In this document: piece by piece, positions 1-64,000 of the stretch
How the letters are laid out: the number at the start of each line of letters is the position of its first letter
Numbering within the stretch: the first letter of the stretch is position 1
Assembly: GCF_947259025.1 (NCBI RefSeq)
Contig: NZ_CAMYKO010000004.1
Coordinates: forward strand, 124,001 to 188,000
Length of the DNA stretch: 64,000 nt
Direction of reading: 5' to 3'
DNA from: an uncultured Methylophaga sp.
GTDB lineage: Bacteria > Pseudomonadota > Gammaproteobacteria > Nitrosococcales > Methylophagaceae
Position numbers and translations under genes: made by a program
Notes under the pieces: generated by a model
The model's database searches: none
What the model saw: only the letters and a program-made list of their open reading frames with translations
What the model was told of the DNA's origin: nothing

Positions 1-4
1 CGTA

Positions 5-1051
5 ATGGTCTCGGCCTACACCGCCGCCAGCTCCGGCGCCACGCCGCGGGCAACCCAACTGGTGCGTCAGGATTCCACTACCCAGAATGTGCTGGCAACT
101 TTTATCGGCTCCTTCCTGTTCAGTCTGGTCGGTATCATTGCACTGAGCACCGGCGTCTATGGGGATAACGGCCGCTTGATCCTGTTTGTGGTGACCATCG
201 GTATTATCGTTCTTATTGTTGTCACCATACTGCGCTGGATTGAGCACCTGTCACGGCTGGGACGGCTGGGTGAAACCACCAACCGGGTGGAACAGGTGGC
301 CAGTCAGGCCGTACAGCAGCGGATTGATTATCCTTGCCTCGGTGCGCGCCGACTGGACTGGGATAATATGCCCGCCTATCTTGAGAACGCGATTTATCCC
401 GACAATACCGGTTATATTCAGCATATCGATATCGGCAAGCTCAACCGCTGTGCCGAGCAGGCTGAAGCCGAAATCACCGTGTTAGCCGAGCCCGGCCAGT
501 TTATCCACCCGGCCGAAGCCGCTGTCTGCTTCAGTGGTGAACTGACTGATGAGCTAGAAAACACGATTCGCTCTGCGTTCACGGTCGGTAATGAACGCTC
601 TTTCGACCAGGATCCGCGTTTTGGACTGTCAGTGCTGGCTGAAATTGCCTCGCGGGCTTTATCACCTGCAGTCAATGATCCCGGTACAGCGATTGATATT
701 GTCAGCCGTGCGGTGCGGATCCTGGAACCCTGGCGAGAGCACCTCTCCATCGATGACAGTCATGAAGACATTATTTACCCGCATGTTCGGATTGCCGAAA
801 TCAAACTGGAGGATCTGTTTGACGATGTGTTTCTGCCGATAGCACGTGATGGTGCAGCACTGATAGAAATTCAGCTGCGCCTGCAAAAATCACTACTGGC
901 ACTCAAGCAGCTTTGCCCCCAGTGTTTTGCCGAGCAAGTAGAACGTCACTCTGAAATGGCTTTCGAGCGTGCCCGCCATGCGCTGACCCTGGAAGCCGAT
1001 CAGCAGCGCCTGCGGCGGATCGTCGATCAAATCCAGTCCTGTCTGAATTAA
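5..1051 (+). CDS. DUF2254-type predicted membrane protein, probably 5'-truncated by the window edge
   Basis: ORF open to the window start; TM segments then soluble C-terminal region with SPAVNDPGTAIDIVSRA motif typical of DUF2254. Confidence 0.7.
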   Translation: MVSAYTAASSGATPRATQLVRQDSTTQNVLATFIGSFLFSLVGIIALSTGVYGDNGRLILFVVTIGIIVLIVVTILRWIEHLSRLGRLGETTNRVEQVASQAVQQRIDYPCLGARRLDWDNMPAYLENAIYPDNTGYIQHIDIGKLNRCAEQAEAEITVLAEPGQFIHPAEAAVCFSGELTDELENTIRSAFTVGNERSFDQDPRFGLSVLAEIASRALSPAVNDPGTAIDIVSRAVRILEPWREHLSIDDSHEDIIYPHVRIAEIKLEDLFDDVFLPIARDGAALIEIQLRLQKSLLALKQLCPQCFAEQVERHSEMAFERARHALTLEADQQRLRRIVDQIQSCLN

Positions 1052-1073
1052 AAATTTAGTCTGTTTACAGCAC

Positions 1074-1110
1074 ATACCGATCGGTATATCATGAATGAAC
1101 GTTCATTCAT
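1074..1110. promoter_or_regulatory. Two perfect palindromes (ATACCGATCGGTAT, 1074-1087; ATGAATGAACGTTCATTCAT, 1091-1110), probable TetR operator region
   Basis: Read directly; immediately upstream of the tetR-type gene starting at 1126. Confidence 0.7.
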
Positions 1111-1125
1111 AACTCAGGTAACACC

Positions 1126-1725
1126 ATGGCTCAAACCGCCGCCACCGATAAAAAACAACGCATTCTTGAGGCCACCTTACAGCTTCTGGCCCGCTGCGGT
1201 TTTCATGGGTTTTCGATGAAACAGTTGGCCACAGAAGCCGGGGTCGCCACCGGCACCATTTATCTGTATTTCCGCGATCGCGAGGCGCTGATCGCCGAGC
1301 TTCACAGCATTATTATCAGCGCCTTTGCCGAGGCGGCGTTTGCCGATTTTAATGCGCAGCGTCCACTGAAACAGCAATACCAGCGGATCTGCGCCAACAT
1401 CTGGCAGTTCTGCATTGAAAACCGCTCTGTCACGTTGAGCAAGGCACAGTTTGATCACCTGCCCACAGATGTATTGCGCAGCCAGCGCAGCGATGCCTGG
1501 CAGCAGTTTCAACCGCTGCGTGACTTGTTTCAGCAGGGCCGCGACAACGGCCAGATCAAAAACCTGCCTGATGATGTTTTGGGCAGCCTGAGTTTTGAAC
1601 CCTATATGTACATGGCCAGTCAGCAATTACTGGATGTCATTAATGTCGATCAGACACAGCTTCAGCAAATCATGGATGCATCCTGGGATGCTATTGCCAC
1701 AGAAACCGGACAGGCCGCGGGGTAG
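1126..1725 (+). CDS. TetR/AcrR family transcriptional regulator
   Basis: N-terminal HTH (RILEATLQLLARCGFHGFSMKQLATEAGVATGTIYLYFRDREAL). Confidence 0.9.
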   Translation: MAQTAATDKKQRILEATLQLLARCGFHGFSMKQLATEAGVATGTIYLYFRDREALIAELHSIIISAFAEAAFADFNAQRPLKQQYQRICANIWQFCIENRSVTLSKAQFDHLPTDVLRSQRSDAWQQFQPLRDLFQQGRDNGQIKNLPDDVLGSLSFEPYMYMASQQLLDVINVDQTQLQQIMDASWDAIATETGQAAG

Positions 1726-1731
1726 GAGTAA

Positions 1732-2892
1732 ATGATGAAACAATTAATTCAATGGCCCCTGCTGGGCTTGTTGCTGCTGGGCCTTGCCGCCTGCCAGCAG
1801 GAAGAGGCTTCACCGTCTGCCAATGCACAGACGCCCGCTGCCACACCGGTCAATGTGGTCACGCTGAAAGCTCAAGCTGTGACCCTGACCCGCTCTTTAC
1901 CGGCCCGGACCGTAGCGCTGCGCAAGGCCGAGGTGCGGCCACAGGTGAACGGTATTATTGAAAAACGCTTATTTGAGGAAGGCGCTCAGGTGGAAGCCGA
2001 TCAGCATTTGTATCAGATTGAACCGGCGCTGTTTGAAGCGAATCTGGCTAATGCCGAAGCCGGACTGGTGCGGGCCAGGGCCGCTTTGACCACCGCTAAA
2101 GCGCGTGAGACCCGTTATAAAAACCTGTTGGATGACAAAGCCATCAGCCGCCAGGAATACGATGATGCGTTGGCGACGTTCCAGCAGGCACAGGCAGAGA
2201 TTCAGGTGCAGCAGGCTGCGGTCAAAACCGCGCAGACTAACCTCGGCTATACCAAAGTGACCGCGCCGATTGCCGGTCGTATTGGTAAATCCAATGTGAC
2301 TGAGGGTGCCCTGGTCACCGCTCAGCAGGCCGCTGTGATGGCCACGATTCACCAGCTTGACCCGATTTATGTGGATATTGCCCAACCTTCCAAAGAGCTG
2401 CTGGCGCTGCGCAAGAAAATTATCGATCGCGAGCTGGATCAACAGTCCGCGCCCACCGTGAAACTGACACTGGAGGATGGCAGCCAGTATCCACTCGAAG
2501 GCAAGCTACAGTTTGCCGAGGTAGATGTCGATCCCTCGACCGGTGACGTGGTGCTGCGTGCCATTATGCCCAACCCTGAGCAACTACTGTTACCGGGCAT
2601 GTTTGTCCGCGCTGAAATTATTGAGGGCGAACTCGATAATGCCATTTTGGCACCACAAAAAGGTATTACCTTCAATCGTCAGGGTGAGGCCAGCGCCCTG
2701 GTGGTTAACGACAATCAGCAGGTTGAGGCACGCCAGCTGAAACTGGGCCGTGCCATTGGTGATAACTGGCTGGTGCAGTCCGGACTTGAGGATGGGGAAC
2801 AACTTATCGTCGCCGGGCTGCAGAAAGTAAGTCCGGGCGCCGATGTCCAGATTGATCAAAATCAGCAGCAGACCGCGCAGGGAGAGCAGTAA
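1732..2892 (+). CDS. RND efflux periplasmic adaptor (membrane fusion protein, AcrA/MexA type)
   Basis: Lipoprotein-like signal (LLGLAACQQ), biotinyl-lipoyl-like and HlyD-like domains, upstream of RND pump. Confidence 0.93.
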
Positions 2893-5800
2893 TGGCGCGC
2901 TTTTTTATCGACCGCCCGGTCTTTGCCTGGGTCATTGCCATTATCATCATGCTGGCCGGGGTGCTGGCAATCATTCAGTTGCCGGTCTCGCAATACCCTG
3001 ATGTGGCCCCGCCTTCGGTAGAGATCCGCACCACCTATCCCGGTGCTTCTGCCAAAACAGTGGAAGATTCCGTCATTCAGGTACTCGAACAGAACCTGAC
3101 CGGCATCGACAATGTGCTCTATATGTCGGCCACCAGTGATTCCACCGGTGTCGGCCAGTTAACCATCACCTTTGAGGCCGGCACTGATCCCGATATTGCC
3201 CAGGTGCAGGTACAGAACAAACTGCAGGGTGCAATGCCGCTGTTGCCCCAGGAAGTGCAGGAACAGGGGATCCGCGTAACCAAGTCTTCGACCGGTTTCT
3301 TGATGGTACTGGGGTTTGTCTCATCCGACGGCAGTATGGATAAATACGATATCGCCGATTTTGTCGGTGCTAATATCCAGGATCCCTTGAGCCGGGTTGA
3401 TGGTGTAGGCCGTATTCAAATCTTCGGATCCCAGTACGCCATGCGGATCTGGCTCAATCCGGAAAGACTCAGTCACTATAAACTGACCACCAGCGAAGTC
3501 GTGACCGCTATCCGTGCCCAGAATGTGCAGGTGGCAGCCGGCGAACTGGGCGGCGCGCCAGCGGTCGAGGGTCAGCAGTTCAATGCCAATATCGTGGTAC
3601 AGACCCGCCTGGAAACCCCGGAAGAATTCAGCAATATCATCCTGCGGGTCAATGAAGATGGGTCACGTATTCTGCTCGGCGATGTCGCCCGCGTCGAACT
3701 GGGCGGCGAAAACTATCAGTACGAGACCGAGTACAACAAACAACCAGCAGCTGGCCTGGGTATCTCGCTGGCATCGGGTGCGAATGCGCTGGAAACGGCA
3801 GCGAACGTCCGCGAACGTATTGATCAACTGGAAGCATTTTTCCCCGCCGGTCTCGACGTCGTTTATCCCTACGACACCACCCCGTTTGTCAGGCTGTCGA
3901 TTGAAGGCGTGATTCACACCCTGATTGAAGCCATCGTACTGGTGTTCTGTGTCATGTATCTGTTTTTGCAGAATTTTCGTGCCACGCTGATCCCGACTAT
4001 CGCCGTGCCGGTGGTGTTGCTGGGTACCTTTGCCATTCTTTATGCCTTCGGCTTTTCGATTAACACGCTGACCATGTTTGCCATGGTGCTGGCCATCGGC
4101 CTGTTGGTCGATGACGCCATCGTGGTGGTGGAAAACGTCGAGCGGGTGATGCACGAAGACGGGCTCTCGCCGAGAGAAGCCACCCGCAAGTCGATGGGCC
4201 AGATCACCGGTGCTTTGGTGGGGATTGCACTGGTGTTGTCAGCAGTGTTTGTCCCCATGGCTTTCTTTGGTGGCTCCACCGGTGTCATCTATCGTCAGTT
4301 TTCCATAGCGGTGGTATCAGCGATGGCGTTATCAGTACTGGTGGCCTTAACGCTGAGTCCGGCTTTGTGCGCGGCCATGCTCAAGCCGACCAATGCCGAT
4401 CATTATCAGCGCAAGGGCTTTTTCGGCTGGTTCAACCGCGTATTCAACTCTGCCACGCAGCGCTATCAGAATAGTGTTGGCCATATGATTGGCCGCACCG
4501 GCCGTTATATGCTGATTTACCTGCTGATCGTGGTCGGCCTGGCGTTAATCTTCAACCGTCTGCCGGGCTCATTCCTGCCTGATGAAGATCAGGGCCTGAT
4601 GTTCAACCAGATGGTCTTACCGGCCAATGCTTCCAAGGATCGGTCGATGGCAGTGATGGACAAAATCGAGGATTATTTCCTGGAGCAGGAAGCAGACAAT
4701 GTCGAATCCGTGTTCTCGGTCATCGGCTTCAGCTTCGGTGGCCGTGGCCAGAATAACGGGCTTGCCTTTATCAATATGAAAGACTGGGATGAACGGCCGT
4801 TAGCGGAACAGGAAGTGCAGCAGGTCGCAGCCCGTGCCAATGGCTTTTTTGCCACACTGAAAAATGCCATGGCCTTTGCCATCGCGCCACCGCCGATTCG
4901 TGAACTGGGCAACTCCAGCGGCTTTGACCTGCAACTACAGGATCTGGGCGGTCTGGGTCACCAGAAATTGATGGAAGCGCGTAATCAGTTGCTGGGACTG
5001 GCAGCGCAGGAGCCACTTCTGACCGGCGTCAGACCCAATGGCCAGGAAGATACGCCACAGTTCAAACTTGACGTGGATCACACCAAGGCGGCGGCCTTCG
5101 GAGTCTCGCTCAGCGATATCAACAACACTTTCAACACCGCCTGGGCATCTAGCTACGTCAATGACTTTATCGACAATGGCCGCATTAAAAAAGTCTACGT
5201 ACAGGGTGATGCCCCCTACCGAATGATGCCCGAAGATGTCGGCGAGTGGTATTTACGCAATGACAATAATGAAATGGTATCAATGGCCTCGTTGACTGAA
5301 GGCCGCTGGATTTATGGCTCACCCAGGCTCGAACGCTATAACGGCGTGTCGTCCGTCAATATCCAGGGGGAAGGCGCACCCGGTGTCAGCTCCGGTGATG
5401 CCATGCTGGCCATGGAGTCACTGATTGAACAACTACCGGAGGGCATAGGCTATCAATGGACAGGCCTGTCGCTGCAGGAGCGTGAATCCGGTGATCAGGC
5501 CCCGTTATTGTATGCATTGTCGATCTTGGTCGTCTTCCTGTGCCTGGCCGCGCTTTATGAGAGCTGGTCCGTGCCGTTCTCGGTGATGCTGGTGATCCCG
5601 CTGGGCGTGCTCGGGGCGGTGCTTTTTGCCATGGCGCGGGGGCTGTCCAACGATGTCTATTTCCAGGTTGGCCTGTTGACGACCATTGGTCTGGCATCCA
5701 AGAACGCGATTTTGATCGTGGAATTTGCCAAGGCCTTGTATGAAGACGGCATGGAGCTGATTGAGGCCACGCTGGAGGCGGTCAGAATGCGTCTACGCCC

Positions 5801-6035
5801 GATTATTATGACCTCAATGGCCTTCATGCTGGGCGTGACACCGCTGATGATTGCCAGTGGTGCCGGCTCCGGCAGTCAGAACGCTATCGGCACCAGCGTG
5901 TTCGGCGGCGTATTCACCGCTACCGTGCTGGCCGTGTTCTTTATCCCGGTGTTCTTTGTGGTGGTCTTTAAACTGGCCGATAAGCTGAGTGGCCGCAACA
6001 AAAAAGTCGAGAACCCGCAGGAGACGCAGGCATGA
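2892..6035 (+). CDS. RND multidrug efflux inner-membrane transporter (AcrB/MexB, HAE1 family)
   Basis: 1047 aa, [23 protein letters not shown] start, [16 protein letters not shown] motif. Confidence 0.96.
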
Positions 6036-7450
6036 AGGTATTGAGCAGAACCTCGCTGATTATGGGGCTGATAGCAGGCCTTTCCGCCTGCTCACTGATG
6101 CCGGATTATCAGCAGCCCGACCCGGACGTTGCTTTGGCTGACACCGGAGCGACGAATGAAACGGCTGCCGCTGAACTGGGCTGGCGTGAATTCTTCCAGG
6201 ATCCGTCCCTGCAGGCGATGATTGAACGGGCACTTGACAACAACCGCGAGTTAGAGGCCGCCTCGCTAAGCGTGCAGCAACTGCAGGCCCAGTACCGGAT
6301 TCAGCGCGCTGCCAGACTGCCGGCTGTGGATGCCGAGGCGGCAGCCAGTCGCTCACGCACACCGGAGTCGCTGAGCTTTACCGGTGATAGCGGCATTAAC
6401 GAGCAATACAGTGTTGGCCTGGGTATTACCAACTGGGAAATTGATTTCTTCGGCCGTCTCGACAGCCTGTCACAATCAGCTTTGCAGCAGTATTTTGCCA
6501 GCCAGGCAGCCCGTAACAATATTCAGCTCAGCCTGGTGGCCCAGGTCGCTGATGCCTGGTATAGCTGGCAGGCGGCGCGCGCCCAGTATCAACTGGCAGT
6601 CGATACTCGCGAAGTCCGTGAAGAAAGTTACCGGTTGATTCAAAAGCGCTTCGATAACGGCCTCGCCTCAGAGCTGGACCTGCGCCAGTCTGAGACCGCC
6701 GTGCATGAAGCGCGGGTGTTGGAGGCTCAATACCGGCAACAGGCAAACCAGTTTTTTACCACGCTACAGCTTTTAACTGGTGACACGCTGGACAAACAAC
6801 ACTGGCAGGCTGAGTGGCATGAAATCGGTGAGATTCAGGCTATTCCTGCCGACTTGTCATCAGCAGTTCTGTTGCAGCGACCCGATGTGTTACAGGCCGA
6901 ACACCAAATCAAATCCGCCAATGCCGATATCGGTGCTGCGCGGGCAGCCTTTTTTCCCAGGATCAGCCTGACCACCAGTCTGGGACTGGCCGGGAGTGCG
7001 CCGGCGCAACTGACCGAGACCAGCAGCCGTCAGTGGCAGATTGCACCGCAGTTCAGCCTGCCGCTGCTGGACTGGGGCGTGAATCAGGCCAACCTTGATG
7101 TCGCCGAGTTACAGAAAGATATCAATATCGCCAACTATCAACTCGTGATTCAGCAGGCTTTCAAGGAAGTGCGTGATGAAATGGAAGCCCGCATCACGTT
7201 GGATGATCAGTTTCAGGCACAGCATGACCTGACAACAGCCACCCAGCGCAGTCTTGAACTGGCGCGCACGCGTTTCGATGCCGGCGTCGACAGTTATCTG
7301 GATGTACTGGATGCCCAGCGTAGCTCAATCAATAGTCAGTTAAATCTGATTGATATCCGCCTGCAAGGTCTGCGTAATCAACTAACGATCTATAAAGCGC
7401 TGGGTGGCGGCCTGCTGGAAACCACCGTCAACGCGGAGTTGGCAAAATAG
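6032..7450 (+). CDS. Outer-membrane efflux lipoprotein (OprM/NodT family)
   Basis: Lipobox [13 protein letters not shown] repeats; start overlaps the stop of the RND gene. Confidence 0.94.
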
Positions 7451-7501
7451 CAGCGTTTAATTTAAGCTGAGCCGGAACCTGACCAAAACAAGGAGACAGC
7501 A

Positions 7502-7681
7502 ATGGGTTTAGAAGTAGGTGGTTTACTCGGTCTAATCTGGCTGATTATTGTTATCTGGGCCATTATCAAAGTCGCCAACAGTCCTGCCGGCGGCGGTGCC
7601 AAAATTCTGTGGATTTTGATCCTGTTGTTGTTCCCGTTGATCGGCTTGATCATCTGGTTCTTCCTGGGGCCCAAGGGCTAG
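7502..7681 (+). CDS. Small PLD nuclease N-terminal (PLDc_N)-type membrane protein, 59 aa
   Basis: Manual translation MGLEVGGLLGLIWLIIVIWAIIKVANSPAGGGAKILWILILLLFPLIGLIIWFFLGPKG*; AGGAG upstream; missed by the ORF track because it is under 60 aa. Confidence 0.8.
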   Translation: MGLEVGGLLGLIWLIIVIWAIIKVANSPAGGGAKILWILILLLFPLIGLIIWFFLGPKG

Positions 7682-7692
7682 CGGATAACCAC

Positions 7693-7722
7693 AAAAAAAG
7701 GGGCTGAAAAGCCCCTTTTTTA
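7693..7722. terminator. Bidirectional intrinsic terminator
   Basis: AAAAAAAGGGGCTGAAAAGCCCCTTTTTT between convergent genes. Confidence 0.85.
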
Positions 7723-7740
7723 TTACCTGACTATTCTTTA

Positions 7741-8295
7741 TCAAGCCAGATGTTCCTTCAGCAGCCCCGGCTGACGTTCAGGGGTGAAGATTTCAATCCA
7801 GTAGCCATCCGGATCCTGGATAAAGGCAATACCTTTCATCTTGCCGTCATTGGGCTTTTTCACAAAAGGCACGCCGAACTCTTCAAAGCGGGCACAGGCC
7901 GCATCAATATCCGGCACGGCAAAACCGATATGGCCAAAGCCTCGCGGATCACTGTTGCCATTGTGATAGCTGACATCATCCTTGTCTTCATCGCCCCAGT
8001 TATGGGTCAGTTCCAGCATCGCCGGCATGGCAAAAGTCTGTTTGATGCGCTCATCGTTATCCTCGGAAATCGCCTTGGCCTGTTCCGGTGACAAAGCGGC
8101 CATAAAATACAGCGTGAATTCCATCGCTGGAAAATCAAAACGTTTGACCAGCGTCATGCCCATCACTTCACTGTAAAACTTGAGCGTACGCTCGGGGTCT
8201 TTGATACGAAACATGGTCTGGTTAAACACAAAGTCATGCGTCGCCGGATCATGGTTCTCGGTCAGGCCTTTAGCCTCGTCAAAATGTCTGCTCAT
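7741..8295 (-). CDS. gloA: Lactoylglutathione lyase (glyoxalase I)
   Basis: VOC-family motifs [24 protein letters not shown] and [17 protein letters not shown]. Confidence 0.92.
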
Positions 8296-8316
8296 GCTGT
8301 CCTCCTCTATAAATAA

Positions 8317-9669
8317 CTAGGTTTCCTGCCTGCTTTGCGCCGGGCGTGAAAAATAACGCTGGCTTTCCTGTTTCACCACTTTCGATAGCAGCAGGATGCC
8401 AATCAGGTTTGGAATCGCCATCAGGCCGTTCATCAGATCGGAAAAATTCCAGACGAAGCTGAGTTCACGGGTCGCCCCCACCATCACCACCAGCACAAAA
8501 ACAATACGGAATGCCGTAATGGCTTTATCGTTGAACAGATATTCAATCGCTTTTTCACCGTAATAACTCCAACCCAGCAAGGTGGAAAATGCAAACAGCG
8601 CGGTGCTGATGGCGACAATAATGGTGCCGGTGTCGCCCAGGGTTTGGGCAAAGCTGAGGCTGGTCAGAATACCGGCACTGACGCCCTCACGCCAAACATC
8701 AGCGGTCAGGATGACCAGTGCCGTGGCGGTACAGACTACCAGCGTATCAATAAAGGTCTGCGTCATCGATACCAAAGCCTGCTTGACCGGATCTTTGGTG
8801 CGGGCTGCAGCCGCGGCAATCGGTGCTGAGCCCAGGCCGGACTCGTTGGAAAACACACCGCGGGCCACACCATAGCGAATGGCAGCCGCGACTGCGGCAC
8901 CGGCAAAACCACCACCGGCGGCAATCGGATTAAAGGCGTGCCAGAAAATCAGGCCGAAAGCTTCGGGCACTTCACTGGCATTGAGGACAATGACCACCAG
9001 GGCGGTGCCCAGATAAGCCACGATCATAAACGGCACCAGCATCGAGGTGAAACGGCCGATGGAGCGAATACCGCCGATCAACACCAACCCGGTCAGGATC
9101 ATCAGGATGCCGCCGGTCGTCCACTCGGCCAGGCCAAAGACTTCATTCATCACAGCAGCCGCTGAATTGGCCTGGGTCATATTGCCGATACCGAAAGCAG
9201 CACAAGCGGTAAACAAGGCAAACAGCCAACCCAGCCAGGGCAGTCCCGCCCCTTTGGCGATGTAGTACATGGGGCCGCCACGCATGCCCTTGTCACCCTG
9301 CTCACGGTAGCGCACCGCCAGCAAAGCCTCAGCATACTTGGTCGCCATGCCTACTAGGCCGGTCACCCACATCCAGAAAACGGCCCCGGGACCGCCCAGG
9401 GTGATCGCCGTGGCCACGCCGACGATATTACCAATCCCCACCGTGGCTGCCAGCGCCGTGGTTAAGGCAGCAAAGTGACTGATATCACCTTCTGCCTTGG
9501 CCTCTTTATCAAACACTAGCCGAAAAGCATGGCCTAAAGCGCGAAACTGCAGGCCCTTGAGTATGATCGTCAGGTACACACCCGTGCCGACCAGCAATAT
9601 CAGCATCGGTGGGCCCCAGACCCAGCCAGACATGACCGACACCCAGTGTGATATCAGTTCCATCACCAC
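8317..9669 (-). CDS. Alanine/glycine:cation symporter (AGCS family)
   Basis: FSNESGLGSAPIAAAAARTKDPVKQALVSM and GGPMYYI motifs. Confidence 0.92.
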   Translation of the reverse strand: MVMELISHWVSVMSGWVWGPPMLILLVGTGVYLTIILKGLQFRALGHAFRLVFDKEAKAEGDISHFAALTTALAATVGIGNIVGVATAITLGGPGAVFWMWVTGLVGMATKYAEALLAVRYREQGDKGMRGGPMYYIAKGAGLPWLGWLFALFTACAAFGIGNMTQANSAAAVMNEVFGLAEWTTGGILMILTGLVLIGGIRSIGRFTSMLVPFMIVAYLGTALVVIVLNASEVPEAFGLIFWHAFNPIAAGGGFAGAAVAAAIRYGVARGVFSNESGLGSAPIAAAAARTKDPVKQALVSMTQTFIDTLVVCTATALVILTADVWREGVSAGILTSLSFAQTLGDTGTIIVAISTALFAFSTLLGWSYYGEKAIEYLFNDKAITAFRIVFVLVVMVGATRELSFVWNFSDLMNGLMAIPNLIGILLLSKVVKQESQRYFSRPAQSRQET

Positions 9670-9756
9670 TTTTCCTTCAATTAAGTTTTAGTGAAGTTAA
9701 GTGGAGATCAGGCTGCCTGTCAAACTGCCTTCGAAGCCCGCACAGTCAGGTGAGAC

Positions 9757-10551
9757 TCAGACGATATCATCGACCACACCGCCATCAACCCGAAGCGCTG
9801 CACCACTGGTGGCCGAAGCCTGGGACGAGCAGACGTAAACCACCATATTTGCCACTTCTTCCACCGATGCAGGGCGTTGAATTACTGAACTGGGCCGCTG
9901 GGCCATAACAAATTCCTTGCCCAGTTGATCGATGCTTTTGCCTGTGCTTTCTGCTTCATCGGCAAACAGCGCATCGAATCCATCTGACCGCGTCGGACCA
10001 GGCAACACGCTGTTAACGGTAATGCCGCTACCCGCCAGTTTTTTGGCCAGCCCGCGGGAAAGCGATAATTGCGCGGTTTTGGAGACTCCGTAATGAATCA
10101 TATCGGCAGGAATGTTGCGTGCCGATTCAGATGAAATAAACACTATCCGGCCCCAGTCCTTGTTTTGCATGCTTTCAATATAATGCCGTGACAGGCGCAC
10201 CCCTGACATCACATTGGTCTGCCAGTAGCGATCCCAGGTCGCATCATCGGTATCGAAAAAGTCCAGCATGCCGTAAATACCGGCATTATTAACCAGAATA
10301 TCGACTTCAGGCACTTGGCTTATCAACGCATCGCATCCTTCAACCGTGCCCAGATCAGCTACAGCGCCGCTGATGACAGCCTTCGGCAATGTCGCTTGCA
10401 ACCGCTCAATTGCCCGATCCACTGATGTCTGACTGCGGCCATTAATAGTCACACTGGCCCCCGCGGCAGCCAAACCCTGTGCTATCCCGAAACCAATACC
10501 GCCACTGGATGCGGTGATCAAAGCCGTTTTGCCTGTGAAATCAATCTGCAT
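9757..10551 (-). CDS. SDR family oxidoreductase
   Basis: Rossmann TASSGGIGFGIA, NNAG, S...YGVSK catalytic motifs. Confidence 0.9.
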   Translation of the reverse strand: MQIDFTGKTALITASSGGIGFGIAQGLAAAGASVTINGRSQTSVDRAIERLQATLPKAVISGAVADLGTVEGCDALISQVPEVDILVNNAGIYGMLDFFDTDDATWDRYWQTNVMSGVRLSRHYIESMQNKDWGRIVFISSESARNIPADMIHYGVSKTAQLSLSRGLAKKLAGSGITVNSVLPGPTRSDGFDALFADEAESTGKSIDQLGKEFVMAQRPSSVIQRPASVEEVANMVVYVCSSQASATSGAALRVDGGVVDDIV

Positions 10552-10657
10552 TATTGCCTCCCAATACTGAAATCAAAACGATGGGCATTATTGTAGGCCT
10601 CGGTTACAATTGATTAAACAGAGATAATCTAAATTAACTATTTCCAATAATGCAACA

Positions 10658-11560
10658 ATGAAACGTATCGACGATTTACTGGCCTTACGCGTGTTCGAAC
10701 GCATTAGCAGCCTTGGCAGTCTGACTGAAGCTGCCCGTGATCTGGGTCTGTCGCTGGCCGTGGTGAGCAAACGTCTGGCAAAACTGGAACAGCAGTTGGG
10801 CTGTCAGTTAATTCATCGTAATACCCGCAAACTCACTATCAGTGATGAAGGCCGGCAGCTGGAAAAATATGCCCGTCGCATCATTGCCGAGCTGGAACAG
10901 GCAGAAGAAGCCCTCAGCGATACCCAGCTGACACTATCCGGCCCACTCAGGATTACCGCCCCCAATAGTTTTGGTCATCGCCACCTGATTGCTTTGTTGG
11001 CCCGCTTCCATCAGCTTTATCCGGCTGTTGAAATACAGTTACAGCTCAGCGATGAGGTTGAGGATTTGATTACTGATGACATCGATATTGCCATCCGTTA
11101 CGGTGAGTTACCCGACTCAAGGCTTGTTGCCCGGCGCCTGCTGGATAACAAACGTATTCTCTGTGCCTCACCCGCTTACCTGGCACGGCATGGCATGCCT
11201 GAGACACTGCAGCAGTTGCAAAACCACCGACTGATTGTGTTCAGCCGTCAACAGGGGCGTGAGTGGCGGTTTGACGGAGAGACGGTGGATATTAACCATG
11301 CCACAATCTGTAACGATGGTGAAGCTGCCCATATCATGGCGCTTAGCGGCATGGGGATTGTGCGTAAATCCTACTGGGATGTTGCCGAAGATCTGGCCAC
11401 GGGCACATTACAAACCGTGCTTGCCGACACGGTCTGGTGGGATGCGCCGATTCACGTGGTATATCTGCGTAATCCACACCAGCCCCGGCGTATCAGCCTG
11501 TTTATTGAGTTTTTAACGGAGAATATGCGAGCCTTGCAGCGCTCGGCCGAGGCGCCGTGA
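10658..11560 (+). CDS. LysR family transcriptional regulator
   Basis: N-terminal LTTR HTH, divergent from the SDR gene. Confidence 0.9.
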   Translation: MKRIDDLLALRVFERISSLGSLTEAARDLGLSLAVVSKRLAKLEQQLGCQLIHRNTRKLTISDEGRQLEKYARRIIAELEQAEEALSDTQLTLSGPLRITAPNSFGHRHLIALLARFHQLYPAVEIQLQLSDEVEDLITDDIDIAIRYGELPDSRLVARRLLDNKRILCASPAYLARHGMPETLQQLQNHRLIVFSRQQGREWRFDGETVDINHATICNDGEAAHIMALSGMGIVRKSYWDVAEDLATGTLQTVLADTVWWDAPIHVVYLRNPHQPRRISLFIEFLTENMRALQRSAEAP

Positions 11561-11561
11561 A

Positions 11562-12905
11562 TTACTTGCCGATGCAGAAACTGGAGAAGATATGATCCAG
11601 CAGATCCTCGGTGGTGAAGGTACCGGTAATCTCGCCTAATGCATTTTGCGCCTGGCGCAGTTCCTCAGCCAGCAGTTCACCGGCGCCCATACCGGCCAGA
11701 CAGTCATAACCATTTTCAATTGCCTGTCGGGCCCGCCCCAAGGCATCGAGGTGACGACGACGGGCGATAAACACGCCCTCTTCCTCGGGGTGAAAGCCCA
11801 CCGCCTCAAACAGGTGCTGACGAAGCAGATCAATGCCATCGCCGCTTTTGGCACAAAGGAAAATAGTCGGCCGGCCATCTTCTGTGCTTTCACCGGCTTC
11901 GCGGCCACTTTGATCGATCTTGTTACGGATTACCGTCAGTGGTTTATCAGCCGGCATGTCAGCGAGGATTTTCTTATCCTGCTCGGTCATGCCCTGGCTG
12001 TCATCGATGATCAACAGAATATGATCGGCCTGCGCCAGTTCATTCTGGGTGCGGCGTATGCCTTCCAGTTCGACAATATCATCAGTGGCTTCATGCAGAC
12101 CCGCAGTATCGGAAATACGCAGCGGCAGACCATCCAGGTGGATCTGTTCGCGAAGTACATCACGGGTAGTACCAGCGACATCGGTGACAATCGCTGCATC
12201 ATGCCCGGCAAGCTGATTATGCAGACTGGATTTACCGGCATTGGGCTGGCCGGCTAACACCACGCTAATGCCTTCACGCAGCAAGCGACCCTGACGGGCG
12301 CTGCCGGTAATGCCATCGAGCGTTTTCAAGAGATCCTGCAGTTGCTGATCCACCTGAGCCTCGGCAAGAAAGTCGATTTCCTCATCAGCAAAATCAATCG
12401 AAGCTTCAACGTACATACGCAGGTGAGTCAGTTCTTGCAGAAAGGCATTAATGCGCTTGGAGAAGTCACCCTGCAGCGAGCGCACCGCACTGCGGGCGGC
12501 CTGCTCGGTAGAGCTTTCAATCAGATCAGCCACAGCCTCGGCCTGGGCCAGATCCATTTTATTATTCAGGAATGCGCGTTCAGAGAATTCACCGGGACGG
12601 GCCATACGGGCGCCCAGTTCAATGGCGCGTTGGCACAGCTTATCCATCACCATCGGACTGCCATGCCCCTGCAATTCCACCACATCTTCACCGGTAAACG
12701 AGGCCGGACCGGGGAAATACAAGACAATGCCGCTATCGATGACTTCGCTTTCCGCATCACGGAAATGGGTAAACTTGGCGAAGCGTGGCTCAGGCAATTT
12801 ACCGCAGATGGTGCGGGCGATATCAGCGGCCTGTTTGCCGGAGAGCCTGACCACGCCCACACCACCGCGCCCGGGCGCGGTGGCGACTGCGACAATGCTA
12901 TCCAT
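11562..12905 (-). CDS. mnmE: tRNA uridine-5-carboxymethylaminomethyl modification GTPase
   Basis: MnmE N-domain, GQPNAGKSSLHNQLAG, DTAG, C-terminal FCIGK. Confidence 0.97.
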   Translation of the reverse strand: MDSIVAVATAPGRGGVGVVRLSGKQAADIARTICGKLPEPRFAKFTHFRDAESEVIDSGIVLYFPGPASFTGEDVVELQGHGSPMVMDKLCQRAIELGARMARPGEFSERAFLNNKMDLAQAEAVADLIESSTEQAARSAVRSLQGDFSKRINAFLQELTHLRMYVEASIDFADEEIDFLAEAQVDQQLQDLLKTLDGITGSARQGRLLREGISVVLAGQPNAGKSSLHNQLAGHDAAIVTDVAGTTRDVLREQIHLDGLPLRISDTAGLHEATDDIVELEGIRRTQNELAQADHILLIIDDSQGMTEQDKKILADMPADKPLTVIRNKIDQSGREAGESTEDGRPTIFLCAKSGDGIDLLRQHLFEAVGFHPEEEGVFIARRRHLDALGRARQAIENGYDCLAGMGAGELLAEELRQAQNALGEITGTFTTEDLLDHIFSSFCIGK

Positions 12906-12911
12906 CAGGGC

Positions 12912-14552
12912 TTAGAGTGCACCCATTTTGCGGGTGATATACCACTGCTGGGCAATCGACAGGATATTGTTGACCAGCCAGTACAAGACCAGACCCGCCG
13001 GGAAGAAGGCAAAGAACACGGTGAAGACCAGTGGGAAGATCTTCATCATCATCGCCTGCGCCGGATCCTGTGGTGCCGGGTTCAAACGTTGCTGGAACCA
13101 CATCGACAGACCAAACAGCACCGGCAGTATGAAATAAGGATCCATCGCGGTCAGATCGTTGATCCACAGCATAAAGTCAGCCTGGCGCAGCTCTATACTT
13201 TCGACCAGCACCCAGTAGAAAGCCAGGAACACCGGCATCTGCACCAGGATCGGCAGACAGCCACCCAAAGGATTGATCTTCTCAGTGCGATACAGATCCA
13301 TCATCGCCTGATTGAATTTCTGCTTGTCATCGCCATAGCGTTCTTTCAGCGCAGACAATTTCGGCGTCAGCTTACGCATGGCCGCCATTGAGCGGTAACT
13401 GGCCGCTGACAGACGGAAAAAGGCCAGTTTGATCAGCACTGTCAGCAGGATGATTGACCAGCCCCAGTTACCGGTCAGTTTGTGCAGCCATTCCATCACC
13501 CAGAACAGCGGTTCGGAGATAATGGTCAGCATGCCGTAATCGACGGTCAAAGGCAGGTTTTCAGCGACTTTTTCCAGACGTTCATGTTTTTTCGGCCCCA
13601 GGTAGAGTTGATAGTCTGCCTGAGTCTGTTCACCGGCATCGGCGCTGACGACTGGCATACGCACGCCGGCAGTGTAGTTCGTGCCATTGATGGACTTGCC
13701 GTAAAAACCCAGCTCTTGTTGCTGCTGTGGAATAATCGCAGCCACAAAATAATGCTGGATCATCGCTGCCCAGCCGTCATTAACGCTACGGTTGTATGGC
13801 GCGTCATCGAGTTCGTCGAAGTCTACCTTCTGGTATTCATTGCCTTCACTAGAGTACACCGCACCGGTATAGGTGTAGATGAACATCGATCCATCATCGC
13901 CACGGTTACGATTAAGCTGGGCATAAGGATAGGCGCTGAAACGCTCGCCGCTCTGGTTGATAATTTGATAATCGACATCCACCAGATAGCTGTCACGCTT
14001 GAAGGTGTAGGTTTTGACTACCTGCAAGCCATTTTCAGACTCCCAGTAGAGTGGCACCTGGATTTCATCCTGGCCATCCTGCAATTCGTATTGGGTCTGT
14101 TCGGCACGATATTCCGCATAGTGAGTGGGTGCTTCACCTTCACCGCGCAGGCCGGACTGGGTCACAAAGAATTGACCGGCGCTGTCATTCAGGAATTGTA
14201 CGGGGGTGTCGGGTTGATCAGAGCTGACGGCATATTCCAGCAGCGCCAGTTCACGGATATCGCCGCCCTGGGTGGCAATCTGCAGATCCATCACATCGGT
14301 TTTGACATGAATTTTGCTGGCTACGGCCTCTGCCTGGGGGCTGTCCGGCACATCAGGCATCGCCTGTGCAGACTCTGATGGCAGCGCCGGTAAATCGGCT
14401 TCATTATCAGCGGCGGGTGAACCGTTCACGGTCTCACTGGCAGCATCGGCGGCCTGTTGCTGAGGTCGGACATAGTCTTCCTGCCAGGCTTCCCACAACA
14501 GCAGGGAAACGATAAGCAGACCGAAGATAAAGAGCGTTCTGAGATTATCCAT
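12912..14552 (-). CDS. yidC: Membrane protein insertase
   Basis: N-terminal MDNLRTLFIFGLLIVSLLLWEAW, 60KD_IMP C-terminal domain, synteny. Confidence 0.97.
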   Translation of the reverse strand: MDNLRTLFIFGLLIVSLLLWEAWQEDYVRPQQQAADAASETVNGSPAADNEADLPALPSESAQAMPDVPDSPQAEAVASKIHVKTDVMDLQIATQGGDIRELALLEYAVSSDQPDTPVQFLNDSAGQFFVTQSGLRGEGEAPTHYAEYRAEQTQYELQDGQDEIQVPLYWESENGLQVVKTYTFKRDSYLVDVDYQIINQSGERFSAYPYAQLNRNRGDDGSMFIYTYTGAVYSSEGNEYQKVDFDELDDAPYNRSVNDGWAAMIQHYFVAAIIPQQQQELGFYGKSINGTNYTAGVRMPVVSADAGEQTQADYQLYLGPKKHERLEKVAENLPLTVDYGMLTIISEPLFWVMEWLHKLTGNWGWSIILLTVLIKLAFFRLSAASYRSMAAMRKLTPKLSALKERYGDDKQKFNQAMMDLYRTEKINPLGGCLPILVQMPVFLAFYWVLVESIELRQADFMLWINDLTAMDPYFILPVLFGLSMWFQQRLNPAPQDPAQAMMMKIFPLVFTVFFAFFPAGLVLYWLVNNILSIAQQWYITRKMGAL

Positions 14553-14781
14553 TGTGATTCTTTGTTTTTAATTCGGGAACGGGATCGAGGCCACCCGCAT
14601 GCCAGGGGTGGCAACGTGACAGGCGACGCAGACCGAGCCAGACGCCGCGCAGGGCACCGTGACGTTCAATCGCGTCGATCATATATTGCGAACAGGTAGG
14701 CTGGAAGCGGCAATGCATGCCGACAAAGGGGCTCAGCAGAAGCTTGTAGCCTCGAACAAGGCTGATCAGGATTTTTGCCAT
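14545..14781 (-). CDS. yidD: Membrane protein insertion efficiency factor
   Basis: KLLLSPFVGMHCRFQPTCSQYMIDAI...GLRRLSRCHPWHAGGLDPVP. Confidence 0.96.
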   Translation of the reverse strand: MAKILISLVRGYKLLLSPFVGMHCRFQPTCSQYMIDAIERHGALRGVWLGLRRLSRCHPWHAGGLDPVPELKTKNHNG

Positions 14782-15140
14782 TGCGCCACCACGGTTAACC
14801 AATGTCGCTCCAATGCTGCCCATATTTGCGCATTGTCACGCTGGTTTACACCCGGCCGTGACAACACCACGATGTCGATGTTGGGAAAAGCGGATTGATG
14901 TTGCCGGAACGACTCACGAATAATCCGCTTTAATCGGTTGCGGCCGGTCGCCAGCTTGATGTGCTTTTTGGCGATAGCCAGCCCCAGACGGGGATGCCCT
15001 ACTGTGTTCTCAACCGATATCACCGTCAGGCCGCCCCCTCCGGTGCGTTTTCCCTGACGGAACACCCGAGAAAAGTCGCCCGGGTGGTTCATTCTCATGG
15101 CTCGGCGGAAAGGTAATAATGCCAAGTCATGCCCTCTCAA
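14766..15140 (-). CDS. rnpA: Ribonuclease P protein component
   Basis: RLGLAIAKKHIKLATGRNRLKRIIRESFR. Confidence 0.95.
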   Translation of the reverse strand: MRGHDLALLPFRRAMRMNHPGDFSRVFRQGKRTGGGGLTVISVENTVGHPRLGLAIAKKHIKLATGRNRLKRIIRESFRQHQSAFPNIDIVVLSRPGVNQRDNAQIWAALERHWLTVVAQWQKS

Positions 15141-15154
15141 AGAGGTCAGAGGGA

Positions 15155-15289
15155 TTATGCTGACAGCTTAGCGCGGCCCTTGGCGCGGCGAGCGTTAATA
15201 ACGCGGCGGCCACCAACAGTTTTCATGCGGGCGCGGAAACCGTGAGTGCGTTTACGCTTGAGATTACTAGGTTGAAAAGTGCGTTTCAT
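15155..15289 (-). CDS. rpmH: 50S ribosomal protein L34 (44 aa)
   Basis: [44 protein letters not shown]; the listed 98-aa ORF is 5'-overextended. Confidence 0.98.
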
Positions 15290-15556
15290 TTCACCAACTC
15301 CACAAATAAATAACGATTTTGCTGCCCGCGGTCTTACAGGAGCAAAATCCGACCAGGCAAAAGACACGGGATTATAAGGTTTCCTGCCACTGCAAGTCAA
15401 ACCAGAAAACGTCTTTAGGCTTTCTTTGTTTTTACTTGCCAAACAAGACACAGAAAGATAACTTTAGTGGTCTTGCGCGGGGCGTTATACTATAACAGCA
15501 ATGGCCGCCCGTCGCTGCCTTCTTTAATTTAAATGATTGATAATCAAGGAGTTCAT

Positions 15557-16927
15557 GTGTCCTCACCCCTTTGGGAAAAATGCCTGTCCCATCTAGAAGG
15601 TGATCTCTCGGCACAACAGCTAAACACATGGCTCCGGCCCCTGCAGGCCATCGAAACCGAAGATAGTTTGCGCTTACTTGCGCCCAACCCCTACGTTAAA
15701 GCCTGGGTTCAGGAGCAACTGGAAAATCAGATCAACACTTTGATCCACGGTCTCAGTCAGGGGCTGATTGAGCGCGTTGCAATTGAAGTCGGTACGGTAG
15801 ACACCCCTGAGGGCAAGCCGCGCAATAACACGCCTATCAACGACGAGCCCATGGCAAAGCCCAAAGAAAATGAACCGGATGGTGAAAAGGCAGCCCCCGC
15901 TATCGGCAGCCCGATGAATCCGCTGTTCACCTTTGATAATTACGTCGAAGGTAAATCCAACCAGATCGCCCGCGCCGCTTCATTGCATGTGGCCGAAGCG
16001 CCCGGCACCAGTGGCTATAACCCGCTATTTCTTTACGGCGGCACCGGCCTGGGTAAAACGCACTTGATGCTCGCTGTGGGTAACAAGATCCGCCAGAACA
16101 ATCCCGGCGCCCGCGTGATTTACCTGTCTTCCGAGCGTTTTGTTCAGGACATGATTACCGCGCTGCGCAACAATGCCATTGACCAGTTCAAGGCGCATTA
16201 CCGCAGTGCCGATGCGCTGCTGATTGACGATATTCAGTTCTTCGCCAAGAAAGAGCGCTCGCAGGAAGAGTTTTTCTATACCTTTAATAGCCTGCTGGAA
16301 GGTCAACGTCAGATTATCCTCACCTGTGACCGCTTTCCCAAGGAAGTGGAAAACCTAGATGAACGCCTGCAGTCGCGTCTGGGCTGGGGCCTGACCGTCG
16401 CTATCGAGCCACCGGAACTGGAAACCCGGGTCGCGATTCTGATTAAAAAGGCTCACCAGAACCTGATCACGCTGCCGGAAGATGTGGCGTTTTTTATTGC
16501 CAAGCGCATCAAGTCCAACGTGCGTGACCTGGAAGGTGCGTTGCAGCGGGTTTTGGCCTTTTCGCGCTTTACCAACCAGCCTTTGTCGATTGAAATGGCC
16601 CAGGAGGCACTGAAAGATCTGCTGGCCCTGCATCAGAAACTGGTCACTTTAGAAAGCATTCAGAAAACCGTCGCTGAATACTTCAAGGTGCGCGTCTCTG
16701 ATCTGTTGTCGAAAAAACGTACCCGCTCCATTGCCCGCCCGCGCCAAATCGCGATGGCACTGGCCAAGGAACTGACCAGTCACAGCCTGCCGGAAATCGG
16801 TGAATCTTTTGGTGGCCGCGACCACACCACCGTTTTACATGCCACCCGCAAAGTGGCGGAACTGCGTGAAACGGACAATCGCGTCGAAGAAGATTACCGT
16901 AACCTGCTAAGAACCCTGTCGAGTTGA
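15557..16927 (+). CDS. dnaA: Chromosomal replication initiator DnaA; GTG start preferred over the listed ATG at 15533
   Basis: [30 protein letters not shown] start, AAA+ motifs, [17 protein letters not shown] positioned just before GTG 15557. Confidence 0.95.
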
Positions 16928-16955
16928 TTAATTAACGGACCCTGAGAGAATCATC

Positions 16956-18059
16956 ATGCAATTCACTGTCAGCCAAGAAACCCTCGTCCGCCCCTTGCAA
17001 CTGGTGTGCAGCATTGTTGAACGGCGTGCCACACTGCCGATTCTGTCCAATATTCTGCTAAGGACGCATGGCAACCAGTTGTCGATGACCAGTACCGATA
17101 TGGAACTGGAAATGATCGCCACCCTGCCGGTGTCGGTGGAAGAAGAAGGCAAAACCACGGTCTCTGCGCGTAAATTGCTTGATATTGTCCGTGCCCTGCC
17201 GGCCAACGCCACTATCAGCTTTAACGCCAGTGATAATAAGGCCCTGGTGAAAGCCGGTAAAAGTCGCTTCTCGCTGGCGACCCTGTCCAGCGACGACTTC
17301 CCTGACAGTGAGGGTGCCAATTATGTTGATGAAATTGCTCTGCCACAATCGGCCTTAAAAGCTTTGCTGGATGAAACCAGCTTTGCCATGGCCAGCCAGG
17401 ATGTTCGTTATTATCTCAACGGCCTGTTACTCGAACGCGAAGACACCACGCTGCGCGCGGTTGCTACTGACGGTCACCGACTGGCAATGGGCAGCCTGAC
17501 TACCGCCAATCCGGTAGAAGAAAAGAACAGCGTGATCGTACCGCGTAAAGCGATTATTGAGCTGGGCCGCCTGCTGGGTGACACCGATGATGAAGTGAAA
17601 CTGGCCTTCAGCAACCAGCAGATTAAAATCGAACTGCCTGACATTCACTTCACTTCCAAACTGATCGACGGTCAGTTCCCCAACTACGAGCGGGTGTTGC
17701 CGGTCGGTGGTGATAAGGAAGTGCTGGCCGAACGCGATGCACTCAAACAGGCTCTGTCACGCGCCGCCATCCTCTCCAACGACAAGCACCGCAGCGTGCG
17801 TATCAACCTGGATACCGATCTGCTCAAAGCCACCGTCACCAATCAGGAACAGGAATCGGCAGAAGAAGAAATGGCCGTCGATTACAAAGGCAGCGCCCTG
17901 GAAATTGCCTTTAACAACGCCTATCTGCTGGATCTGCTTAACGCCATCCCCGACGACAAGGTGAAAATCCTGTTTACCGATGAAACCAGTAGTGCCCTGG
18001 TAACGCCGGCCAACGACAAACTTGAACGGCAATATGTCGTGATGCCTATGCGACTGTGA
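16956..18059 (+). CDS. dnaN: DNA polymerase III beta subunit (sliding clamp)
   Basis: MQFTVSQETLVRPLQLVCSIVERRATLPILSN...YVVMPMRL. Confidence 0.98.
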   Translation: MQFTVSQETLVRPLQLVCSIVERRATLPILSNILLRTHGNQLSMTSTDMELEMIATLPVSVEEEGKTTVSARKLLDIVRALPANATISFNASDNKALVKAGKSRFSLATLSSDDFPDSEGANYVDEIALPQSALKALLDETSFAMASQDVRYYLNGLLLEREDTTLRAVATDGHRLAMGSLTTANPVEEKNSVIVPRKAIIELGRLLGDTDDEVKLAFSNQQIKIELPDIHFTSKLIDGQFPNYERVLPVGGDKEVLAERDALKQALSRAAILSNDKHRSVRINLDTDLLKATVTNQEQESAEEEMAVDYKGSALEIAFNNAYLLDLLNAIPDDKVKILFTDETSSALVTPANDKLERQYVVMPMRL

Positions 18060-18383
18060 AACAGTCAGCCCTCGTCCCGCCCAGGGCCTGTCGAGGGGCG
18101 GCTCTCTGTGCTATTACATTCAGCAAAAACATTGGTAGCTTAGTGACTCTATCAATACTTTTTAGTAATGTTTCTCTCAAGGATTGAACCGACGTTTTTC
18201 TTTTCAGGGATTGAAAAAATTGCTACCACGCCCCTCAAGTTATACTCCCTCTTCTGCATTACAACCTCTGACATTACTCCCCGAAAGACGACCTATAACA
18301 TCAATCATAGCGATGTTTAGCGCCATCAGAGTGAGTCATCGTTTATAAGCTGATAATTAACTCGATCAGGAAATACCTAAGTC

Positions 18384-20228
18384 ATGCCTACTCTATCTCA
18401 TCGTTCTGTTGTCTTAATACTGCCTCTGGTCATCTCACTGCTTTTAATAAATACTGCTCTGGCAGAGACAAGCTCGATAAAAACAGCTTTGTCGAGCCAA
18501 CAGCTTGTTAAGCAACTTATCGACAGCGATCCTCAATACCAGGCTTGGGAGAGCCGATACCAGCCCAAAGGGCAAGGCAATGATCTGGTGAATTACAAGC
18601 AGGTCGAAAACGGCGTAAACATTGAAGGCGCAGAAATTATGAGGGTTTGGCTAGAATTTAAACCCGGTACGGAAAAGGATCATGCGCCTCAATATCGCTA
18701 TGTCCTAAAGCCGGTAAAGAATGTCACCGCACAAGAAATTCTATCCCGCAACAAGGGCCTCTATCTTGACCAGCACCCTGAATTCCCTGCAGGCGCAATG
18801 GGCAGGTTTCCTGTGTTTCCCAAAACGGATTTTCCGGCACCCGTGCCAGAAAAGGTGACTGATGGTGCCATTGTCACTGATTGGCAGTATTGTGCTTATT
18901 GCTTTGATGCCTCTCATAATTATGACTGGGTGACCGTGGAAAAAATTGCCCGAATGAGGGAAAGGCGAGAAGAAAATATCAGTAATGCCCTGAATATTGA
19001 GCAGATAAAATTCGGCTCTGAAGAAGATTTCAGACAAGCCACGTATCAAATGTACAAAACAATCGGTTCTGACTTAACGCTTCAAGAACTTGAAAAAAAG
19101 TGGAGCCGCTTTGATTTTGGACTATTCACCGGCAAAGAGGCCGAGAAGCAGAATAAGCTTTTTAATCGCCGGGTCGCCGCCGTAGAAATAGGTGGTAAGG
19201 AATATCAGGTATTTCTCGATAAAGCATACTACCCGTTAACCTTTGAAGCTTGGGCAGATTCAAAAGGCTGTCTGGATGAGGTAATAGGCATAAGCACTGA
19301 CATGGCACAACAGATCGGGCTTCCTCTGAAACCAAATGAAATTATCTCTAACAACACTGATTACATTGATTGCAGAAGTAAAGCATTGGCCTCTTTTGAT
19401 ATCGACGCCTACGCTGAAGCCTATCCCGCTCTTGATAATCAGGAAGAGAAATTATTGGATAAAGCCGGTTTCAGCATGGATTTAGATGCGCGTAAAAAAG
19501 CCAAGAAAGTGCTCACGCCACAAAAGATGATAGCCGATGCAATTGCAGGCCTTGAAGAGGCTGAAGATAAGCTTGATGTGGCTTTCAATGCAGCTGAAGA
19601 AGAAAGGAAATTTCAGGCTAAACGAAGGGCAGAAGAGCAGCAGCGCAAAGCCGAACATGAAGCCTGGTCGCGAGCGCACTGGGCAAACACAATGAACTCA
19701 ATCAGTCAGCGTAGCCAATGGGTGGCCAATAACCTTGACTCGACCAACCGCATGATTGAAAAAACAATCGCCATGAATAAAACCAGCCATGGCACTGAGT
19801 ATCGCAGAGAAAACATCCGTCGCACTGCTGAAAAAGCCAGGTCAAAAGCCGAGCAAGCAACGAGTCGCGCTAAAGAAACAAGTGAAAATCGCTTATCAGA
19901 TTCGGCCAAGTCAAGCCCGGCTAAACTACCTGCAGATCAAAAGCAGGATGCGCAGGCAACGCCCAACCGCCTTGTAATTGAAGCTGAACCGGTTAAAGGC
20001 GCAACTGAAACCTATCTAAGCAAAGATACGGCTATCGATATTGCTCGTACCAACCTGGAAAATAACGCAGCCAAGCTGTGTGGCAGCAGCTTTAAAGCCG
20101 AGATCCAGTGGGGTGACATGAAGTGCGAGCAGAGTGAGAGCAGTGATGACTATATGTGTCATGCCAATAGTCTGGTGAGCTGCTGGGAGCAGCGATGTGA
20201 CGCCGATTTTTGCGGTACCCGGCATTAA
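18384..20228 (+). CDS. Hypothetical exported protein, coiled-coil region plus Cys-rich C-terminus
   Basis: Signal peptide (LVISLLLINTALAET), charged helical region, C-terminal CGSSF...MKCEQ...YMCHANSLVSCWEQRCDADFCG; no family recognised. Confidence 0.75.
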   Translation: MPTLSHRSVVLILPLVISLLLINTALAETSSIKTALSSQQLVKQLIDSDPQYQAWESRYQPKGQGNDLVNYKQVENGVNIEGAEIMRVWLEFKPGTEKDHAPQYRYVLKPVKNVTAQEILSRNKGLYLDQHPEFPAGAMGRFPVFPKTDFPAPVPEKVTDGAIVTDWQYCAYCFDASHNYDWVTVEKIARMRERREENISNALNIEQIKFGSEEDFRQATYQMYKTIGSDLTLQELEKKWSRFDFGLFTGKEAEKQNKLFNRRVAAVEIGGKEYQVFLDKAYYPLTFEAWADSKGCLDEVIGISTDMAQQIGLPLKPNEIISNNTDYIDCRSKALASFDIDAYAEAYPALDNQEEKLLDKAGFSMDLDARKKAKKVLTPQKMIADAIAGLEEAEDKLDVAFNAAEEERKFQAKRRAEEQQRKAEHEAWSRAHWANTMNSISQRSQWVANNLDSTNRMIEKTIAMNKTSHGTEYRRENIRRTAEKARSKAEQATSRAKETSENRLSDSAKSSPAKLPADQKQDAQATPNRLVIEAEPVKGATETYLSKDTAIDIARTNLENNAAKLCGSSFKAEIQWGDMKCEQSESSDDYMCHANSLVSCWEQRCDADFCGTRH

Positions 20229-20238
20229 CCTCAATAAC

Positions 20239-20268
20239 AAAAAAGCCCCTTTTCAGGGGCTTTTTTTT
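20239..20268 (+). terminator. Intrinsic terminator
   Basis: AAAAAAGCCCCTTTTCAGGGGCTTTTTTTT. Confidence 0.85.
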
Positions 20269-20288
20269 ATTCTTATTGGCTAAAACAG

Positions 20289-22022
20289 TTAGTGTTTTAA
20301 CTCACCCAGGACCACTTTGTTCTCGGCAACTTTCTGCACCACGTTGGAGTAGTAGTCATCCCGGAACTCGTCGATAACCCTTGAGGCTTTTTCGGCCTCG
20401 ACGCCACTCCCCAACAAAATTTCCTCGGTCAGCCGCAGACTGGTTTCCAGCGTTTCTGAGACAGCCGATGTGGCGCCGGTGGTAATCAGATCAGCGCAGT
20501 GTTTTCTATCCCGTGCCCGCGCATGAATCGGCATATCGGGATAAAACTGGCGGACCTGGGACACCAGCCGGTCAATCTGCTCCGGATCATCAAGGGTGAC
20601 CACGATCATTCTCGCGTGATCGGCCCCAGCCGCCTGTAATACCTTGACCTTACTGGCATCACCAAAAAACACCGGGAAGCCCTGGGCGCGGGCATCCTTG
20701 ACCCGTTTCTGTTTCATATCCAGCGCCAGGTAAGGCACACCGGCCGCACCCAGCAAAGTACCAATCCGGGCACCCACACGACCAAAGCCGGCCAGAATGA
20801 CGTGCTCCTCACTGGCCTCGACAAACTCGGCGTAGTCCTCATCTTCAGAGGGTTCGGGTGTATAGAAACGCAGCAACAGCCAGTTGGTCATATTCACCAC
20901 AAACGGGGTCAGCACCATGGTCAGCGCAATGACCAGCGTCAGGATATCTCCCAGTTGTTTTTCCAGCACACCGGAAGCGGCAGCAAACCCAAATAGAACA
21001 AAGCCAAACTCACCACTTTGTGACAATAAAGCACCGTTTTGTAAGGCAATATCGTGGCGGGCACTGCTGAGCCGTGATAGCACGTAAACGACCAGACACT
21101 TGAGCGTCATCAGCCCCCAGGTCAGCAGCAGAATATCAACCAGCCGGTCCCACAGCAGGCTGAAGTCGATGCCCATGCCCACAGTCATAAAGAACAGTCC
21201 GAGCAAAATGCCACGGAACGGCAGAATATCGGCTTCTATCTGGTGACGGTAATGTGATTCAGCCAGCATAACACCGGCGACAAAAGCGCCCAGTGCCATC
21301 GAGAAGCCCACACTTTGCATGATCCAGGCAACGCCCAGCACCAGCAATACCGCCATGGCGATAAACACCTCGGCATCCTGACTGGCAACAATTCTGCCCA
21401 GCACCGGGTTGAGCAGGTAACGTCCGGCAAACAATAAAGCAGCCAACACCAGGATGGCGTACACCGGTTGCAGGCTGGGCTCCATAATGTCCTGACTACC
21501 GCCGGCAAAATAGGATACCAGCGCCAATAGCGGTACCACGGCAATATCCTGTAACAGCAGCACCGAAAACGACATCCGCCCCATCACGGTGGAAATGCCA
21601 CCACGCTCGGCCAGCAACTTGAGGCAGAAGGCGGTTGAAGACAGGGCCAGACCGAACCCGATAATAATCGCACTTTGGTTGGAGACGCCCAGCCAGATAG
21701 CAATACCGTAAATCAGCCCGGCCGTGATCAATACCTGGCCCAGCCCCAGGCCCAGCACCATCTTGCGCATTTGCCAGAGCTTGTCGGGTTTGAGCTCGAT
21801 ACCGAGAAGAAATAACAGGAAAATGACGCCAAATTCGGCTAAATGTCGAATATCTTCGACTTCGGTAATGACGCCAAACCCCCACGGGCCCAGCACCATA
21901 CCGGCGAAGAGGTAGCCCAAAATCGCGCCCAGCCGGATTCTGTGAAAAATAGGAATGATAACCACTGTAGCCAGAAGTATGGCCAGGATATCAATCAGGT
22001 AGTGTCCCCCCGCTTCCTGCAC
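20289..22022 (-). CDS. Monovalent cation:proton antiporter-2 (KefB/KefC-like) with TrkA-N domain
   Basis: Na/H exchanger TM domain plus ILAGFGRVGARIGTLLGAAG Rossmann domain. Confidence 0.92.
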   Translation of the reverse strand: MQEAGGHYLIDILAILLATVVIIPIFHRIRLGAILGYLFAGMVLGPWGFGVITEVEDIRHLAEFGVIFLLFLLGIELKPDKLWQMRKMVLGLGLGQVLITAGLIYGIAIWLGVSNQSAIIIGFGLALSSTAFCLKLLAERGGISTVMGRMSFSVLLLQDIAVVPLLALVSYFAGGSQDIMEPSLQPVYAILVLAALLFAGRYLLNPVLGRIVASQDAEVFIAMAVLLVLGVAWIMQSVGFSMALGAFVAGVMLAESHYRHQIEADILPFRGILLGLFFMTVGMGIDFSLLWDRLVDILLLTWGLMTLKCLVVYVLSRLSSARHDIALQNGALLSQSGEFGFVLFGFAAASGVLEKQLGDILTLVIALTMVLTPFVVNMTNWLLLRFYTPEPSEDEDYAEFVEASEEHVILAGFGRVGARIGTLLGAAGVPYLALDMKQKRVKDARAQGFPVFFGDASKVKVLQAAGADHARMIVVTLDDPEQIDRLVSQVRQFYPDMPIHARARDRKHCADLITTGATSAVSETLETSLRLTEEILLGSGVEAEKASRVIDEFRDDYYSNVVQKVAENKVVLGELKH

Positions 22023-22032
22023 TCAGTTACTC

Positions 22033-23235
22033 CTAGCCGACCCGATTTTCGGCATGGCTGAGCATCAGATCCAGTCCGGTTTTATAGGTTTCTGCCGCGG
22101 CATCAGGCTTGCTTTGTGCCGTTTGTACTTCCGCCAGTGCCTGATAGGTTTCACCGCGGGCACCGTACTGAATACTGGCCCGCAAGTATTCTTCCGCTTT
22201 GGTCCACAAGTCACTCGCCTTGGCCAGGCGGCCCAGTGTCAGTAACAGCCAGGGGTTATGCTGATGCTGCTTGAGCCATTTTTCTGCTAAAGCCAGACGC
22301 TTGAGCAAATCACCCTGAGTCAGGCGGCCATATTCATAGACCAGCGCATCACTCCAGTTTTTACGCATAAATTGTTCGATGAGTGTGATCGCCTGCTCGC
22401 CTTCTCCCTGCTCAATCAGCCCGCTGATATAGGGTTTAAGCATGGATTCGGTCTGGCGAACACGGGCAGGTGACTGTTCCCAGATTTGCGACAGTTTGCG
22501 CCAGTCCTGACGCAGTAAAGCTGATTCCATCTGTCCCACTGCTGCTTCCTGATCCAGCGCCTGGGCTTCATCGCTCTCCAGCACATGACGTTTACGTAAA
22601 TCGGGCAGCACTGCCTGTACTTCCTGCCACTGATCCATATCCTGATACAGCGATTGCAGTAATTGCAGCACATAAGGATGTTTGGGCGCCATTTCACGCA
22701 AATGCCGCAGCGTCGCCAGCGCCTGTTCATTCTGCCCTGCCGAGATCTGCAGTTCTGCCTGCACCACACCCACGGCAATATCCGCCCCTTCCGTGGTTTC
22801 ATGGGCGAGTCGCAGATAATTATCACGCCGCTCCGGCGCCTGTTGTTTCTGTGCTGCCCGCGCCGCAGCCAGATAATGCAGCAGCGGCGTTTCACTATTG
22901 CCGGCATGACGGATCAACACCCGCTCAGCCTCGGCCCAGCGGCCCTCTTCCAGTGTGATCAGGCCCCGGGTCAAAGCACGGTTTGCCCGTTTATGACGCT
23001 GGGTTTCTTTCCAGGCCGAGAGTTTGCGGGGGGACTGTTTGACCAGTACCAGGCTGCGCAAAGACAAATAGGCCGCCACCAGCAATAAAATAAAAGCGAT
23101 GGAAAACACCACCAGCGAGGTTTCCAGACTCCAGCTGCCATATTGCAGCAGCACAAAACCGGGCTCAAAGTCCGCCGCCCAGATAACGGCAGCGCCCAGC
23201 GCCAGGGCTAAAGCAATAACGATCAGCAGCTTCAT
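22033..23235 (-). CDS. hemY: HemY-like TPR membrane protein
   Basis: Two N-terminal TM segments, TPR-like repeats, position in hemCDXY cluster. Confidence 0.88.
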   Translation of the reverse strand: MKLLIVIALALALGAAVIWAADFEPGFVLLQYGSWSLETSLVVFSIAFILLLVAAYLSLRSLVLVKQSPRKLSAWKETQRHKRANRALTRGLITLEEGRWAEAERVLIRHAGNSETPLLHYLAAARAAQKQQAPERRDNYLRLAHETTEGADIAVGVVQAELQISAGQNEQALATLRHLREMAPKHPYVLQLLQSLYQDMDQWQEVQAVLPDLRKRHVLESDEAQALDQEAAVGQMESALLRQDWRKLSQIWEQSPARVRQTESMLKPYISGLIEQGEGEQAITLIEQFMRKNWSDALVYEYGRLTQGDLLKRLALAEKWLKQHQHNPWLLLTLGRLAKASDLWTKAEEYLRASIQYGARGETYQALAEVQTAQSKPDAAAETYKTGLDLMLSHAENRVG

Positions 23236-24254
23236 TGCTGATACTCCTCAAGCCAGTTCAGTGAGCCGGATATATCCGGTACATCGACTTTAATCTGTGC
23301 CGAGTTCAGGTTTTCCAGGGTCGCGATTAGGGCATCACGCTGGTCACCGGTAAAGTATTGCCTGAGCCATTGGATCGCGGTCTGCATACTGTGCTGATAA
23401 CTGGCATTGTCAGCATTGAGCAGGGCCAGACGGGCGCTTTCCAGTTGCAGGCGCAGATTCTGATAGAGGAAGTAGCGTTGCTCCGGTACCAGCACCGCTG
23501 CCTCTCCACTTTGATCGTGACGAATCACCACCAGCGAGCGTAATTGCTGCCAGATATCGGCGGCGGCCTGTTTCCATCCAGCTTGTTCAGGGACCACGCC
23601 GGATTCATTTTCGCTGGCAGCCGTGACTTCAGGGCCTTTTTTCACACGCAGCTTGGCAATATTATTGGCGGCCGTTTGCAGCTTGAGGGCAATACCTGCG
23701 GTATCGACATCAGCCAACGCCTGCAGCGCCATAACTTCTTCTGCAATCAAAGCCCGCAGTGGATGCAGGCGGTAGTCAGACAAAGCTTTAATCTGCAAAT
23801 CCGCCATTTGCAATGCCTGCAATGCGCCAGTCACATCATGTGCTAGCAAAGCGCGCTGGTTAGCGACGTTAAGCAGATATTTGATTTCCTGCAGTGCCCA
23901 GGTGCGTTTTAAATCAGCGCTGGACAGGGCTTCACGGTTGAGCAAATCTTCAATTTTATCGGCCAGCCCCTGCTGATCCTGTTGCAGCGTCGCCAGTCGT
24001 TGCCGGGTATCATCATCGGCATCAGCCAAAACCGCCATTTCGGACTGCAGGGCGCTGTGTGCATCAATTTGTTGCTGCTGTTGTGCCATTATCTGCTGAT
24101 AAAGCCAGCCACCCGCTGCGATAAGCAAGACCAGCAAAATCGCGATGGCAATCCACAACAGACGATTGTCTGTGCTGCCCGGCGTTGGCTTTTCGTTGAG
24201 TTCAGCATCCTTTACGTTAGCATCAATCTGCTGCTTTTCATCGTTGTTTGCCAT
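23232..24254 (-). CDS. hemX: Uroporphyrinogen-III C-methyltransferase-like HemX
   Basis: N-terminal TM, coiled coil, position in hem cluster. Confidence 0.88.
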   Translation of the reverse strand: MANNDEKQQIDANVKDAELNEKPTPGSTDNRLLWIAIAILLVLLIAAGGWLYQQIMAQQQQQIDAHSALQSEMAVLADADDDTRQRLATLQQDQQGLADKIEDLLNREALSSADLKRTWALQEIKYLLNVANQRALLAHDVTGALQALQMADLQIKALSDYRLHPLRALIAEEVMALQALADVDTAGIALKLQTAANNIAKLRVKKGPEVTAASENESGVVPEQAGWKQAAADIWQQLRSLVVIRHDQSGEAAVLVPEQRYFLYQNLRLQLESARLALLNADNASYQHSMQTAIQWLRQYFTGDQRDALIATLENLNSAQIKVDVPDISGSLNWLEEYQQ

Positions 24255-25008
24255 GCTGTTTGTCCATTTCCGTCAATGTTTGTAAAACCGCGCTATCGCT
24301 CGCATTGTCACTGACTTCGACCCATCTGAAGCCGAGCCCGTGGGCATGCTGTTTTAGTCTGTCACTCACTACCACCAGCGGCTTGTACAACAGCTCAGCT
24401 TTGAACTCGCTCAGCAAGCGGCACAAATTATCGATGCCGGCGGCACTGGTACAAACCAGTTTATCGGCATACATCGCGTGAATACAGTCCTGCCGATCCG
24501 GTGATGGCAAATCCCGGCGATAGACTTCCATATAGTCAATACTAGCACCTCTGGCTTTCAGGGTATCAGCCAAGCGTTCACGGCCGCCCTGACCACGGAC
24601 AATGATCATTTTTTGACCGTCCACATCCTGCATCTCAGGCATTTGCAACAGTCCGTCACTGCCGGTCGAACGCTGCGGCTGGCAATCTACCGACAAACCG
24701 GCCGCTTGCATCGCACTGGCGGTCGCATCACCGACAGCCGCCAGTTTAAGCTGCGATGGCAAAGCTTCTGACCAGCCTGATACAAAGCTTTCAAGGGCGT
24801 TGCGGCTGACAAAAATCAACCAGTCTGCCTGATCCAGATTGTCAGTTAACCAGTCGGTGGCCGGCAGTGGTTCAATGTGGATAACCGGAAAACAAATAGC
24901 CTGTCCGCCAGCCTCATCAATCAGCGATGCCATTTTAGCCGACTGTGCCAGTGGTCTTGTCACCAACACCCGCTGACCGGTCAGCGCCTGTTCAGTCACC
25001 ATAAACAT
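24238..25008 (-). CDS. hemD: Uroporphyrinogen-III synthase
   Basis: HEM4 fold motifs ([17 protein letters not shown]), cluster position. Confidence 0.9.
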
Positions 25009-25921
25009 CCGCCAGGATCTTGTCTGCGCCCTGTGCCAGCAGCATTTCTGCTACTTCCAGGCCTATCGCCTCGGCCTCGGCAGCCGGACCACGTTTTTCA
25101 GCATAAAGGGTATTAGTGCCATCCGGACGGCCCACCAGGCCGCGTAACCAAACTTCATCATTCTCCAGAATGGCATAACCGGCAATCGGCACCTGGCAGC
25201 CACCCTGCAAGCGCCGATTCAAGGCCCGCTCAGCCAAAACCGTGGTGGCGGTATGGGAATCATGCAGCGGGGCTATCAAAGCATTCATTGCTTCATCATC
25301 AATGCGGGTTTCGATGCCCAAAGCGCCCTGGCCGATAGCGGGCAGACTCTGTTCCGGCGTCATCTGACCACGGATGCGCTCGTCAAAGCCCAGCCTTTTC
25401 AGACCGGCGCTGGCCAGAATAATGGCATCAAACTGGCCTTCATCCAGCTTGCGTAGACGGGTATTGACGTTGCCGCGCAAAGGCAGCACCTCCAGATCGG
25501 GACGACGGGTACGGGCCTGACATTCACGCCGCAAGCTGGAAGTACCGAGTCTGGCACCGTGGGGTAAATCATCAATGCTGTCGTAATGATTAGAGACAAA
25601 AGCATCGAAGGGATCTTCCCGCTCACAGATCACCGGCAGATGCAGGCCTTCAGGAAACTCGACCGGCACATCTTTCATTGAGTGCACGGCAATATCGGCG
25701 CGGCCGTCGAGCATGCCCTGCTCCAGCTCCTTAACGAACAGGCCTTTGCCGCCGACCTTGGCCAGCGGCGTGTCGAGAATAATATCGCCCTGGGTTTTCA
25801 TGCCGATGAGCTCAACTTCCAGATCGGGGTTTTGAGATAACAATTCGGCTTTGACAAACTCGGCCTGCCAGACGGCAAGCGGGCTGTTGCGGGTGGCGAT
25901 TCTTACGGTTTTCTTTGTCAT
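24992..25921 (-). CDS. hemC: Hydroxymethylbilane synthase (porphobilinogen deaminase)
   Basis: [41 protein letters not shown]. Confidence 0.97.
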
Positions 25922-26045
25922 GAATGTGGTCTTTTCGGGCTTAAATTACGGAAAATCAACGCTGATTCTAGCACTTTGACAAGCTTCAACTCGAATAAGC
26001 ACGTTATAATGACGCCCTGTTTTCAAATCGCGATCATGATCCACT

Positions 26046-27428
26046 ATGAGCACAGCCAACAAGAAACTCTCATCCGCCCGCCTGACCCAGCCTACCGACA
26101 AGTTTGTCGAAGAATTCACCGCCTCGGTAAGCTTTGACCAGCGTCTGTTCCGCCAGGATATTCAGGGCTCGATTGCGCATGCGACCATGCTCAGCGAAGT
26201 CGGCGTGCTCACCGGTGAGGAACGTGATCAGATTATCCAGGGCCTGCAGCAAATCGAACAGGAAATCGAAAACGGCGAGTTCGAATGGTCGGTGGCCCAG
26301 GAAGATGTACATATGAACATCGAGGCGCGGCTGATCGCGCTGATTGGTGAGGTGGGCAAGAAACTGCATACCGGCCGCTCACGCAATGACCAGGTGGCCA
26401 CCGATGTGCGCCTGTATCTGCGCGATATGATTCAACCGATTCGCAGCGAACTCAAGCGCCTGCAAGGCGCTTTGCTGGATGTTGCCGAGCGTGAAGCTGA
26501 CACTATCCTGCCCGGCTTTACTCATCTGCAGACGGCGCAGCCGGTCACCTTCGGCCACCATATGCTGGCCTGGTATGAAATGCTGGTACGTGATGCCGAA
26601 CGCCTGGATGACTGCGAGAAGCGCGTCAACAGCATGCCTCTTGGTGCCGCTGCGCTGGCCGGCACCACGTTCCCGATTGATCGCGAAATGACGGCCAACC
26701 TGCTGGGCTTTGATCGAATCTGCCAGAACTCGCTGGATGCGGTCAGCGATCGTGACTTTGCTATCGAGTTCAACAGCTTTGCCTCGATCCTGATGATGCA
26801 CCTGTCACGCTTCTCGGAAGAACTGATTATCTGGTCTTCGGCCCAGTTTGATTATGTCGATCTGGGCGATGCCTTCTGCACCGGCTCCTCGATCATGCCG
26901 CAGAAGAAAAACCCGGATGTGCCCGAACTGATCCGCGGTAAAACCAGCCGCGTTTTTGGCAATATGTTCAACCTGCTGACCCTGATGAAAAACCAGCCTC
27001 TGGCTTACAACAAGGATAACCAGGAAGACAAAGAACCCTTGTTCGACACCATCGACAACCTGCTGGGTTCGCTGCGGGTCTATGCCGATATGATGGCTGT
27101 GATTACCGTCAAAGCCGACAATATGCGCCAGTCGGCGCTGCGTGGTTATGCAACGGCCACCGATCTGGCCGACTACCTGGTGCGCAAAGGCACGCCGTTC
27201 CGTGATGCCCATGAAGTCGTGGGCCTGTCAGTCGCCTATGGACTCAAGCACAACAAAGACCTGTCAGAAATGAGCCTGGAAGAACTGCAACAGTTCTCCG
27301 ACCGCATTGAGGCCGATGTGTTTGAAGTGCTGACGCTGGAAGGCTCGGTCGCCGCGCGCAACCACCTGGGTGGCACCGCGCCGGAGCAGGTTCGCGCCGC
27401 AGTAAAACGCGCCCGCCAAGCCCAATAA
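26046..27428 (+). CDS. argH: Argininosuccinate lyase
   Basis: [20 protein letters not shown] signature. Confidence 0.97.
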
Positions 27429-27614
27429 AGCGCAGCAACGCTTTCCCGGTATTGCCCGTCCGGATGGTGACTATACTGTCGCCATCAAACGGTCTCTGCT
27501 GCGTCAATAACGACACGGCTCATGATATGCCAGCATCGTCTGAGCAGCGATGCGCCTGACTCAGTGATGATTGTTCAGCCATAAAAACATGATACAGATA
27601 TTGAATTCTTATTT

Positions 27615-27633
27615 GATAATAATTACTATTTGC
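27615..27633 (+). promoter_or_regulatory. Putative Fur box upstream of flavodoxin gene
   Basis: GATAATAATTACTATTTGC, 13/19 identity to GATAATGATAATCATTATC by hand. Confidence 0.5.
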
Positions 27634-27660
27634 ATCATTAACTAGCAAATAGGGACAACC

Positions 27661-28176
27661 ATGATCGCAGTAATTTATGGCTCAACAACCGGTAACACTT
27701 CCGACGCCGCCGTCAAAATTCAGGACGTGCTGGGGGAAGAGGAAGTCGAGTTATTTGATGTCAAAGATGTCGGCCTCGACGCGCTGGAATACTTCGACAA
27801 CATCATCTTCGCCATTCCCACCTGGGACTACGGTGAAGTTCAGGCTGACTGGGAAGAAGTCTGGGACGATGTTGATGCCGTGGACTTCAGTGGGAAAACC
27901 GTGGCTTTTCTGGGCATGGGCGATCAATTTGCCTACGCAGAATGGTTCCAGGATGCAATGGGCATGCTGCATGACAAGGTCAAAGCACGCGGTGCCAGCG
28001 TTATCGGTCACTGGCCGGTAGAGGGTTACGAGTTCGACGAATCCAAAGCCTTAACTGAGGACAAACAGCACTTTGTCGGCCTGGCCCTGGACGAAGACTG
28101 TCAGCCTGAACTGACCGAACAACGTCTCACTGACTGGTGTGAAATGATCAAAACCGGGTTTATGGCGCCCGCCTAA
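27661..28176 (+). CDS. Flavodoxin (long chain)
   Basis: IAVIYGSTTGNTSDAA, PTWDYGEVQADWEE, GMGDQFAYAEWF. Confidence 0.94.
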   Translation: MIAVIYGSTTGNTSDAAVKIQDVLGEEEVELFDVKDVGLDALEYFDNIIFAIPTWDYGEVQADWEEVWDDVDAVDFSGKTVAFLGMGDQFAYAEWFQDAMGMLHDKVKARGASVIGHWPVEGYEFDESKALTEDKQHFVGLALDEDCQPELTEQRLTDWCEMIKTGFMAPA

Positions 28177-28215
28177 ACCTGGTCAGACTAAACAACGTAC
28201 AGGCTGCTTTCTACT

Positions 28216-28545
28216 CTAGCCTTTGTCGGCAAAAAAAGACGGGCAGATAAGCCGCAGCCACTGCGGTCTGCGGCTGAGCAGCATGGCTACGGTCATCGCT
28301 GCCACTGCCAGCAGCATAATCCACACCAGTGCCGCCATCGATGGATGATCGGCGGCCAGGCAACACACTGCTGACAACAGCAGAAACCCTCTTCCCAGCA
28401 GTTTGAGCAAGAAAGTATTGGGCCCGCCCGCGTGACCCGGAAATACCTGCTTCCAGTGTGACTGGTAGCAAAGTGCAAACCAGCCCATGCTAAGCATGGT
28501 GGATACCACTGCCGCGATTAGCCAGCCTGCCTCAATCATATGCAT
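28216..28545 (-). CDS. DUF3325-like small membrane protein
   Basis: Three TM segments; adjacent to PepSY-TM and DUF3649-like genes as in iron-uptake clusters. Confidence 0.6.
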   Translation of the reverse strand: MHMIEAGWLIAAVVSTMLSMGWFALCYQSHWKQVFPGHAGGPNTFLLKLLGRGFLLLSAVCCLAADHPSMAALVWIMLLAVAAMTVAMLLSRRPQWLRLICPSFFADKG

Positions 28546-30238
28546 TCACCTGCTTGTTGTGTTGCGCCGATTTACCGCGCTTGGGTTTAACTGTTTCCGT
28601 TGCCTTGGCACCCAATTTACGTGCTACCAGCATGGCGATCAGCGCCGTGGCAATCAGGCTTAAATCGACGCCGGCCACCGCCCAGTAGGTATCGGTAAAG
28701 AGGGTTTTAATCAGGTGATCGCCGGTGGTCACCCAGTTCATCACCACTGCCAGCAAGCTCAGTGCAGCCAGTACCCAGCTTTGCTCTCGCCAGGCCGGGT
28801 TAACGCGTGCTTTGGCAACCGGCGAACTGCGCCAGGCAGCGTGCAGGAAGGCCAGCCCCCATGCCCACCAGAAGACGGTCTGTTCCCACTGACCTTTGCC
28901 CGCCAGATCAGCAGGCAGAATACGGTTGGCCACCAGCATACTTACCGCGGCAATCACCATACCGGTAACCGTGGTCACAGCCATGGCATCGACGATACGG
29001 CTGCCCTGGCTGCCGGCTTTCGCATGGCGGGCCTTGCGTTTTTCCACAAACAGAATAAAGCCGGTGGCGATACAGATCGCGCCCAGCAAACCGCCGAACA
29101 CATACAACCAGCGCAGCATCCAGTGCTCAAAGTGCTGCAGATGCAGACCCGTCAGGAATTCATCAATCGAGGCGACGACACTGCGCGGCGGCTCTTCACG
29201 AATAACCTCGCCGGTACTGGCTTTGAAATGGATACCCTCACCCACCAGCGCAACACGATCACTGCCGGCACGGTAGATGCTGACATAGCTGTTTTCGTCG
29301 CCAATATGGTCCATAAACAGGTAGCCGACCTCGCCCGGCATATCACGCTCCGCCCAGCGACGTTTAGCTTCCGCCACCATCGCATCAACCGATGCCAGCG
29401 GCGCGGCTTCACCGGATTCTTCATGCGGCAGACCGGTGCGTTCGGCTTCCAGCTTCTCATGTTGCTCATGCAGGGGTTTCAGCGTGGTATGCGACAACGG
29501 CAGATAGATATTGGTGGCAAAGATCACCAAGGCCGTAAAAGCAAAGAAAAAGTGGAACGGTAAGGCCACCACCCCGGTGACATTGTGCAGGTCGAGACTG
29601 CTGCGTAAAACATGCTTCCAGGGGCGGAAAGTAAAGAATTCACGAAACAGTTTGCGGTGAATAATCACCCCGGTCACCAGCGCTGCCAGCAGCACCAGCG
29701 CCGCCACACCAACGATCCAGTAACCCAGCATGTTCCAGCGCAGATGCAGATTAAAGTGCATCGGGTAAAACCAGTCACTGCCGATTTTAAGCGCACTGTC
29801 ACTCAGGGTTTCGCCCGTGGTGGGGTTGACCGTGGCCCAGCCATGAACGTGCAAATGATCATCCGCGGGATCTTTGGGCTCATTGGGAATACCGAACTCA
29901 CCGCCAATGCGCAGCACCGGATCACGGTGCGTGGTGTAGGCATAGAGCGATTTCAGCGGCATGGTATCGGGATCGGGCAAGTCGCCAATCACCCGTTGCT
30001 GAGTGGCAGCCATATCGGTGGGGTGCGGCTTTAATTCATCAAAGACCGGTTTCAACACCTCATCAAAAGAGGGCATCGGCTGCGGTTCAAAACGGGTATC
30101 GGGAATGGCCCAGCGATCAATTTCCCGGTCAAACACCGACAGCGCGCCGAAGAAAAAGCAGATCATCAGCACAAAGCCGAGTACCAGACCCAGCCAGGTG
30201 TGCACCCAGCCCATGGACATACGGAAAGAATTAAACAT
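28532..30238 (-). CDS. PepSY-associated TM-helix protein (iron-regulated, siderophore reductase-like)
   Basis: FRMSMGWVHTWLGLVLGFVLMICFFFGALSVFDREIDRWA; HLHVHGW; internal start chosen at MFNSFRMSMGW. Confidence 0.85.
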   Translation of the reverse strand: MFNSFRMSMGWVHTWLGLVLGFVLMICFFFGALSVFDREIDRWAIPDTRFEPQPMPSFDEVLKPVFDELKPHPTDMAATQQRVIGDLPDPDTMPLKSLYAYTTHRDPVLRIGGEFGIPNEPKDPADDHLHVHGWATVNPTTGETLSDSALKIGSDWFYPMHFNLHLRWNMLGYWIVGVAALVLLAALVTGVIIHRKLFREFFTFRPWKHVLRSSLDLHNVTGVVALPFHFFFAFTALVIFATNIYLPLSHTTLKPLHEQHEKLEAERTGLPHEESGEAAPLASVDAMVAEAKRRWAERDMPGEVGYLFMDHIGDENSYVSIYRAGSDRVALVGEGIHFKASTGEVIREEPPRSVVASIDEFLTGLHLQHFEHWMLRWLYVFGGLLGAICIATGFILFVEKRKARHAKAGSQGSRIVDAMAVTTVTGMVIAAVSMLVANRILPADLAGKGQWEQTVFWWAWGLAFLHAAWRSSPVAKARVNPAWREQSWVLAALSLLAVVMNWVTTGDHLIKTLFTDTYWAVAGVDLSLIATALIAMLVARKLGAKATETVKPKRGKSAQHNKQVNAYD

Positions 30239-30248
30239 CGTCGCGCTC

Positions 30249-30542
30249 CTAACTGACCAGACTGTTTTGCAGCATGGTGGCAATCAACATCATCACCGCG
30301 GCACCACCGGCCAGAACCAGCCACACCCGAAGCATACTGGCGGCGGCAAATGTCCAAAGGAAAAGCGCCAGAAACACCAGAAAGGCGACCAGCGTCATGC
30401 CGGTTTCCGCTTCGTGGAAATCAATGCCCAGGGTGACCATGGTAGTAATGGCCAAAGCCGATAAGCCCCAGGTGAAGGCGTAACCACCGAGAAAGGCGGC
30501 AATAATGCGGTTGGTGATGTGCAAAGCAGTTTGCGAAATCAT
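30249..30542 (-). CDS. DUF3649-like iron-uptake-associated membrane protein
   Basis: Small 3-TM protein (NRIIAAFLGGYAFTWGLSALA) directly upstream of PepSY gene. Confidence 0.6.
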   Translation of the reverse strand: MISQTALHITNRIIAAFLGGYAFTWGLSALAITTMVTLGIDFHEAETGMTLVAFLVFLALFLWTFAAASMLRVWLVLAGGAAVMMLIATMLQNSLVS

Positions 30543-30678
30543 GGTAAAGCCTTAGTTCGAACAACAGGGCCTGAGCGCCCAAATGTGAATAAGACGCATT
30601 ATACCTATCTGTTTGATTAACGCCCAGTCAATTGGTCTAATCTCTCGACATAGCTGATTGAATTATCATCTAATATAA

Positions 30679-30707
30679 AAAAACAGCGGCCGGTGGCCGC
30701 TGTTTTA
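30679..30707. terminator. Intrinsic terminator
   Basis: AACAGCGGCCGGTGGCCGCTGTTTT flanked by A/T runs. Confidence 0.75.
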
Positions 30708-30733
30708 ATTAGCTCGAAACGGCGCATAAGATT

Positions 30734-33160
30734 TTAAAAATCGAGTGCGTAGCCCAGCGTGACCACCCGGCCGCGCCCCTTGAAGTTGCGGGTATCAGAG
30801 CCGTAATTGGTCTGTGAAGAATAACTGAAATAATCTTTATTCAGCAGGTTACTGACAGCAAGATTAACCGTGCCATCACCCAGCTCATAGCCCAGCGACG
30901 CATCGATCAAGGCATAACCATCAAAGTCTTCATCATCGGCATCATTAAAGCTGCGATCAAAGTTATAGCTGGCCTGAATGAAAGAGCTCAGCTTGGGTGT
31001 CCAGTCCGCGCTCCAGCTTGCCAGCAGACGGTTGGGCGGAATGTTGGAGCCATTCAAATCGGCATCGACCCGGCCATCATTATCGCTGTCAAAACGACCG
31101 CGGATTTGGGAATACGCCAGGTTGAAATAGTGATCGGCATTGGCCTGCAAACCCAGGCTGGCTTCGACACCCTCAATCTCGGTTTTTTGTCTGCGGATAA
31201 AGTATTCGGTGTTATCGGCATTGGCGACAAGACGAGAGCCCAGATCGGAATCCGACTCGTAATAACTGATTTCAAAATCAACCGGCGCCCAGTCAATGCG
31301 GATACCGATTTCTTTGTTGGTCGTCAGAATCGGCTTCAAATCCAGCAGTGATTCCACACTCAGGCCTGGGGTGCCGATACCGCGTAGCACACGGCCGACA
31401 TCGGGCATACCGAAGCCTTCCGAATAGTTGGCAAAGACACTCAGCCATGAGGTCGGGGAAACGACCGCGCCGCCATTAAACAGGGTTTCATTAAAGTCCG
31501 GTTTACCGCCCTGCACCGTCACCCCGCCTTTTCCGAACACCGTATTGAAAGTATCGATGTCCAGCTCGGCATGTTCATAACGGGCACCGGCATGTAACAC
31601 CAGAAAGTCTGCTGGCTTGAACTGGGCCTGCAGGAACGGTGCATAGTTTTTATACACAACTTCCGGCACATAAACTCGATCGGTCATCGCCAGACGCTGC
31701 AATGAGCTGTCTTCCAGCAAATCGAGGCCAGTGGTCAGTTTCAGTTTGTCATCGAACAGGCCGTCCTTCACCAGGGTGAATTTGGCGCCGTTTTTATCAG
31801 ACTCGATTTGGGTTTGATCAATGCTGTCCGGTGCCAGCACCGGGTCGGTAAAGCTGCCGGAAGCCAGCGCCCCATACAGCGCTTCAAACTCCTGGCGGTA
31901 AGCCTGGGCGGTAAACTCCATGCCCGCCAGATCGTAATGCTGATAATTAACACTGGTCGTCAGCACCCGGTTACGTGGCGCTTCGCCGATCGGTGTGCCC
32001 CTGCGTGAAGTGGTGGGAATGCCCGCCGCCTTGTTGCCATCAACACTGACATAATCATTGCCGCCTTTGATCTGGTAGCGGTTGAGGGTGAACTCCAGGT
32101 TCTGATTATCATCGAACCAGTAACCCAGCTTGGCAAACACGTCATAGCTCTGCGAATTCATAATATCGCCCTGGACATTATCGACACCGATTTCAGTGCC
32201 ATCGGCATCCAGAAACACGCCCTGGCGCTCATAGCTGAGACCCAGCGTATATTCGAAATCGTTTTTACTGCCGCGTAGGCTGTAATCAGCCCGGTAACCC
32301 ATGGTTTCATCACCGAACTCGCCGGTGGGTGAGCTCATCTGAATATTGGCATGCTGTTTCAGCGTATCGCTGCTGGGACGACGGGTAATAAAGTTGATAA
32401 TGCCGCCGGTGGCGCCGAGGCCGTGAATGGCATTGGCACCGTGAATCACTTCAATGCGCTCTACCATTGCCATATCTATGGTGTGACCATCACGTTGACC
32501 GTCACGCAGGGGATTACTCTGTGGCACGCCATCAATCAGGAATAAGGGAGAACGACCGCGAAAGGTTTCACCGCCGCTGGTCAGTTTCTGGCGGCTGGGC
32601 GAAAACGCCGGCAGCAATCGGCTGAGGATCTGAGAAGTGTCACTGCTCATTTCCATCTGTTTTTCAATCTGCTCTCGGTCGATCACCGTCAATACCTGGG
32701 CAGAATCTTCCAGCCGGGTTTCAGTACGGGTTGAGGTGATGACCATCTCATCCAGCTCTACCGTGTTCATATCACGCGACCCTGGGCTAACAGTAGCAGC
32801 CGACTGTTTAACAATGGTGTAGCTGCCATTTGCCAGTTGCTTTGAACTCAAGCCCTTGTCACTGAGCAAACTGTCGAGCAAAACATCAGGGGCATAGCTG
32901 CCTTTATACTGCGGTGTGGTCAGCCCCTGCACGACCTCCGGCGCAAAAGACACGGTAATGCCACTTTGCACTGAAAACTGCACCAGGGCCGACTCCAGTG
33001 AACCGGCATCAATATTAAAGCTTTGCTGAGTGACCGCAGTGTCGGCATGGGCTGCCGTGCTGAGCACTGCACCGCTCAGCAGGCTGGTGCTGACAATCCC
33101 GGCCACCAGCAAACGACGACTCAGGGGTTTCAAGGGATATTTCTGGACACGTTGTTTCAT
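30734..33160 (-). CDS. TonB-dependent receptor with N-terminal STN (secretin/TonB short) signalling domain
   Basis: FNIDAGSLESALVQFSVQSGITVSFAPEVVQG STN domain, plug and barrel, C-terminal TLGYALDF; start at MKQRVQKYPLK. Confidence 0.92.
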   Translation of the reverse strand: MKQRVQKYPLKPLSRRLLVAGIVSTSLLSGAVLSTAAHADTAVTQQSFNIDAGSLESALVQFSVQSGITVSFAPEVVQGLTTPQYKGSYAPDVLLDSLLSDKGLSSKQLANGSYTIVKQSAATVSPGSRDMNTVELDEMVITSTRTETRLEDSAQVLTVIDREQIEKQMEMSSDTSQILSRLLPAFSPSRQKLTSGGETFRGRSPLFLIDGVPQSNPLRDGQRDGHTIDMAMVERIEVIHGANAIHGLGATGGIINFITRRPSSDTLKQHANIQMSSPTGEFGDETMGYRADYSLRGSKNDFEYTLGLSYERQGVFLDADGTEIGVDNVQGDIMNSQSYDVFAKLGYWFDDNQNLEFTLNRYQIKGGNDYVSVDGNKAAGIPTTSRRGTPIGEAPRNRVLTTSVNYQHYDLAGMEFTAQAYRQEFEALYGALASGSFTDPVLAPDSIDQTQIESDKNGAKFTLVKDGLFDDKLKLTTGLDLLEDSSLQRLAMTDRVYVPEVVYKNYAPFLQAQFKPADFLVLHAGARYEHAELDIDTFNTVFGKGGVTVQGGKPDFNETLFNGGAVVSPTSWLSVFANYSEGFGMPDVGRVLRGIGTPGLSVESLLDLKPILTTNKEIGIRIDWAPVDFEISYYESDSDLGSRLVANADNTEYFIRRQKTEIEGVEASLGLQANADHYFNLAYSQIRGRFDSDNDGRVDADLNGSNIPPNRLLASWSADWTPKLSSFIQASYNFDRSFNDADDEDFDGYALIDASLGYELGDGTVNLAVSNLLNKDYFSYSSQTNYGSDTRNFKGRGRVVTLGYALDF

Positions 33161-33275
33161 TGCATTGCCTGTTAATTGGAAAATCATGGCGTCAATTTGC
33201 AACGCCTCTATCTAACAGGCCGAACGAGATTCAAAATCAACAACCCCTGGTTACATTTTTTTCAGCAGCGAAAAC

Positions 33276-34226
33276 TCAGCCTGCTTCAACCCGGGCCCAG
33301 AACCGCGTCAGGTAACGCACTTTTACCGGCAGGGTACTGCTGAGGTTTTCCAGTACCGAGCGGGTATCGTTTAAATGAAAAGCCCCGGAAATCCGGTAAT
33401 CGGCCACCTTTTCATCACAACTCAGCATGCCCTTATGATAGCGGGTGAGTTCCTCGATAAAATCAGCAAGCCGCCAATCGCTGACAATCAGCAAGCCCTG
33501 TGTCCAGGCATCGGCATTGGCAGGGATAGCCGTGGAAGCACCGTAGTGCTTTTTGGTCATGTCGGCCTGGTTACCAGCCTGCAGAGAACGACTGTGTTCC
33601 AGACCGTCGGCGGTCATTTTCACGGCATGCTCAAACACTTTGACTCGGCTCCGGGCTCCGTCACTGCTGACACTAAAGCGGGTCCCCAGTGCCTGCACCT
33701 GACCATGCGCGCTTCTCACAATAAAAGGCCGCTGATGATTATCACTGGCCGTGGTCAGCATCACTTCACCGCGATGCAAAAACACTTCCCGTTTATCAGA
33801 GCTGAAACGCACATCCAGTGCCGAGTCGGTATTAAGTTGAAGCTGGCTACCATCGGCCAGAGTGATATCACGGCGCTGTCCCACGGCAGTGCGGTAATCG
33901 GCGGTCAGACTGATCAGCCGGTTTTTTTGCTGCCAGGCTGTCCCCGCCCCGCCAACTGTCACTACCACCATCAAGGCTTTGATCATCTCCCGGCGTGAGC
34001 GGCGGGCTTTATCCAGTGTTTCGTGACGAATATCACGGGGCAGCCCGCGAAAGCGTTTTTGTAGTTTCTGAATCCGGCGCCAGGCCAGGACATGCCTGGA
34101 GTCGGCTTCCAGCCACTGTTTATGGGCATCGTGCAGCGGGTCGTCGGCAGCAGCAGATTTAAGATCGACATACCAGGTGGCGGCGGCTTCCAGAATATCG
34201 GCATCCAGCTTCATCGTATCACTCAT
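33276..34226 (-). CDS. FecR-type anti-sigma factor / sigma regulator
   Basis: FecR motifs TAVGQRRDITLADGSQLQLNTDSAL, ALGTRFSV, overlaps sigma gene. Confidence 0.92.
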   Translation of the reverse strand: MSDTMKLDADILEAAATWYVDLKSAAADDPLHDAHKQWLEADSRHVLAWRRIQKLQKRFRGLPRDIRHETLDKARRSRREMIKALMVVVTVGGAGTAWQQKNRLISLTADYRTAVGQRRDITLADGSQLQLNTDSALDVRFSSDKREVFLHRGEVMLTTASDNHQRPFIVRSAHGQVQALGTRFSVSSDGARSRVKVFEHAVKMTADGLEHSRSLQAGNQADMTKKHYGASTAIPANADAWTQGLLIVSDWRLADFIEELTRYHKGMLSCDEKVADYRISGAFHLNDTRSVLENLSSTLPVKVRYLTRFWARVEAG

Positions 34227-34710
34227 CCACTGACAGCAGGCACTGGGTCATCGCACGGATAAAGTGTTTCCGCACCGTGTTGACGGAAATATCGAGGCGA
34301 CGACTGATTTCGACATAAGACAAACCATCGAGCTGCGCCATCAGAAAGATCTGACGTCCCCGTTCGCTCATGCTATCCAGCATCTGGTCGATTTCCATCA
34401 GGGTCTCAAGAATGCTGTGCTGGAGTTCAGGTGAAATAGCATATTGTTCCGGCTGTAGCGCTAACGCATCCAGATAGGCCTTTTCCACGCTGCGGCGGCG
34501 GAACACATCCACCAACAGGCCGCGTGCAATACTGCTCAGATAGGCTTTAGGGGCACGCAGATCTTCAGCGCGGTTCTGAACCAGCAGTTTGATAAAGGTT
34601 TCCTGAGTCAGATCGCTGGCCTGATCATCACAGTCCAGGCGGCTTTTGATCCACTGCCAAAGCCAGCTGTGATGTTCTCGATATAAGATTTCCAGGGTCT
34701 GCTGTGTCAT
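34219..34710 (-). CDS. ECF RNA polymerase sigma factor (FecI-like)
   Basis: Sigma70 regions 2 and 4 (DLTQETFIKLLVQ; DGLSYVEISRRLDISVNTVRKHFIRAM). Confidence 0.92.
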   Translation of the reverse strand: MTQQTLEILYREHHSWLWQWIKSRLDCDDQASDLTQETFIKLLVQNRAEDLRAPKAYLSSIARGLLVDVFRRRSVEKAYLDALALQPEQYAISPELQHSILETLMEIDQMLDSMSERGRQIFLMAQLDGLSYVEISRRLDISVNTVRKHFIRAMTQCLLSVDE

Positions 34711-34735
34711 CCAGTAAAAACAAACGATTACGATT

Positions 34736-34754
34736 GATAATGAGATACATTATC
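34736..34754. promoter_or_regulatory. Strong Fur box upstream of fecI-like gene
   Basis: GATAATGAGATACATTATC, 17/19 identity to GATAATGATAATCATTATC. Confidence 0.85.
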
Positions 34755-34932
34755 GTTTATGTGTTCGTTTGGCAACTAAATCGTTGTTTTACAGCCTATT
34801 CAGGCAGTGCACGCTGCTGAGCAGGCTTGCTAACAGGCCTGAATCCGGGAAAATTGCCCGAGTTCGGCGTCGCCATATACACAGCATGAACAGCATGTTA
34901 ATTTGACCCGCAGCTTATTGATTGGAGCCGTT

Positions 34933-35598
34933 ATGAGCAGACTTTACGGTGATAAACACCGCGATTTTCAGGATCAGTTTGACAGCCGGCAGATGGCAGA
35001 CCGGGTTGAAGAACTGGCTGTTGTGACAGAAATTTCTGAAGAAGCGGCAGCGTTTATCGAGCAGCGGGACATGTTCTTTCTGTCCACCGTCGATCACCAG
35101 GGCCGCCCCACGGTCTCCTATAAAGGTGGCGAGGCAGGCCGCTTTGTGAAAGTGGTTGATGACAACACCCTGGCCTTTCCCAGTTTCGACGGCAATGGCA
35201 TGTACTACTCAATGGGCAACATCGACGGCCAGTCCGAAGTGGGCATGTTGTTCATCGATTTTGAGAAACCCCACCGCATCCGGGTTCAGGGTAAAGCCAG
35301 CGTATCGGCTGATGATCCGCTGTTATCTCACTGGAAAGAGGCTGAACTGGTGGTCAGGGTAAGCATCACTGAACTCTGGCAGAACTGCCCGCGTTACATC
35401 CATCGCTATCAGAAAGTTAAAGATTCACGCTACGTGCCCAAAAACGAATGTGAAACGCCGGTCGCGACCTGGAAACGGGTGGATGAAGTCCAGGATGTGC
35501 TGAAAAAGCATGAACGGGAGCAGGTTGAAAAAGCCGGCGGCCAAATTGCTATTGAAGAATGGGCGGAGATGGTTCAATCCGGTGACGAAAACGCCTGA
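34933..35598 (+). CDS. Pyridoxamine 5'-phosphate oxidase-family flavin-binding protein
   Basis: FLSTVDHQGRPTVSYKGGEAGFV, MLFIDFEKPHRIRVQGKA split-barrel motifs. Confidence 0.87.
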   Translation: MSRLYGDKHRDFQDQFDSRQMADRVEELAVVTEISEEAAAFIEQRDMFFLSTVDHQGRPTVSYKGGEAGRFVKVVDDNTLAFPSFDGNGMYYSMGNIDGQSEVGMLFIDFEKPHRIRVQGKASVSADDPLLSHWKEAELVVRVSITELWQNCPRYIHRYQKVKDSRYVPKNECETPVATWKRVDEVQDVLKKHEREQVEKAGGQIAIEEWAEMVQSGDENA

Positions 35599-35604
35599 AC
35601 AGGC

Positions 35605-36063
35605 TCACTCCCCCACCACCCGAAGCTTGGTCGCAATAAAATCTTTATGGGAAACATGTAACAGATTGGCCAGCCGGCGGATCACGTGCTGTTCGAGTTC
35701 ATGAATATGCTCATCAGCCCAGGCCAGTTTCCATAAAGACTCGATCAGCTCGATTTTTTCTTCGGCGCTGAACTCGCGGTTGAGCTCGGAGGTGAAGCGA
35801 TAAAAATCGGTGGAATCTTCATGCGCATCCTCCGCTTCAGCAATCAGCTTCTCGGCATCCTGCTCGCTGATGTGAAAACGGCTCGACAAAATATGGCGCA
35901 GCATCGCTTTTTCCGTCTCATGCTGCTCATCATCAACGGCAATAATCTCCACCATCAGCGCCACCGCCGCCAGCAATTTTGATTGCTCGCGGTCAGCAAG
36001 CATGGCATCAGTCTCTTCGCCAAGCGTTGTGCTCAGCATTTGTTTCAGTTTTTCTATCATCAC
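35605..36063 (-). CDS. TerB-family protein
   Basis: AAVALMVEIIAVDDEQHETEKAMLRHIL ... LWKLAWADEHIHELEQHVIRRLA TerB-like repeats. Confidence 0.85.
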   Translation of the reverse strand: MMIEKLKQMLSTTLGEETDAMLADREQSKLLAAVALMVEIIAVDDEQHETEKAMLRHILSSRFHISEQDAEKLIAEAEDAHEDSTDFYRFTSELNREFSAEEKIELIESLWKLAWADEHIHELEQHVIRRLANLLHVSHKDFIATKLRVVGE

Positions 36064-36222
36064 GTCTCCTCAGCAAAAGCGACTCGATCTTCAAAAGAAA
36101 GTTCTTGAACCACAGGAATCAGGAATAATGCCAGTAAACCGGGCCTCAATAAAAGCAGGCCCGGTGTTTTTCAACAGCCGGGCCTGCCCCAGGTTTATTG
36201 CTGATTAAGACTCTGGTACAAG

Positions 36223-38364
36223 TCAGAAATCGTAGCGAAGGCTGGCAGTCACATTACGCGGCGCACCGTACGCCAGTTGGCTGTAAAAACCAATCTGACT
36301 GTAGTATTCCTCATCAAAGACATTATTAAGGTTGAGCTGTGCCTGTAATGAAGCGCTGATTTGATACCTCGCCATCAGGTTCACCAGTGCAAAGCTGTCC
36401 TGCTTAAGTTTATCCTGGTCCCCCACCGGATTGGTGGCAATCGTGTAGTTACTGCTTTCCCAGTTAAGACCACCGCCCAGCGTCAAGTCCTGGATACGAT
36501 AGGTCGTATAAAAGGTGGCTGTTCGGCGAGGGTGCTCGGTATTAACCGCATCGCCATTGGCATCCTCGGCTTTGAACTGTGACCAGCCCAGCAGAATATT
36601 CCAGTTCTCGGTCAGCGCACCGTTGACCTCAAACTCAAAGCCTTTGCTGGTCGCACCTTCAGCAGGATCATAGGCTTGGTTCGTAGTGCCTGGCACCAGG
36701 TTATCCGGATCCACCTGGCCCAAGTTATCCTGTTCAATCCGGAAAACCGAGAGTGTGGTACTCAGCCTGTCATCCATAAAGCTGGCTTTGATACCCGCTT
36801 CGTAGTTTTTACCCTCTATAGGCTCCAGGAAGTCACCATTTTTATCCTGTAAGTTCTGCGGTTGGAAAATTTCGGTGTAACTCACATAGCTTGAGTAAGT
36901 ATCGTTGATATCGTAGATAAGGCCAGCATAGGGTGTGATTTCGTCATCATGTTCAAACTCATACATGCTGCCATCCCAGTTCATACCGGTGACTTCCCAG
37001 TCAGTCACACGACTGCCCAGAATCAGTTTCAGCGGATCCGCCAGACTCAGTCTGGTCACGGCATAAAGCCCGGTCTGTTTGGTATCACGTGTAACGTAGG
37101 TTCGTTTGGCCCCCCAGCTTGGCTCTGGGTAGCTGCCATCCCAATCATAGAAGTTACCCACTGCTGAGGATGTCAGCGCATCGCGGCGCTTGGCAACAAA
37201 GTCCTGATCACTGTGCATCAGGCCCAGCGTCACCTCATGACCTTGCCCGAATAGTTCAAACGGTATGTTGCCGTAGATATCGATGTTTTCCTGTTCGCGT
37301 TCGTTGTCATACCAGGAGGGGCTGGAAGACATCCCCAGCCCGGTGTTGCGGTCCGGCGATCCACTCAGATAAAGCAGGCGCAGGTCACCCTCGTTGACGC
37401 TCTTGCTATAGGCTGCATAGACCATCGCACCGGAATCAAAAGTGTGCTCAAGATTCGCATAATAATTAGTCACCTCAGAGCCCCAGCGTGTCCAGTCTGC
37501 ACCCGTCGTTTTCGATCGGCTCCAGTCTGTGCGTGAGCCATCGCTGAACCAGACAGGTAAACCACCCCAGGTTGATGATGTGGGGTTGTGATCCTGATAA
37601 CTGACGCCGACATTTAACAGCGTTTGATCGGTCAAATCAGCAGCGATAGTCCCCATAAAGACCTGACGCTCATCTTCAAGCAGGTCAACATAGGAACGGC
37701 TGTCATGATAGCTCCCCACCAGACGGCCACGAACCGTCGCCGCTTCGTTGAGTGGTGTTGAGATATCAACAGTGCCCTGATACTTGTCCCAGGATCCCGC
37801 GGTGAGGGTTGCCTGTCCATCAAACTCGCGGCTATCTGCCCGCTTGCGAACCAGATTGATGGCAGCAGAAGGATCCCCTGCCCCGGTAATCAGACCCGTC
37901 GCTCCGCGGACTATTTCCACACGGTCATACAGCACGGTGTCGGTCATTGTCTCGCCGGCAGAATACCCACTTTCCCAGGTCGTGGGTACGCCATCAATCT
38001 GGAGATTATTAATCGCAAAACCACGCGCCGAATAATTAAAACGTGAACTGTCATTGGCTTTAGCAGAGACACCCGTCGCCAGATTGACGACATCAGTAAT
38101 CGTCTCCAGCTCAAAATCATCAATTAACTGGCGGGTGATCACAGACACCGACTGAGGCGTTTCTTTAGCTGAAAGACCCAATCGTGTCGCAGTGTTCATC
38201 TTGTTGACCTGATATTCGCCAGTATGCTCTGACGCACCAGTCCAGTCAGCTGAGACTCCCATTTTGGGGAGTGAAATGGCGTTGGAATCCTGCTCTTCAG
38301 CCATCACAGGCTGAATGACAAGCAGGCCAATAGAAGAGGCTAAAAGGGTTTTTACAAATTGCAT
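36223..38364 (-). CDS. TonB-dependent siderophore receptor
   Basis: Plug (TPQSVSVITRQLIDDFELETITDVV), C-terminal NVTASLRYDF. Confidence 0.93.
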   Translation of the reverse strand: MQFVKTLLASSIGLLVIQPVMAEEQDSNAISLPKMGVSADWTGASEHTGEYQVNKMNTATRLGLSAKETPQSVSVITRQLIDDFELETITDVVNLATGVSAKANDSSRFNYSARGFAINNLQIDGVPTTWESGYSAGETMTDTVLYDRVEIVRGATGLITGAGDPSAAINLVRKRADSREFDGQATLTAGSWDKYQGTVDISTPLNEAATVRGRLVGSYHDSRSYVDLLEDERQVFMGTIAADLTDQTLLNVGVSYQDHNPTSSTWGGLPVWFSDGSRTDWSRSKTTGADWTRWGSEVTNYYANLEHTFDSGAMVYAAYSKSVNEGDLRLLYLSGSPDRNTGLGMSSSPSWYDNEREQENIDIYGNIPFELFGQGHEVTLGLMHSDQDFVAKRRDALTSSAVGNFYDWDGSYPEPSWGAKRTYVTRDTKQTGLYAVTRLSLADPLKLILGSRVTDWEVTGMNWDGSMYEFEHDDEITPYAGLIYDINDTYSSYVSYTEIFQPQNLQDKNGDFLEPIEGKNYEAGIKASFMDDRLSTTLSVFRIEQDNLGQVDPDNLVPGTTNQAYDPAEGATSKGFEFEVNGALTENWNILLGWSQFKAEDANGDAVNTEHPRRTATFYTTYRIQDLTLGGGLNWESSNYTIATNPVGDQDKLKQDSFALVNLMARYQISASLQAQLNLNNVFDEEYYSQIGFYSQLAYGAPRNVTASLRYDF

Positions 38365-38418
38365 TGATAAGCTCCATCTGCGTGAAGCTGATGGAGTTTA
38401 ACAAACAGTAAATATAAT

Positions 38419-38437
38419 GCAAATAGTAATCGTTATT
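38419..38437. promoter_or_regulatory. Putative Fur box upstream of siderophore receptor
   Basis: GCAAATAGTAATCGTTATT, 13/19 by hand. Confidence 0.5.
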
Positions 38438-38469
38438 ATTTAGTAAACTTATGGCAGATTACACTGACG

Positions 38470-39594
38470 TTAATCCTTGTTAATAACAACTGCCGCCTGA
38501 TAACGGGATTTACCATAACCCAGCATGCGGTTGAACTCTTTATGCGTGACCGGAATGTAGCCGCTGTCGGTGACGCTTTTATTATCATCCCAGGCCACAT
38601 CGGGGTCATGAAAATAAACGAAGGTATCAGACACTGATACTAACAATACCCAGTGAGGTGATTTGCTCTGATTAAGCCGGTAAGAGCTGATCAACACCAG
38701 AGCCAGCCCACCTTGTTGCAGGTAAGGCGCTAACAAGGCGATATCAACAGGCGCCTGGATCTGGATAATGTCGGCTGCATCCAACTGTCTGGCAAAGTCC
38801 TGGTGCACGCATTCAATCACCGCCTTTTTATCCTCGCTGCGCACACCATCAATGAACGGCACCGCATCCGTGTTCGTAAGTAACGTGACATCAAAACCGC
38901 GCCGCTGAGCTGCCAGCGCCAGCCCATGCGGGCTGCAACCGCCATGACCCGAGGTCATGAAAATGGTCGTGGCCTCACGCCATAGCTGAAGCTCGAGCTG
39001 ACGCTCAAGCTCAATTCCTCTATCAAGGCTTTTCATCGCCATCATCAGACAGGCCGGGCCGCAGCTGAAGTCGGTGGTTTGTGAGTAATGTGCCACTGCC
39101 GGGTGGCTGACTTCGGGCAGGTGATGCAAAACCTTCATCATGCGCAGCGCATCACTGTGATCTTCATAGAAATCACTGACAATGTCGAAACGCTGATAGC
39201 CGAGTTTCTGATAGAGGCTGATAGCACGCTCGTTATCGGGCCTGACTTCCAGCCGCAGGAAACTGCGGCCATCGTCCAGTGCCCGGCTTTCAGCCTCAGC
39301 CATCAGTCGCTGCGCTATACCCGCCTTACGGAAAGCGGCATCAACAGCGAGAGAATAAACCCGGCCCAGTGATGTTCCCTGTGAATAAAGCAACAGGACA
39401 TAGCCTGCCAGTTGCTTATCGGCCTCGGCCACCAGCAACAGGCTGTGGCCTTTTTCGATCATCCAGCGAAAACTACGGCGGGAAATGCGATCGCTGTCAA
39501 AACAGGCTGTTTCAAGCTCATTGAGGGCATCAACATCCGCTTTGCATGCCGGTCTGATAGTGAGTTCAGCGGCTATTGTGGTGGACATTGGCAT
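38470..39594 (-). CDS. GNAT acetyltransferase fused to C39-like (DUF3335-type) cysteine peptidase domain
   Basis: N-terminal RimI-like GNAT (YSLAVDAAFRKAGIAQRLMAEAE), C-terminal YSQTTDFSCGPACLMMAMKSL ... SPHWVLLVSVSDTFVYFHDPD (Cys/His/Asp). Confidence 0.88.
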   Translation of the reverse strand: MPMSTTIAAELTIRPACKADVDALNELETACFDSDRISRRSFRWMIEKGHSLLLVAEADKQLAGYVLLLYSQGTSLGRVYSLAVDAAFRKAGIAQRLMAEAESRALDDGRSFLRLEVRPDNERAISLYQKLGYQRFDIVSDFYEDHSDALRMMKVLHHLPEVSHPAVAHYSQTTDFSCGPACLMMAMKSLDRGIELERQLELQLWREATTIFMTSGHGGCSPHGLALAAQRRGFDVTLLTNTDAVPFIDGVRSEDKKAVIECVHQDFARQLDAADIIQIQAPVDIALLAPYLQQGGLALVLISSYRLNQSKSPHWVLLVSVSDTFVYFHDPDVAWDDNKSVTDSGYIPVTHKEFNRMLGYGKSRYQAAVVINKD

Positions 39595-40645
39595 TATCGG
39601 TTAATCCGTCCAGGGCCATACCGATGACCTGGCGGCCCCGGAACAGCACCAGCTCCTGCCACTGCTTGTCCTGCGGGCAGAAAAAGTCCTGCATGGCATG
39701 CTTGATATCCAGTGTGTTGTCATCAGACCAGTCTACCTTGCCCGATTGCTGCAGCTTTTGATCCTCTGATAAGACCTGCAGCATTTGCTGGTTGCCATAG
39801 GTGCCAAACTCCAGTGTCAGGTAGCAGACATGCTCGCCCTGGCTGTGCCAGAAATAGTCATGCAGGCCCAGCTTGGTGCCCGAGCTTGAGTTGCCCAGTG
39901 AGGGTTCCGTGACCGTGGCACCGAACAAATCCACCGCATAATCATGCGCCTTGCTGTCGACCGGATGATCACAGATCAGCTCACCATAGCCGTAGGGGCC
40001 GAGACCGCTGTGAATATCGAGCACAATGATTTGTTTGCGCCTAACCGGTTTGATTTCGGCGACCAGTTCTTCGATCACCTGGCGCGACCAGCTCGCCTGT
40101 TTGCCGCCGTAATAAGGCATCTCCGGCTTTTCGTATTGCCCCTCCGACAAAAGGTCAAACTGCTCACGATCCCGGGCAATGCTGGCAATATCGGTTTTAC
40201 CCTGCGCCAGTTGATCCCAGATCGCAGTGGCACCGGACTTCGGTAGCTTGGCATTGAAATCAACAAAGTTACGGTTAACGTCAATGCCTTCGTCATCGTT
40301 GCGACTGGCCCAGGCAAAGCCCCAGGGGTTGAGCGCATGAACCAACACGACACCGACATCGGCGGGTAAACGGCGATAACGGCTGAGAAAGTCCGACTGA
40401 ATAGCGGAGCCGGCCCCGCCCTCAACACCGTGCACACCGGACACCACTACCAGCACCTTATCCGCCTTATGATTGCCGGCCCAGGCAATATCGCAGAACA
40501 GTTTTTCATTTTTGGGGCCTTTCATCGTGTGTGGCAGATGGCTGAACTTTTCGACAATTGAACTGGTTTCGGCATGGCTGACGAACTGATCACGGGCATC
40601 CGCATAGCGCTGCGAAAAAACACTCAAAACGGCTTCTGCAAACAT
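39566..40645 (-). CDS. DUF2817 / M14-like zinc carboxypeptidase-family protein
   Basis: SGVHGVEGGAGSAIQ, HALNPWGFAWASRNDDEGIDVNRNFVDF, LDIHSGLGPYGYGELI; start chosen at MFAEAVLSVFSQRY. Confidence 0.85.
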   Translation of the reverse strand: MFAEAVLSVFSQRYADARDQFVSHAETSSIVEKFSHLPHTMKGPKNEKLFCDIAWAGNHKADKVLVVVSGVHGVEGGAGSAIQSDFLSRYRRLPADVGVVLVHALNPWGFAWASRNDDEGIDVNRNFVDFNAKLPKSGATAIWDQLAQGKTDIASIARDREQFDLLSEGQYEKPEMPYYGGKQASWSRQVIEELVAEIKPVRRKQIIVLDIHSGLGPYGYGELICDHPVDSKAHDYAVDLFGATVTEPSLGNSSSGTKLGLHDYFWHSQGEHVCYLTLEFGTYGNQQMLQVLSEDQKLQQSGKVDWSDDNTLDIKHAMQDFFCPQDKQWQELVLFRGRQVIGMALDGLTDNANVHHNSR

Positions 40646-40791
40646 GGCAAAAGGGCCTCCAGCATGGGTCGATATAAAAAGATAAACAGACACACAATGC
40701 TGACGCAAAAATTTTTGTACCCTGTCAGGTGATTAGTCGTATTATTCGATTTTTTAGCGCCTGATCAGGCCACACTGCGGAACTGCATAGA

Positions 40792-42270
40792 ATGACTAAG
40801 CATTTGATTGTTGTTGAAAATATTGAAGACTGGCGGCCTTATTTTCCCAGCGAACAGGTGGTTGCAGTTGATGACTATTTGCAACAGCTATTGCCGCAGA
40901 CTGACGGTCGTGCGCAAATTATCAACCTGTGCCGCAGCCTGGATTATCTGAGCCGCGGCTATTATTGCTCAATGGTTGCCGAAGCCCGCGGCCACCGCGT
41001 GCTGCCGGCATTGAAAACGATTAATGATTTGTCGCGTAAAAGCCTGTACAGCTACGACCTGTCGGACTTGTCCCAGCAACTCAGTAAACTGATCGCTGCC
41101 AGCCCACAGCAACAAAGCCTGCTGCTCAAAATCTATTTTGGCCAGAGCCCGGACACCTCGCTACAAAAACTGGCAAGACAGGTGTTTGAACAATTCCCCT
41201 GCCCGATTATCGAAGTTGAATTCAGTTTCAGTGATCACTGGCAAATCAGACAGATTCGAGCCGCGGCGCTCAACAAGCTGAATGAAGCTGAGCAGGACTT
41301 TTTCGCCCAGGCACTGGATAATTTCCGCCACCGCTTATGGCGTAAACCCGCCAAACGCCGGCAGTTTCGTTTTGATATGGCGATCCTGCATAACCCGGAT
41401 GAAGCGATGCCGCCCAGTAACCCGGCCGCTTTAAAGAAACTGATCCGCAGTGGCCGCCGTCTGGGAATTGATGTCGAGCTGATCACACCGAAAGACTATA
41501 TTCGTCTGGCGGAATATGACGCCCTGTTTATCCGTGAGACCACCGCGCCGCACAATCACACTTATAAATTTGCCCGCCGCGCTGAGAAAGAGGGGCTGGT
41601 TGTGGTCGATGATCCGACCTCCATCATTCGCTGCACCAACAAGATTTACCTGAAAGAACTGCTGTCGGCCAATGATCTGCCGATGCCCGAGTCTCACCTT
41701 TTATATCGCAATGACGAGGCCGGACTGAATGCGTTGTGTGCGACGGCAAACTTTCCGCTGGTCATGAAAATCCCCGACGGCGCCTTTTCACGGGGTGTCA
41801 TCAAGGTCAAAACTGCCGAGGAATTACGCCGTGAAGCAACCGCCTTCTTCCAGCAGTCCGCCATTATTCTGTTGCAGGAATTTATGTACACCGACTACGA
41901 CTGGCGTATTGGCATTTTCAATCACAAACCCATCTATGCCTGCCAATACTTTATGAGCAAAGGCCACTGGCAGATCTATAACCACAACAGTAAAAAAGGC
42001 ACTGACAGCGGCAAATCAACGGCTTTGCCGATCAGTGAAGTACCGGAAAAAGTGCTGCGCATTGCCAGCAAAGCTGCCCGGCTTATCGGTGATGGGCTGT
42101 ATGGAATTGATATCAAACAAAGCGGTTCGCGCACCGTCATTATTGAGATCAACGATAACCCCAGTATCGACAGCGGGGTGGAAGATGAATATCTCGGCGT
42201 CGCGCTGTATGACGATATTATGCGCGAGTTTTTACGGCGGCTGGAGCTGAAAAAAACGGCGGGGCGGTAG
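40792..42270 (+). CDS. RimK-like ATP-grasp ligase with N-terminal RimK-like accessory domain
   Basis: LVMKIPDGAFSRGVIKVKT ... IIEINDNPSIDSGVED ATP-grasp motifs. Confidence 0.9.
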   Translation: MTKHLIVVENIEDWRPYFPSEQVVAVDDYLQQLLPQTDGRAQIINLCRSLDYLSRGYYCSMVAEARGHRVLPALKTINDLSRKSLYSYDLSDLSQQLSKLIAASPQQQSLLLKIYFGQSPDTSLQKLARQVFEQFPCPIIEVEFSFSDHWQIRQIRAAALNKLNEAEQDFFAQALDNFRHRLWRKPAKRRQFRFDMAILHNPDEAMPPSNPAALKKLIRSGRRLGIDVELITPKDYIRLAEYDALFIRETTAPHNHTYKFARRAEKEGLVVVDDPTSIIRCTNKIYLKELLSANDLPMPESHLLYRNDEAGLNALCATANFPLVMKIPDGAFSRGVIKVKTAEELRREATAFFQQSAIILLQEFMYTDYDWRIGIFNHKPIYACQYFMSKGHWQIYNHNSKKGTDSGKSTALPISEVPEKVLRIASKAARLIGDGLYGIDIKQSGSRTVIIEINDNPSIDSGVEDEYLGVALYDDIMREFLRRLELKKTAGR

Positions 42271-42296
42271 TTTGTGCTCCGGTTTCTGTTATCCCG

Positions 42297-42800
42297 GTGG
42301 GGACTGGATTGCCGCGTCGCAAGCTCCTCGCAATTACAGGGGAAAAGTTGAGCCGCATAAGTGGGGTGTTGGCAAAGCGTTTTGGTTTATGCATCCACGG
42401 CTGGACTGGATTGCCACGGCGCAAAGCGCCTCGCAATGACAAGGAGAAAGCTGAGCCAATTAAGTGCGGGTTTTGGCAAAGCGTTTTGGTTTATGCATCC
42501 ATGGCCGGGCTGGATTGCCGCGTCGCAGGTGCCTCGCAATGACATAGAAGAAGCTGAGCCACTTAAGTGCAGGTTTTGGCAAAGCGTTTTGGTTTATGCA
42601 TCCACGGCCGTGCTGGATTGCCGCGTCGCAGGCTCCTCGCAATGACAAGGGAAAAGCTGGGCTGATTAAGTCTGGGTTATGGCAGACGTTGTTGGTTCAT
42701 GCATCCACAGCCGGGCTGGATTGCCGCGTCGCAGACACCTCGCAAAAACAAGCTGTAAAACCCCGTCATCGCGAGGCTTTGCCGAAGCGATCCAGGCCCG
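42297..42800. repeat. Tandem array of about five ~103-bp repeats containing GGATTGCCGCGTCGC...CCTCGCAATGAC, ending in an inverted partial copy
   Basis: GGATTGCC at 42306, 42408, 42512, 42615, 42718 (spacing 102, 104, 103, 103); inverted CGTCATCGCGAGGCTTTGCCGAAGCGATCC at ~42764-42793. Confidence 0.93.
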
Positions 42801-42867
42801 GATTCAAATGCCCTGAGCCAGACTTGCATCAGCAAAACCCCACGCTAACGCGTATTCTCGTCAGCTA

Positions 42868-44937
42868 TCAGAAACGGTAACTGGCACCGACGTGTAGGTA
42901 ACGTTTCTCACCGACAAAGTAGCGATAGCCATCCGGATCCGAGTTGGTGTTGAAGTCAGCCCGTTCGGCATATTCGGTGTTGAACAGGTTCTTAATGCGG
43001 CCATAAACCGTGAAGTTACTGGTGACATCATGCGATGCACGCAGGTTAAAGACATCATGTCCCTCGTACTTCTTGTCATTGGCGTCATTCAGGTAATAAT
43101 CACTCATATGCACCCATTCCAGTTCGGCACGGGTTTGAGTTGAGATATTCCAGCCCAGGCGAATATTGCCGATGCGCTTGGGCGCAGTCACCAGATAATC
43201 ACCTTTTTCGATATCCGCATTGGGCTTGTCGAAGTCATATTCATGCTTGGCAAACGCCACGTTGGCGGCGATATCGAATGAGTCATTGAATGGGTAGAAC
43301 ATGCCCAGTTCCAGGCCGGTGTGCTCGGTTTTACCGTTGGGTACGTTCTGATCGCTGCTGTCAGTAAAGAAGTAATCACGCTTCTTCATATGATAGGCAG
43401 TGACTTCATATTGCAGCCCCTCACCCACTTTACGCAGCCCCACTTCAACGCTGTCGATTTCTTCGGAATCAGCAGTACCGGTTTGTGAAGGCCCGATCTG
43501 GGCACGGTACAAATCACTGGTTTGCGGTGCCCGCGTACCACGAGAATAGTTCACAAAGGCTGCGGTATCTTCGGTTAATTGCTGAACCAGACCCAGCTTG
43601 GGACTGAAGTTGCTGAAGGTATCGACATCGCTGTCCGGTCGCAGATAGCGCCCACTGTCTGGCAAAGTGCGGGAGTTCGTATTGTTGGTATAGTCATAAC
43701 GCGTGTATTCATAACGCAAGCCCGCAGTCATCCGAGTATTTTCAAGAATCTGCCACTCTGTATGAATGTAGGGCGCAATTACCGTGGCATCGACCTCGTA
43801 ATCGTAGTGTGTGCCTTGAACAAAATCGCTCACAAAGCCACTAGGGAAAACTACTGTTGGGTTAGCCTGCACCTCGGAAAGCTCACCCTCGGTGTACTCC
43901 AGATCAGTACCGACAATAATCTTATGCCCGCCGTCCAGGTCTTTGGTGAAGGAGGACAACAGCCCTACACTGCTGTGCTTGTTTTTCTCCAGCGGCTTAC
44001 CAGGCAGGAAGTGCATCAGGAATTCCATTTCGGTATGGCGCATATAAGGCGTCAGGGTAAACCGTGATGAATCACTGAGTTCACGGATCCACTCGGTCGA
44101 CAGTCGGTATGATTTGGCATCACGGTAGGCATCCGGATCAGGATTGGTGCGTGAGCGGCTTTCACTCTCGTAAGCCTTGAAACCGGTGATGTATGGTGTG
44201 GTTTCCTGGTTCAGGTTGGTGTAGCTGAACAGGGTTTTGAAGCTGTCGATATCGCCATAATAATCATGGCGCAGCGAGACTTTCTGCTGGTCGTAACCCG
44301 AGTCATTGGCATAACCGCCGTCGGTGGTGCCCAGCACATTCACCCGGTAGCCATGACGACCGACTGTATCACTGACAGAACCTTTAGCGGTGTAGAGGTC
44401 ATGAGGACCGACTGAGAGATCAATTTCCCGTTCCAGCTCCAGCGACGGTGCCCGACTCAATACGTTGATCAGACCATGCACAGCGTTGGAACCATAAAGC
44501 GCACTGCCGGGACCACGTACCACTTCAATGCCACCCGCTTGTTCATAGTTCACTTCAAACAGGCCATTGACGTTGGCAAAGCCCGCAGCACGCAATGGAA
44601 TACCATCTTCAAGAAACAGGAAGGAGCCGGCACCGGCACCGCCACTCAGAACCGGCGAGCGAATCGAGGTCAGGTGCTCCTGACCGTTACCGTGCTGTAC
44701 GTTGACACCGCTGATACGATTAACGACCTCAGTCACATGATCCGGTCTGACCAGATCAATTTCTTCCTGAGACACTTTACCGGTATTACCAGCCTGTTCC
44801 AGCAGTGGTGACTCTGCACGGGTGCCAGTCACGACCAGGTCATCCAGGGTTGCAGCTTCTTCCGCTGCCATTAGCTGTCCGCTGCCTGCCAGACTCAGCG
44901 CCACCATCAGCGTAATTTTGGATTGTTTAAACATCAT
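42868..44937 (-). CDS. TonB-dependent receptor
   Basis: TLDDLVVTGTRAESPLLEQAGNTGKVSQEEI plug, C-terminal YLHVGASYRF. Confidence 0.92.
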   Translation of the reverse strand: MMFKQSKITLMVALSLAGSGQLMAAEEAATLDDLVVTGTRAESPLLEQAGNTGKVSQEEIDLVRPDHVTEVVNRISGVNVQHGNGQEHLTSIRSPVLSGGAGAGSFLFLEDGIPLRAAGFANVNGLFEVNYEQAGGIEVVRGPGSALYGSNAVHGLINVLSRAPSLELEREIDLSVGPHDLYTAKGSVSDTVGRHGYRVNVLGTTDGGYANDSGYDQQKVSLRHDYYGDIDSFKTLFSYTNLNQETTPYITGFKAYESESRSRTNPDPDAYRDAKSYRLSTEWIRELSDSSRFTLTPYMRHTEMEFLMHFLPGKPLEKNKHSSVGLLSSFTKDLDGGHKIIVGTDLEYTEGELSEVQANPTVVFPSGFVSDFVQGTHYDYEVDATVIAPYIHTEWQILENTRMTAGLRYEYTRYDYTNNTNSRTLPDSGRYLRPDSDVDTFSNFSPKLGLVQQLTEDTAAFVNYSRGTRAPQTSDLYRAQIGPSQTGTADSEEIDSVEVGLRKVGEGLQYEVTAYHMKKRDYFFTDSSDQNVPNGKTEHTGLELGMFYPFNDSFDIAANVAFAKHEYDFDKPNADIEKGDYLVTAPKRIGNIRLGWNISTQTRAELEWVHMSDYYLNDANDKKYEGHDVFNLRASHDVTSNFTVYGRIKNLFNTEYAERADFNTNSDPDGYRYFVGEKRYLHVGASYRF

Positions 44938-45094
44938 CTCTCCCACTTTTATTTGTTAGTTTGCTTATTTTTGTGGCTATGCTCTCACAGCAGCTGGGCT
45001 ATCCGCATCAGGAAAATTCCTGATTTGTGTTGAAAACGCGTCGATAAATCCCCATTTACTGATCCAAATCAATTTCAGGTGTATAAGTCCGTTT

Positions 45095-46006
45095 ATGGAA
45101 TACAAAGACTATTACAAGATCCTCGGCGTCGCCCGCGATGCCTCGCAGGACGAGATAAAAAAAGCCTATCGCAAGCTGGCACGCAAGTATCATCCTGATG
45201 TCAGCAAAGAGGCAGATGCCGAGGATAAATTCAAAGAAGTCGGTGAAGCCTACGAAGTGCTGCGCGATGCACAAAAACGCGCCCAGTACGATCAGTTCGG
45301 CAGCAACTACCGTCATGGCCAGTCGTTCAACCCGCCTCCAGGCTGGGATGAGAGCATGGGCGGTTTCGGCGGCGGCAATTTCAGCAGCTTCTTCGAAAAC
45401 CTGTTCGGCGGTATGGGTGGCATGGGTGGTGCTGCCGGTGGTGGCATGGGTGATAACTTCTTTGCCAAGGGCGAAGACGTTAACGCCAAAATCACGATTT
45501 CTCTGGAAGATGCCTATCATGGTGCGACCAAAGCGATACGCCGCCCCGCCGGCGCCAGTCAGGGCGGCACGATTAACGTTAAAGTCCCGGCCGGCATCAG
45601 TTCGGGTAAGAAAATTCGGCTGGGAGGTCAGGGTAAAGCCGGTGCCGGTGGCAAGTCCGGCGATTTATTCATCGAAGTGAATATTGCACCACACAAACTC
45701 TACCGGCTGGATGATAAGGATATTTATCTGGATTTACCCATTGCTCCCTGGGAAGCGGCACTGGGTGCTAAAGTCACGGTGCCGACCCTGGCCGGAAAAA
45801 TCAGCCTGACCATCCCGGCCGGTGCCCGCAGTGGTCAGAAGATGCGCCTGAAAGGCCGCGGTCTGCCGGGCAAAGAACCCGGCGATGAATTTGTGGTCTT
45901 GCAAATCATGACCCCGGCCGCCGACAGCGACAAAGCCAAACAGCTTTATCAGCAAATGGCTGAAGAAATGCCGTTCAACCCACGCGAGGCACTGGAAAAA
46001 GTCTGA
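45095..46006 (+). CDS. DnaJ-class co-chaperone CbpA-like
   Basis: J domain [35 protein letters not shown] region, DnaJ C-terminal domain. Confidence 0.93.
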
Positions 46007-46020
46007 CACTGGAGGTTTTG

Positions 46021-47397
46021 ATGAAACGTAATATCAAATCATGGCTGGTCTGGCTGGCCGGGCTCACCTTGCTGGCTCAGGTTGCCTCAGCGGCGCTGCC
46101 GCTGAACTGGTTTTCAGAACAGGGTGAAATGCCAACGCTGGCGCCGATGCTGGATCGCAGTAAACCGGCAGTGGTCAACATTGCCACCCGCAGCCAAGTC
46201 CGCAGGCAGGACAACCCGCTTCTCAACGATCCGTTTTTCCGTCACTTTTTTGATCTGCCCGAGCAGCCCCGGGTCAGGCCCCAGCAAAGTCTGGGTTCTG
46301 GCGTCATTATCGATGCCCGGGAAGGGCTGGTGATCACCAATAATCACGTCATTCGCGGTGCGGATGAAATCAGTGTGTCGCTCAATGACGGCCGAAACTT
46401 TCAGGCTGAGATCGTCGGCAGTGATCCGGCCACCGATGTCGCCTTGATTAAAATCCCTGCTGAAAATCTGTCTGCTCTGCCACTGGCTGATTCGGAATCA
46501 CTGCGGGTGGGTGATTTTGTGGTCGCTATCGGCAACCCCTTTGGCTTAGGTCAGACCGTGACTTCGGGCATTGTCAGCGCCCTGGGTCGCAGCGGACTGG
46601 GTATTGAAGGGTATGAGAACTTCATTCAGACCGATGCCTCCATCAACCCCGGCAACTCAGGGGGTGCGCTGGTGAACCTGCGCGGTGAACTGGTCGGCGT
46701 CAATACCGCGATTTTCTCCCCCGGTCGCAACCCGGGTAATGTCGGTATCGGCTTTGCTATCCCCAGCAATCTCGTCAAACAAATCAGTGACCAACTGCTC
46801 GAATTTGGTGAGGTGCGCCGGGCCTATCTGGGCGTACAAATGCAGGACATCACCCCGGAACTGGCCAACGCCTTTGGTATCAATGTTCAGGAAGGTGCGG
46901 TAGTCACCCATGTGGTGCCCAACTCGGCGGCTGATGAGGCCGGCATCAAAGTCGGTGATGTCATTACTTCTGTTGATGGTGCCCGCCTCGCCAATGCTGA
47001 TAGTCTGCGTAATACCATCGGTCTGATGGTGGTCGGTCAGGAGGTTGAGCTGGATATTATCCGTAACGGCAAAAAGCAAACCCTCAACGCCCAGGTCAAA
47101 CAGACCCGTCAGACTTCACCTAATGGCGCGGTGCATCCCAAGCTGTCCGGTGCTACTTTTGGTGATATCGAAGAGGACTCGCCTTACTTTGGCAAGGTCG
47201 AGGGCGTGATGCTGTATTCAGTCAAACGCGGCAGTCCGGCCTGGAATGCAGGCCTGCGCAGTGAAGATGTGATTACCTCCGTCAACCGCCAGCCGGTCGA
47301 TAGCTTGGAAAGCTTCAAACCACTGGTGTATAACGCCGATCAGCTACTGCTTAATATCGTTCGTGGTCGTCGTGCCATGTTCTTGCTGCTGAAATAA
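46021..47397 (+). CDS. Do/DegQ-like periplasmic serine endoprotease with PDZ domains
   Basis: NNHVIRGADE, TDVALIKI, INPGNSGGALVNLRGE catalytic triad motifs. Confidence 0.95.
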   Translation: MKRNIKSWLVWLAGLTLLAQVASAALPLNWFSEQGEMPTLAPMLDRSKPAVVNIATRSQVRRQDNPLLNDPFFRHFFDLPEQPRVRPQQSLGSGVIIDAREGLVITNNHVIRGADEISVSLNDGRNFQAEIVGSDPATDVALIKIPAENLSALPLADSESLRVGDFVVAIGNPFGLGQTVTSGIVSALGRSGLGIEGYENFIQTDASINPGNSGGALVNLRGELVGVNTAIFSPGRNPGNVGIGFAIPSNLVKQISDQLLEFGEVRRAYLGVQMQDITPELANAFGINVQEGAVVTHVVPNSAADEAGIKVGDVITSVDGARLANADSLRNTIGLMVVGQEVELDIIRNGKKQTLNAQVKQTRQTSPNGAVHPKLSGATFGDIEEDSPYFGKVEGVMLYSVKRGSPAWNAGLRSEDVITSVNRQPVDSLESFKPLVYNADQLLLNIVRGRRAMFLLLK

Positions 47398-47412
47398 GAT
47401 TTTAAGTGAACA

Positions 47413-47435
47413 CACCCGCTCCGGCGGGTGTTTTT
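47413..47435 (+). terminator. Intrinsic terminator
   Basis: CACCCGCTCCGGCGGGTGTTTTT. Confidence 0.85.
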
Positions 47436-47436
47436 A

Positions 47437-48027
47437 TTACAAGCCGCGCTCCAGATCCAGCCTCTGACTGTAAACAAACACCCCGTTGGAAAACAGCAGC
47501 CACTCGATCGTGATTTCATCCTCGTTGTGAATCACGACATCAGACAACACCTCGACATAACGGCTGCCACCGCGATTTCCACCCCAGCTTCGTCGCTCCC
47601 TTTCTTCGGCATTGGCACCCTGCTCACTGATTCTGAGTGAAGTCATACTGCCTTTATTCATCAGAAATACCCGGTCACCATCACTGATATAGCTGCTGTC
47701 GTATTCCTTATTCATCGAGATCAGCAACAAAGCCGTGTTGGAGTCGTGCAGCTCTGCCTCGACCTCAGCATAGCGCTGAATCGGTTCCGGTTGATCGCGG
47801 GAGCCTTCGCAGATCAACTCGGTCAGTTGACCGTCCCATTCTCCCTGCAGGTTCTCAAGCACTCTCAGTCCCGGTTCATCGCCGCCCACAGCAATTTTTT
47901 GCTCCCGGTCATCAAAGTAGCTTTCTCCCAGGCGCAGGTAAGCCGGTGAAGGCTCAAAACAATAAAAGGCCTGCACCGAAAAAGGCATCAGTAGAATCAG
48001 AAACATTAATGCTCGGCTTGTAGTCAC
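47437..48027 (-). CDS. Hypothetical exported protein
   Basis: Signal peptide MTTSRALMFLILLMPFSVQAFYC; no family recognised. Confidence 0.7.
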   Translation of the reverse strand: MTTSRALMFLILLMPFSVQAFYCFEPSPAYLRLGESYFDDREQKIAVGGDEPGLRVLENLQGEWDGQLTELICEGSRDQPEPIQRYAEVEAELHDSNTALLLISMNKEYDSSYISDGDRVFLMNKGSMTSLRISEQGANAEERERRSWGGNRGGSRYVEVLSDVVIHNEDEITIEWLLFSNGVFVYSQRLDLERGL

Positions 48028-48158
48028 AGTCCACCTCCGCTAAACGATTACTGCTATGACAGCTGGCGAGGGCCAATTGTTTGCCAGCTTGTTGCCACTG
48101 AGTGGTTGAGCTTATAAGCTGGTCGCACATGCCATCAAACCCAGCCCGGTCGCAATGA

Positions 48159-49535
<1,377 letters not shown>

Positions 49536-49565
49536 TCGGTCTGAGTACTTGCTTTCACATCCCAC

Positions 49566-49596
49566 AAAAAAGGCCCCGAAGTTCGGGGCCTTTTTT
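49566..49596. terminator. Intrinsic terminator (bidirectional)
   Basis: AAAAAAGGCCCCGAAGTTCGGGGCCTTTTTT between convergent genes. Confidence 0.88.
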
Positions 49597-49601
49597 GATC
49601 A

Positions 49602-51725
49602 TCAGAAGTGGTAGTAAGCGTTAGCGGTCACATTCCGACGCTCACCAAAGCCACAGTCACGTCCGGCGCCCCGACACCATGAAACATACTCTTCATCGGT
49701 CAGGTTCTTGGCATCCAGAACAAAGTCCCAGTTTTTATAGCTATAGCCGATCATCGCATCATAGAGGGTTTCAGATAGGACTTTCGGACCTGCGCCATCT
49801 CCATAATCTGAGCCCACATTGTCACCAATATAGCGAATACCGGCACCGACACGCCAGTTAGTACCCAGATAAAGCTTATTCCACCAGGATGCGACTTTTT
49901 CAGACACATAAGGTAAGCGCTCACCAGTCTCACCGTTATCAGCATGCATATCGGTATAGCTCAACTGCGTTTCAAACTGGTTCCAGCGTTTGTTGACCTG
50001 CATTTCCCAGCCATCAATCGTGGCACCGGTCTGCTCGACACCGTCAGGTATATCGCCGGCCTGAACACGATTGGTCTGCAGAATGTCGAAATAAGCTGCC
50101 GTAATCGCCAGGCTTTTATCATCAGACAGATATTTGAAACCATATTCACGTTGCTTACCTGTTGTCGGCTTCAGCGTGTTGTCTTGGCTGGTCCCCAGGT
50201 TCATGGTGAAGGCTTCTGAGTAACTGGCATAAGGTGACAGGCCATTTTCGAAGCGGTACATGACACCAATACGTCCAGTGGTTTCATTTTCATCACTGCT
50301 TACATTGTCCCCCACCTCTGCAAGTAAGGTATTCTTCGCCCAATCACGACGCAAAGCGGCGGAGATCACAACAGGGCCAATCTGCATATGATCCGCGATG
50401 TAAAAACCTACCTGTCTGATTTGGTTATCATCGGGGTTGGTCGGGTTGAGAACACTCGGATCAAAATTGCCATAAACCGGGTTATAGAGATTCAGAGAAG
50501 TGCCGACAGCAGAAGCCCGATTTTCGGTTTCCCAAACAGCATCCTGCCGGTCAACACCGATAGCAATATTGTGACTGGTGACGCCTAACTCAAACTCCCC
50601 CTGCAGGCGTGCATCCAGATTGAATATGCGGGTTTGCCGATCAGCCATGGTGATCAGCCGGCTCATATCGCCATTGGGCTGTGGATTAACAGCAGCATAA
50701 GCGGTTGTGTAATGTTCCCTGGTACGGGTACTGGACTCTGTGTAACGTGCGGTGGTTGAGAATGACCAGTTATTGCTGAAGCTGTGATCAAACATCAAAG
50801 TTACTTCAGTCTTCTCACGGTCGTATTTATCCCAGCCAGGCTCACCAACAAAGGTTTCAGAACCAACGTAACCCAGAGGCCCACGATCAAGCGTGCCTGA
50901 CTGCGGTAAGAATTGTGCAGAAACCTGGCCGGTGTTCATCTGCCGGTTGAACAGCACGGTGAAGCTGGTATCGTCTGTCGGCTGCCAGGTCAGAGAAGGT
51001 GCAATAAAAAAGCCGTCATCATCAACATGATCAACCTGAGTCTGACTATCACGCTCAAGGCCGACCACCCGATAGAGCAGCTTTCCATCCTCAGTGGCAG
51101 GCCCGGTCACATCAAAAGCCAGTTGCTTGCGGTGAAACGAACCATACTGCGCCCAGATTTCGCCCTGCTTTTCAGCTTTTGGTAGTTTGGAAACTGAATT
51201 AACGATGCCACCAAGATCACCTTGTCCATACAACACCGAAGAAGGGCCTTTAAGCACTTCTACGCTCTCAAGTGCATAAACATTCGTACGAACGGAATTA
51301 TAAGATCCGTAGACTTGGCGCAGACCATCCACATATTGGGTAGGGTCAATACCACGAATCTTGGCTGAGTCACCGCGAGTATCAAGGCCAAAGGCACCGG
51401 CATAGACACCGGAGCTATATAGCAATGCATCCTGAATGGTCTTAGCGCCGGTATCTTTAATAAAGTCTTTGTCAATGATTTCGATCGAGTATGGCGTGTC
51501 CTGCACCGGGACATTCAGCTTGCCGACATCCGGTGTCTTTTCCAGTTCAATGTAACCGTTACGGTCAACTTCGCCAGACGTGACTTCAACTTTAGGCAGT
51601 GCAACGGACTGCTTTTCTTGATCTGCTTCAGCCATGACATTAATGCTGGCCATCATAAGAACAGGCAGAATGGCCACGCGAAATGCCGGGGCACCCACCC
51701 TGCGTCGATGATTGCTAAAACTCAT
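49602..51725 (-). CDS. TonB-dependent siderophore receptor
   Basis: VQDTPYSIEIIDKDFIKDTGAKTIQDALLYSSGVYAG plug, C-terminal NVTANAYYHF; start chosen at MSFSNHRRR. Confidence 0.92.
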   Translation of the reverse strand: MSFSNHRRRVGAPAFRVAILPVLMMASINVMAEADQEKQSVALPKVEVTSGEVDRNGYIELEKTPDVGKLNVPVQDTPYSIEIIDKDFIKDTGAKTIQDALLYSSGVYAGAFGLDTRGDSAKIRGIDPTQYVDGLRQVYGSYNSVRTNVYALESVEVLKGPSSVLYGQGDLGGIVNSVSKLPKAEKQGEIWAQYGSFHRKQLAFDVTGPATEDGKLLYRVVGLERDSQTQVDHVDDDGFFIAPSLTWQPTDDTSFTVLFNRQMNTGQVSAQFLPQSGTLDRGPLGYVGSETFVGEPGWDKYDREKTEVTLMFDHSFSNNWSFSTTARYTESSTRTREHYTTAYAAVNPQPNGDMSRLITMADRQTRIFNLDARLQGEFELGVTSHNIAIGVDRQDAVWETENRASAVGTSLNLYNPVYGNFDPSVLNPTNPDDNQIRQVGFYIADHMQIGPVVISAALRRDWAKNTLLAEVGDNVSSDENETTGRIGVMYRFENGLSPYASYSEAFTMNLGTSQDNTLKPTTGKQREYGFKYLSDDKSLAITAAYFDILQTNRVQAGDIPDGVEQTGATIDGWEMQVNKRWNQFETQLSYTDMHADNGETGERLPYVSEKVASWWNKLYLGTNWRVGAGIRYIGDNVGSDYGDGAGPKVLSETLYDAMIGYSYKNWDFVLDAKNLTDEEYVSWCRGAGRDCGFGERRNVTANAYYHF

Positions 51726-51937
51726 AGAATACCTTGGAACGTTATATAAATAGCAATTATTTGCGTTCGCAATACTATGTAAGAATGTAACAATTGTCAA
51801 CGACAGACTTTTTTATGTGTTCAGGCTGGGGCTTAAACATGAAGGTAACTAACGGAGCTTGATACGTTATCAATGAAACAGTGATTCTCCATCAATGATC
51901 ATAACTGCCAGACCAGCAGCTCATAGGTCTGTATGCT

Positions 51938-51947
51938 CCCCCCCCCC
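51938..51947. repeat. Homopolymeric C10 tract
   Basis: TGCTCCCCCCCCCCTC in the intergenic region between a TonB receptor and the sigma54-type activator. Confidence 0.85.
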
Positions 51948-52098
51948 TCATTTAACGGCTTGATATTGAAATAATTCTGACGTAATTTAAGAGTTAAATG
52001 CACAGTAACCTCTTGATGCTAGGGAATAGCCAAGAACTATAAATATGAAAAATAGCATTTAATGGCGAGGAAGCCATAGAGGTCACGGAGACAATTTG

Positions 52099-53457
52099 AT
52101 GACTAGCAGATCCGAGCGCGCACTCGTATACATGGGGAATGGCAACGTCCCCGACGATCTGTGGGATGAATTCCAGTCAAATGACTGGTATGTGCAAAAG
52201 GCACAGACCGTTGAGGATGTTAAGCAGTCCGTTATTGATCACGATCCCAAGGTCGGGCTGGTAGAACTATCCTGTCAACAATCAGAGTCGTGTCTTCAGG
52301 CAATAGAAGATATGCTCAGACAGCATGCCAGAATCGAGTGGATAGCGCTGGTACAGACAGAGTCATCTTTGCCTCCCAGGCTAAGACAAATCATTGCTGA
52401 TTCCTTTATAGATTTTCATACCTTACCGGTTGATACCAGTCATCTGCTGGCCAACATTGGCCATGCTTATGGTATGGCGCGAATGAAATGGGACAATGTC
52501 CAGTTTCCAGATGAAGTCGAGACACTGGAAAAGGAGATGGTCGGCAGCAGTCAGCAGATCCGTAACCTGTTTTCCAAAATCCGCAAGGTCGCCGGTGTCT
52601 CTGCCCCCGTATTGGTCACTGGTGAAAGTGGTACCGGCAAGGAACTCACTGCCCATGCTATTCATGAACGCTCAAAGTGTGCTGACGGCCCCTTTGTCAC
52701 GGTGAATTGCGGTGCGATACCGACCTCTCTGGTGCAGTCAGAATTGTTTGGTTACGAAAAAGGCGCCTTTACCGGTGCCAACCAACGCAAGATCGGTCAC
52801 TTTGAAGCGGCCGATGGTGGGACTATTTTCCTGGATGAAGTCGGCGATCTGCCGCTGGACCAACAAATCAACCTGCTGCGTTTCCTGCAGGAAGGCACGA
52901 TTCAGCGTGTCGGCGGCAGTCAGCAGATTCCGGTCAATGCCCGTGTCATTGCGGCCACGCATGTGGATCTGGAAAAAGCCGTCAAATCAGGCAAGCTGCG
53001 TGAGGATCTTTTCTACCGCCTGAACGTATTGCAAATACACACTCCGCCGCTACGGGATCGGGTCGGTGATATTGAACTGCTGGCCAATTATTTCTTCCAG
53101 AAGTTCTCACATGAGAAAAGTAATAACGTCAAAGGCTTCTCCCAGTCCTGTCTTTCTGTGATGCGTGACTATCACTGGGAAGGCAATGTAAGGGAACTGG
53201 TCAACCGCATTCGTCATGCCATGGTCATGTGTGAAAACCGCATGATTTCTGCCGAGGATCTGGGCATTGACCAATCCTCTCCCCGCTATCACTTTATGAC
53301 ACTTAAAGAAGCCAAGAACCGGGCCGAACAGGAAGCGATTCTCAACACCCTGGCCCGCCACAATCACAACGTCACTGCTGCTGCCAAAACTTTGGGTGTT
53401 TCCAGAGTCACCCTCTATCGCCTGATAGAAAAGCACGGTATCTCGGTTAATCTCTGA
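52099..53457 (+). CDS. Sigma54-type enhancer-binding transcriptional regulator with VpsR-like N-terminal domain
   Basis: Walker A GESGTGKE, KGAFTGAN, C-terminal Fis-type HTH (NHNVTAAAKTLGVSRVTLYRLIEKHGI); N-terminal domain ends in IGHAYGMARMKWD as in VpsR-like regulators. Confidence 0.88.
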   Translation: MTSRSERALVYMGNGNVPDDLWDEFQSNDWYVQKAQTVEDVKQSVIDHDPKVGLVELSCQQSESCLQAIEDMLRQHARIEWIALVQTESSLPPRLRQIIADSFIDFHTLPVDTSHLLANIGHAYGMARMKWDNVQFPDEVETLEKEMVGSSQQIRNLFSKIRKVAGVSAPVLVTGESGTGKELTAHAIHERSKCADGPFVTVNCGAIPTSLVQSELFGYEKGAFTGANQRKIGHFEAADGGTIFLDEVGDLPLDQQINLLRFLQEGTIQRVGGSQQIPVNARVIAATHVDLEKAVKSGKLREDLFYRLNVLQIHTPPLRDRVGDIELLANYFFQKFSHEKSNNVKGFSQSCLSVMRDYHWEGNVRELVNRIRHAMVMCENRMISAEDLGIDQSSPRYHFMTLKEAKNRAEQEAILNTLARHNHNVTAAAKTLGVSRVTLYRLIEKHGISVNL

Positions 53458-53537
53458 TTCATCTCCTGACACGCTTTCCAACTGTCCCCACTCGGTCTTT
53501 GCTCCGTCCTCCGTAACCAGTGTGAATATTGTGTGAC

Positions 53538-53555
53538 TGTAAACAAATTTTTACA
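53538..53555. promoter_or_regulatory. Palindromic UAS candidate 1
   Basis: TGTAAA-CAAATT-TTTACA, perfect 6-bp arms with 6-bp spacer. Confidence 0.65.
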
Positions 53556-53620
53556 CCTCCCCGATCTCATCCCTAAGCTCCCGTCATTCAAAGAATTTCC
53601 TGTTGGTTCCCTGAATCACC

Positions 53621-53638
53621 TGTAACAAAAAGTTTACA
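53621..53638. promoter_or_regulatory. Palindromic UAS candidate 2
   Basis: TGTAAC-AAAAAG-TTTACA, same layout with one mismatch; centre 83 bp from UAS 1. Confidence 0.65.
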
Positions 53639-53705
53639 TACCGGCGTATGTCGCCTTTCCTCAAAAAATAAGTTATCTCTATATTTATCAATGCCTTACA
53701 AGTTG

Positions 53706-53720
53706 TGGCACAGTCCATGA
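53706..53720 (+). promoter_or_regulatory. Candidate sigma54 promoter: perfect -24 (TGGCAC), degenerate -12 (ATGA in place of TTGC)
   Basis: TGGCACAGTCCATGA; about 72 bp downstream of UAS 2 and 45 bp upstream of the first gene. Confidence 0.35.
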
Positions 53721-53762
53721 ATTGTTTTCTTTCACCAAGAGAACAAAGCAGAGTCGCTTTCC

Positions 53763-54053
53763 ATGAAAAACAGCCTGACTACATTTGCTATCACTGCGCT
53801 ACTACTGGCCGCTCCGGTCAGTGTGTGGGCTGATGATGCTGATGCATGGCTGCTCCCGGCGACCCTGGAAGTGTCATCGCAACCCTCTCCCAAACTGATC
53901 CACGACACAGATTTATCCACCATGCGAGGCCAGGGCTTCAAAATGCCCGAGTTCGATATTGGGGTGATTCTCTGGGATGAGGTTGATAGCGGTGCCAAAC
54001 CCAAAACCCATCACTCCAGTGGTGATGGCGCTTTCACTGTCACGGTTGAATAA
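53763..54053 (+). CDS. Small exported protein at the head of the fap-like operon; unknown family, LSTMRGQGF motif
   Basis: Signal peptide MKNSLTTFAITALLLAAPVSVWADD; first gene after the candidate promoter. Confidence 0.75.
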   Translation: MKNSLTTFAITALLLAAPVSVWADDADAWLLPATLEVSSQPSPKLIHDTDLSTMRGQGFKMPEFDIGVILWDEVDSGAKPKTHHSSGDGAFTVTVE

Positions 54054-54054
54054 A

Positions 54055-54549
54055 ATGAAATCAAGTAACAATAAAATTTATTCACTGATTGATGCGGCCG
54101 TCATTATTATTTTGCTGGCGATGGCCTCGTCAGTTCAGGCTGATCCCGGCGATATCATTATTCTGCGCGACGTCCCACCACAACGCTGGGATGTGAATCG
54201 TCATACCGGCCAGCCCACTATCATCAATCCATCCCCGGTCAAAGAAACGACAGCCCTCGGCAATACATTGCAGGACATGGGCGTTGATGAACTGACCGAT
54301 CAACAATTTTCCGGTATCACATCCAACGCCGTATCAGGCTCCTCGACGGTTAACAGTAACTTTGCCAACACCGTGACTAACCAATTGGGCAGTCACGGCA
54401 GTGGTAATGGTGTTTCCAGTCAGATGAGCACACTCAACAGTATCACCTCAGGTCTTGGTGGCAGTATTTCCGGCAGTGTCGGCGGTGCCACCAAAAACCT
54501 CGGTAGCGATATCCGTGGTGCGTTATCGGACACTTTTCCAGGTAGATAA
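54055..54549 (+). CDS. Exported protein, positional equivalent of FapA
   Basis: ATG one base after the previous stop; hydrophobic N-terminal signal (AAVIIILLAMASSVQA), Ser/Gly/Asn-rich C-terminus. Confidence 0.65.
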   Translation: MKSSNNKIYSLIDAAVIIILLAMASSVQADPGDIIILRDVPPQRWDVNRHTGQPTIINPSPVKETTALGNTLQDMGVDELTDQQFSGITSNAVSGSSTVNSNFANTVTNQLGSHGSGNGVSSQMSTLNSITSGLGGSISGSVGGATKNLGSDIRGALSDTFPGR

Positions 54550-54551
54550 CT

Positions 54552-55169
54552 ATGAAGCTCTTACCTTTCAGTCTGCTGTTTGCTTCATTGTTGCCATCAT
54601 TGCCGGCGGCGATCGCTGACGATGCATTGACCGGACTGCCTTATGCCATCAACAGCAGCATGATCGACGGTCATGCGCTTAGTGGCAGCAGAGGACGGAA
54701 CGTCGTCAATATGGCGGCGGGTGATGCCAATGCCCAGCAAAATGCGGCGGCCATTGCACTGAGTCCTAATGGCAATGCCAGCATTGGACTCTTCACACAG
54801 CAGAACCTACATCAGAATTCCAGCACAAGCCCGGGCATGTCCATCTCCGGTATTGGTGGTAACGCCTTTACCAACACGATGGGCGCGCTCTCGATTAACC
54901 AGACCAGTGGCACGGGCAATGCCCAGGTCAATGGGATGGCAATCGGGATTGGGCTGGATGTCGACGTCATGTCGGAAAACATGCTTTCCAACATGTCGAC
55001 CGGGGCTGGACTGGCAGCCCGCGAGCCAGACGATGGAACCCGGAGTGCCACTATCGCTGATAGTGCCTTCACCGGTTCACGTGGGCTGGTGCAAGTTAAC
55101 CAGTCAGCCGGGTCGGGCAATAGCACGGCCAACAACTTTGTTCTCCAGATTGAACTGGGAACGAAATAA
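54552..55169 (+). CDS. FapB-like minor amyloid/nucleator candidate with three degenerate repeats
   Basis: Signal peptide; ALSGSRGRNVVNMAAGDANAQQNAAAIALS / AFTNTMGALSINQTSGTGNAQVNGMAIGIG / AFTGSRGLVQVNQSAGSGNSTANNFVLQIELG. Confidence 0.65.
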   Translation: MKLLPFSLLFASLLPSLPAAIADDALTGLPYAINSSMIDGHALSGSRGRNVVNMAAGDANAQQNAAAIALSPNGNASIGLFTQQNLHQNSSTSPGMSISGIGGNAFTNTMGALSINQTSGTGNAQVNGMAIGIGLDVDVMSENMLSNMSTGAGLAAREPDDGTRSATIADSAFTGSRGLVQVNQSAGSGNSTANNFVLQIELGTK

Positions 55170-55191
55170 TTGTGATTAAAAGGAGAAAGTC

Positions 55192-56427
55192 ATGAAATTA
55201 TCAACCAAGTACACACCCATTGCTGTCGCGTTGGCTGCGTTAGCTGCTGGCCCAGCAATGGCCGGTCAACCAGGTCACAGCGGCACACTCGATGTTGGCA
55301 TTCTGGTCGACGCCAAAGTCAATGCCAGAGCTGATCTGGGACTGAGCGTATCGAAATACAAAAACGATACTGAAGTCACAGTCGAAAAAACCTCTGACAC
55401 CGATCGTTACATTGATGTGAAAGGTGATATCGACGTTGACGGAACCATTCCTGTTGGTAGTAGCTCTGCGGCTTTAACTAGTCAGAATCAGAACAACTAC
55501 AAAAACGGAAACGTTTACGATCCTGAAGATCCCGAGAATGCAGCTCTTGTTGCGAGCGACACACCTAACGATGGCGACTTTCTTGTCGACAATAAAGCTG
55601 AGTCCGTTGAAAACGGTCTGCAAGGAGCCAGCGGTAATATCGGCCTGAATATCTCAGCAGGGCAAAACAACGCACAGGACAACAGTGCTGCCTTATCAAA
55701 AGTGGATGCCGAGTTTGTGTTTGCTGCTGCAGACTCTATCTCCAACCAGAACGCTGAACGTAATCAATACGTTTACAAAGGTAATCAGTTTGATGCCACT
55801 CTGGGCGGAAACACACTACGTGATGCCAGCGGTAATATCGCTGTAAACATTGCAGCCGGTAACAGTAACCTGCAAGCCAACTCCCTGGCTGCCTCTGTTA
55901 ACACCAGTGGCACTATGGCTGAAGCGACCGTTTCCAGCCAGCAAACACAGGATCATAACTTCACTTCACAACAAGGTATGCTGGAAAAAGTATACGACAC
56001 AGTGAATGTGACTATGGTCGGTGGCATGGTTGGTGGCTATCAAGGTACCTCTGACCAGATTGGCGATCTGTATGCTGACTCCTGGACTGGTGATACTCAT
56101 CCAGATGGCACACAAACCGGTCATATTGACTTCGACAGTGAAGCCCAGGGCGCTGTAGATCTCAATGATGACGGTGGTGCATTTGCATTCAATGAAGAAG
56201 GCACAATTGGTCTGCTCGGCGTATTCAGTGGCCAAGTGGTAACCGCACGCTGGATTGACCGTCCACATCAAAACAATGCCACTCTGAGTGGTAATGCACT
56301 GCGCGGCGCCAGCGGTAATATCGGTGTCAACATCACTGCTGGTACTAACAACCTGCAAGGTAACCACCTGTCAATCGCAGCAGCGACTGGTGGCCCAGCA
56401 GGCGGTGGTGGTGGTGGCGAACAATAA
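55192..56427 (+). CDS. FapC-like functional amyloid subunit, three imperfect repeats with unequal linkers
   Basis: AGGAG RBS, signal peptide, repeats ASGNIGLNISAGQNNAQDN / ASGNIAVNIAAGNSNLQAN / ASGNIGVNITAGTNNLQGN (codon starts 55627, 55825, 56308). Confidence 0.8.
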   Translation: MKLSTKYTPIAVALAALAAGPAMAGQPGHSGTLDVGILVDAKVNARADLGLSVSKYKNDTEVTVEKTSDTDRYIDVKGDIDVDGTIPVGSSSAALTSQNQNNYKNGNVYDPEDPENAALVASDTPNDGDFLVDNKAESVENGLQGASGNIGLNISAGQNNAQDNSAALSKVDAEFVFAAADSISNQNAERNQYVYKGNQFDATLGGNTLRDASGNIAVNIAAGNSNLQANSLAASVNTSGTMAEATVSSQQTQDHNFTSQQGMLEKVYDTVNVTMVGGMVGGYQGTSDQIGDLYADSWTGDTHPDGTQTGHIDFDSEAQGAVDLNDDGGAFAFNEEGTIGLLGVFSGQVVTARWIDRPHQNNATLSGNALRGASGNIGVNITAGTNNLQGNHLSIAAATGGPAGGGGGGEQ

Positions 56428-56428
56428 A

Positions 56429-56496
56429 ATCAAACCTTCATTGGTTTGATGCCACAACCAAAGAGAATCTCCGGCTCCTTCGGGAGCCGGAGTTTT
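56429..56496 (+). terminator. Two consecutive perfect hairpins in the fapC-fapD-like intergenic region (attenuator or mRNA-stabilising element)
   Basis: ATCAAACC-TTCATT-GGTTTGAT (56429-56450) and CTCCGGCTCC-TTCG-GGAGCCGGAG (56469-56492) followed by TTTT. Confidence 0.8.
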
Positions 56497-56516
56497 CCTC
56501 CCACAAGGTTAGTATT

Positions 56517-57218
56517 ATGAAATTCACCAAAACCACACTGCTGCTTCTCACCACATCCAGCCTCTGGCTGTCGATGTCAATAAGCAGTGCGGCCAATATG
56601 CAATTTGGTGGTGTCGTCCCCGGCACCATGATTACTAAGAACATCATCAGTATGCGCGAGCGGCACTTTATCGATATGGTGCCTCAGCAGACTGATTTCA
56701 GTTGCGGGGCAGCGGCCCTGGCGACCATTCTCAACTATGCCTATGGCTATGATTTTACAGAAGCCGATGTCATCGCCGGCATGCTCAAGGTCAGCAACCC
56801 GGAACTGGTACAAACCAAGGGGTTTTCACTGCTGGATATTAAACATTATGTGGAAACCCTGGGATTGCGAGGCAGGGGTTATACCGTGAACCCGGAAATC
56901 CTTGACCGCATCAAAATCCCCACCATTGTTTTGCTTGATATACGTGGCTACAAACATTTCGTCGTCCTCAAAAAGGCGACGCCCGAAAAGGTATATATCG
57001 CTGATCCGGCTCTGGGCAACAGAGTCATGGACAGGCAAGACTTCGTAGATGGCTGGAACAAAGTCACTTTTGCCGTTATCGGCAATGGCTTTGATCGTGA
57101 AACCATTCTGTTACGTCCCAAACAACCGCTGACAGCCAGAAATACGGTAGACACCTGGAGACCGCTAACAGATGCCGAGTTGGTTGAGTACGGATTCTAT
57201 CGTTCCGAACTGTTCTGA
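56517..57218 (+). CDS. C39-family cysteine peptidase, FapD-like
   Basis: Signal peptide; QQTDFSCGAAALATILNYAYGYDFTEADVI, GYKHFVVLKKA, YIADPALGNRVM (Cys/His/Asp). Confidence 0.85.
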   Translation: MKFTKTTLLLLTTSSLWLSMSISSAANMQFGGVVPGTMITKNIISMRERHFIDMVPQQTDFSCGAAALATILNYAYGYDFTEADVIAGMLKVSNPELVQTKGFSLLDIKHYVETLGLRGRGYTVNPEILDRIKIPTIVLLDIRGYKHFVVLKKATPEKVYIADPALGNRVMDRQDFVDGWNKVTFAVIGNGFDRETILLRPKQPLTARNTVDTWRPLTDAELVEYGFYRSELF

Positions 57219-57282
57219 AGTTGGCCTGACCATTGATTGTCATTCAGGGAAGGATCAAGCAAAGATAGGGAGAAAGGACAAA

Positions 57283-58149
57283 ATGAAAACTAAAACAGTC
57301 ACGCGCGGCAGGGAAAACCGCTCGTCAACAGACAAAGGAGGTCGCGCTGTCAGCAAGCTGTTGAAGCCCCGCATTGTAGCGGCTTCAGCCTTGTTATTCT
57401 GTCTTTCCCCGGTTCATTATGCACACGCTGAATTGCCTGAAATGAGCGTTTTTGCCAATGCTCAGGAGTTATCAGACGATGTGCTGGGTGAGACGCGGGG
57501 TAAATTTGTTTCTGCCGGAGAAATCATGACCTTCGGCGTAAAAATGGTAACGGAATGGGTCACCTCAACAGGTGAAGTCATTAATGCCAGCGGGACGCTG
57601 GCTGTGAACATGGGGACGGGGCAACCCACTGTCCGTTTTGAACCGCTGATCAGCGTCCATCAGGGTCAGCCAGTCAACCAAGTCGCTTCATCGGGCAATA
57701 ATATCGTCAATAGCGGGCAGGGCCTGGAAAACGTGTCCGGTGTCGTACAGACCATACAGGTTGCCGGTAATACCAACGGCATTGGTAACACCATTGGTGT
57801 GTCTGTCAGACGCTATCAACAGGACAACAATACGCCTGCTGGAAATACTGCTTCCAACCTGAATGTGACAACACCGTCCGGTAACACAGCTGGCGTGGCT
57901 TTAGCCAATAATGGCTTATCGGTGAACGTCAATGTGCTCAACCAGGGTCAGGCACAGCAGGCAATTCGCAGCGTTTCCCAGGGTAATGGGCAGGTGCTGC
58001 AATCCGTTCGTCTGGGCGGTGATCTGAACCAGATCCGCAACATGATCAATCTGGATATTCAAACCCGTAACCGTGCGGTGTCATCAACTGCCAATACGCA
58101 AAATCTGGTGTCGTCATTACGGCAGTTGTCGCAGAGCACACCTTTTTAG
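57283..58149 (+). CDS. FapE-like exported protein with degenerate amyloid-type repeats
   Basis: Internal start MKTKTVTRGREN; long basic n-region then signal; ELSDDVLGETRGKFVSAGEIMTFGVKMVTEW; repeats GLENVSGVVQTIQVAGNTNGIGN etc. Confidence 0.7.
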   Translation: MKTKTVTRGRENRSSTDKGGRAVSKLLKPRIVAASALLFCLSPVHYAHAELPEMSVFANAQELSDDVLGETRGKFVSAGEIMTFGVKMVTEWVTSTGEVINASGTLAVNMGTGQPTVRFEPLISVHQGQPVNQVASSGNNIVNSGQGLENVSGVVQTIQVAGNTNGIGNTIGVSVRRYQQDNNTPAGNTASNLNVTTPSGNTAGVALANNGLSVNVNVLNQGQAQQAIRSVSQGNGQVLQSVRLGGDLNQIRNMINLDIQTRNRAVSSTANTQNLVSSLRQLSQSTPF

Positions 58150-58276
58150 GGAACTCAACATATAAAGGATTAAAAGGCTGATGAATGTGATTGAGTCTTC
58201 ACAAAAATTTGACATCAATAAACCCGTGTTTAATACTCCAATTAAACGGGGTTGTCTCATTAGCCGAGGACTTGAA

Positions 58277-59563
58277 ATGCATTCAATATCATTTCGTTAC
58301 ACTACCCTGAGCTTCTGTATCGGTCTGGCCCTGGCCACACCGGTACAGGCTGCTTCAGACCCGGAAGTCGAAGCGCTGCAACAACAAGTTAAGGAAATGC
58401 AGCAACGCTATGAGCAGCAAAATGCGGTGCTCAAGGCGATGGCGGTCAAGATACAAAAACTTGAGCAGGAATCGCAGCCCCGTAATGTCAAAGTCGGCGG
58501 CGCCCAGCCTCAACCCAACACCTCTGCTGAGCAGGGAGAACCGGGCGGCACAACACCAGCCAATACCCAACAGGCCCAGAACGGCGAAGAAGTAGTTAAA
58601 GAAGCCCCCGCCTCACGTAGTGCGGAAGCGGTCTATCGTGAGCAGCACGCCCTCTTTGACCGCAAGTTCACCATTGAACCCGGCATTACCTATTCACATT
58701 CAGACCGTCGCGATCTGTTCCTCAATGGTTTTTTGGCACTGGATGCTATATTCCTGGGTAATATCAGTCTGGATCGAGTCAAAGCCGATACCTGGACCTT
58801 TGATTTAACCGGTCGCTACAGCTACAGCGATCGGCTGCAATTTGATGTCAATGTCCCCTACCTCTACCGTGACTCATCGTTCAATACCTCTGGTGCTGGA
58901 TTTGCCACCGATCAGCTTGCCGAAGGCGATGTGTCTAATGGTGATTTTGGTGATGTCAGCTTTGGTGCCTTCTATCGACTGTTTCAAGAACAGGGCGCCC
59001 GACCTGACACCGTGCTGAGCCTGCGGGTCAAGACACCAACAGGTAAGGACCCCTATGGCATCAAATTTGTAGAAGTGGCAGACAGTGGTGGTAATCTCAC
59101 CCTGCCGACCGAGTTGCCGACCGGTAATGGTGTCTGGTCAGTGACGCCGGGCATCAGCGTGATAAAAACCACCGACCCCGCGATTCTGTTCGCCAACTTC
59201 TCTTATACCTATAACTTTGAAGAGTCATTTAGTGATATCAGCACTGATGTCGATACCCGCACCAGCGCTGATGTCGACCTGGGTGATAGCTTTGCATTCG
59301 GCGCCGGTTTTGCTTTTGCCCTCAACGAAAGGTTGAGTGCCAGTATGTCGTACTCTCATCGCATCACACGTGAGACCACTATCAAACAAAGTGGCCAGTC
59401 TGAGCAAAGCATTAACGGCAGCGATGCCAGTGCTGGCCTGCTCAACTTCGGTATCAGTTACAGCCTGGGTGATAACCTGACTATGACCGGTAATGTGGGC
59501 ATTGGTATTACCCCGGATGCCCCGGATGTCACGGTCGGCTTCCGTTTCCCGTATAACTTCTGA
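58277..59563 (+). CDS. FapF-like outer-membrane beta-barrel with N-terminal coiled coil
   Basis: Signal peptide, VEALQQQVKEMQQRYEQQNAVLKAMAVKIQKLEQE coiled coil, low-complexity linker, barrel KFTIEPGITYSHSDRRDLFLNGFLALDAIFLGNISLD ... VTVGFRFPYNF. Confidence 0.8.
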   Translation: MHSISFRYTTLSFCIGLALATPVQAASDPEVEALQQQVKEMQQRYEQQNAVLKAMAVKIQKLEQESQPRNVKVGGAQPQPNTSAEQGEPGGTTPANTQQAQNGEEVVKEAPASRSAEAVYREQHALFDRKFTIEPGITYSHSDRRDLFLNGFLALDAIFLGNISLDRVKADTWTFDLTGRYSYSDRLQFDVNVPYLYRDSSFNTSGAGFATDQLAEGDVSNGDFGDVSFGAFYRLFQEQGARPDTVLSLRVKTPTGKDPYGIKFVEVADSGGNLTLPTELPTGNGVWSVTPGISVIKTTDPAILFANFSYTYNFEESFSDISTDVDTRTSADVDLGDSFAFGAGFAFALNERLSASMSYSHRITRETTIKQSGQSEQSINGSDASAGLLNFGISYSLGDNLTMTGNVGIGITPDAPDVTVGFRFPYNF

Positions 59564-59588
59564 TAAGCCTCAGTAGCAATAATGTCTT

Positions 59589-59617
59589 AGAACCGGCTTC
59601 CTGCCGGTTCTTTTTTA
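59589..59617 (+). terminator. Intrinsic terminator closing the fap-like operon
   Basis: AGAACCGGC-TTCCT-GCCGGTTCT-TTTTT. Confidence 0.88.
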
Positions 59618-59725
59618 TCTGCCTTATAGAAGCTTTTGCGCTGTGATGCTGTCACATTTGTAGAGTGATTTGTTAGCCATCATATTGTTGATGGGCCTGA
59701 TTGTTCAGAACAACAGGAGGACACC

Positions 59726-60508
59726 ATGAGTGTACAAAGTCATCTTCATTATCAAGTGCCGGCTCAGTTTTCGATTCAGCATGCCGCCTTTCTGCGACCG
59801 TTCGTCTGGCTGGCAAAAGGGGGACAGGATCTGCTCCACCACCCCAAAGCCAGTCTGGTCCATGGCCTCATTGTCACCGGTCTGTTTTTACTGACTTTGC
59901 TTATCACCAGCAGTCACGCCTACGTGCTGGCCGCCGTCATCTCCGGCTTTATGCTGGTGGGGCCGATTATGGCTGCCGGGCTTTGTGAAATATCACGCCG
60001 GGCACAGTTTCATGATCATGTCAGTTTCGATGATTCGCTGGAGGGACTGAGCCGAAACCAGACTTCCTTGCTGCGTTTCGCCGGTATTCTACTGGGGCTT
60101 AGCATCGTCTGGTTTGTGATATCCGGCCTCGTGTTAATGGCCACAGTCGGCAATGTGGTGCCCGCCTTCGATCAGTCACTCTGGGGTGACTTTTTCAGTT
60201 ATGTCAGTCCAATGCAACTGGCTCTCTATCTGGCTGTAGGCGGATTGCTGGCCAGTATTGTGTTTATTCTGTCGGTGGTGTCAGTGCCTGCGATTATCGA
60301 CAGTGAAATCAGTGCTACTGATGCGATGTTCACCAGTATCAAAGTCGTGGCTCAGAATGTGCCAACCATGCTGGTCTGGGCTGCTTTACTTGCCCTGCTT
60401 ACCGGCGTTGGCATCGGCAGTTTTCTGTTAGCAATGGTGGTGATTTATCCCCTGCTGGGACATGCCAGCTGGCATGCTTATCGGGATCTGGTGGAGAATC
60501 AGGCTTAG
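59726..60508 (+). CDS. DUF2189-type integral membrane protein
   Basis: LVHGLIVTGLFLLTLLITSSHAYVLAAVISGFMLVGPIMAAGLCEISRR. Confidence 0.8.
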   Translation: MSVQSHLHYQVPAQFSIQHAAFLRPFVWLAKGGQDLLHHPKASLVHGLIVTGLFLLTLLITSSHAYVLAAVISGFMLVGPIMAAGLCEISRRAQFHDHVSFDDSLEGLSRNQTSLLRFAGILLGLSIVWFVISGLVLMATVGNVVPAFDQSLWGDFFSYVSPMQLALYLAVGGLLASIVFILSVVSVPAIIDSEISATDAMFTSIKVVAQNVPTMLVWAALLALLTGVGIGSFLLAMVVIYPLLGHASWHAYRDLVENQA

Positions 60509-60521
60509 TCTGGGATTCTGT

Positions 60522-60930
60522 CAAAGTACTGGGGCTGGATTATTCGCCACGTCCATGTGGCTCACCCGTTAACGGGTTGCTTCGCAATTCAAAATCATTC
60601 CCGATGATGTTGTGCCACGGCCTTCGGCCTCGCAATGACAACAAAACACACTCACACTGTAAGTGCAAAAAATAACGTCACTGCGAGAAGCGATAGCGAC
60701 GAAGCAGTCCAGTCCGGAGTTCTATCAAAGTACTGGGCCGGGATTATTCACCACCTCCATGTGGCTCACCCGTTAACGGGTTACTTCGCAATTCAAAATC
60801 ATTCCCGATGATTTTGTGCCGCGGCCTCCGGCCTCGCAATGACAACAAAATACTCGCACTGAAAGTACAAACAACACCGTCACTGCGAGGAGCGATAGCG
60901 ACGCGGCAGTCCAGTCCAGTGCGTTACCAG
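60522..60930. repeat. ~204-bp tandem duplication of a palindromic interspersed repeat
   Basis: CAAAGTACTGGG at 60522 and 60726; ACCCGTTAACGGGT at 60564 and 60768; inverted CGTCACTGCGAG.AGCGATAGCGACG segments. Confidence 0.9.
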
Positions 60931-61002
60931 CAAACCCAGGCTGAACTTTCATGATCTGCGCTCGCAATGACAACGCAAAGCAATGACCAAAAGTTCACCA
61001 CG

Positions 61003-61578
61003 CTACCCCTCACGCGAATTATAAATATGCCCACCCGACAAAAAATAATCTGATAAAACCGCCACGGCATCATCACGCTGCACTTCAGTGACCACCTCAA
61101 TCCCCCGTGCTTCCAGTTCCCCGGCCCAGCTGGGGTGATGAGGGCCCTCATCAAAACCAATATGGCGGGCATCGACGTCTGATGCGCCGCATACAAGCTG
61201 CCTGACACCCGACCAGGGAATCGCACCGAAACACATGGCACAGGGCTGGCAGGATGTCACCAGGGACAAAGCCGGCAAATTCTCCTGACCCAAGTCATAG
61301 TGACCCCGAATCCGCTGGGCCAGACTCAATGCCACAATCTCGGCATGCAGTATCGACATCTTCCCTGTCGGCACCAGGTTGACGCCCAGGGCAATCAACC
61401 GACCGCTTTCAATTTCAAACACGCCTGCTGCAAACGGGCCACCGGTCTTTTTTTTCACATTGCGCTTTGATGCCTCGATCACAAAACGCATCTGCGCCTC
61501 TAAAGATGTGGTTGCAATGTAGTCTTGCTCGTATTCCGCTACCCAACCGGGCAATTCAAATGTAACCTGCATTGTCAC
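61003..61578 (-). CDS. Nucleoside/cytidine deaminase-family protein
   Basis: LHAEIVALSLAQR and TSCQPCAMCFGAIPWSGVRQLVCG zinc motifs. Confidence 0.88.
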   Translation of the reverse strand: MTMQVTFELPGWVAEYEQDYIATTSLEAQMRFVIEASKRNVKKKTGGPFAAGVFEIESGRLIALGVNLVPTGKMSILHAEIVALSLAQRIRGHYDLGQENLPALSLVTSCQPCAMCFGAIPWSGVRQLVCGASDVDARHIGFDEGPHHPSWAGELEARGIEVVTEVQRDDAVAVLSDYFLSGGHIYNSREG

Positions 61579-61729
61579 GCTGCCTCCGGCATTTTTTCTG
61601 TGGTCTTTTTCTGAGTCTTAAATCACAAAATTATCAGTATTTACATACTTTTACATTACTTAACCCAAACTTTCGCGGCATCGGTTTAAGGTCATAACTG
61701 TGAAAGCTTGTTTAAGCGAGGTAAAAGCT

Positions 61730-62125
61730 ATGCGACTTATCAAAAATAGCAGAATCCTGATCATCGGTCTGTGTTCCGGCCTGATGCTGGCATTATCAGC
61801 CAACCCGGCCAAAGCCGGTGATCTGAGCATCGGCATAGGCTTTAATCTGGGCCATCCCGGTTATTACCAGCGTTATTATCCCGATAGTTATGTCATTCAT
61901 TATCGTGACTATGATCGGCACCGTCATCATTACGGCAAAAAATATCATCATAAGAAACACTGGAAGCATTACTACAAGCACCATCGCTATAACCGTCACC
62001 ATGGTCATCACAGAAGCTATGGCAAACACCGCTATCACAGCAAGCGAGACTGGGGTTATGCCCGCCATGATAGACGCTACAAACGTCATGACCGACATGA
62101 TGGTCGCCGCCATTACCGGCACTGA
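61730..62125 (+). CDS. Exported His/Arg/Tyr/Lys-rich low-complexity protein
   Basis: Signal peptide (ILIIGLCSGLMLALSANPAKA) followed by ~108 aa with about 22 His. Confidence 0.75.
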   Translation: MRLIKNSRILIIGLCSGLMLALSANPAKAGDLSIGIGFNLGHPGYYQRYYPDSYVIHYRDYDRHRHHYGKKYHHKKHWKHYYKHHRYNRHHGHHRSYGKHRYHSKRDWGYARHDRRYKRHDRHDGRRHYRH

Positions 62126-62196
62126 AGCTTCTGAGCTCCCTGTCCTGCTTATCGGGACAGGGAGTCATTTTATTGCGGCAGTCTATTCACCCGATT

Positions 62197-62577
62197 TCAG
62201 CGGTTCAACCAGCTCAGCGCCTCAGCAAAGTCATCGAAATAGCGTGCCTCACCGGAAATGAACCAGCTACCTATCTTCGCTGCCCATTGCTGCCAGTACT
62301 TATCGCCCACAATCGCGATCTTGTTAAAGTCCGAACCATGTTTGAGCCCCAGCTTGAAGTCATCCCAGGCAGCACGCAGCTCCCACCCTTCAAACTCGGT
62401 AGCATCAAGCAGCACATTGGCTTTTGGGTGATCCACCTCATTCAGCGCTGCATCCAACATGGGTGTGATACGGGCATAGTCTTCATGGGTCAGCTTGCCC
62501 TGCACCCGCATGCTGATGAAAAAGTCATCTCCAACACGATCTATACCGACGGATAAACCATGACGTTGTATATCCAT
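62197..62577 (-). CDS. SpoIIAA-like / STAS-type protein
   Basis: FISMRVQGKLTHEDYARITPMLDAAL...NVLLDATEFEGWELRAAWDDFKLG. Confidence 0.82.
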   Translation of the reverse strand: MDIQRHGLSVGIDRVGDDFFISMRVQGKLTHEDYARITPMLDAALNEVDHPKANVLLDATEFEGWELRAAWDDFKLGLKHGSDFNKIAIVGDKYWQQWAAKIGSWFISGEARYFDDFAEALSWLNR

Positions 62578-62629
62578 ACGACCTCCTGCCTGCATGTCTG
62601 CTGACTAGATGATAAACCTATAAGCATCA

Positions 62630-63256
62630 CTAATCCTGCAGCAGGCTCATTGCCTGTTCGACTTCTTCCTGCCAGTGACCACTCACTGTTTGATAGCCGC
62701 TTTGTCCGGAAAAGGCACTGGAAAACACCACGTCCGGCTCCAGCCTTTGCAGCAGCGTCAGGCTCTCGGCCAGCTTATCAGGATCACTGAAAGACAGGAG
62801 GCCCGGCTTCCAGCCATCATCGCTGAGATAGAGCGTATCACCGGTAAACAGGTAGATCTGGCCGGTCGACGACCGGACCTGGAAGCAGCAACTGCCCGGC
62901 GTATGACCCGGTGTGGGGATAACTTCGATATCACCCATAACCCGCTCGCGCCTGGTGAACACCAAGTCGGGGACGCAGTAGCGGGCAAAGTCCGCCATTT
63001 CAGATTGATGGCCACCGAGCTGACAGGAAAAGCGCTCACGTAGCGTCAGCAAGGAGTCACCCAGTTCATCACGGTGACTCAGTAACTGCCAGCTGATGCC
63101 GCCCAGCCCGGCCATTTGATCGATATCATCAGGCTGGCTGGTATTGTAAAACAGCACATTGCCGCCTTCTCGCAACAGCAGGTAGGCATGGGTGGTCAAC
63201 CCAGGAAACGGACTTTCCGTTTCGGTTTCCCATAAGTCCTCAAACAGTGCTTTCAT
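62630..63256 (-). CDS. Metallo-beta-lactamase fold hydrolase
   Basis: LSHRDELGDS, PTPGHTPGSCCFQ, FTGDTLY. Confidence 0.82.
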   Translation of the reverse strand: MKALFEDLWETETESPFPGLTTHAYLLLREGGNVLFYNTSQPDDIDQMAGLGGISWQLLSHRDELGDSLLTLRERFSCQLGGHQSEMADFARYCVPDLVFTRRERVMGDIEVIPTPGHTPGSCCFQVRSSTGQIYLFTGDTLYLSDDGWKPGLLSFSDPDKLAESLTLLQRLEPDVVFSSAFSGQSGYQTVSGHWQEEVEQAMSLLQD

Positions 63257-63309
63257 CTGTCACCTCATCGGGGCTTTTTATTTTTGACCCTGTATATCGG
63301 ACTTGGTTT

Positions 63310-63990
63310 TCAACTCACCGTCGGCACCCGTGCCTGCAGGGCTGGGGGCAAGCTCGATACCAGTCCCCGTCTGACCCGGTGCCAGAAGCCGGACAACAAC
63401 AACAGAGAAAAGCCAATCACCACGCCCACATAGGCAAAGCTATCGCCGGCCAGACCATAGGTATCTAGCACCTCGGTCAAGGCCACCAGCACATAAATCA
63501 ACGCCGACACCATAAAGGCACGCCGGTCGATGACCAGCGAAATCAGCGTCAACAGCAAATACAGCAGTAGGACAATGCCCAGATCCAGCGCGGCCTGTTG
63601 CCCTTCAAAAATCCCCAGGTTGGAAAACACTGGATGCACAATCAGCGGCGCCGCAGTCAGGTGCAGCCAGAAAGCCACATCGGATTGTCCTGACAAGCGT
63701 TTAAGATCAGCCATATCCCAGCGCATCGCCAGTAAAAACACCAGGACGCCACTGAGCAACATCATCGAATTGAGATAATCCTTGAGCTGCGGCATCAGCG
63801 AAATCAGCGAGGCCACGATAAATACTACCGCGGTCGCTGCACCGGCAGCCACCGTAATCGGCACATGAAAGCGGATCCAGTGCAACCAGGCCGCCAGCGT
63901 GCCGGCAATGGCCGCAAACACAAAAGCCTGCTCGGAAGGAAAGCCTGCCAGCACCAATACCGAGCCGAACACACTACCGACAAAGCTCAT
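63310..63990 (-). CDS. Polytopic membrane protein, probably continuing beyond the window
   Basis: Multiple TM segments; ORF reaches near the window end. Confidence 0.55.
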   Translation of the reverse strand: MSFVGSVFGSVLVLAGFPSEQAFVFAAIAGTLAAWLHWIRFHVPITVAAGAATAVVFIVASLISLMPQLKDYLNSMMLLSGVLVFLLAMRWDMADLKRLSGQSDVAFWLHLTAAPLIVHPVFSNLGIFEGQQAALDLGIVLLLYLLLTLISLVIDRRAFMVSALIYVLVALTEVLDTYGLAGDSFAYVGVVIGFSLLLLSGFWHRVRRGLVSSLPPALQARVPTVS

Positions 63991-64000
63991 TAACAGGACA

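Follow-up and report, generated by a model that had tools for sequence, protein, structure and literature searches.

Predicted BrfA-like control of a fap functional amyloid operon in Methylophaga through paired palindromes and a sigma54-like promoter

Genes of the locus

Within the 64-kb window (the whole stretch of DNA analyzed), a regulator gene is followed by an intergenic region with two palindromes and by an operon that is predicted by homology to be fapABCDEF, encoding amyloid fibres for biofilm. All of these genes lie on the + strand. The first gene of the operon encodes a small secreted leader protein of 96 aa (53763..54053) that has no family match; its LSxxxxRGxxF-like motif is kept in Methylophaga thiooxydans (40% identity), and the protein may be a further component of the Fap system. 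Homologues of fapA to fapF follow in order: a FapA-like chaperone (54058..54549; NF058617, E = 1.6e-10), a FapB-like amyloid subunit (54552..55169; NF058557, E = 6e-31), a FapC-like major amyloid subunit (55192..56427; NF058558, E = 6.5e-47), a FapD-like C39 peptidase (56517..57218; NF058616, E = 2.5e-88), a FapE-like subunit with an uncertain start (57283..58149; NF058559, E = 1.8e-33), and a FapF-like outer-membrane transporter (58181..59563; NF058560, E = 1.5e-149). Because each of these scores is below the respective NCBI equivalog cut-off, the proteins are called homologues here and not strict equivalogs; the FapD-like protein also matches PF03412, above cut-off. The N terminus of FapE contains a motif (LSDDVLGETRGKF) that the LS...RGxxF motif of the leader resembles.

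The regulator gene (52099..53457, + strand) encodes a BrfA-like, VpsR-domain protein of 452 aa, which is the proposed activator of the operon. The initial annotation had taken the product for an enhancer-binding protein, and its Pfam domains bear this out: VpsR (PF20161), AAA+ (PF00158), AAA lid (PF25601), and a Fis-type helix-turn-helix (PF02954) all score above cut-off, and the GAFTGA motif is intact. The protein is 73% identical to the M. thiooxydans orthologue adjoining fap and 45-51% identical to the regulators adjoining fapF in Pseudomonas. A VpsR domain, an AAA+ domain with GAFTGA, and a Fis-type helix-turn-helix in a neighbour of the fap operon are the features of a BrfA-type regulator. 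Control of fapA-F by BrfA and RpoN in Pseudomonas fluorescens is reportedly the subject of Guo et al. 2024 (Microbiol Res 287:127864). In P. fluorescens PF07, BrfA is the regulator beside fapF, fap transcription drops in brfA and rpoN mutants, and a -24/-12 promoter of fapA was mapped by 5' RACE (PMC9207406); BrfA of P. fluorescens senses c-di-GMP directly and regulates fapA directly (PMC13101488). By analogy, we infer that the Methylophaga regulator may work like BrfA. The c-di-GMP-binding arginines of FleQ are not evident in the 52099-53457 protein, which counts against the analogy.

Paired palindromes and the fap promoter

The region between the regulator gene and the leader gene contains two 18-bp palindromes, UAS1 (TGTAAACAAATTTTTACA, that is, TGTAAA-N6-TTTACA; 53538..53555) and UAS2 (TGTAACAAAAAGTTTACA, that is, TGTAAC-N6-TTTACA with 5 of 6 arm pairs matching; 53621..53638), followed by a TGGCAC element (53706..53711, +) that represents the -24 element of a presumed sigma54 promoter. 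A check of the sequence located both palindromes and TGGCAC where the initial annotation had put them. The centres of UAS1 and UAS2 are 83 bp apart, and 85 bp separate the start of UAS2 from that of TGGCAC. With GG taken as -25/-24, the presumed transcription start is at ~53732, and the centres of UAS1 and UAS2 fall near -185 and -102, in agreement with the -184 and -101 counted previously. The description of the spacing as close to eight helical turns holds roughly, given that 80-83 bp correspond to 7.6-7.9 turns at 10.5 bp.

The 2.70-Mb genome contains 3 matches to the strict motif TGTAAM-N6-TTTACA, 2 of which are UAS1 and UAS2, and none to the reversed control pattern. Random scatter of the motif over the genome, which had been named in advance as the result that would speak against a regulatory role, was thus searched for and not found. 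When one mismatch is allowed, there are 18 sites genome-wide; chance would give ~0.011 pairs of sites lying within 100 bp of each other, and 2 such pairs are seen, namely, UAS1/UAS2 and a pair elsewhere in the genome (C3:3877/3900). Within the window, a single further palindrome exceeds the threshold, and it is weaker than either UAS. Short palindromes are common in AT-rich DNA such as this region, and UAS1 and UAS2 might be functionless products of chance; however, the strict motif is rare and the clustering of pairs is far above expectation, so the two sites are not attributed to chance. Identity to M. thiooxydans, where UAS1 and UAS2 are kept as TGTAACGAAAACGGTACA and TGTATCTAAAAGTTTACA, is 28/36 in the two sites versus 113/254 in the remaining intergenic region, and the geometry is common across genera (see below), which makes a chance origin very improbable.

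The arms raise another alternative, because TGTAAA-N6-TTTACA is the exact consensus of the Escherichia coli TyrR box (PMC4374768), and the palindromes could serve a TyrR-type regulator encoded elsewhere in the genome. The TyrR model yields no protein above its cut-off in either this genome or that of M. thiooxydans (best, 273 versus 576 bits), and hence the resemblance to the TyrR box is confined to the arms. The target genes and the spacing logic differ from those of TyrR: the sites adjoin amyloid and adhesin genes, and the same layout is found in Pseudomonas promoters with arms that are not TyrR-like. Membership in a TyrR regulon was therefore rejected as very improbable.

The promoter itself combines a conserved -24 element with a degenerate -12 element. 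GG is present within TGGCA, which is kept in M. thiooxydans. The -12 position (53717..53720, +) reads ATGA, with the G kept and the C lost, and M. thiooxydans has CTGT; GA and GT thus take the place of the GC that is kept in Pseudomonas and in a sister genus of Methylophaga. The -12 element had been judged poor in the initial annotation, rightly so, as 53717-53720 offers no GC, and because of this lack the promoter is named sigma54-like rather than canonical. RpoN (sigma54) is encoded in the genome. A perfect IHF-consensus site, TATCAATGCCTTA (WATCAANNNNTTR; 53686..53698, +), lies between UAS2 and the -24 element, where 0.0046 perfect matches per 73 bp are expected by chance, and both IHF alpha and IHF beta are encoded in the genome. 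The IHF site of M. thiooxydans (TATCAACAAGTTA) is also perfect, and its distance to TGGCA is equal within 1 bp. In Pseudomonas, 47 of 73 gaps between UAS2 and -24 contain an IHF-like site (≤1 mismatch) versus ~6 in shuffles, a count inflated by common ancestry, with 37 of the 47 sites sharing one position. The IHF site is accordingly predicted, from the sequence, to complete the layout of UAS1, UAS2, and -24.

The sigma factor, which the initial annotation left open, can be approached by comparison with VpsR of Vibrio cholerae. The two regulators share an N-terminal VpsR domain, the architecture of an enhancer-binding protein, and control of biofilm matrix (here predicted), and V. cholerae VpsR acts independently of RpoN (PMC5552954). 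Given this and the poor -12 element, RNA polymerase with sigma70 could instead transcribe the operon under the same activator and sites, in the manner of VpsR; a hexamer such as TATATT (53680-53685) would then serve as the -10, and TGGCAC would be incidental. M. thiooxydans has TATAAT, and both hexamers lie between UAS2 and TGGCA. However, GAFTGA is intact here, whereas the VpsR alignment ends just before that motif, and a -24 element lies downstream of the sites. Furthermore, the -10-like hexamers of the two species lie at distances from UAS2 that differ by 6 bp, whereas TGGCA stays in place (85 and 82 bp), so the spacing gives TATATT no support as a -10 and it is not favoured. TGGCA also matches the -24 position of Pseudomonas, and fap of P. 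fluorescens needs RpoN (PMC9207406). Sigma70 control is considered improbable on these grounds, and sigma54 is favoured at the fap promoter. An RpoN-dependent c-di-GMP enhancer-binding protein for biofilm matrix, BerB, is described in Burkholderia cenocepacia (PMC5552954); BerB acts on berA and through berA on the bep exopolysaccharide, whereas the operon here is fap.

The spacing in Methylophagaceae and Pseudomonas

Among the genomes that share this arrangement, that of M. thiooxydans DMS010 is the closest, and its fap promoter reads UAS1-81 bp-UAS2-82 bp-TGGCA (TGGCAT). In the sister genus of the same family (G033:C43, locus L035, 1819-2812), a regulator with 53% identity adjoins a lattice of 83/82 bp that ends in TGGCATGATCGCTGCT, with GC at -12. 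The genes 3' of that lattice are not fap; they form an Hsp20/P-type ATPase region, the first clear gene encoding a small heat-shock protein. In two other Methylophaga, with regulators of 43-44% identity, the palindromes read TGTTTC-N6-GAAACA, and a canonical -24/-12 is present directly 3' of the regulator gene; one of them (G005) has two scored sites, which are 100 bp apart, the second being 93 bp before -24. Outside the family, the closest homologues that do not adjoin fap (G037-G040, ~50% identity) have no palindromic sites of this type beside them, which counts against a general link of regulator and sites.

To compare more distant genera, 80 fap loci were gathered, and the 73 of Pseudomonas type were scanned with no spacing imposed when finding sites, because choosing the best site within preset spacing ranges is biased. 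The 73 upstream regions contain 146 palindromes versus 0-2 in shuffles. A full lattice, with a pair of sites 79-84 bp apart and a -24/-12 another 79-85 bp on, is present in 50 of the 73 promoters and in none of 20 shuffles of these regions; as the loci are related, the 50 lattices are not 50 independent events. Adjacent sites are most often 80-82 bp apart, and spacings of 73-75 bp form a second class where a third site is present. Distances from palindrome to -24/-12 peak at 80-82 and 160-163 bp, and C/TGGCAC occurs at 80-83 bp. In most of the Pseudomonas loci, a regulator homologue lies convergent beside fapF. A spacing common to M. thiooxydans and 50 of the 73 Pseudomonas promoters thus supports the reading of the two palindromes, together with the -24 element, as an enhancer pair for the activator encoded next to them.

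Comparison of the sequences supports the assignment of the Methylophaga locus to the known BrfA-RpoN-fap control system. As in P. fluorescens PF07, a VpsR-domain enhancer-binding protein is encoded beside fap and the promoter is predicted to be of the -24/-12 type; as in the Pseudomonas fap promoters, where the spacing is ~81 bp, the palindromes are paired. The spacing typical of BrfA-type loci (~81/~81 bp, a value derived in this analysis and not from the literature) is matched by 83 and 85 bp. The regulator gene is upstream and co-directional here, whereas it is downstream and convergent in Pseudomonas; the -12 element is degenerate, and a leader gene is added. The arms also differ, being TGTAAM here and mostly TGTTAA/TGTCTC ... 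GATACA/GAAACA in Pseudomonas, and because of this difference, identical DNA recognition across the genera can only be presumed.

An adhesin promoter and the proposed mechanism

Outside the fap locus, the strict motif is present just once in the genome. A second palindrome follows it at 23 bp (C3:3877/3900), and this pair is ~130 bp upstream of a gene for a retention-module protein, after which a LapA-type, type I-secreted adhesin of ~2600 residues is encoded. No -24/-12 follows the pair at lattice distance, and a sigma70-like TATAAA is nearby. No palindromes were found upstream of the relatives of the adhesin in other Methylophaga, so the adhesin is known as a target from this genome alone. 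The two locations suggest, on the evidence of the motif, that the amyloid and the adhesin may form a shared matrix regulon, and the adhesin site perhaps represents a second mode of action of the activator. In the same stretch (L042, 3877-3947), the palindrome pair is directly followed by TTGTACCAAGGTACAA, a third inverted repeat with perfect arms, and by TATAAA.

From the sites, their spacing and conservation, the gene identities, and the presence of RpoN and IHF, all read from the sequence, we infer that a BrfA-like activator on both palindromes, together with IHF and sigma54 at TGGCAC, very probably drives the leader gene and fapA-F. The 52099-53457 protein would bind both 18-bp palindromes as dimers, with IHF bending the stretch that separates UAS2 from the promoter. 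Oligomerization of the activator would follow, probably in response to c-di-GMP, and its GAFTGA loop and ATPase would open the complex of sigma54-RNA polymerase held at TGGCAC, switching on the leader gene and fapA-F from the presumed start. The same activator would probably bind C3:3877/3900 before the giant adhesin gene, placing both in one matrix regulon.

The BrfA-RpoN-amyloid switch would thereby extend from Pseudomonas to methylotrophic bacteria. The layout offers a DNA code, an 18-bp palindrome of approximately TGTWWM-N6-KWWACA repeated at ~81 bp with a -24 element another ~81 bp on, from which matrix regulons might be predicted from sequence, for example, the adhesin site. That the spacing is so strict in distant genera points to a looped complex of defined form and not to enhancers with loose placement. 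Relative to the literature accessible here, two points appear to be new: the lattice, with its strict spacing and wide conservation, and the connection with the adhesin. A more speculative idea, to which we assign a rather low probability, is that VpsR-domain activators of this type impose a fixed lattice of two or three 18-bp palindromes and a -24 element ~81 bp apart, kept from Methylophagaceae to Pseudomonas through changes of the arms and even of the operon controlled. The activator studied here would in addition act free of -24/-12 at the adhesin promoter, with its sites 23 bp apart, and would thus have two modes.

Several other fap loci show additional arrangements. A third palindrome is located 73 bp upstream of UAS1 in several Pseudomonas fap promoters, that of P. 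putida included (L107, L125, L140, L143, and L146, among others). Four Polaromonas fap loci (L077, L078, L079, and L081) have no nearby BrfA-like gene and no palindromes; the FapD of Polaromonas is close to that of Methylophaga (64-69%). Finally, a Bryobacterales (Acidobacteriota) metagenome-assembled genome (L080) contains a fap-like operon with a divergent partial regulator gene; a single palindrome precedes TGGCATAGGTGTTGCT by 82 bp.

Follow-up and report, generated by a model that had tools for sequence, protein, structure and literature searches.

The stretch of DNA analysed here (64,000 nucleotides, referred to as the window) carries what its sequence identifies as a genuine, complete Fap functional-amyloid operon. 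Since Fap is already known outside Pseudomonas, the operon adds a member to a known system and is not a new kind of system. The novelty lies in its head gene, termed X here, and in a motif common to X and FapE. On balance, we favour a reading in which X is a recurrent part of the Fap operon, and a leader motif marks FapE and X for recognition, and probably cleavage, by the peptidase FapD, which would license the export of FapC.

The operon and its six Fap proteins

Seven co-directional ORFs were called at 53763–59563 on the + strand, which also carries all other features described below. Six of the seven encoded proteins matched an NCBIfam profile of FapA–FapF in the canonical order, with E-values from 8e-11 (FapA) to 1e-149 (FapF). 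As each protein has its own profile match and the matches follow the canonical order, the assignment is not due to chance. All six scores were below the equivalog cut-offs, and we therefore regard the proteins, at the level of sequence, as divergent members of their families. An unrelated secretion family for the barrel and C39 proteins was ruled out, because the Fap models matched far above those of FilB/FilC.

These matches are in line with the first-pass annotation, which had proposed seven co-directional genes, Fap homology in this gene order and a profile search as the check. The signal peptides it had noted are also visible in the sequence, as read by eye. Two start positions were corrected: fapA starts at 54055 (not 53977) and fapF most likely at 58277 (not 58181). 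The idea of a Fap homologue far from pseudomonads was right as to the homologue, but Fap outside pseudomonads is not new. Fap has been known from Beta-, Gamma- and Deltaproteobacteria since 2013; its standard order is fapABCDEF, and the usual variants either lack fapA or have fapF separated (PMC3792158). Another 25 genera came with a later survey (PMC6173800), and Fap is now reported from about 39 genera outside Pseudomonas (PMC3792158, PMC6173800).

The match of fapA (54055..54549) to NF058617 (chaperone_FapA, 7.7e-11) did not reach the cut-off. The product of fapB (54552..55169; NF058557, 6e-31) has 205 aa with the three degenerate repeat copies described at first reading, and is also matched by the FapC model (1e-7). 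The putative major amyloid subunit is encoded by fapC (55192..56427; NF058558, 6.5e-47). Its 411 aa include the three repeats reported before, at residues 146–164, 212–230 and 373–391 (55627–55683, 55825–55881 and 56308–56364), and the G, N and Q positions of the repeat were invariant in 13 orthologues. By sequence, FapC matched the solved FapC fibril 9nqd (1.8e-13). The sole significant structural match of its predicted fold was another solved FapC, 9u4u (E 1.1e-4); the AlphaFold model was of low confidence (mean pLDDT 50) and was used for this match only. By analogy with its homologues, the fibre would be an amyloid and might contribute to biofilm building.

The last gene, fapF (58277..59563; NF058560, 1.5e-149), matched the crystal structure 5o65 by sequence (1.4e-102), and its predicted fold superposed on 5o67 with a TM-score of 0.97 on the target and an rmsd of 1.3. 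The model comprises a helix (residues 29–65), a low-confidence linker (66–112), a short helix (114–123) and a beta-barrel, the latter with a match to Pfam Phenol_MetA_deg. The model thus agrees with the coiled coil, linker and outer-membrane barrel read from the sequence earlier. FapF is predicted to have the coiled coil, plug helix and barrel known from Fap and to form a trimer.

A sigma-54 enhancer-binding regulator with a VpsR domain, putatively of the BrfA type, is encoded upstream (52096..53457; Pfam Sigma54_activat 1e-70, VpsR 1.2e-18, and HTH_8). Most fap loci have a homologue next to them; the Pseudomonas homologue lies downstream of fapF in reverse orientation, at the position reported for brfA (PMC9207406). 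BrfA activates fap together with RpoN and senses c-di-GMP (PMC9207406, PMC13101488). By analogy with BrfA in Pseudomonas fluorescens, the upstream regulator probably drives the operon of the window. A weak sigma-54 -24/-12-like site, TGGCACAGTCCATGAA (53706..53721), lies 57 bp upstream of X (score 11.5/15, shuffle p 0.08). Good sites (shuffle p≤0.02) were found upstream of 54 of 82 fap operons. Terminator-like hairpins occur between fapC and fapD (56469..56492; 10-bp stem followed by TTTTCC, about -20 kcal/mol), where the congener G002 has one as well, and at the end of the operon (59589..59611; 9-bp stem followed by TTTTT).

The genome itself encodes a PQQ alcohol dehydrogenase above the family cut-off, and the methylotroph Methylotenera is among the nearest relatives by FapD. 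Both fit the methylotroph-like host suggested earlier. The operon is sporadic in the genus, as only one of 23 sampled congeners (G002) has a strong FapF match.

Gene X and its distribution

The first gene of the operon, X (53763..54053), encodes a protein of 96 aa, in which a signal peptide is visible and which has the motif LxDxxLxxxRGxG and the core V-x-LWDE. Residues L51, L70, W71, D72 and E73 are invariant, and the C-terminus of X proteins is often a G-x-x-N-x-Q half-repeat. X had no Pfam or NCBIfam family match. Of four relatives scanned against the same profiles, three had no match at all and one matched only far below the family cut-off. The small exported protein noticed ahead of the fapA position is present, but the head called non-canonical in the first-pass annotation is not an oddity of a single genome, as X recurs in many fap operons. 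Sequence conservation identifies X as a real, unnamed protein family and a recurrent component of these operons. It is not essential to Fap in general, as it is absent from Pseudomonas.

Among 79 named fap loci, which were fetched by FapD similarity, X was found in 36: in most Halomonadaceae and in Methylotenera, Marinobacterium, Amphritea, Acidiferrobacterales and others. A contig end may have truncated some of the loci that were scored as X-negative; four such rows were set aside. On a FapD tree (a quick method with SH-aLRT support only), no X occurred in a clade of 32 rows dominated by Pseudomonas and Halopseudomonas. The presence or absence of X requires nine changes among the Fap rows, and X occurs in two outgroup loci as well as in loci that branch near the base of the Fap side. 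An early X with a later loss in Pseudomonas suits this tree, which cannot prove loss over gain.

The linkage of X to fap was seen in each search. In the neighbourhoods of FapF-bearing genomes, X stood in the fap operons of seven (G002, G171, G379, G179, G279, G301 and G194) and in the Fap-like locus of G189. With nine X sequences as queries, a search of 369 genomes of the class found X in 11 genomes, and all matches at E≤1e-8 adjoin fap or fap-like genes. Fap-linked matches from outside the model-building set were those in G210, G371 and G318 and a second one in G301. In a phylum-wide draw of 399 genomes, confident matches outside the window were obtained in G479 (two), G698 and G770, all ≤5 kb from a FapD match, and only 38 of the 399 genomes had a FapD match. 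Two marginal matches were not counted as X: one in a 563-aa frame without FapD (G411, E 1e-3) and one inside a 332-aa frame adjoining FapD (G480, E 1e-4).

Fap is thus only incompletely represented by the Pseudomonas operon, since a seventh, unnamed gene is present in many halophilic, methylotrophic and marine bacteria.

FapD and a leader-like motif in FapE and X

The product of fapD (56517..57218) matched NF058616 (2.5e-88) and Pfam Peptidase_C39 (7e-22), and the solved double-glycine protease 6mpz by sequence (1.5e-6). The Cys, His and Asp of C39 peptidases, which had been recognised in this 233-aa protein before, are C63, H147 and D163, and all three were invariant in 12 orthologues. The visible signal peptide points to export to the periplasm. 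In Pseudomonas, Rouse and colleagues found that FapC secretion depends on the catalytic Cys of FapD and that peptides from the first ~70 residues of FapE are missing in mass spectra (PMC5557850). The target of FapD has been called unclear, with Fap proteins lacking canonical C39 sequences (PMC5557850, PMC6173800), and no later report of a target was found in the open-licence literature searched. FapD is thus required for amyloid secretion with its target left open in that literature, and the motif in FapE and X offers one short candidate peptide.

In FapE (57283..58149; NF058559, 1.8e-33), the motif [LVI]-S-D-x-E-L-x-x-[LMI]-R-G-[KR] follows shortly behind the signal peptide; in the window, it is LSDDVLGETRGK (57469..57504). 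It was found in 79 FapE proteins, with L at -7 in 78, D at -10 in 74 and E at -8 in 66, where L-7 and the RG[KRG] positions are not independent evidence, because the search preferred the former and required the latter. X carries a motif of the same type at the same place (IHDTDLSTMRGQ, 53898..53933 in the window), followed by a V-x-LWDE core unrelated to FapE.

The consensus of C39 double-glycine leaders is L-x3-E-[LI]-x2-[IVL]-x-G (PMC3140520). FapE and X have the spacing of this leader type. The window proteins deviate at single positions, with D at -8 and M at -4 in X and V at -8 and T at -4 in FapE. The last leader residue is not Gly, Ala or Ser but K or R in 79/79 FapE proteins and Q in X of the window, and the motif is therefore termed only C39-leader-like.

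A matrix from 16 FapE leaders, with the window left out, was applied to 629 proteins. FapE of the window ranked 14th and X, although the matrix was trained on FapE leaders only, 28th. The highest-ranking proteins were FapE and X, together with exported RGG proteins from Fap-like loci and two FapF linkers. With a matrix from the FapE of loci without X, the median score was 5.0 for X vs -5.0 for unclassified proteins (Mann-Whitney 4e-19, a p-value that overstates independence, as X proteins are mutually homologous). Medians in the permuted-column control never exceeded -0.4. Only 15 of 37 X proteins were above the 99th percentile of the other proteins with this matrix. The sister loci, which combine a C39 peptidase with a barrel, encode exported proteins beside the peptidase whose leaders are canonical (LxxxELxxLRGGF), e.g. 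PLTDHELSSLRGGF and RVSNQELDQLRGGF.

FapA contains a conserved internal stretch, LSDxDFAxVxSG, with the spacing of the FapE/X motif (LTDQQFSGITSN, 54292..54327 in the window). D82 is the most conserved FapA column (D in 48/49). A 9-residue core matrix (-12 to -4) separated FapA and X poorly from FapB and FapD; the FapA motif therefore counts only as a lead, being weak evidence for recognition by FapD. As the motif is present and FapA is nevertheless reported to be unprocessed (PMC5557850), FapA may, at most, be a competitor or adaptor for FapD recognition.

An acidic residue at FapD position 141, which might suit a basic P1, was present in 86 of 96 Fap loci vs about 1 of 12 sister loci. Many other FapD positions also differ between the two sets.

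Mechanism and alternative readings

Taken together, the favoured mechanism would be as follows. Sec would export the products of the operon, with FapC as the fibre, FapB as the likely nucleator and FapF as a trimeric outer-membrane channel. FapE and X would each have a leader of C39 double-glycine type (LSDxELxxLRG, then K, R or Q) behind the signal peptide. Periplasmic FapD would bind this leader and most likely cut after it, which would free FapE in its mature form and, from X, the short core V-x-LWDE. Processing of both would license FapC export through FapF. X would probably end up as a small fibre-associated subunit, since its C-terminus is often a half-repeat. The cut itself is inferred; its position is uncertain because of the K, R or Q at the end of the leader, and the motif could be a docking site instead.

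The basic P1 speaks against a simple cut; docking is the main rival, if an unlikely one. In this case, FapE and X, and perhaps also FapA and some FapF linkers, would be bound at the motif by FapD or the FapF coiled coil without being cut. The K or R at P1, the conserved but unprocessed FapA stretch and a similar motif in a few FapF linkers all fit this. The requirement for the catalytic Cys and the FapE N-terminus missing from the mass spectra (PMC5557850) argue against it.

We give somewhat less weight to an ordinary Fap operon in which X is accessory and unlinked to FapD, while the common motif arises by coincidence or belongs to a small folded domain. Pseudomonas has a working Fap system that lacks X, and FapE residues just past the motif (Y-F-G-x-E-M) are conserved as well, so part of the conservation in this region of FapE may be structural. 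Against this, the mature parts of X and FapE are unrelated, yet the motif has the same register in both; the sister loci have RGG in its canonical form; and X tracks fap loci. A different FapD target, with FapE trimmed by other proteases, is improbable. One such target would be the FapF linker, for which cleavage has been proposed (PMC5557850) and which contains VGG in the window, but only a few FapF linkers have a leader-like motif, as against 79 FapE proteins.

A broader proposal goes beyond cleavage by FapD, and we hold it only tentatively. Fap and its sister C39-plus-barrel systems might form a Sec-dependent secretion class. Their stand-alone C39 peptidase would act in the periplasm and mature substrates that have a second leader, of double-glycine type, behind the signal peptide; in Fap, these would be FapE and the small, so far unrecognised subunit X. 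X would have been present early and lost in the Pseudomonas lineage, from which the textbook operon is taken.

The window shares with Pseudomonas fapABCDEF and brfA the order of the six genes, the C39 peptidase FapD, the trimeric-type barrel FapF, the three-repeat FapC and an adjacent sigma-54 regulator. It differs in the extra gene X ahead of fapA, in the regulator, which lies upstream in the direction of the operon and not downstream in reverse, in a FapC without the C-terminal CxxC and in scores that all fall below the equivalog cut-offs. The fap operons of Halomonadaceae and Methylotenera mostly have the regulator, X, fapA, B, C, D and E in the order of the window. They have diverged in sequence, with FapD about 50–64% identical, and two Methylotenera loci carry fapF on the upstream side of the regulator. 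Fap-like loci with a C39 peptidase and a barrel, including those of the Acinetobacter FilB/FilC type (NF050078, NF050079), also have leader-bearing exported proteins, often the same regulator and, in two cases (L057 and L072), X. In contrast to the window, they have the canonical RGG leader, other repeat proteins and a separate FapD clade. The C39 peptidase-containing ABC transporters (PCAT1, LahT; 4ry2, 6mpz) resemble the window in the peptidase fold and in the double-glycine-type leader register, whereas FapD is stand-alone, apparently periplasmic and placed behind Sec, and P1 is K, R or Q instead of their Gly, Ala or Ser.

Affinity of FapD and origin of the operon

The window's FapD (56517–57218), encoded in a gammaproteobacterial host, clustered in the FapD tree with Polaromonas (SH-aLRT support of 89) and with Methylotenera (support of 95). 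A strong FapF match was found in only 1 of the 23 sampled congeners. Horizontal transfer of the window's fap operon is possible.

Hairpin between fapC and fapD

A strong terminator-like hairpin was located directly 3' of fapC (56469–56492, plus strand), and a counterpart was present in the same gap of the congener G002. Hairpins with a T-run occurred in the fapC–fapD gap of 20 of 63 other fap loci. Possibly, a high FapC to FapD ratio is set by this hairpin.

Variation at the head of the operon

The fap operon was duplicated in tandem in Halomonas sp. NO4 (L104) and on contig C78 of the sampled genome G479, with a separate copy of X, the unnamed exported head protein, in each copy of the operon. 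Another X-bearing fap locus, L111, came from a bin labelled Bryobacterales (Acidobacteriota), which may be a binning error. No recognisable fapA was found in L039 and L040, where an unnamed exported protein of 122–145 aa occupies its position (L039:7815–8252 and L040:6205–6573).

FapF linkers and Fap-like sister loci

A double-glycine leader-like motif appeared in a few FapF linkers (L041:2064–3398, L042:10675–12018 and the L095 FapF), for example as PTDRELGHLRGKG; the linker was earlier proposed as the region of FapF cleaved by FapD (PMC5557850).

Fap-like loci (L056, L057, L072, L075, L077 and L079–L082) combined a C39 peptidase and a barrel with canonical RGG leaders on unnamed exported proteins, and often carried the regulator type of fap operons, a VpsR-domain sigma-54 activator. 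These C39-plus-barrel loci are a sister class to Fap.
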